Positions 1-21,578 of a stretch of DNA of 21,578 bases are shown here, one piece after another. Source of the stretch: a virus; IMG/VR virus record IMGVR_UViG_3300042914_002745, positions 1-21,578 of that record; one strand, written 5' to 3'. The translations under genes and the position numbers were made by a program. The notes under the pieces were generated by a model, which ran no database searches, was not told the origin of the DNA, and saw only the letters and a list, made by a program, of their open reading frames with translations. Each line of letters opens with the position of its first letter. Position 1 is the first letter of the stretch.

Positions 1-783
1 ACCGGGCAGCCGGTCGAGTACGTCTGCTTCCGGCTCTACCGGCTCTGGTCGTGGGCCGCCGTCCACTGTGCCGACGGCACGGCCAGGATGACCGTCCCGA
101 GGCTCGCGAGAACGTGCGGTGGTGATGAAGCCTTTTGGCGGGCCGTGGCGGCCGTCGGGTGGCTGGAGATCGACGAGACGGCCGCTACCGTTGCTGTCCC
201 CGGGTGGGACCGCCGGTTCAGCCAGGCGGCCAAGGCGAGACTCCAGCACCAAGACCGTGCCAAGGCCCAAAACGAGCGGGATCCGGACCGTCGGAAGCGT
301 TCCGGGGCTGCCTGCGCGACAGCGCAGCCGTTGACTGCGCCGCCGCGCAGTAGAGGAGAGGAGAGGAGAGAAGAAGTTCCTCCTCCTCCGCGCGAGGCTT
401 CGCCACCGGACCCGGCAAGTTGGGCAACCCTGCGGAACGCATGGAACGACGGGCCGGGGAGGCCATGGAAGCCCGCAGAGCCACCGGACGGGGCCACAGA
501 GCGGCTTTCGGAGCCCGGGTGGCTCACGGATGCCGTCGAGGCGATCGGCCGTCTGCGGGCCTGCCGGTACTTCGAGACGCCGGTGGCCCTCGGGCAGTTC
601 GTGAAGCCTGGCTTCGTCGCCAAGGTGCTGGGAGGGCAGTATGACGCACCGAAGGGGCGGCCGGCGGCGTCTGGCCGGCCGGACGAGCGTCCGCCGGCCC
701 AGGGGTGGACAGGCGATGACGCGGCCCGGTTCGAGGCCACGAAGCGGGCCATGGCCGCGAAGTTTCAGGAGGCAACGACATGA
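1..783 (+). CDS. Phage replisome-organiser-like protein, 5' end outside window
   Basis: The reading frame is open from the first base, so the gene starts upstream; the first in-window ATG is at 88, but the translation before it (LYRLWSWAAVHCADGTARM) continues the same domain. The pattern GTARMTVPRLARTCGGDEAF followed by FWRAVAAVGWLEIDE, a VPGW element and AKAR resembles the N-terminal winged-helix region of phage replication or replisome-organiser proteins, which bind the origin or load the helicase. The middle (about codons 90-150) is a low-complexity Arg/Glu/Pro linker encoded by a purine run followed by a pyrimidine run. A second folded region follows (PGWLTDAVEAIGRLRACRYF), with a Pro/Arg-rich tail. 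It overlaps the next gene by 4 nt. The family call rests on pattern memory only; a DnaD- or O-like role is inference. Confidence 0.6.
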   Translation, partial: TGQPVEYVCFRLYRLWSWAAVHCADGTARMTVPRLARTCGGDEAFWRAVAAVGWLEIDETAATVAVPGWDRRFSQAAKARLQHQDRAKAQNERDPDRRKRSGAACATAQPLTAPPRSRGEERREEVPPPPREASPPDPASWATLRNAWNDGPGRPWKPAEPPDGATERLSEPGWLTDAVEAIGRLRACRYFETPVALGQFVKPGFVAKVLGGQYDAPKGRPAASGRPDERPPAQGWTGDDAARFEATKRAMAAKFQEATT

Positions 784-1109
784 CCGACCGCGACCACTTC
801 GCCGCTGCGGCGACTGACGATCAGTCCGACTGGCTGCGGCACGCGATCGCCTCCGACAAGATCACGATCGCGAAGCTGGAGGCCGAGATCGAACGGCTTC
901 GCGAGGCCATCCGCCGGCTCGCGGATCAGGACGCCACGCTGTCGGTGTGCGATGGCGGCGTGACGGTGACGATAGATGCCACGCTCACCGACGAGGAGCG
1001 GGGGGCGATTGAACTGGCGGCAGGCGACTACCTGTACCACCAAGACCCAGGAGGCCGGGCTCAATGGATACGGCAGACGCTTCGCGGGCTGCTGGAGCGA
1101 ACGCTATGA
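780..1109 (+). CDS. Small coiled-coil phage protein of unknown function
   Basis: This encodes 109 residues starting at an ATG that overlaps the upstream stop (ATGA). Residues about 24-50 form a charged heptad-like helix (KITIAKLEAEIERLREAIRR), suggesting a coiled coil and oligomerisation. The C-terminal half carries LTDEERGAIELAAGDYLY and GGRAQWIRQTLRGLLER, an arrangement I associate with small accessory proteins in phage early regions but cannot name. There is no catalytic motif, no cysteine cluster and no membrane segment. Its position between a replisome-organiser-like gene and a RuvC-like resolvase, with 4-nt overlaps on both sides, suggests it is co-translated with DNA-metabolism genes. 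Function is unknown. Confidence 0.75.
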   Translation: MTDRDHFAAAATDDQSDWLRHAIASDKITIAKLEAEIERLREAIRRLADQDATLSVCDGGVTVTIDATLTDEERGAIELAAGDYLYHQDPGGRAQWIRQTLRGLLERTL

Positions 1110-1585
1110 AGCCCGCCCCAATCATCGGCATCGACCCCGGCCCACGAGAGTTCGCGTGGGTGCTGTGGGACGGGTCGCGCGTCCTCGACTGCGGCGACGT
1201 GCCGAACTACCAGCCGGGGCCGTTCCTGACGCCATCGGTCGGCTACCGGGTCGCGGTCGAGTGGGTCGAGTCATTTGGAATGGCCGTCGGTCGCGAGGTG
1301 TTCGAGACGGTCTTTTCGATCGGACGCATAGCGGCGATGAAGGACGTCCGCCTGGTCCCCCGTCGCGACGTCAAACTGCACATCTGCCGCTCGCCGCGGG
1401 CCAAGGACGGCAACATCCGCCAGGCCCTGATTGACCGGTTCGGCCCGGTGGGTACGAAGAAGAACCCGGGGCCGCTGGCTGGAATCTCAAACCACCGGTG
1501 GGCGGCTCTGGCCGTGGCGGTCACGGCCTTCGACCTCGAGCAGACGGACCACGAGGCGACCTTCCACCGGATGACCGGGACCTGA
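1106..1585 (+). CDS. RuvC-like Holliday junction resolvase of phage type
   Basis: The 159-residue product has an RNase H-like fold signature: a first beta strand IIGIDPG with the acidic residue at D10, a second acidic region at E52/E55 ([10 protein letters not shown]), and the C-terminal stretch [16 protein letters not shown] where RuvC relatives place the last metal ligands. The [11 protein letters not shown] segment before it is typical of phage members. Such enzymes cut four-way or branched DNA, resolving recombination intermediates and trimming replicated DNA before packaging. I chose ATG 1106, which overlaps the preceding stop by 4 nt and puts the first strand at the N-terminus; an upstream in-frame ATG at 1064 would add 14 residues with no structural logic. 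Function is family inference; substrate preference cannot be seen. Confidence 0.75.
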
Positions 1586-1601
1586 CGGCATGGAGGCCAG
1601 G

Positions 1602-1925
1602 ATGGTACGACGCGACGTCTCGCGGAGTGGGGTTCGGAACGGGCGGCGGCTCATGCGGGACCGCTCGGGGCGGCTCCTCGGGTCGACGCGGATCGTGCTC
1701 TCGGCGATCCAGGTCCGGGCGGTCGAGCGGATGTTCCGGACCGGCCGGAGCCTGGAGGCGATTGCGGACGCGATCGGGGTGTGCAGGAACACGATCCAGC
1801 GGATCCTACGCGACCAGCTGCAGCACGTGCCGCGGCGGAAGCGGTCGTGGATGGACACGGCACGGCGGGAAGACCCGTCCCCTGACGAGCTGCGGCAGCA
1901 GATGGCAGACCTCCGCGGCTCATAG
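1602..1925 (+). CDS. Small helix-turn-helix DNA-binding protein
   Basis: About 107 residues. A basic N-terminus ([19 protein letters not shown]) precedes a helix-turn-helix of the Hin/transposase type at about residues 51-70: [21 protein letters not shown] basic patch (PRRKRSW) and an acidic tail follow. ATG 1602 is preferred because GGAGG at 1592-1596 lies 5 nt upstream; ATG 1590 is in frame, would add four residues and has no good ribosome site. The stop codon TAG (1923-1925) is inside the first copy of the 17-19 bp element that also precedes the portal and capsid genes. As the last gene before the structural blocks, it is a candidate for the regulator acting on that element; this is inference from position only. 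Confidence 0.7.
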
Positions 1926-1938
1926 GGCAAATCGGTGG
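1922..1938 (+). promoter_or_regulatory. Late-region element, copy 1 (shared 17 bp)
   Basis: ATAGGGCAAATCGGTGG is identical over 17 bp with copies at 7736-7754 and 13856-13874. Here the preceding bases are GGCTC rather than GGCT or GGCCT. The element starts at the stop codon of the helix-turn-helix gene and lies 19 nt before the ATG of the tail-fibre block. I read it as a phage-specific promoter or activator/operator site opening the first structural unit. An RNA leader role is the main alternative. Confidence 0.65.
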
Positions 1939-1957
1939 CCGCCGCTACCCTCGCGGC

Positions 1958-2272
1958 ATGGCCTCCGCCCTCCAAGCCCGAAGCCCGCTCCACGTCGCCT
2001 TCGTGCGCGGGAACGACTATTCCGCGATCATCGACTTCTCGATCGCGACAACCGGCTACCAGTTCGAGGCCGAGATCTACTCGCTCACGAACGGGGCGAT
2101 CCTGGCCGAGCCGGCGATGACGAACTTCGACGCGGCCGCCGGGAAGGTCAGCCTGGTCATCACGGCTTCGGTCGGCAACACACTCCCGATCGGGACGCTC
2201 GGGCTCCGGATCCGCTGGATCGCCCCGGGCGTCCGCGACGTCCTCGGGGGCACGTGCGAGGTACTCCGGTGA
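1958..2272 (+). CDS. Probable phage structural protein, fibre-module N-terminal partner
   Basis: The product has 104 residues and an alternating hydrophobic pattern expected of a beta-sandwich: [50 protein letters not shown] and a final CEVLR. There is no signal peptide or catalytic motif. It resembles the small beta-rich proteins encoded next to tail fibres or baseplate receptor-binding proteins in other phages, but I cannot assign a named family. It is the first gene after copy 1 of the late-region element, 19 nt downstream of it, and its stop overlaps the GTG start of the fibre gene by 4 nt, so the two are probably made together. An adaptor or neck role for the fibre is inference. Confidence 0.7.
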
Positions 2273-3528
2273 GCGACATCCAGGTCGAGATCAAGCCGCT
2301 CGAGGTCCAGGCGACCGTTTCCGGCGGATTCGGCCCGCAAGGGCCGAAGGGCGATACGGGCGACCAAGGCCCGGCGGGGGCGACAGGCCCGCAGGGGCCG
2401 CAAGGTGTGGCCGGTGCGACCGGAGCCACTGGCGCGACCGGGGCCACAGGCCCGCAAGGCACGAAGGGCGACACGGGAGACACGGGGCCGCAAGGCCCGG
2501 CTGGTGCGGCTGGTGCTACGGGTGCCACTGGTGCAACCGGGCCGACAGGCCCGCAAGGTGCCACCGGCCCGCAAGGCCCGCAGGGCGATCCCGGCGTCGT
2601 GTCTGCCACGGCTCCGATCACCTACGCGAGTCAGACGGTCGGCATCTCGGTCGGCACTGGCCTGGCGACCTCGGGCGGCTCGCTCGTGTTGGCATCGCAC
2701 AACCACTCCGCAGCCGACATCACATCCGGCACCGTCGCCACGGCAAGGCTCGGCAGCGGGACGGCTGACTCTACGACGTTCCTGCGGGGCGACGGGGCAT
2801 GGTCCGCGCCTTCCGCGAGCGTCACCTACGCCACGACGGCACAGGCGCAAGACCTCACCGCCACGGCGGTTGCGATGAACCCCGCGAATGTGCGGACGGC
2901 CATCCGGTCGTTTGTTCGCGTGCCATACAACAGTAACTTTACAGCGAATGGCGGTACCGTAGCCAGTAATAACAACTTACTGAGTAGCCAACTGAACGGC
3001 AACTCTAGCGCCAACGGAACCGCCGTTACATACCACGCTTCAAATAGTTTCAGCGGAAGGGTGCGGCAGGGGTTTAATTGGTCGCTTCCAACTGCCTTCA
3101 ACATGGCAATTATTCGCCAGACTTGCCCGGCTACTGGGATTCTGCGGGCCTTGTTTGGGTGCATGGCAACCACTTTTGCGTGGACATCGCTAGACGGTCG
3201 CGGCTTCGGATTTGAAATCCGTCAGTCACGCATCTGGGTAATCGTTCACAACGGAACGACGCTATCAACCGTTGACAGCGGAATCGACACTTTTACAGGC
3301 GACTACGCATCAGAAATTATTGATGTGTGGATTCGCTCGGATGGAGCCGGAAACGTGACGCTTACGCGGTCGCTCAACGGTGGCGCTGCCGTCAGTTTTA
3401 CGACCACTGGCGGGCCTTCTGTGACTACCGTCGGAACCGCCGTTACAGCATGGGCTGGCGTCAACAACGGCGCGACGGCTAGTCCCACATGGTTTTTCTT
3501 CACTCCGCATCTGGTGTCCGTGCAATGA
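2269..3528 (+). CDS. Tail fibre with collagen-like shaft
   Basis: The 419-residue product starts at GTG 2269, overlapping the previous stop by 4 nt; the frame is open much further upstream, but that part is out-of-frame shadow of other genes. A short N-terminal beta segment ([16 protein letters not shown]) is the likely virion attachment point. Residues 22-108 are 29 uninterrupted Gly-X-Y triplets, a collagen-type triple-helical shaft. Then follow repeats typical of phage fibres ([19 protein letters not shown], then [12 protein letters not shown]), and a C-terminal beta-rich domain of about 220 residues rich in Asn, Thr and Ser, presumably the receptor-binding tip. From about 2920 the DNA is clearly AT-richer with different codon choice, suggesting that the tip was exchanged separately from the shaft. 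The neighbouring fibre-assembly chaperone supports the call. Confidence 0.88.
2332..2595 (+). repeat. Collagen-like Gly-X-Y coding repeat
   Basis: Twenty-nine consecutive Gly-X-Y triplets run from G22 to G109 of the fibre. The commonest triplets are GPQ and GAT, with GDT/GPK types near both ends, so related 9-nt units (for example GGCCCGCAA) recur. Copy number could change by slippage or recombination and alter fibre length. There is no interruption of the glycine periodicity. Confidence 0.9.
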
Positions 3529-3872
3529 CATTCCCGCCCATCGAACACCCCGATCTCATCGCTCTCGGCCTGCCCGCCTCTGCCCCTCTCGGCTGCGAAG
3601 GCTCCGCGCTCCGCTGCGGGCCAGAGGTGCCGAAGTTCGTCCGCAAGGTGCTGGTCGCCGCGATGGCATCGCCGCCACCAGAAGGCGACCGGCTCGCCTA
3701 CCTGCGGCACGTTCGCGACCTGCTCATGGGCCTGACCGATTGGACGCAGGCCGCCGACGCGCCGCTCTCGGAGTCGCAGCAGGCAGCATGGGCCGCGTAT
3801 CGCCAAGCCCTTCGCGGTCTGCCCAGCGTCTACAGCGGCGAAGGCCCGATCCCGTGGCCGACTGCCCCATGA
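3525..3872 (+). CDS. Tail-fibre/tail assembly chaperone (Phage_tail_APC-like)
   Basis: The 115-residue protein starts at an ATG overlapping the fibre stop by 4 nt. Its C-terminal half has the hallmark pattern [19 protein letters not shown], then [14 protein letters not shown] and a closing PIPWPTAP. This corresponds to the DWTq..Da...W..YRqaLR..P...WP consensus of Phage_tail_APC-type chaperones (PF16778 by recall), which sit next to tail fibres and help them fold or attach. The N-terminal half ([33 protein letters not shown]) is unrecognised and contains two cysteines. The immediate fibre-chaperone order is the usual arrangement and gives confidence in both calls. Confidence 0.82.
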
Positions 3873-3985
3873 CGCCCCCCACCTCTGCCGCCGTGCTCCT
3901 GGCCCACGGCCGCTGCTGCGGACGGCGATGCACGCTGTGCCCGTATACGCCGAGGTGGGTGTCGGGGGCGAGGCAGGTGAAGTGA
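3869..3985 (+). CDS. Cysteine-rich microprotein (38 aa)
   Basis: A 38-residue frame starts at an ATG overlapping the chaperone stop by 4 nt and ends in TGATG shared with the HNH gene start. It contains HGRCCGRRCTLCPY, then TPRWVSGARQV. The CC..xC..CPY pattern resembles small zinc- or cluster-binding motifs such as those in DUF5522-like proteins. The four cysteines and histidine could bind one zinc. Junctions on both sides and non-random cysteine spacing argue that it is real despite its size. It is upstream of an HNH nuclease, so a DNA- or RNA-associated role is possible, but no function is claimed. Confidence 0.6.
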   Translation: MTPPTSAAVLLAHGRCCGRRCTLCPYTPRWVSGARQVK

Positions 3986-4281
3986 TGCCAACACGCATCG
4001 AGCGATGGAGGCCGCCTGTTCACCTGAAGGCCAAGCCTACGAAGGAGCGGGCACACTACACGTCGAAGGACTGGCGAGCCCTGCGGAAAGAAATCCTCGT
4101 TCGAGATTCTTACCGATGCCGCAGCTGCTCGCTCGTGTGCTACGGGCCGGCGGCCCACGTCGATCACATCGTGCCGCTCGAGGAGGGCGGGACCGATGAC
4201 GAGGGCAACCTCCAGGTGCTGTGCGAGTCGTGCCACGGCAGGAAGACGCGGGCGGAGCAGCGGAGGCGGGGCGTGTTGTGA
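3985..4281 (+). CDS. HNH endonuclease of packaging region
   Basis: This 98-residue HNH nuclease shows HYTSKDWRALRKEILVRDSY, then C45-R-S-C48, the core AAHVDHIVPLEEGG with D60-H61, N75 in EGNLQVLC, C80 and C83, and H84. The four cysteines would hold a structural zinc, and H61, N75 and H84 form the beta-beta-alpha metal site. Short HNH proteins next to terminase genes are required for DNA packaging or genome end cutting in several cos-type siphophages, including HK97. ATG 3985 overlaps the previous stop by one base (TGATG). Here it is separated from the terminase genes by a methyltransferase. The HNH family is clear; a role in packaging is inference from position. Confidence 0.9.
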   Translation: MPTRIERWRPPVHLKAKPTKERAHYTSKDWRALRKEILVRDSYRCRSCSLVCYGPAAHVDHIVPLEEGGTDDEGNLQVLCESCHGRKTRAEQRRRGVL

Positions 4282-4433
4282 TGCGAAAGACGGCGAAAAT
4301 CGCGTCGACCGGGGTGGATCGCGCCAAAAATGGGCCTTTTCGCCCAGAGCCCCACGCGACCTCTACGCGAGTTTCCGGAGGTTTTGCTAGGGGGGGGTCG
4401 CGCTCGACTCAGGAGCCAGGACATGTATGGTGA
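4281..4433 (+). CDS. Doubtful 50-aa frame between HNH and methyltransferase genes
   Basis: An ATG overlapping the HNH stop by one base opens a 50-codon frame beginning MRKTAKIASTGVDRAKNG, then Arg/Ser/Gly-rich sequence without recognisable motif. It overlaps the chosen methyltransferase start. The region contains a small inverted repeat TGGGC/GCCCA (4331-4346) and a run of eight G, which look more like leader or regulatory DNA than coding sequence. I list it because the junction mimics the other coupled genes here, but coding is uncertain. Confidence 0.25.
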   Translation: MRKTAKIASTGVDRAKNGPFRPEPHATSTRVSGGFARGGSRSTQEPGHVW

Positions 4434-5685
4434 GCCCATGAAAATCCGTGACCGCGTCCGCGAACTACGCCGCGTCCGGGCCGGCGACCTGACGCCGAAC
4501 CCGAAGAACTGGCGGACCCATCCGAAGGCCCAGGCCGACGCCCTCCGCGGGATCCTGGCCGAGGTCGGCTACGCCGATGCCCTGCTCGCCCGCGAGCTGC
4601 CAGACGGGTCGCTGATCCTGGTCGACGGTCACCTCCGGGCCGAGACCACGCCCGAGCAGGAGGTCCCGGTCCTGGTCCTCGACATCGACGAAGCCGAGGC
4701 CGACAAGCTGCTCCTGTCCCTCGACCCGCTCGCCGCCTTGGCCGAGACGAACGCGGTCGCCCTCGACTCGCTCCTCCGCGAAGTCGACACCGGGAGCGAA
4801 GGGCTCCAGCAGATGTACGCGGACCTGGCCGAGGCGGCCGAGCTTTACCAGGACGACGCGAAGGAGATCGTCGAGGACGAAGTGCCCGAGCCGCCTGTCG
4901 ATCCGATCACGAAGCCGGGCGACCTGTGGACGCTGGGCGATCATCGCCTGCTCTGCGGCGACTCGACGAAGGCGGAGGATGTCGAGCGGCTGATGGCTGG
5001 GGCGAAGGCGGATCTATGGCTGACGGACCCTCCCTATGGAGTGGCATACGAGTCGGCAGGCCGCAGAGGCAAAGAAAACCAGCATGATGAAATCGAGAAC
5101 GACTCACGACCGCTTGATGAGATGGCGAAGTTCTGGGAGCAAGCGGCAACGCTGGCATATTCGTCGTGCAGCGGCTCGTCTTCGTACTACTGGTTTGCCT
5201 GCCAAGGGGGCGATCAGATGATGATGATGATGATGAGCATATCCCGTGCCAAATGGCGCGTTCGTCATGAGTTGATATGGGTGAAGGATCAGATGGTTTT
5301 TGGCCGCTGCGACTACCACTACAAACACGAGCCGATCCTGTACGGATGGAAGCAAGACGGGACGCACGAATGGAACGCAGACCGAAAGCAGGTCAGTGTG
5401 CTGGAGTTTGATCGACCAAAGAGATCCGACGAGCATCCGACCATGAAGCCGGTCGGCCTTGTGGCCTACCTCCTTGGCAACAACACGACCAGCGGCGATT
5501 CGGTGCTCGACACCTTCTGCGGCTCCGGCACCACGCTCATCGCCGCCGAGCAGCTCGGCCGCCGTTGCTACGGGATGGAGATCTCGCCGGCCTACTGCGA
5601 CGTAATCGTGAAGCGGTGGGAAACGCTGACCGGCAAGAAGGCGACACGGGAGGAGGTGAATCGTGGGAAAACGCGGACCGCGTAA
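4423..5685 (+). CDS. ParB-like domain fused to beta-class DNA methyltransferase
   Basis: A 420-residue protein. Residues about 15-120 look like a ParB/Srx N-terminal domain: DLTPNPKNWRTHPKAQ, GYADALL, ILVDGHLRAE and VLVLDIDEAEADKLLLSLDP. This is followed by an Asp/Glu-rich linker and LWTLGDHRLLCGDS, which begins the methyltransferase. The catalytic motif IV DPPYG is at 202-206, and the S-adenosylmethionine motif LDTFCGSGTT lies near 362-371. Motif IV before motif I marks the beta class, which methylates N6-adenine or N4-cytosine; DPPY favours adenine. Start ATG 4423 has AGGAG 7 nt upstream; ATG 4438 is an alternative. Codons about 207-345, including six consecutive methionines, are AT-richer than both flanks, as if the recognition region was swapped. 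Such fusions are common beside terminase genes. Self-protection from host restriction is the likely role. Confidence 0.88.
   Translation: MYGEPMKIRDRVRELRRVRAGDLTPNPKNWRTHPKAQADALRGILAEVGYADALLARELPDGSLILVDGHLRAETTPEQEVPVLVLDIDEAEADKLLLSLDPLAALAETNAVALDSLLREVDTGSEGLQQMYADLAEAAELYQDDAKEIVEDEVPEPPVDPITKPGDLWTLGDHRLLCGDSTKAEDVERLMAGAKADLWLTDPPYGVAYESAGRRGKENQHDEIENDSRPLDEMAKFWEQAATLAYSSCSGSSSYYWFACQGGDQMMMMMMSISRAKWRVRHELIWVKDQMVFGRCDYHYKHEPILYGWKQDGTHEWNADRKQVSVLEFDRPKRSDEHPTMKPVGLVAYLLGNNTTSGDSVLDTFCGSGTTLIAAEQLGRRCYGMEISPAYCDVIVKRWETLTGKKATREEVNRGKTRTA
5218..5235 (+). repeat. (ATG)6 microsatellite in methyltransferase gene
   Basis: Six perfect ATG units encode six methionines between motif IV and motif I of the methyltransferase. 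Being trinucleotide, length change would keep the frame and only alter the recognition-region loop. Confidence 0.9.
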
Positions 5686-6145
5686 GCAGCCGACGGCCCT
5701 CCGCCTCCTGCGGGGCGATCCGTCGAAGGAAGGCAAACACGCCGACGAGCCGATCCCGCCGGCCGGGGACTTGTCCCCGCCCGATTACGTTACCGGCAGG
5801 TCTCTTGAGAAGTGGAACGAAGTCGCGCCCAAGCTTGCAGGGATGCGAGTCCTAACGCCTGCGGACCTCGAGACACTCGGCCGATACTGCGTCGTGTGGG
5901 AGCAGTGGACGCGATACCTGGACCAGATGCGTCGCGGGCTCGACGTGCTCGTGCTAAAAGACCAGAACGGAAAGGTGAAGTACGTGCAGAGCACGCCGGC
6001 CGCGACGATGTTCGTGAAGCTCGGCCAGTCGCTCCTGCGGATGGAGCAGGAGTTCGGACTGACGCCGTCGGCGCGAGCAGGCATGGAGGTGTCGTATGGC
6101 GAAGAAAGCGCAGACGAAGCAGCTTTCCGCGAGTTCACTGGTTGA
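5663..6145 (+). CDS. terS: Terminase small subunit, P27 family-like
   Basis: The 160-residue protein starts at GTG 5663 with AGGAGG 6 nt upstream, inside the end of the methyltransferase gene. The N-terminus MGKRGPRKQPTALRLLRGDP is the signature of P27-like small terminase subunits (PF05119): a basic arm and the P.p..Lk.lrGnp pattern. A helical DNA-binding and oligomerisation region follows (LTPADLETLGRYCVVWEQW, ATMFVKLGQSLLRMEQEFGL), ending in LTPSARAGM, also usual for the family. Small subunits form a ring that recognises viral DNA and hands it to the large subunit. The 3' end overlaps the large-subunit gene by 50 nt, so the two are translationally linked. Length is normal for the family. 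Confidence 0.92.
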   Translation: MGKRGPRKQPTALRLLRGDPSKEGKHADEPIPPAGDLSPPDYVTGRSLEKWNEVAPKLAGMRVLTPADLETLGRYCVVWEQWTRYLDQMRRGLDVLVLKDQNGKVKYVQSTPAATMFVKLGQSLLRMEQEFGLTPSARAGMEVSYGEESADEAAFREFTG

Positions 6146-7730
6146 AGAGCGGCCCGAGGCCTGCCCCGGGTACACGTTTGACTCCGAAGCCGCGAGCAGG
6201 CCTGTCGCCTTCATCGAGCGGTTTTGCCGATCCCCGTCGCCATCCGGAGGGCCGTCCGAAAAGGTCAAACTCATCGACTGGCAACGCGACCGCGTCGTGA
6301 AGCCGCTGTTCGGCTGGAAGCGGCCGGACGGCCGGCTCCGCTACCGGCGGGCCGGGATCTTCTGTCCGAAGAAGCAGGGGAAGAGTTTCCTCATGGCCGC
6401 CCTGGCCGAGTACCTCCTGACGGCCCACTTCCCCCTGGCCGACGTCTACCCGGCGGCCGTGGACCGCGAGCAGGCCCGCATCATCTACCGGATGCTGAAG
6501 CGATCGGTCGAGGCCTCGCCGATCCTGTCGAAGCGGCTGGAGGTCGTCGACTCCAAGAGCATCATCCGGAACCGGGAGCACGGGAACGTGCTGCGGTGCC
6601 TGTCGGCCGACGCGTGGCGGAACGAAGGCCTGAACGGGTCCGTGATCATCGACGAGATTCACGCCCACCGCTCCGACGAGCTCGTCGCGGCCCTGACCTA
6701 CGCGACCCGGGCCACGCCCAACGGCCTCGTGCTCGCGATCTCGACGGCCGGGGACAACAAGAACGGCGTCGGCTACCAGTGGTGGAAGGACGCCCAGCTC
6801 GTCAGCCGCGAGCATGGCGGCGACCCGGCCGCGAACCCGAGTTTCTACGGGCTGATCTACGCCGCCGATCCGAAGGATGACTTCTCCGACCCGGCGGTGT
6901 GGCGCAAGGCGAACCCGTCAATTGGGATCACGTTCTCCGAGGAGGAGTTCGCGGCCGACTACCAGGACGCGACCACCGATCCGCGGAAGTTCTCGCGGTG
7001 GCTGCGGTACTCGCTCAACGTCTGGGCCGACGGCCGAGACGAGCAGTGGTTCAAGGGGGACGCGTTCGCCAACTGCCGCCGGCCCCCGCCCGAGGCCCTC
7101 GCCGGCCGGCCGTGTGTGGTCGGCGTCGACCTGGCGAGCAACCTCGACATGACGGCGGCGTGTTTCCTGTTCCAGGCGGCCGACGGATCGTATGACGCCG
7201 TGATGCGGTACTGGGTTCCGGAGGAGACGGTGGCCGAGCGGGAGCGGAAGGACCGCATCCCCTACTCGACCTGGATCCGCGAGGGCTGGCTGACGGTGAC
7301 GCCGGGGGCGCGGCTCGACCACGAGCACGTGGCCCGCGACATCCTGGCGTTCGGGAAAGATCACCAGATCCTCCAGGTCGGGGCGGACCCCTGGCAAGTC
7401 GGCCCGCTCGCCACGTTCCTCCAACGCGAGAACGTCGAGGTGAAGGCGGTGGCTCAGTCGACGGCGCGTCTCAACGCCCCTTGCAAGATGCTCGAGGGCC
7501 TGGTCGTCGAGCGGAAGTTCCGATACGAAAGCCCGATCCTGCTCTGGAACGCGAACCACTGCCTCGTCTACACGGACACGACGGGCATGATCAAGCCGGA
7601 CAAGTCGAAGAGCACCGAGAAGATCGACGGCCTGTCGGCCGCCTCCAACGCGTTCGCCATGGCGATCGAGAAGGCCGACGATCTCGCGGAACGGCCCTAC
7701 GACGGTCCGCTCCTGCAGCCGCTCTGGTAA
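6096..7730 (+). CDS. terL: Terminase large subunit (packaging ATPase and nuclease)
   Basis: A full-length 544-residue motor protein of the Terminase_1 / HK97-like type. ATPase domain: Walker A-like CPKKQGKS at 90-97 and Walker B VIIDEIH with D186 and catalytic E187; the coupling region follows at AISTAGDNKNG. Nuclease domain: VGVDLAS with D345, GADPW with D431 and KIDGLSAASNAFAM with D511 supply the acidic metal-binding residues of the RNase H-like fold. It docks at the portal, pumps DNA into the prohead with ATP, and cuts the concatemer. The start lies within the small-subunit gene (50-nt overlap). It ends just before copy 2 of the late-region element. No defect is seen. Confidence 0.96.
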   Translation: MAKKAQTKQLSASSLVEERPEACPGYTFDSEAASRPVAFIERFCRSPSPSGGPSEKVKLIDWQRDRVVKPLFGWKRPDGRLRYRRAGIFCPKKQGKSFLMAALAEYLLTAHFPLADVYPAAVDREQARIIYRMLKRSVEASPILSKRLEVVDSKSIIRNREHGNVLRCLSADAWRNEGLNGSVIIDEIHAHRSDELVAALTYATRATPNGLVLAISTAGDNKNGVGYQWWKDAQLVSREHGGDPAANPSFYGLIYAADPKDDFSDPAVWRKANPSIGITFSEEEFAADYQDATTDPRKFSRWLRYSLNVWADGRDEQWFKGDAFANCRRPPPEALAGRPCVVGVDLASNLDMTAACFLFQAADGSYDAVMRYWVPEETVAERERKDRIPYSTWIREGWLTVTPGARLDHEHVARDILAFGKDHQILQVGADPWQVGPLATFLQRENVEVKAVAQSTARLNAPCKMLEGLVVERKFRYESPILLWNANHCLVYTDTTGMIKPDKSKSTEKIDGLSAASNAFAMAIEKADDLAERPYDGPLLQPLW

Positions 7731-7735
7731 CGCGG

Positions 7736-7754
7736 CTATAGGGCAAATCGGTGG
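7736..7754 (+). promoter_or_regulatory. Late-region element, copy 2 (19 bp)
   Basis: CTATAGGGCAAATCGGTGG is identical over 19 bp to the copy at 13856-13874 and over 17 bp to the copy at 1922-1938. It lies 5 nt after the terminase stop and 21 nt before the preferred portal start. The three copies precede fibre, portal and capsid blocks, consistent with a late promoter or activator-binding site. No good sigma-70 -35 box is visible at the usual distance. Confidence 0.7.
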
Positions 7755-7760
7755 CGGTTT

Positions 7761-7775
7761 GGAAGGATGCCTTCC
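7761..7775 (+). repeat. Inverted repeat at portal translation start
   Basis: GGAAGG (7761-7766) and CCTTCC (7770-7775) are perfect inverted arms around an ATG triplet. The left arm is also the likely ribosome-binding sequence for ATG 7776, 9 nt away. In RNA the 3-nt loop is minimal and the hairpin may be marginal, but pairing would hide the ribosome site and delay or lower portal translation. Confidence 0.5.
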
Positions 7776-9356
7776 ATGCCACGCGCCAAGCCCACGGCCT
7801 CCAGGCGGTCGCCGCAGAATCCGTCGACGAAGCGGCCCGCCTCGCGGCGGTCGCCGCGGGCATCCACGCGCGCCACGATCGCGGACAGCACGCTCCTTGA
7901 CCCGCTCGCCTGGGGCTCCGCCTCGCAGCGGCGGGTCCACCCCGAGCTCGCCGTCAGGGTGTCGAGCGTCTTCAGCGTCTGCCGGTTCATCGCCCAGTCG
8001 ATCGGGTGCATGTCGCCCCGGCTGAAGGTGCGGCTGGCGGGCAAAACGCTCGACGCGGTCCAGGGCTTCGGCGATCCGGCCGCGAGCGTCTACCGGCAGG
8101 CGGTCCACGCCCTGCGGGTGCGGCCGAACCCGTGGCAGTCGCCCTTCGACTTCTGGACCCTCCAGGGCTTCTGGACCGCCCTCCACGGCGGCGGCTTCGC
8201 CCGCGTCGTGCCCGGCAGCCGGGGGGCGATGACCCACCTGATCCCGCTCCACCCGCGGCGGATGCGGACGAAGCAGCTCGCCGACTACTCGCTCGCCTAC
8301 GAATGGTTCGACGAGCGTGGGAAGTGGATGACGCTCCAGCAGAGTGAGGTCCTCCACTTCCGCTGGTTGGGCGACAACGGGATCACGGGCACGCCCCCGA
8401 CGGACACGCTCGCGACGGCGATCACGATCGCCCGGGAGCTCGACGGCGCAGCCCTCACGCTCTGGAAGAAGGGGGCGCGGCCCGACTTCGTGATCGAGAC
8501 CGACAAGCGGATGGACGACACGACCATGGCCCGCTACCGGTCGGAGTTCCGCGAGATGTACGGCGGGGACAACCGCGGCACGCCGGCGGTCATGATCCCG
8601 GGCCACAAGCTCGTGCCCATGCAGTCGAACACGATGGAGCAGAGCCAGTTCCAGCAGCTCCGCGAATCCATCCTGCCCGAGGTGTGCAGCCACTGGGGCG
8701 TGCCGGCCTCGCTCGTCGGTGACGCCAAGGCCCAGCGGTACGGGTCGCCGGAGGCCGACAACCTCCAGGCCCAGGTCTGGTGCCTGCTGCCGTGGCAGAA
8801 GCGGCTCGAGGGTGCGGTCAACCTCTGGCTGCAGGACACCTACGGCGAGAACACGCTCTTCCAGCTCGACAACCGGGCGCTGCTCCGCGGCGATTCGGTC
8901 GCCCGGGCGAACCTGTACCGGGCGCTGTTCTCCATGTCGGCCATCACGCCGAACGAGATCCGCGAGTTCGAGGACTTCGGGCGGATTGAGGAGCCGTGGG
9001 CCGACAAGGCGTTCTTGCAGCTCGGCTTCTCGACGGCCGAGACAGCGGCGAACCAGGCCCAGAAGGGGGCCGCGGGGGCCGTGCAAGCGCCGGCGGATGC
9101 CGGCGATTCGATGCCTGTCGATCCATCGGCGGACCCGCTCGCGGCAGCGGCCACCGGGCTCGATATGTCATCGACCGCCCTGAATGGGGCGCAGGTCACG
9201 GCGCTCGTCGCCGTCCTCCAGCAAGTTTCCCAAGGACTGCTCACCGAGGATTCGGCGGTGGCCCTCATTCAGGCCGCGTTCCCGACCGTGAGCTACGAAG
9301 CCGCAAAGAAGATCGTGTCCGGTGCGATGCCAGCACCTTCGCAGCAGGGGGCATGA
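7776..9356 (+). CDS. Portal protein, HK97 family
   Basis: A 526-residue portal protein. A basic Ser/Pro/Arg-rich N-terminus leads into PELAVRVSSVFSVCRFIAQS, the first conserved helix, then RVRPNPWQSPFDFW, GGGFARVVPGSRGAM, IPLHPRRM, EVLHFRWLG and the region TLWKKGARPDFVIE; near the end of the core are ESILPEVCSHWGVPASLVG and ALFSMSAITPNEIREFEDFG. These are the usual landmarks of HK97-type portals (PF04860), which form the twelve-subunit ring at one capsid vertex, the DNA channel and the docking site for terminase and connectors. ATG 7776 is preferred because GGAAGG lies 9 nt upstream; ATG 7767 would directly abut that sequence. An Ala-rich C-terminal extension (after about 420) is variable in the family. 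Confidence 0.94.
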   Translation: MPRAKPTASRRSPQNPSTKRPASRRSPRASTRATIADSTLLDPLAWGSASQRRVHPELAVRVSSVFSVCRFIAQSIGCMSPRLKVRLAGKTLDAVQGFGDPAASVYRQAVHALRVRPNPWQSPFDFWTLQGFWTALHGGGFARVVPGSRGAMTHLIPLHPRRMRTKQLADYSLAYEWFDERGKWMTLQQSEVLHFRWLGDNGITGTPPTDTLATAITIARELDGAALTLWKKGARPDFVIETDKRMDDTTMARYRSEFREMYGGDNRGTPAVMIPGHKLVPMQSNTMEQSQFQQLRESILPEVCSHWGVPASLVGDAKAQRYGSPEADNLQAQVWCLLPWQKRLEGAVNLWLQDTYGENTLFQLDNRALLRGDSVARANLYRALFSMSAITPNEIREFEDFGRIEEPWADKAFLQLGFSTAETAANQAQKGAAGAVQAPADAGDSMPVDPSADPLAAAATGLDMSSTALNGAQVTALVAVLQQVSQGLLTEDSAVALIQAAFPTVSYEAAKKIVSGAMPAPSQQGA

Positions 9357-9357
9357 A

Positions 9358-10374
9358 ATGGAACCGCTCGTCGAACGTCGCTATCTCCTGATCGAGGACT
9401 ACCCGGACGCGTTGCGTGTGGCCCGCCGGGACGACAACGCCCCGCAGATCGGCGGCGTCTCTCCTCCGTGGGACTCGTGGTCAAACGACCTCGGCGGGTT
9501 CAAGGAGCGATTCCTGCCGACCTCATTCGATGACCTTCTCGACCCGTCTGGAGTGCTGCGTTCAAAGATCGACGTTCCGTTCCTGTTCAACCATGATCCC
9601 AACCTGATCACGGGTCGGACGTCAAACGGGCGGCTTGAAGTGCGACGCGGAGACAAGGGGCTGGAGTACGTCCACTCTCCGCTCCAGACGACGCACGGCC
9701 GCGACCTCGTGATGATGGTCGAGGACCGCACGATCAAGGCGGCGTCGTTCGCGTTCACCGCGCACCAAAAGGGCGACGTCTGGGAGGAAGACGAGCGTGG
9801 TAACGTCACGAGAACCGTGACGCGGGTCTCCGGCCTTTACGACGTTTCCGCAGTCGTGTACCCGGCGTATGGAAAGAGCTCCGCCGCGCCGCGTTCGCTG
9901 CCGCTCTGGAAGTACGCCCGGAGCGCGATGGCCCACCGGGCCGAGTCTCGCGGCCTCACGATCTCCCTCGACTTCGACGGCACGTTCACCGCGGCCCCCG
10001 GGCTGTGGCGGTCGTTCGTCGCCGATGCCCAGGCCCGCGGTAACCGGGTGGTGTGCGTCACGCGACGCGAAGACAACGAGGAGAACCGGGCCGCCCTGCG
10101 GACCGCGTTCGGGGATCTCCACGACGAACTTGCCGGCGTGCTGCTCGTCGGGCCGGACCAGCGGAAGCGGTCGGCCGCAGCGGCCGCCGGCATTTCGGTC
10201 GACATCTGGGTCGACGACTACCCCGAGGGGATCGTCGAGCCCGCCCAGGCCGAGCCAGCCCGGGCCGCCCCGCGCGGCGTGAAGGTCTCGACGCTCGCCG
10301 GTGCCCGGGCCGCCGCGGCGGCCGCCGCCGCCCGGATGCGGATCGCCCTCAGTTCCACGGAGGCCTCCCGATGA
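9358..10374 (+). CDS. Prohead protease fused to HAD-like phosphatase domain
   Basis: A 338-residue protein with two domains. Residues 1-190 match the HK97 prohead protease family (U35): SPPWDSW, FKERFLPTSFDDLL, FLFNHDPNLITGRT with likely catalytic H79, LEYVHSPLQTTHGRDLV, IKAASFAFTA with likely catalytic S130, and YDVSAVVYPAYG. This enzyme cleaves scaffold domains during capsid maturation. Residues about 200-295 carry every HAD-superfamily motif: motif I D205-F-D207-G-T209, motif II T235 in VCVTRR, motif III K270, and motif IV D286-D287 in WVDDYP. HAD enzymes are usually phosphatases using an aspartyl-phosphate intermediate. The remaining tail is Ala/Arg-rich. The fusion is continuous in one frame with even codon usage. 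It is unusual; most prohead proteases are 150-250 residues. Start ATG 9358 is 1 nt after the portal stop. Confidence 0.88.
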   Translation: MEPLVERRYLLIEDYPDALRVARRDDNAPQIGGVSPPWDSWSNDLGGFKERFLPTSFDDLLDPSGVLRSKIDVPFLFNHDPNLITGRTSNGRLEVRRGDKGLEYVHSPLQTTHGRDLVMMVEDRTIKAASFAFTAHQKGDVWEEDERGNVTRTVTRVSGLYDVSAVVYPAYGKSSAAPRSLPLWKYARSAMAHRAESRGLTISLDFDGTFTAAPGLWRSFVADAQARGNRVVCVTRREDNEENRAALRTAFGDLHDELAGVLLVGPDQRKRSAAAAAGISVDIWVDDYPEGIVEPAQAEPARAAPRGVKVSTLAGARAAAAAAAARMRIALSSTEASR

Positions 10375-10742
10375 TTTCCGCCGCCCCTGTGACCGTCGCC
10401 GAGCACCTCGACGGCGGCCTGCTCGCGAAGATCAAGGCGTTCGTCGAGACGGCCAAGTCGGCCGCCGCCGACGGACTCACGTGGGCCGAGTTCGGCGACC
10501 TCATGCTCGCCCTGCTGCGGCTGGTGATCGCGGGCCTCGACGTCGCCAACGGCCTGACCGGTGCCGCGAAGAAGGCCCTCGCCCTGGAGGCGGTCGCGAG
10601 CCTGTTCGACGCCGTGGCCGATCGGGCGGTCCCGCCGCTCGCCTACCCGATCTGGGTCCTCGCCCGGCCCGCCGTGCGGGCGCTCGTCCTGGCACTGGCG
10701 TCGGGGGCCGTGGAGCAAGTGCTGCCGCTCGTGAGGCGCTGA
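10371..10742 (+). CDS. Unknown helical protein, first gene of cassette
   Basis: The 123-residue product starts at an ATG overlapping the previous stop by 4 nt. It is almost wholly helical: LLAKIKAFVETAKSAAADGL, WAEFGDLMLALLRLVIAGLD, then an Ala/Leu-rich C-terminus with YPIWVLARPAVRALVLALAS that could be an amphipathic or membrane-seeking segment. There is no catalytic motif. It opens a run of eight overlapping or nearly abutting genes that includes clear membrane proteins and two protease-like genes. A role in membrane association, for example as a holin-like partner, is conceivable but not shown. Confidence 0.7.
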   Translation: MISAAPVTVAEHLDGGLLAKIKAFVETAKSAAADGLTWAEFGDLMLALLRLVIAGLDVANGLTGAAKKALALEAVASLFDAVADRAVPPLAYPIWVLARPAVRALVLALASGAVEQVLPLVRR

Positions 10743-10743
10743 A

Positions 10744-10998
10744 ATGCTCGACAACGTCCGGCTGCTCGTGGAGTGGGCTCCCCTGCTCGGCTACGCCAAG
10801 CGGCTGTCGGCGGCCGTGGATGACGGCGGCCGGGCCGACACGATCGCCGACGCGATCGAGTGGCTCGCATCGAAGACCGGCAACCGCATGGACGACGAGC
10901 TCGCCCGCCTCGTGGCGGCCGTGCTGCACACCCCGCAGGGCGCGGCCCTCGCGGGATGGATCGCCGACAAAGCCGCCGACATGGAGAAGACCCAGTGA
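10744..10998 (+). CDS. Small helical protein of unknown function
   Basis: The 84-residue frame starts 1 nt after the preceding stop and its own stop overlaps the next GTG by 4 nt. It is predicted helical and amphipathic (MLDNVRLLVEWAPLLGYAKR, TIADAIEWLASKTGNRMDDE, LARLVAAVLHTPQGAALAGW), with no membrane span strong enough to call, no cysteines and no known motif. Coupling to the neighbouring genes and codon use typical of the window support it as a real gene. Its function is unknown. Confidence 0.65.
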   Translation: MLDNVRLLVEWAPLLGYAKRLSAAVDDGGRADTIADAIEWLASKTGNRMDDELARLVAAVLHTPQGAALAGWIADKAADMEKTQ

Positions 10999-11231
10999 AC
11001 TACGTGACCCTGGCCCAGATCGTGATCGCCGTCGGCCTCGTCGGCTACGGCGTGGTCGTGGGTGTGCAGCAGCTCCGCGGCCGGCTTGGCCGGCGGACAC
11101 GGACGCCGGTGGACGATCTCCGCCTGGTGATCGACCTCGCGGCCCGGCTCCGGGACAAGGGGCAGACCGACGCCGTGGCCGTGTGCGAGCAGCTGACGCA
11201 CGAGCTGCTGAAGCCGGAGGCCAAGGCGTGA
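10995..11231 (+). CDS. Small membrane protein, single N-terminal span
   Basis: A 78-residue protein begins at GTG 10995, overlapping the previous stop by 4 nt. Residues about 4-23 form one hydrophobic span (VTLAQIVIAVGLVGYGVVVG), followed by a basic stretch QQLRGRLGRRTRTP that should stay in the cytoplasm, and a soluble helical tail (DDLRLVIDLAARLRDKGQTD). The topology of one span followed by positive charges and a helix is shared by some phage spanin-like or pinholin-like proteins, but nothing specific identifies it. It sits in the cassette with two protease-like genes. Membrane location is well supported; the role is not. Confidence 0.65.
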   Translation: MNYVTLAQIVIAVGLVGYGVVVGVQQLRGRLGRRTRTPVDDLRLVIDLAARLRDKGQTDAVAVCEQLTHELLKPEAKA

Positions 11232-11596
11232 GGCCGCTCGCCTTCATCGCCGCCGGGCTTCTCCTGCTGACGCTGCCGCGCGTCGAGGGGTGCCGCGTGG
11301 ACACGAGCGGGTCCGCGACGGCGGCCGTCTACGTCTATGAGAAGGACGACGGCGGCGTGCCGCCGTTCGTGACCGTGGCGATCAACAAGCTGAACCGCGA
11401 GCGGAAGGTGGTCGCCACGCTCCTCGAGGCCGACACGACCGACGGGACCGGCGACGTTCCCGACCAGTACCAGGCCGCCCTGGATGCGGCCCGCAAAGCG
11501 GGGCTACCGGCGGTTGTCGCCCTCGCGGGCAGGACGGTGATCCGGGTGACGCCGCAGCCCGCGAGCGAGGCGGCGGTGATGGAGGCCGTGCCGTGA
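11228..11596 (+). CDS. Exported thioredoxin-fold-like small protein
   Basis: The 122-residue protein begins at GTG 11228 (4-nt overlap). Residues 1-22 look like a signal sequence: MRPLAFIAAGLLLLTLPRVE, then GC. The cysteine at 22 could be a lipid anchor, but VEG is a poor lipobox, so ordinary export is equally possible. The rest (VTVAINKLNRERKVVATLLE, VPDQYQAALDAARKAGLPAV, VALAGRTVIRV) has the strand/helix order of a thioredoxin-like fold, with GLPAV at the place of the cis-proline loop. There is no CXXC motif, so no redox activity is claimed. It is directly upstream of a papain-like gene and may assist exported partners. Fold assignment is inference. Confidence 0.55.
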   Translation: MRPLAFIAAGLLLLTLPRVEGCRVDTSGSATAAVYVYEKDDGGVPPFVTVAINKLNRERKVVATLLEADTTDGTGDVPDQYQAALDAARKAGLPAVVALAGRTVIRVTPQPASEAAVMEAVP

Positions 11597-12474
11597 TCAT
11601 CGACCCGAAGCTGATCGACGTCTTCCCGGCCGAGCACGACGGCTACCCGGCGAGCCTCGCGATCGAGGACACGCCCGACGCCCTCCGCGACGCCTGCGGC
11701 TCCGCATCGCGGGAGTTCCCCAAGGCCCTGTGGATCGAGCCGCGCGACTGGATCGCGAAGGCCAGAGAGAACGACGCGGCCATGGCGTGGGGCATCAACT
11801 TCATTGACCGGTTCACGAATCAAGACCCGACCCACGAATGTACGTGCCACTCGCTCCGGGTGAACGTCGAGGCCGCCCGCAACCGGGCGCGGGGCGTGAA
11901 CTACGGCGGGCCGCGGAAGGACTACCGCTACCCAGAGTCTCGCGAATTCGGGGCCGTCTGGCTGTCGCCGCTGTCCGTCTACGCGGAGGCCAACCCGCGG
12001 CAGTGGGGTGGGGCAAACGTCCGCCGCGTCCTGGAGATCGCCGTCCGACGCGGGATGCTCCCCGAGACGGTGCAGCCCTACGACTACCAGTTCCGCCACT
12101 CCCTCCACGGCACGACCGGCCGGGGCGGGTTCAACCAGGCCCGCGGCCCGTGGACGCCGGTCTCGCGGTTCCCGGCCGGGTGGGAGGAGACGGCCCAGTG
12201 GTTCCGCCCTTTGGAGGTGATCTTCCCGGAGAGCTACGAGCAGGCCGTGTGCCTCGTGCTCCACGGCTACGTCGTCTCGGTCGGCCGCAACGGGCACGCG
12301 GTGCCGTGGGCGCGGTGGATCCCAGACCAGCGGCTCATGGCCTATCCGGACTCCTACGACATCGTGCGCTACGACTCCGAGCGGACCGCGAAGTCGGCAT
12401 GGGAGGGATCGTTCGCCGTGGCGAGCGTGACCCTCCCCGATGACTGGAGCCGGCCTGCCGGGCGAAACCCATGA
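11593..12474 (+). CDS. Papain-like (C1-type) cysteine peptidase-like protein
   Basis: A 293-residue protein beginning at GTG 11593 (4-nt overlap). The segment FTNQDPTHECTCHSLRVNVE mirrors the papain-family active-site pattern NQG....C..HA: N76, Q77 as oxyanion-hole glutamine, and C83 six residues later as nucleophile, the same Q-to-C spacing as in papain. A downstream NGHAVPWARW supplies the candidate catalytic H235, and DSYDIVRYDS may replace the usual Asn-containing NSWG. There is no signal peptide. The middle contains YGGPRKDYRY and PYDYQFRHSLHG, unknown to me. It could cut peptides in the host envelope at lysis, process a virion protein, or be a structural relic with C83 replaced in function by C85. 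The fold call is moderate; substrate unknown. Confidence 0.6.
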   Translation: MIIDPKLIDVFPAEHDGYPASLAIEDTPDALRDACGSASREFPKALWIEPRDWIAKARENDAAMAWGINFIDRFTNQDPTHECTCHSLRVNVEAARNRARGVNYGGPRKDYRYPESREFGAVWLSPLSVYAEANPRQWGGANVRRVLEIAVRRGMLPETVQPYDYQFRHSLHGTTGRGGFNQARGPWTPVSRFPAGWEETAQWFRPLEVIFPESYEQAVCLVLHGYVVSVGRNGHAVPWARWIPDQRLMAYPDSYDIVRYDSERTAKSAWEGSFAVASVTLPDDWSRPAGRNP

Positions 12475-13253
12475 AATCGCCTTTCCTTGCGCTGCTTTTC
12501 GCCCTGTTCTGCGCGACCGCCGCGGCCGCCCCCTGCGGCAACTGCCACGGCGACCGCGTCGTCGGCCCCGGCCCGGTGCGGTTCGCGTGCCCGGTGTGCG
12601 ACGGCAGCGGCGAGATTCCGGACCGGCCGACAGCTCCCAAGGAATCCTTGGGAGTTGCAGCCGCCGCCCCCGGCCCCCGGCCCGCCGTCTGCCGGATCGA
12701 GTGCGGTGCCGGCCCGGCGAAGGACTGCGGGACCGGCACTCTCGTCGAGGCCCGCGACGGCCGGGCTCGCGTGCTCACCGCCTGGCACGTGATCCGCGAC
12801 GGCCGGACCTCGATCACGATCCGGTGGCCCGACGGCACGAGCGGCACGGCCCGCGTGGTGGCGTGGGATTCGGCCTGGGATCTGGCGGTCCTCTCGGCCG
12901 CCGCCCCTGCCGCCGCACCGGTGCCGATCGCAGCCCGGCCCCCGGCCGTCGGCGACCGGCTGACGCTCGCCGGCTACGGGCCTGTGCCGTTCACCTACCG
13001 CGAGGCGAGCGGCGAGGTGACCCAGTTCCTCGGTCCGACGGGCCGGCACCCCATGCACATGCTCGAGGTCCGGGCCGCCGCCCGGCAGGGCGACTCCGGC
13101 GGCCCGATCTTCAACGCCCGCGGCGAGGTGGTCGCGGTGCTGTGGGGCTCGACCGGCGGGCTGACGGCCGGCAGCCACGTGACCGAGATCCGGCGGATGC
13201 TGGGCCAGCCGGTGGCGGCCGCCGTCTGCAAGGACGGGAGGTGCGAGCGATGA
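12471..13253 (+). CDS. Secreted zinc-ribbon trypsin-like serine protease
   Basis: A 260-residue protein starting at ATG 12471 (4-nt overlap). Residues 1-20 are a clear signal peptide ending in AAAA. The mature N-terminus has two CXXC knuckles like DnaJ zinc ribbons: C22-GN-C25-HG and C40-PV-C43-DGSG. After a Pro/Ala linker comes a chymotrypsin-fold protease: GTGTLVEARDG, LTAWHVI with H106, WDSAWDLAVL with D137 (D133 less likely), and ARQGDSGGPIF with S209. Triad order and spacing fit trypsin/HtrA-type enzymes; no PDZ domain follows. It should act outside the cytoplasmic membrane. Additional cysteines at 74, 78 and 86 could be disulfide-bonded. Such a gene within a capsid operon is unusual; degradation of host envelope protein at lysis is the simplest inference. 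It could also be a host-derived cargo gene. Confidence 0.85.
   Translation: MKSPFLALLFALFCATAAAAPCGNCHGDRVVGPGPVRFACPVCDGSGEIPDRPTAPKESLGVAAAAPGPRPAVCRIECGAGPAKDCGTGTLVEARDGRARVLTAWHVIRDGRTSITIRWPDGTSGTARVVAWDSAWDLAVLSAAAPAAAPVPIAARPPAVGDRLTLAGYGPVPFTYREASGEVTQFLGPTGRHPMHMLEVRAAARQGDSGGPIFNARGEVVAVLWGSTGGLTAGSHVTEIRRMLGQPVAAAVCKDGRCER
12634..12654. repeat. 21-bp perfect palindrome inside protease gene
   Basis: CTCCCAAGGA and TCCTTGGGAG are exact inverted arms of 10 bp separated by one base. The palindrome lies in the linker between the zinc ribbon and the protease domain (encoding PKESLG) and has lower GC than its surroundings. It could be a protein-binding site or an mRNA hairpin; the 1-nt centre means an RNA stem would open a few pairs at the tip. 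Confidence 0.7.
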
Positions 13254-13546
13254 CCGACTCCGACTTCGTGTGGGCCGAGCTGGCCCGCCACCCGATCCGC
13301 CGGGCCATGCTCGGCCGCGAGCGGTGCGACGAGATCGTCGCGACGGCTGCCAGCATGTCGCCCACGGGCGGGGCGGCCGTGGCCGCCGGCCGCAACCGCG
13401 ACGACATGCGGCGGATGTGGGAGGGCCGCGTCCGCGACGAGTACGCCCAGCGGGCGGGGTTCGCGTTCCTGACCATGTTGATCATGTGGGCCATCGGGGC
13501 CGTCGTGCAGGCATTGGTGAAGAAGTGGTGGGAGGAGCACACGTGA
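13250..13546 (+). CDS. Small protein with C-terminal membrane span
   Basis: The 98-residue product starts at an ATG overlapping the protease stop by 4 nt. Residues 1-68 are soluble and charged (RHPIRRAMLGRERCDEIV, RDDMRRMWEGRVRDEYAQR); residues about 70-89 form one membrane span (FAFLTMLIMWAIGAVVQALV), followed by KKWWEEHT. A soluble N-terminal domain with one tail anchor and a short charged end suggests a protein held at the inner membrane with its bulk in the cytoplasm. It has no match I recognise. Together with the next gene, also single-span, it could form the membrane part of the cassette. Confidence 0.7.
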   Translation: MTDSDFVWAELARHPIRRAMLGRERCDEIVATAASMSPTGGAAVAAGRNRDDMRRMWEGRVRDEYAQRAGFAFLTMLIMWAIGAVVQALVKKWWEEHT

Positions 13547-13821
13547 GTACCGAGACAATCGAAATCGTCCTGCGGTCCGCCCGCGAGTTCGGCTTCCCGA
13601 TCCTCGTCTTGGCCGTGCTGCTGTGGCTCCTCCGCGAGGCCGCTCACGCCATGCACCGGACGGTCGTGATTCCCGTGGTCGACGCTCACTCGACCTTCCT
13701 GCGGCAGACGACCGCCACACTGGAGGGCCTCGGCCGCACCCAAGAGCAGCAGGCCGACACGCTCCGCGAGTTGGCCGCCGGCCAGCGCGAGATTCAGTCG
13801 GCCATCGGGCGGCTCGCGTGA
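13543..13821 (+). CDS. Single-span membrane protein with coiled-coil tail (holin-like candidate)
   Basis: A 92-residue protein begins at GTG 13543, overlapping the preceding stop by 4 nt. A short N-terminal helix (STETIEIVLRSAREFG) precedes a strong span at about 17-32 (FPILVLAVLLWLLREA); the rest is a long polar helix with heptad-like spacing (HSTFLRQTTATLEGLGRTQE, QQADTLRELAAGQREI). One span plus coiled coil occurs in several small phage holins and in unrelated accessory membrane proteins, so the holin idea is only a candidate. It ends the cassette; the next 118 nt hold a T-run, copy 3 of the late-region element and the capsid ribosome site. Confidence 0.7.
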   Translation: MSTETIEIVLRSAREFGFPILVLAVLLWLLREAAHAMHRTVVIPVVDAHSTFLRQTTATLEGLGRTQEQQADTLRELAAGQREIQSAIGRLA

Positions 13822-13825
13822 CCGG

Positions 13826-13848
13826 TCGGCCGCGGTGAGATTTTTTCC
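13826..13848 (+). terminator. Weak possible terminator after cassette
   Basis: Short arms ACCG (13820s) and CGGT flank GC-rich bases and are followed four bases later by a run of six T ending about 13847. The stem is only 4 bp, so intrinsic termination is doubtful; the T-run just before the third regulatory element is the reason for listing it. Confidence 0.25.
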
Positions 13849-13855
13849 AGACGGC

Positions 13856-13874
13856 CTATAGGGCAAATCGGTGG
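13856..13874 (+). promoter_or_regulatory. Late-region element, copy 3 (19 bp)
   Basis: CTATAGGGCAAATCGGTGG is identical to the copy at 7736-7754. It lies in the 118-nt gap before the major capsid gene, 65 nt upstream of its ATG, so spacing to the start codon is not fixed. This argues for a DNA-level signal (promoter or activator site) rather than a ribosome-linked one. Confidence 0.7.
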
Positions 13875-13939
13875 TGCCTTCATAGGTTGCCGTTCGCGAG
13901 ATCGAAATCGACCACGCATCAACTCCAACCGAGGTAACC

Positions 13940-15163
13940 ATGCCCAGCCCGAAGCTCCGCATCCTGACCGACGAGAGTGTCGCGGTCGAGAACGAGATCC
14001 ACGCCCTCCGCGCGCTCGAGCCGAAGGACGACGCCGACCGCGAGAGCATCGAAGGCCGTCTGGCCGCCGCCCAGGAGCGGGCCGCCAAGATCGCCGCCGA
14101 GGCCAAGCGCGAGGGTGACCTCGACGCCGCGATCGCGTCGATGCAGGCGGTCCGCAGCTCCGACAAGTCCCGCGAGGACGTCGAGAAGCAGTTCCGCAAG
14201 GACGAGGAGTCCGAGACCCAGCCCGACATCCGGGCCGGCGTGCGGGCTTTCCGCTCCGTGAAGGTCGCCGAGGCCGTCGGCCGCCACCTGTGCGGGCTGG
14301 CCGGCCTCAGCAAGCGGGCCATGGGCGAGACGGTGGACGGCTACGGCGACGACTACGTCGTGACCGAGCTCTACTCCGCGATCGTCAACCGGCTCCAGTA
14401 CCAGTCGGTGGCGATGCAGCTCGCCTCGATCTTCCGGCCCCGCGGCCAGAAGCTGACCCTGCCCAAGAGCGGCGACGTCACGTTCGGCTTCGCGGCCGAG
14501 AACGTGGCGTTCACCGACCAGGACATCTCGACGAGCGGTGCCGACCTGACCCTCTACGAGGGCGGTGCCTCGGTGCCGGTGTCGCGGGCTCTGCTCGAGG
14601 ATTCGCCGGTCGACGTCGCCGGCCTGGTGGTCGACCGGTTCAGCCACGGGCTCGCCCGGTGGATGGACAACGTGACGTTCGGCGGCAACACGGCCAACCC
14701 GGCGATCACCGGCCTCGCGGCCTCGGTGGGCTCGGGCAACACCGTGACCGTCGCGGCCAACGCCAACACCACGGCCGCCAACCTCGCCGACGTCGTCGGA
14801 CGGGTGGACGAGGCCATCATGGGCACGGGCGCGTGGGTCTGCTCGAAGGCCGGCTACGTCGACCTCATGAAGATCTGGGCGGCCCAGCAGACCACGATGG
14901 TGGTCGGTGGCGGCCGCGTGGTGCCGACGATCTTCGGCGCCCCGGTCTACATCGTGAAGGGCCTGCCCTCCACGACGCTGGCCCTGTTCGGTGACTTCAG
15001 CATGTCGACCGCCATCGGCCTGAAGGACACCGGGCTGGAGATCAACGTGGCCCGCGAGCTGCTCGTCCGCAGCCGCCAGGTTCTCTACGTGGCCTCGACG
15101 CGGCTCGGCGTGAGCAATCACGGAAGCGAGTTCGTCGGTCGCCTCGCCAAGGCCACGACCTGA
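13940..15163 (+). CDS. Major capsid protein, HK97 fold, with N-terminal delta domain
   Basis: A 407-residue capsid precursor with a ribosome site GAGGTAA before ATG 13940. Residues about 12-95 are a charged alpha-helical coiled coil (VENEIHALRALEPKDDADRE, AAAQERAAKIAAEAKREG), the delta/scaffold domain expected to be removed by the prohead protease. The mature part has GYGDDYVVTELYSAIVNRLQ, LPKSGDVTFGFAAENVAFTD, SRALLEDSPVDVAGLVVDRF, AWVCSKAGYVDLMKIW and ALFGDFSMSTAIGLKDTGLE, the landmarks of HK97-type shells (Phage_capsid family). Its own copy of the late-region element lies 65 nt upstream and a strong hairpin follows the stop, consistent with very high expression. The order protease, then capsid, is interrupted here by an eight-gene insertion. 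Confidence 0.95.
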   Translation: MPSPKLRILTDESVAVENEIHALRALEPKDDADRESIEGRLAAAQERAAKIAAEAKREGDLDAAIASMQAVRSSDKSREDVEKQFRKDEESETQPDIRAGVRAFRSVKVAEAVGRHLCGLAGLSKRAMGETVDGYGDDYVVTELYSAIVNRLQYQSVAMQLASIFRPRGQKLTLPKSGDVTFGFAAENVAFTDQDISTSGADLTLYEGGASVPVSRALLEDSPVDVAGLVVDRFSHGLARWMDNVTFGGNTANPAITGLAASVGSGNTVTVAANANTTAANLADVVGRVDEAIMGTGAWVCSKAGYVDLMKIWAAQQTTMVVGGGRVVPTIFGAPVYIVKGLPSTTLALFGDFSMSTAIGLKDTGLEINVARELLVRSRQVLYVASTRLGVSNHGSEFVGRLAKATT

Positions 15164-15178
15164 TCCATTTGACTGATT

Positions 15179-15212
15179 CCGGCGGGGGCCGGCACTTGCC
15201 AGCCCCCGCCGG
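15179..15212 (+). terminator. Strong hairpin after capsid gene, no T-run
   Basis: CCGGCGGGGGC (15179-15189) pairs exactly with GCCCCCGCCGG (15202-15212); inside, GGC and GCC pair around ACTT after one C/A mismatch. The stem-loop lies 16 nt past the capsid stop. No T-run follows, so partial termination (possibly factor-dependent) or protection of the capsid mRNA 3' end is more likely than a full intrinsic stop, as downstream genes have the same orientation. Confidence 0.7.
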
Positions 15213-15239
15213 CTCTGGTCGGTCCTCACGGAGGTCCAC

Positions 15240-15434
15240 GTGGCCGAGCTGGTCCCCGTCCGTCTCACGTCCGAGTTCCGCGGCACTCCGGCCGGGGCCG
15301 TCATCCAGGCGACCCCCGGCCTCGCGGGCTTCCTGACGTCGACCGGCCGGGCCACGCCGGCCCCCGACGTCCCGGCGGCCCGCAGTTCCGATCGGTGCAT
15401 CGAGCAGGCAGTGGTGAGGGGAGCCGGATCGTGA
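15240..15434 (+). CDS. Small head-region protein of unknown function
   Basis: A 64-residue protein starts at GTG 15240 with GGAGG 5 nt upstream. The first half (ELVPVRLTSEFRGTPAGAVI, QATPGLAGFLTSTGRATPAP) resembles small proteins found directly after capsid genes in many HK97-type phages, where a short strand pair and an A..L...G pattern are common, but no function is established to my knowledge. The second half is Ala/Arg-rich. The stop overlaps the connector gene's GTG by 4 nt. Confidence 0.65.
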   Translation: MAELVPVRLTSEFRGTPAGAVIQATPGLAGFLTSTGRATPAPDVPAARSSDRCIEQAVVRGAGS

Positions 15435-15997
15435 TCGTCACACCGCCCGACAACATCGCCGTGATCGTCGCGCCGGTGGTCGAGCCGGTGTCGCTCTCCG
15501 ACGCCAAGGCCCAGATCGGCCTCCTGCCCGAGCAGGACGAGCACAACTTCCTCATCGCCCAGAAGATCTCCGCGGCCCGCCGGCTGATCGAGCAGCGGCT
15601 GGGGATCACGATGGTGGCGACGAAGCTCCGCGGCGTGTGGCGGCAGTGCCCGCGGGTCGTGAGCCTCCCGGCCCCGCCGCTCCTGGTCGATGCCGACCAC
15701 CCGATCACCGTGACCGTCGACGGCGAGGCCGTGCCGGCCGGCGAGCTCGAGGTCGATGCCGACCTCTGCCCGGGCGAGATCACGTTCGTGATGCCGCGGC
15801 CCGGGAAGCTGATCGTCGAGTGGTGGGCCGGGAAGGCCCCGGGCTTCATCCTCTGCCCGATGCTCCAGTCCGCGATCCTCATGTACGTCGACCACGCCTT
15901 CCGCAACCGGGGCGTGCTGGCCGACGACCAGACGGTGATCCTGCCGGTCGGCTTCGACGATCTGCTCGCGGCGTCCTCCTGGTCGGGGAGGTACTGA
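15431..15997 (+). CDS. Head-tail connector, phiE125 gp8 / HK97 gp6-like
   Basis: The 188-residue protein begins at GTG 15431 (4-nt overlap). VEPVSLSDAKAQIGLLPEQD, then FLIAQKISAARRLIEQRLGI gives the typical start of the gp6/phiE125 gp8 connector family, whose alpha-helical core forms the ring under the portal. A beta-rich middle with a repeated D..D pattern (VDADHPITVTVDGEAVPAGE) and a C-terminal helix (QSAILMYVDHAFRNRG) complete the usual layout, and about 190 residues is the normal length. Its place between capsid and head-closure genes agrees. Confidence 0.82.
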   Translation: MIVTPPDNIAVIVAPVVEPVSLSDAKAQIGLLPEQDEHNFLIAQKISAARRLIEQRLGITMVATKLRGVWRQCPRVVSLPAPPLLVDADHPITVTVDGEAVPAGELEVDADLCPGEITFVMPRPGKLIVEWWAGKAPGFILCPMLQSAILMYVDHAFRNRGVLADDQTVILPVGFDDLLAASSWSGRY

Positions 15998-16000
15998 CGC

Positions 16001-16324
16001 ATGATCGCCACCGGCCGCCTCACGCATCGGTTCGAGCTCCAGCGTCCCGTCCAGACCCGGAACGCGTCGGGCGAGAGCATCACGACCTGGACGAAGGTCC
16101 GGCCGTTCCTCGGCTCCTACGACCAGGAGACCTACAGCCAGGCCCAGCGGCGCGGCCAGATCGGCGGCAACCGCCAGGCGACCGTCATCTGCCGGGAGTT
16201 CGAGGGCGTCGACGCGTCGATGCAGCTCGTCTGCCACTCGCGCGGCGGCGACGTGATGAAGATATCCAGCGTGGTCGAGCAGGACGGGGACCTCGTGTTC
16301 ACCGTCGAGGAGGCCGTCGCATGA
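16001..16324 (+). CDS. Head closure / head-tail joining protein (SPP1 gp16-like)
   Basis: The 107-residue product starts MIATGRLTHRFELQRPVQTR, then NASGESITTWTKV, matching the aGrL.hrv.lq.p......Ge...tW pattern of head-tail joining proteins (PF05521 by recall). The remainder (QATVICREFEGVDASMQLVC, MKISSVVEQDGDLVFTVEEA) is beta-rich as expected for this small barrel, which seals the connector after packaging and receives the tail. GGAGGT lies 8 nt upstream of the ATG. Length and position between connector and gp10-like genes fit the family. Confidence 0.85.
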   Translation: MIATGRLTHRFELQRPVQTRNASGESITTWTKVRPFLGSYDQETYSQAQRRGQIGGNRQATVICREFEGVDASMQLVCHSRGGDVMKISSVVEQDGDLVFTVEEAVA

Positions 16325-16839
16325 TCTCGCTCAACTGGGAGGGGATGCAGGGCGAGATCGGGGCGCTCATGGCCCGGTTCCACGAACTGCCGCGGCACAT
16401 CGCTAAGAAGCATCTCATGGCCGCCATGAAGCGGGCCATGCGGGACGGCGTGCCCGTGCTGAAGTCCATCACGCCGGTCGGCAAGACGCGGACGATCAAG
16501 GCCAGCATCGTCCGCGGGCAGATGAAGGAGAACTTCAAGCGGCGGGGCGGTGCCCTGCGGCGTGCCGTCACGACGAAGGCCAAATACATCGGCCGCAACA
16601 AGGACGGCATCGTCTACGGCGTGGTCGGCTACAAGGCCGGATTCGAGAGCCGGAAGGCGATCTGGCTGGAGTTCGGCACGAGCCGCGGCGTGAGCCCGCG
16701 GAACCTGATCGAGCAGTTCCGCGCCCGATACGGCGGCCCGGCCGCCTCTCGGCTGGCCGAGGAAATGTCTCGCGCCCTGGAGAAGGCCGCCAACGAGCTG
16801 GCCTCGGGCATGAACCCCACCCGCAGTTTCGGGAGCTGA
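16321..16839 (+). CDS. HK97 gp10-like tail-completion protein
   Basis: The 172-residue protein starts at an ATG overlapping the upstream stop by 4 nt. A helical N-terminus (HIAKKHLMAAMKRAMRDGVP, VLKSITPVGKT) and a basic middle precede YKAGFESRKAIWLEFGTSRG, then VSPRNLIEQFRARYG. The sequence WLEFGTSRGVSP is the signature of the HK97 gp10 family (PF04883), which acts at the head-proximal end of the tail. Compared with standard members the segment around KENFKRRGGALRR is more basic. The order joining protein, gp10-like, tail terminator is conserved among siphophages. Confidence 0.88.
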   Translation: MISLNWEGMQGEIGALMARFHELPRHIAKKHLMAAMKRAMRDGVPVLKSITPVGKTRTIKASIVRGQMKENFKRRGGALRRAVTTKAKYIGRNKDGIVYGVVGYKAGFESRKAIWLEFGTSRGVSPRNLIEQFRARYGGPAASRLAEEMSRALEKAANELASGMNPTRSFGS

Positions 16840-16841
16840 CC

Positions 16842-17261
16842 GTGGCAGGATCCCCTCACAACTGGCTGAAAGCCGCGATCGAGGCGGCCGCGAGCTGCAC
16901 GGCCTGGCCCGTGGAGATGACCGGCGGCGGTGATCCGCCCTACGTCATCTACGCCCGCGAGCAGACCACGCGCGAGCAGCTGCTCGAGGACACGTTCGAC
17001 GCCACGCCGGAGACCGACCAGATCGAGCCGGTCGCCCGCTACACGGTCGTGGTCTACGCCGACAGCTACGTCCAGGTCTGGCAGATCGCCGGAGCCATCA
17101 CGGCCGCTATCCACAAGTTCGCCGGCACGGCCCACGGCGAGACCATCAAACACTGCCTCGTGCTCGACGAGAGGGACGGCGACGCCGGATACCTCGAGGG
17201 CCGTGAGCAGCCCACGTACACGGTCGAGCTCGCCGTCGAAATCCGTTTTTCCGAGGAGTGA
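16842..17261 (+). CDS. Probable tail terminator protein (DUF3168-like)
   Basis: The 139-residue protein begins at GTG 16842, 2 nt after the preceding stop. Features such as PPYVIYAREQTTREQL, ARYTVVVYADSYVQVWQIAG and AITAAIHKFAG resemble DUF3168-type tail terminators: a short P.YV.y strand, a v.vyadsy strand, then a helix. These hexameric proteins cap the tail tube and connect it to the head. No exact signature is present, so the call relies on pattern plus its canonical place between gp10-like and tail-tube genes. Confidence 0.62.
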   Translation: MAGSPHNWLKAAIEAAASCTAWPVEMTGGGDPPYVIYAREQTTREQLLEDTFDATPETDQIEPVARYTVVVYADSYVQVWQIAGAITAAIHKFAGTAHGETIKHCLVLDERDGDAGYLEGREQPTYTVELAVEIRFSEE

Positions 17262-17264
17262 TCC

Positions 17265-17612
17265 ATGCCACTTTCCACGAAGCCTACGAACGGCCCGTCG
17301 CTGCCTGCGGGCGTGAAGAAGGTCAGCATCAAGGACGTCGAGACGACGGTCACGACCGCGAAGGAGGACGTCACCGACCTCGAAAGCACGGAACGCGAGT
17401 ACGCCGACCCGGTGCTGAAGGAAGGCGGCGGATCGACCGTCGCCACGAAGACGTGCAGCGCGAGCGGCAACCTCAAGGGCACCGAGTTCGAGCCGGACGA
17501 GATCACGGTCACAACGGGCTGGGTCCTGGAGGACTGCGAGTTCACGTATGAGGAGGGCAAGTACGCAACCTGGAGTGCGAACTGGTCCTACTACCCGCCG
17601 CCCGCCCCCTGA
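17265..17612 (+). CDS. Tail-region protein of unknown function (beta-rich)
   Basis: The 115-residue protein starts at ATG 17265 with GAGGAG 6 nt upstream. It is strongly beta and acidic: KKVSIKDVETTVTTAKEDVT, VATKTCSASGNLKGTEFEPD and ITVTTGWVLEDCEFTYEEGK. It ends in YYPPPAP. It lies among tail-tube-type genes and may be a tube or tube-associated subunit, but I do not recognise a family. It and the two next genes are of similar size and beta content, which may reflect related folds; the sequences show no obvious identity. Confidence 0.68.
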   Translation: MPLSTKPTNGPSLPAGVKKVSIKDVETTVTTAKEDVTDLESTEREYADPVLKEGGGSTVATKTCSASGNLKGTEFEPDEITVTTGWVLEDCEFTYEEGKYATWSANWSYYPPPAP

Positions 17613-17637
17613 CGCCAACCCATAGGAGACCGCCGCC

Positions 17638-17997
17638 ATGTCCCTCGTCAGTTCCCAAGGCCAGTCCATCGGCGTCACAGGCGCCACGAAGATCACGATC
17701 AAGAAGTCGCGTGTGACGAAGCCCGGAGACAACCGGCTCGACGCCTCGACGCTCGCGCTCGCCACGGGTGCGTTCCGGGTCTACGAAGCCGGCCTTCCGG
17801 ACAACGGCCCGAACGGGTCCGCCAACGACGGCATCACCACCACGATCGCCGTCGACTTCAAGGGCAGCACGAAGCCGGTCGTCGGGTCCACCATCACCCG
17901 CGGCGGCGTCACCCTGAAGTGCATCGACAGCGAGCTGACGAACGACACCGGCGCGCTGGTGATGGGCACGGCGAACTACACGAGCGACTACACGTGA
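17638..17997 (+). CDS. Tail-region protein of unknown function (beta-rich)
   Basis: The 119-residue protein starts at ATG 17638; AGGAG lies 9 nt upstream in a 25-nt gap. Short strands (IGVTGATKITIKKSRVTKPG, ITTTIAVDFKGSTKPVVGST, RGGVTLKCIDSELTNDTGAL) suggest a small beta-sandwich. There are no helices of note and only one cysteine. The first part resembles presentation of a tube-like subunit, but the main tube candidate is the next gene. Function is unassigned; likely virion protein. Confidence 0.68.
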   Translation: MSLVSSQGQSIGVTGATKITIKKSRVTKPGDNRLDASTLALATGAFRVYEAGLPDNGPNGSANDGITTTIAVDFKGSTKPVVGSTITRGGVTLKCIDSELTNDTGALVMGTANYTSDYT

Positions 17998-18018
17998 TCC
18001 AGGTCGGCGAGCCAATCC

Positions 18019-18411
18019 ATGCCCACGAACAACCCTCCACCGTCCTCCCAGGGGTCGACCGTGTCGTTCAAGGGCGTCCCGATGGGGCGACTGACGAGCT
18101 GGCGCATCGTGGGTGGAAACGCCCGATTCCAAGAGGTAACGAGCCTGGTGTCGCCGGTCATCGGCAGCGGCGGGGAGGCTCGGGTCGTGGCCCAGTGGGA
18201 CTGCACAAGCGTCGACCCGGGCGGCGTGGACATCCAGGTCCGCGACTGCCCGCCGTTCGATGTGGCCGAGCTCGGCGGCCGCGGGACGGTGGTCGTGACG
18301 TTCGCGACGGGCTCGGTCTCGCTCGATGCGTTCCTTGAAACATTCGACGTGAGCGGCAACGTGGGGGAGTTCCTGCGGGGCACGGCACGGTTTCGATTCA
18401 GTGGAGCCTGA
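18019..18411 (+). CDS. Probable major tail (tube) protein
   Basis: The 130-residue product has GSTVSFKGVPMGRLTSWRIV near the N-terminus, then ARFQEVTSLVSPVIGSGG, VVAQWDCTSVDPGGVDIQVR, and a C-terminal SVSLDAFLETFDVSGNVGEF followed by LRGTARFRFSGA. This order of strands, with an fkG...G.ltsw hairpin at the start and a final G.v..f..g.a.Frfsg strand, is what I expect for short siphophage tube proteins. It lies directly upstream of the frameshifted tail chaperone gene, the standard place for the tail tube. No ribosome site of note. I prefer it over the two preceding genes as the tube subunit. Confidence 0.6.
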   Translation: MPTNNPPPSSQGSTVSFKGVPMGRLTSWRIVGGNARFQEVTSLVSPVIGSGGEARVVAQWDCTSVDPGGVDIQVRDCPPFDVAELGGRGTVVVTFATGSVSLDAFLETFDVSGNVGEFLRGTARFRFSGA

Positions 18412-18412
18412 T

Positions 18413-18778
18413 GTGGCAAACGAAGACGACGATCTGCTGATGTGGAAGCCCGAGGTGATCGAGGCCACGATCCCCGGCACGACGAAGACGGTCTACCTCC
18501 GCTACCCGGTCTTCGAGGACTGGCACGCGGTGGCGACCGAACACCAGGCCTACGTCGGCAAGCCGGCCCCGGCATCCCTCGTCGCGAAGACGCTGGTGGC
18601 GTGCGTCGTGAAGAAGAACGGCGAGCCGATGTTCACGCGCGAGAACGTCGGGCCGGTGATGCAGGCCAACCCGAACCACGTGATGTGGCTCTACGGGCAC
18701 ATCCTCCAGACCGTGATGCGGAACGACAACGAGCAGATCAGCGAGGTGGAAAAAAACTCCGTAGCCGGACAGGACTGA
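18413..18778 (+). CDS. Tail assembly chaperone, short form (gpG-like)
   Basis: The 121-residue protein starts at GTG 18413, GGAG lying 6 nt upstream, and 1 nt after the tube gene. An upstream in-frame GTG at 18401 lacks a ribosome site. The sequence (LLMWKPEVIEATIPGTTKTV, DWHAVATEHQAYVGKPAPAS, LVAKTLVACVVKKNGEPMFT) is typical of gpG-like chaperones, which keep the tape measure protein soluble and recruit tube subunits. Near its 3' end the codons GAA AAA AAC include a canonical slippery heptamer, and the zero-frame stop TGA (18776-18778) lies in the loop of a strong hairpin. Most ribosomes should yield this short form. Confidence 0.85.
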   Translation: MANEDDDLLMWKPEVIEATIPGTTKTVYLRYPVFEDWHAVATEHQAYVGKPAPASLVAKTLVACVVKKNGEPMFTRENVGPVMQANPNHVMWLYGHILQTVMRNDNEQISEVEKNSVAGQD

Positions 18779-19116
18779 CCGAGCGGTTCCTGTACCGGCT
18801 GGCGGCTCATCATCGGATCGTCAACGTCGAGCGGCTGAAGTCGCGAATCCCTATCTCCGCCCTGCGGAGGTGGATCGCGGCCTACCGCGTCGAGCCCTTC
18901 GGGGACGAGTGGGGCCGAACGGCCCTCCAGACGCTGCTGATCCTGAAGGCCTTGGGAGCACAGGTCGACCCGCAGTTCCGCGAGATGTTCCTGCCGAGCT
19001 ACGACCCCGACCGGGAGATGACCGAGGACGAGATTCAGGCGGAGTTGATGAAGTGCTCGGGGGCGCGGTTCGTGCCCAAGAGTGAAGCAAAGGACACGCA
19101 GGACACGCTGAGCTAG
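18413..19116 (+). CDS. Tail assembly chaperone, -1 frameshift fusion (gpGT-like)
   Basis: A -1 shift on A AAA AAC (18751-18757) moves translation to the frame that runs from CTC 18757 to TAG 19114-19116. The fusion is about 234 residues: the first 115 shared with the short form, then LRSRTGLTERFLYRLAAHHR, IVNVERLKSRIPISALRRWI, AAYRVEPFGDEWGRTALQTL and an acidic C-terminus. The segment RIPISALRRWIAAYRVEPFG resembles the T-part (DUF4035-like) of lambda gpGT. No separate start with a ribosome site is seen for the T part, supporting expression only as a fusion. The arrangement before the tape measure gene is standard for siphophages; the ratio of the two products is set by shift efficiency. Confidence 0.85.
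18751..18800 (+). promoter_or_regulatory. Programmed -1 frameshift signal (slippery site plus hairpin)
   Basis: The slippery heptamer A AAA AAC occupies 18751-18757 in exactly the needed phase (zero-frame codons AAA AAC). After a 5-nt spacer, AGCCGG and ACAGGA (18763-18774) pair with TCCTGT (18788-18793) and CCGGCT (18795-18800), one bulged A at 18794. The loop holds the zero-frame stop and can add an ACC/GGT pair. Heptamer, spacer and stem match the known stimulatory design. Confidence 0.92.
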
Positions 19117-19119
19117 ACC

Positions 19120-20652
19120 ATGGCGACCATCGGCAAAGTATCCGCCGTCTTCACGGCCTCGACGTCTGGCCTCGTGTCCGGCACGCAGGCGGCCGGCTCG
19201 GCGTTCCAGTCGCTCCAGGGCGACCTCGCCGGGCTCCGCGGCGGCATGTCTGCCCTCGTCACGATCAACGCCGCCCAGTTCTTCGGGCAGTTGGCGAGCG
19301 GGGCCGCCCGGGCGGTCGGCAGCATGATCAGCATGGGGCAGGCCCAGGCGGAGGTCATCGACTCCACGAGCAAGCTCGCGGCCCGGCTCGGGATGAACTA
19401 CGGCGAACTGGCCGGGATCGCCCTGGCCGGCGATCTGGCCGGCGTCGGCCTGGAGACGATCGGGGCCGCGGCCACGAAGGCTGACGTCGCGTTCGTCAAG
19501 GCATCGCAGGGCTCGACAACCGCCACGGCCGCCTTCGCGAATCTCGGCCTGACGGTGCAGCAGCTCTCCGGGATGAACGCCGCCGATCGGTTCGAGGCGA
19601 TCGCGTCGGCCATCGCGGCTCTGCCGACCGAGGCCGAACGGGCCGCGGCCGCAGTCCAGATCTTCGGCCGGTCGGGTGCCCAGCTGCTCCCGCTGTTCGC
19701 CGGCGGGGCCGAGGGCATCGCCAAGGCCCGGGAGGAGGCCGAAAAGATGGGCCTGGCACTGACCAACGCCCAGGGCCAGGACGTCGAGGCCATGAACGAC
19801 GCGTTCACGGAGGCAGGAAAGGCGATCAACGGAATCGTCCAGCAGGTGACAGCGTTCCTGGCGCCGGCGATCCGCGGGATTACGGTCACGTTCACGAAGT
19901 TCATCACTGACATCGGCGGGGCGAACATCGGCCAGGCCATCGGCGACGGGGTCCTCCAAGGGGCGAGGTTTCTGGCCCAGATTGGCGACGCGCTGATCGC
20001 ACAATTCGGGAGCGTCTTCAACTATTTCTCCCAGGTCGGCGGGCAGTGGAACTCCGTCTGGAACCTGGCGAGCCGCGTCGCCACGTTCTTTATCGCCGTC
20101 GGCGACGGCCTCCAGGCTGCGTTTGGAATCTTGATCCAGGGCATCACCGGTCCGGTCCAAGGCTTGATGGAGGCGGCCAAGTTCATCGGCGACCGCCTGT
20201 TCCTCGATACGTCAGGCCTCGACTCCTCGATCGCGGCCATGGACGCGTTCAACGACGAGATCACCGCCGGCATCACGGACAATCTCAAGTCCGCGGCCGC
20301 CAACTTCTCGGCGACGTTTGCGAGCGAAGCCCCGAAGGTTGGGTCGGCCATCACGGGGCCGCTCACGACGTCGCTCACTGGATTCCTCGCCAACGCGGAG
20401 GAATCCGCCAAGAAGGTCGACGAGAAGAAGAAGACGCCGCTGGAGATCACGCAAACCGTCGAGTTCGCGGGCGTCAACGAGGCCATCAAGGGCATCGACT
20501 CCCGATCGAAGGAGGGCGTCGCGGAGATGTTCCGCCTGATGCGCGGCACCGGCGAGGACGTCCAGCAGCAGCAGCTCGGCGTCCTCGAGCACATCGCCGA
20601 CACCCTCGACAGCCAAGAGTCCGACTACCCCTTCGCCATCGACGGAGCGTGA
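19120..20652 (+). CDS. Tape measure protein
   Basis: The 510-residue protein starts at ATG 19120, 3 nt after the chaperone fusion stop. The N-terminus has ATIGKVSAVFTASTSGLVSG and long Ala/Gly-rich helices, with the phage tape-measure pattern AAQFFGQLASGAARAVGSMI and STSKLAARLGMNYGELAGIA. RAAAAVQIFGRSGAQLLPLF is the very common segment of TMP-type proteins. A central hydrophobic region (about 255-345) contains helices such as VTAFLAPAIRGITVTF and ASRVATFFIAVGDGLQAAFG, probably membrane-seeking on DNA ejection. By the usual rule of about 1.5 angstrom per residue, a tail near 75 nm is inferred. No lysozyme or peptidase domain is visible. It is short for a TMP but complete. Confidence 0.9.
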   Translation: MATIGKVSAVFTASTSGLVSGTQAAGSAFQSLQGDLAGLRGGMSALVTINAAQFFGQLASGAARAVGSMISMGQAQAEVIDSTSKLAARLGMNYGELAGIALAGDLAGVGLETIGAAATKADVAFVKASQGSTTATAAFANLGLTVQQLSGMNAADRFEAIASAIAALPTEAERAAAAVQIFGRSGAQLLPLFAGGAEGIAKAREEAEKMGLALTNAQGQDVEAMNDAFTEAGKAINGIVQQVTAFLAPAIRGITVTFTKFITDIGGANIGQAIGDGVLQGARFLAQIGDALIAQFGSVFNYFSQVGGQWNSVWNLASRVATFFIAVGDGLQAAFGILIQGITGPVQGLMEAAKFIGDRLFLDTSGLDSSIAAMDAFNDEITAGITDNLKSAAANFSATFASEAPKVGSAITGPLTTSLTGFLANAEESAKKVDEKKKTPLEITQTVEFAGVNEAIKGIDSRSKEGVAEMFRLMRGTGEDVQQQQLGVLEHIADTLDSQESDYPFAIDGA

Positions 20653-20653
20653 C

Positions 20654-21541
20654 ATGGCCTGGGTGAGCTACCAACGCGTCCCGACTGGCATCGCCTGCAA
20701 GTACGGCGAGAGTATGCGCGTCCAGGAGAGGTGGAGGATCCGCGTCGACACCCCGCAGACGAACCGGACAGACATCGTCGCCGGCGTCACGGCCACGATC
20801 GGCATCACGTGGGGCTCGGCTCACTCCGAGTTCCCGGCCTTGAAAGCGCTGGAGTTTGACCTCGCGCCGGCGACGGACGACGCCATGCTGTGGATGCTGA
20901 CCGTGTCCTTCTACGTGCCGCCGCCCGGGAAGGTCGTTCAGGAGAACGGGATCCCGGCGGACGTCTGGGAGCGGAGCGGCGGCGCGACCACGGTCCCGGC
21001 CTTCACGGACGAGGCCGGCAACACGATCACCAACTCCGCGAAGGACCCACTGGAAGGCCTGGAGAAGGAACGCGAGGAGACGAGCTGGAGCCTCACGAAG
21101 TATTACGAAGACGAGCAATCACTCGACGCCGACATCGAAGCCGCGGCCGGCGCGGTCAATGACGCGGCCTGGGCGGGGGGAGACGCGAAGTGCTGGAAGT
21201 GCTACTTCAAGGGCTCCAAGAAACAAAGCATCTCCAAGCTCGACGGCGACGACGACGGCGGCCTGCTCGAGTTCATCGAGAGCCGCTGGGAGTTCCGCCT
21301 CGACCCGGGCACGTGGAAGGCCATGCCGTGGGACGTCGGCTTCATGGAACTCGTCGGATCGGAGCGGAAGGCGATCCTCGGCAACGACGGGAAGCCGGTG
21401 AAGCAGCCGGTGGCGCTCAGCTCCAACGGCACGAAGAAGTCCCCGGGGCAGGCCCCGAGCGTGATCAACAACGGTGCCGGCGTGGACCTCTACCCGTCGG
21501 CCGACTTCGGCAGCATCTTCGGCACTCCGGAGCTGCTGTGA
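20654..21541 (+). CDS. Tail-tip region protein of unknown function
   Basis: The 295-residue protein begins at ATG 20654, 1 nt after the tape measure stop. It starts MAWVSYQRVPTGIACKYGES, then beta-rich segments (ATIGITWGSAHSEFPALKAL, MLTVSFYVPPPGKVVQENGI), an acidic helical middle (GLEKEREETSWSLTKYYEDE) with a CWKC pair, and a Gly/Ser/Pro-rich end (KKSPGQAPSVINNGAGVDLY). Position after the tape measure suggests a distal tail or baseplate-hub role, but I do not recognise a domain. The repeated Asp/Gly (DGDDDGG) could bind calcium; speculative. Confidence 0.65.
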   Translation: MAWVSYQRVPTGIACKYGESMRVQERWRIRVDTPQTNRTDIVAGVTATIGITWGSAHSEFPALKALEFDLAPATDDAMLWMLTVSFYVPPPGKVVQENGIPADVWERSGGATTVPAFTDEAGNTITNSAKDPLEGLEKEREETSWSLTKYYEDEQSLDADIEAAAGAVNDAAWAGGDAKCWKCYFKGSKKQSISKLDGDDDGGLLEFIESRWEFRLDPGTWKAMPWDVGFMELVGSERKAILGNDGKPVKQPVALSSNGTKKSPGQAPSVINNGAGVDLYPSADFGSIFGTPELL

Positions 21542-21542
21542 G

Positions 21543-21578
21543 ATGGCGCACGTTCGCTTCTCCGAAGGCGATGCCCGC
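21543..21578 (+). CDS. Start of next tail gene, cut by right edge
   Basis: ATG 21543 follows the preceding stop by 1 nt, and the frame (MAHVRFSEGDAR) is open to the window end. The abutting arrangement is the same as for the tape measure and tail-tip genes. Too short to assign; in siphophages the next gene is usually a tail-tip component. Confidence 0.4.
   Translation, partial: MAHVRFSEGDAR

Follow-up and report, generated by a model that had tools for sequence, protein, structure and literature searches.

A papain-like peptidase cassette exchanged among unrelated phages: a putative host-lysis module of temperate planctomycete viruses

Organization of the cassette

Eight coupled genes occupy positions 10371–13821 of the window, the term used here for the whole analysed stretch of viral DNA (21,578 nucleotides; IMG/VR record IMGVR_UViG_3300042914_002745). 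An earlier note, made from the letters alone, had placed an eight-gene membrane-and-protease cassette between the prohead protease and capsid genes, and all the genes were recovered at the same coordinates. The left flank (9358–10374, plus strand) encodes an S78 prohead protease (PF04586, 4.4e-27) with a C-terminal HAD-like domain (PHROG 4919/4256 on residues ~200–313), the right flank (13940–15163, plus strand) an HK97-fold major capsid protein (PF05065, 3.7e-24). All cassette genes lie on the same plus strand, which is the late structural strand, and are coupled in translation to the head protease. Overlaps of 4 bases, ATGA/GTGA, form seven start junctions, that between the protease stop and the first gene included; the eighth and last type of junction is a 1-base gap.

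Five of the products, called cA, cB, cC, cG and cH, are small. cA (10371–10742; 123 aa) is helical, with 1–2 hydrophobic segments, and its start overlaps the protease stop in an ATGA. It is kept in 67 of the 75 related loci with room on both sides, is missing from some cassettes, and occurs also in 39/39 loci carrying the alternative module described below. cB (10744–10998; 84 aa), whose place in the order is kept in related loci, is a soluble helical protein (hydrophobic segment in 0/49 relatives). Alignments assign to cC (10995–11231; 78 aa) an N-terminal transmembrane segment (48/50 relatives) followed by a conserved soluble tail, to cG (13250–13546; 98 aa) a C-terminal segment (55/55), and to cH (13543–13821; 92 aa) an N-terminal segment (48/50) and a coiled-coil-like tail. 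The claim that at least three small proteins are membrane-associated thus holds for the products starting at 10995, 13250 and 13543; the hydrophobic segments of cA are weaker. Size and topology of the small membrane proteins fit a holin, hole formation being putative, and cC and cH are holin-like candidates. None of the small proteins matched known holin families, and no spanin family was matched by any cassette protein.

Predicted exported proteins

Sequence analysis of relatives indicates export signals in cD and cF. cD (11228–11596; 122 aa) yields an AlphaFold model (pLDDT 85) with the order beta-alpha-beta-alpha-beta-beta-alpha, and thioredoxins make up nearly all of the 50 Foldseek matches listed. 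The CxxC active site of thioredoxins was not found in the cD alignment, so a thioredoxin redox function was rejected for cD in this version of the cassette.

cF (12471–13253; 260 aa) matches the Trypsin_2/HtrA-like family PF13365 (5.1e-21), the best relatives in the PDB being DegS/HtrA. All 57 distinct relatives retain the His-Asp-Ser triad, together with the four cysteines of an N-terminal, zinc-ribbon-like CxxC..CxxC motif. cF shares the trypsin fold and triad with the periplasmic DegS/HtrA proteases, among which DegS is the nearest solved relative, but differs from them in lacking a PDZ domain, in carrying the N-terminal cysteine motif, and in being phage-encoded and replaceable.

The papain-like peptidase

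cE (11593–12474; 293 aa) is a C1-like cysteine peptidase without signal peptide, and the putative lysis enzyme of the cassette. Residues Q77, C83, H235 and D253 are invariant in 58/58 relatives. The oxyanion Gln and the catalytic Cys and His occur in papain order and spacing; Q77 and C83 are 6 residues apart, as the corresponding Gln and Cys are in papain, and H235 lies within GHAV. Where papain has Asn, in the NSW motif, all 58 relatives have Asp253-Ser-Tyr, so that the Asn of the papain signature is replaced; aligned relatives of the G221/G343 proteins, unlike cE, keep NSWG.

Searched with the cE profile, Pfam gave no match to PF00112 at E up to 10, and nothing relevant was found in the PDB; cE is thus tied to C1 through intermediates only. 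Against a C1-like planctomycete protein the profile scored a probability of 97.4% (hhalign, E=1e-11); in sequence cE is closest to C1-like proteins that carry HAI and NSWG motifs, and a diverged homolog (G504) is a true Peptidase_C1 (PF00112, 7.7e-10). The AlphaFold model of cE is of low confidence (pLDDT 57), and its top Foldseek matches, procathepsin B and a phage Peptidase C1A, are weak and non-significant. cE had no match in the GenBank phage collection, and no wall-binding domain was found in it. C1A peptidases are not known to cleave peptidoglycan. The thioredoxin-fold, papain-like and trypsin-like assignments proposed earlier are all borne out, by the fold model for cD, invariant residues and the profile link for cE, and PF13365 for cF.

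Conservation and exchange

The cassette is found again in over 100 viral loci, and gene order and strand are identical in 104/104 related loci, order being judged by start coordinates, as stop-to-stop frames gave false order violations. Tens of distinct relatives conserve the protein sequence of all eight frames, with dN < dS; this ratio, from a simple count that high GC biases, serves only to show constraint. The cassette adjoins at least three unrelated phage core types, including HK97/S78 (type I) and lambda-portal/Mu-gpT-like cores, among others. Conservation as a unit beside different cores was a check set beforehand, and the cassette passed it. Between loci of different core type, 98.9% of the common aligned DNA falls inside the cassette, versus 47.5% for the same cores. 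One HK97 type I locus (L010) and two type III loci (L011/L012) share a single match, 88.5% identical over 3615 bp, which is the cassette. On the cE tree core type has to change 13 times, where 3 changes would be the fewest possible. The cassette is therefore a real unit, swapped intact between unrelated phages. Its place differs as well: in type II it lies among head-tail connector genes, in type III at the end of the tail region. The type I place, between protease and capsid, is unusual for lysis genes.

Alternative and diverged modules

Among 86 type I core loci, 47 carry cE and 39 another module at the same site; none has both or neither. The alternative module encodes a predicted exported protein with invariant Q97, C102, H269 and NSWG. 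By hhalign its resemblance to cE (E=0.03) and to the C1 protein of THSA-485A (E=0.06) is non-significant, and no Pfam family was found, so the protein is called papain-like on motifs only.

Diverged modules reside in planctomycete chromosomes, with the architecture small transmembrane protein, exported protein, papain, exported protein, transmembrane protein. Four of them lie directly upstream of TerS/TerL, which is the position of the lysis genes in lambda. Compared by hhalign with these chromosomal counterparts, the small proteins and cD gave non-significant results, save a weak cG match; common ground is therefore claimed for the papain and the architecture alone. The trypsin-like protease is missing from both alternative and diverged modules, whereas a papain-like peptidase is always present in them.

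Hosts and lysis enzymes

One relative is a prophage integrated in a Planctomycetaceae metagenome-assembled genome, where a single contig bears an integrase together with bacterial genes; a scan of GTDB genomes gave one match. Integrases mark the related phages as temperate. The cassette accounts for nearly all of the phage proteins of prophage G001 that are exported or are small membrane proteins.

No canonical muralytic family was found in the window, in agreement with the earlier note, which had seen no muramidase, amidase or transglycosylase there. The endolysin that might have been encoded elsewhere was looked for as well. Two related genomes, complete by exact terminal repeats (G006 and G009), contained no lysis family when compared with all of Pfam, and Amidase_2, Phage_lysozyme, CHAP, M23, SLT and M15_4 were each found in 0 of 25 related records, in searches whose controls worked. 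A diverged muralytic enzyme could lie below Pfam detection.

Planctomycetes have peptidoglycan sacculi, which lysozyme breaks (Jeske 2015, PMC4432640), and a normal endolysin would therefore have been possible. Older chemistry, as PMC3035269 cites it from Liesack 1986, describes a cysteine-rich, disulfide-stabilised protein envelope. The suggestion of hosts with protein-rich walls, such as some Planctomycetota, stands for the host, given the prophage; its protein-wall premise is only partly supported, because the peptidoglycan is lysozyme-sensitive. No description of phage lysis of planctomycetes was found in the literature searched.

Function of the cassette

The gene content, the membrane and export signals, the catalytic residues, the exchange, the replacement by another papain module, the planctomycete host and the lack of canonical lysis enzymes in the genomes searched favor, with a probability of about 0.6, a module by which temperate planctomycete phages would lyse the host and release virions, self-contained and open to horizontal exchange, with cE as its key enzyme. 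Because it is swapped intact and no ordinary endolysin was found, the cassette is probably how these phages exit their hosts. From sequence and genomic context we infer lysis itself, its timing, pore formation, and a substrate that may be a peptidoglycan cross-link or an envelope protein. Late in infection the inner membrane would fill with cC, cG, cH and perhaps cA and be opened by them; cE, leaderless and the equivalent of an endolysin, would then reach the envelope and cut peptide or protein cross-links of the wall. cD and cF, predicted to be outside the membrane, might prepare or finish the process by unfolding or cleaving envelope proteins, replacing spanins. Release by proteolysis, as proposed earlier, survives to the extent that protease-centred lysis is the best remaining explanation; the constant component is the papain-like peptidase, not the trypsin-like protease.

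A module of this kind resembles the lambda S-R-Rz/Rz1 cassettes as a compact, late set of small membrane proteins, wall-directed enzyme and exported helpers, exchanged between phages, and its diverged planctomycete versions also lie directly upstream of terminase. It differs in that neither a known muralytic domain nor a recognised holin or spanin is present, in that a C1-like cysteine peptidase is its only enzyme apart from the DegS-like serine protease of this version, and in lying, in the window, between the protease and capsid genes. cE belongs to the same peptidase superfamily as the phage C1A (xylellain-type) papain genes of Caudoviricetes (PMC10380794), but differs by its Asp-Ser-Tyr and by escaping detection with Pfam. 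These genes offer a precedent for a lysis role: in THSA-485A (Tsac_2838) the phage C1 gene adjoins a GH25 endolysin, and in the endolysin of Alicyclobacillus phage MMB025 the C1 domain is fused to a glycoside hydrolase and a peptidoglycan-binding domain; here neither a glycoside hydrolase nor a GH25 endolysin is present.

What cE would cut may be viewed in two ways. That the C1-like peptidase bursts the host by way of a disulfide-rich protein envelope, rather than as a peptidoglycan hydrolase, with exported trypsin-like or thioredoxin partners varying by version, is a tentative proposal. It is equally conceivable that cE cuts cross-links in peptidoglycan, like related enzymes of papain fold; cE would then be a cryptic endopeptidase or amidase of a new family performing ordinary murein lysis, a possibility to be held just as tentatively. 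Peptidoglycan is present in planctomycetes (PMC4432640), and wall cross-links are cut by the papain-fold CHAP, NlpC/P60 and C71 enzymes, the latter being pseudomurein endoisopeptidases of methanogen phages (PMC10318531). The N5 domain of mycobacteriophage Lysin A is likewise of the papain family (PMC3314691). Lysin A N5 and PeiW/PeiP (C71) are cysteine peptidases of papain fold by which phages lyse hosts with unusual walls (PMC3314691, PMC10318531); they belong to families other than that of cE and are likened to it by fold class, not sequence. The C1-like nearest relatives of cE, its true Peptidase_C1 homolog and its lack of a wall-binding domain speak against murein as the substrate.

The earlier note had also offered superinfection exclusion and virion-protein processing, both of which come out as less likely. 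Morons typically encode small membrane and exported proteins and are exchanged horizontally, features that the cassette shares, and the phages are temperate; a lysogeny or host-modification moron that alters the surface or degrades proteins of incoming phages is nevertheless improbable. The module is not sporadic, as 86/86 type I core loci carry the cassette or a papain-containing substitute, its genes are coupled to the head protease on the late strand, and complete genomes would be left without recognisable lysis function. Somewhat less probable still is a role of the peptidases in processing capsid or ejection proteins or, as packaged enzymes, at entry. The location next to the prohead protease and capsid genes in the window, and among connector genes in type II, would suit such a role, but one cassette serves several core types, lies at the tail region end in type III, and, being exchanged across cores, cannot fit one capsid; the export signals of cD and cF are ill-suited to cytoplasmic assembly. 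Chance clustering or mis-called frames, to be considered since high GC yields many spurious ORFs, are ruled out by the protein-level conservation of all eight frames and the recurrence of the cassette.

For decades it was in dispute whether the load-bearing wall of planctomycetes is peptidoglycan, protein or both. Phages are good probes of the wall, in that a phage needs the enzyme that opens it, and this indispensable enzyme names the load-bearing bond. Exchange as a block, a papain-like peptidase always present in the sampled type I cores, and no recognisable endolysin make the question testable with few genes. If the lysis role is true, the cassette would provide a new enzyme class for phage lysis, and tools to break open planctomycetes; if lysis through a protein wall is true, the system would have no counterpart among described endolysins.

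Organization of the cassette

The 21.6 kb IMG/VR virus record has a GC content of 61–74% (per 1-kb window). Its late operon includes, from left to right, genes for small terminase, large terminase, portal, S78 prohead protease, the cassette, HK97 capsid, head completion, tail and tape measure. The cassette consists of eight small genes, cA to cH (10371–13821). The start of cA overlaps the prohead protease stop (ATGA), cA and cB are one base apart, 4-base overlaps mark six more junctions, and the eight genes are translationally coupled. A gap of 118 bases separates the cassette from the capsid gene. The prohead protease (9358–10374) carries a HAD-like C-terminal domain (residues ~200–313, ISLDFDGTFTAAPGLWRSF, PHROG 4919/4256), retained also in relatives hosting the alternative module described below. 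A collagen-repeat fibre gene lies in the left part of the window (2269–3528; PF01391, 2e-13), and similar genes are found in other cassette-bearing phages of a different core type.

cA (10371–10742) encodes a helical protein of 123 aa in which one or two stretches are hydrophobic; the product of cB (10744–10998; 84 aa) is soluble. cC (10995–11231), cG (13250–13546) and cH (13543–13821) feature one transmembrane segment each, kept in 48/50, 55/55 and 48/50 relatives, respectively. cD (11228–11596) carries an export signal, and its AlphaFold model (pLDDT 85) shows a thioredoxin fold; thioredoxins make up nearly all of the 50 Foldseek matches listed for this model. CxxC is absent from the alignment of cD relatives.

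cE (11593–12474; 293 aa, no signal peptide) is to be viewed as a C1-like peptidase, short of a proven C1 member. Residues Q77, C83, H235 and D253-S-Y are unchanged across 58/58 distinct relatives. In a profile alignment to C1-like proteins of planctomycete chromosomes (97.4% probability, E=1e-11) Q, C and H coincide, and Asp253 faces the Asn of NSWG. A further homolog, from a planctomycete prophage, scores above the Peptidase_C1 cut-off (7.7e-10), and has solved cysteine proteases as best PDB match. The predicted structure of cE is of low confidence; most of its best Foldseek matches have a papain fold, and none reaches significance. cF (12471–13253) is predicted to be an exported DegS/HtrA-like protease lacking the PDZ domain; catalytic triad and a CxxC..CxxC motif are invariant in 57/57 relatives. 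The motif, DnaJ-like and located at the protein's start (residues 20–45), is possibly a zinc or redox switch.

Exchange among phage cores

Locus sets comprise the best 80 matches per search, and genes outside the window were called by a simple script. cE is encoded, at 70–100% identity, in >100 IMG/VR loci; a search of GenBank phages gave no match. Gene order and strand are identical in 104/104 loci, some being overlapping fetches of one contig. All eight genes are present in 67 of the 75 loci with room at both sides, and only cA is missing in 6. In five loci (L006, L014, L015, L028, L032) an insert of ~1.25–1.34 kb, about 42% similar to the window's DNA methyltransferase, splits the cassette between cD and cE.

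Genomes around the cassette are of different kinds. Type I cores are arranged as terminase-portal-S78 protease-cassette-HK97 capsid. Type II cores feature a lambda-type portal, Mu-gpT/Phage_capsid_4 and a gpA-type terminase, with the cassette among head-tail connector genes. In type III the cassette follows the tail module, and type IV is a further core, found in one 59 kb genome. Of the DNA shared between core types 98.9% falls inside the cassette; where both genomes belong to one type, the share is 47.5%. The sole DNA match of locus L010 (type I) to L011/L012 (type III) measures 3615 bp (88.5% identity), and its boundaries are those of the cassette, within about ten bases. The cE tree requires 13 core-type changes where 3 would suffice; since its starred branches alone do not compel 13, the argument for exchange is carried by the DNA boundaries. 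The notion of a unit conserved beside different phage cores, raised in the earlier note, is borne out by order, strand and shared DNA.

An alternative module at the type-I site

Searches with type-I capsid and portal yielded 86 loci having capsid plus portal or protease (53 distinct capsid C-termini): cE resides in 47, and is missing in 39. Another module lies between cA and capsid in all 39 (as in L174, L199, L211, L256, L270, L168, L171, L182, L266). No locus of the 86 has both modules, none has neither. In the loci read, the alternative module encodes a membrane protein (188 aa), a papain-like protein (~370 aa) and two more membrane proteins, the first of ~85 aa, the second cysteine-rich (~100 aa; CDCGQTC..CxC). 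The ~370-aa protein has an N-terminal signal anchor and invariant Q97, C102, H269 and NSWG; it matched no Pfam family, and is thus called papain-like on motifs alone. As one module replaces the other, trypsin and thioredoxin folds are optional, and the papain-like peptidase constant, in this sample.

Host and diverged modules

The single GTDB match, a contig of 40 kb, belongs to a Planctomycetaceae MAG. A tyrosine integrase and a whole phage lie on it together with genes of the bacterium (MFS/acyltransferase, phytoene-desaturase-like), and it therefore represents an integrated prophage. Diverged versions reside in genomes of the same order, and order-wise searches from either genome gave the identical set.

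Diverged papain modules were found in planctomycete chromosomes (G343, G221, G499) and in prophage or phage contigs (G492, G504, G606). The papain has neighbours of the kinds present in the cassette: upstream a small membrane protein and an exported thioredoxin-like or other exported protein, downstream an exported protein and/or a coiled-coil membrane protein. In the three chromosomes the position of cF is filled by an exported CxxC thioredoxin (Thioredoxin_2, 9e-9 in G343). Homology to the cassette is demonstrable for the papain only, small proteins being paired by position and topology. In the three chromosomes and G504 the module lies immediately upstream of terminase, the place of the lysis genes in lambda.

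G343 (L131/L132), G221 (L133/L134) and G499 (L151) each have a cluster of phage structural genes (cassette, TerL, portal, protease, capsid, tail), in all three close to one host gene, for an RRM RNA-binding protein; no integrase or replication genes were seen nearby. The clusters may represent a domesticated prophage, or an element akin to gene-transfer agents, that is passed on vertically and has retained the papain module. The terminase of a prophage of Zavarzinella, a planctomycete, has been placed near RcGTA-like terminases (PMC7947584).

A putative lysis module

Exact terminal repeats, of 127 bases in G006 and 123 in G009, led to these two genomes being taken as complete. The earlier note had suggested a look for canonical endolysin/holin genes elsewhere in the genome; no muralytic or holin family was found by Pfam among the remaining proteins of at least 60 aa in G006 and G009 (for G009, among all matched families but three weak ones), nor in a Pfam scan of G002. 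Amidase_2, Phage_lysozyme, CHAP, M23, SLT and M15_4 gave 0 matches in 25 related records, nine of which come from the type-I capsid/portal searches and mostly carry the alternative module; controls were positive. In prophage G001 very few of the small phage proteins that are exported or lie in the membrane are encoded outside the cassette. The type II genome G009 (L126; 4276–5072 and elsewhere) also has possible envelope-modifying functions: its products include a GDSL lipase, a membrane protein of the PQ-loop type and a protein resembling lipid desaturases.

The cassette is apparently essential, late and exchanged as a block, combines membrane and exported proteins with a peptidase, and resides in genomes without a recognisable lysis gene. 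A lysis module is therefore the best explanation, to which we assign a probability of roughly 0.6; expression, secretion and lysis are putative. The processing of virion proteins by cassette products is less likely, because of export signals, exchange across unrelated capsids and non-sporadic presence. The same features make it less likely that the cassette excludes superinfecting phages.

For a lytic role of the papain there are parallels. A papain gene adjoins a GH25 endolysin in the THSA-485A phage; in the MMB025 phage the papain forms part of one protein with a glycoside hydrolase and a peptidoglycan-binding domain. Papain-fold peptidases are likewise employed by mycobacteriophage Lysin A (PMC3314691) and methanogen-phage PeiW/PeiP (PMC10318531). 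The earlier note had proposed a protein envelope as the target of the lysis module. Planctomycete peptidoglycan is present and lysozyme-sensitive (PMC4432640), which weakens the premise of a protein-based wall; an SDS-resistant, cysteine-rich, disulfide-stabilised protein envelope has also been reported (Liesack 1986, as cited in PMC3035269). The exported thioredoxin of one version and the proteases of all would fit such a disulfide-stabilised envelope as substrate.
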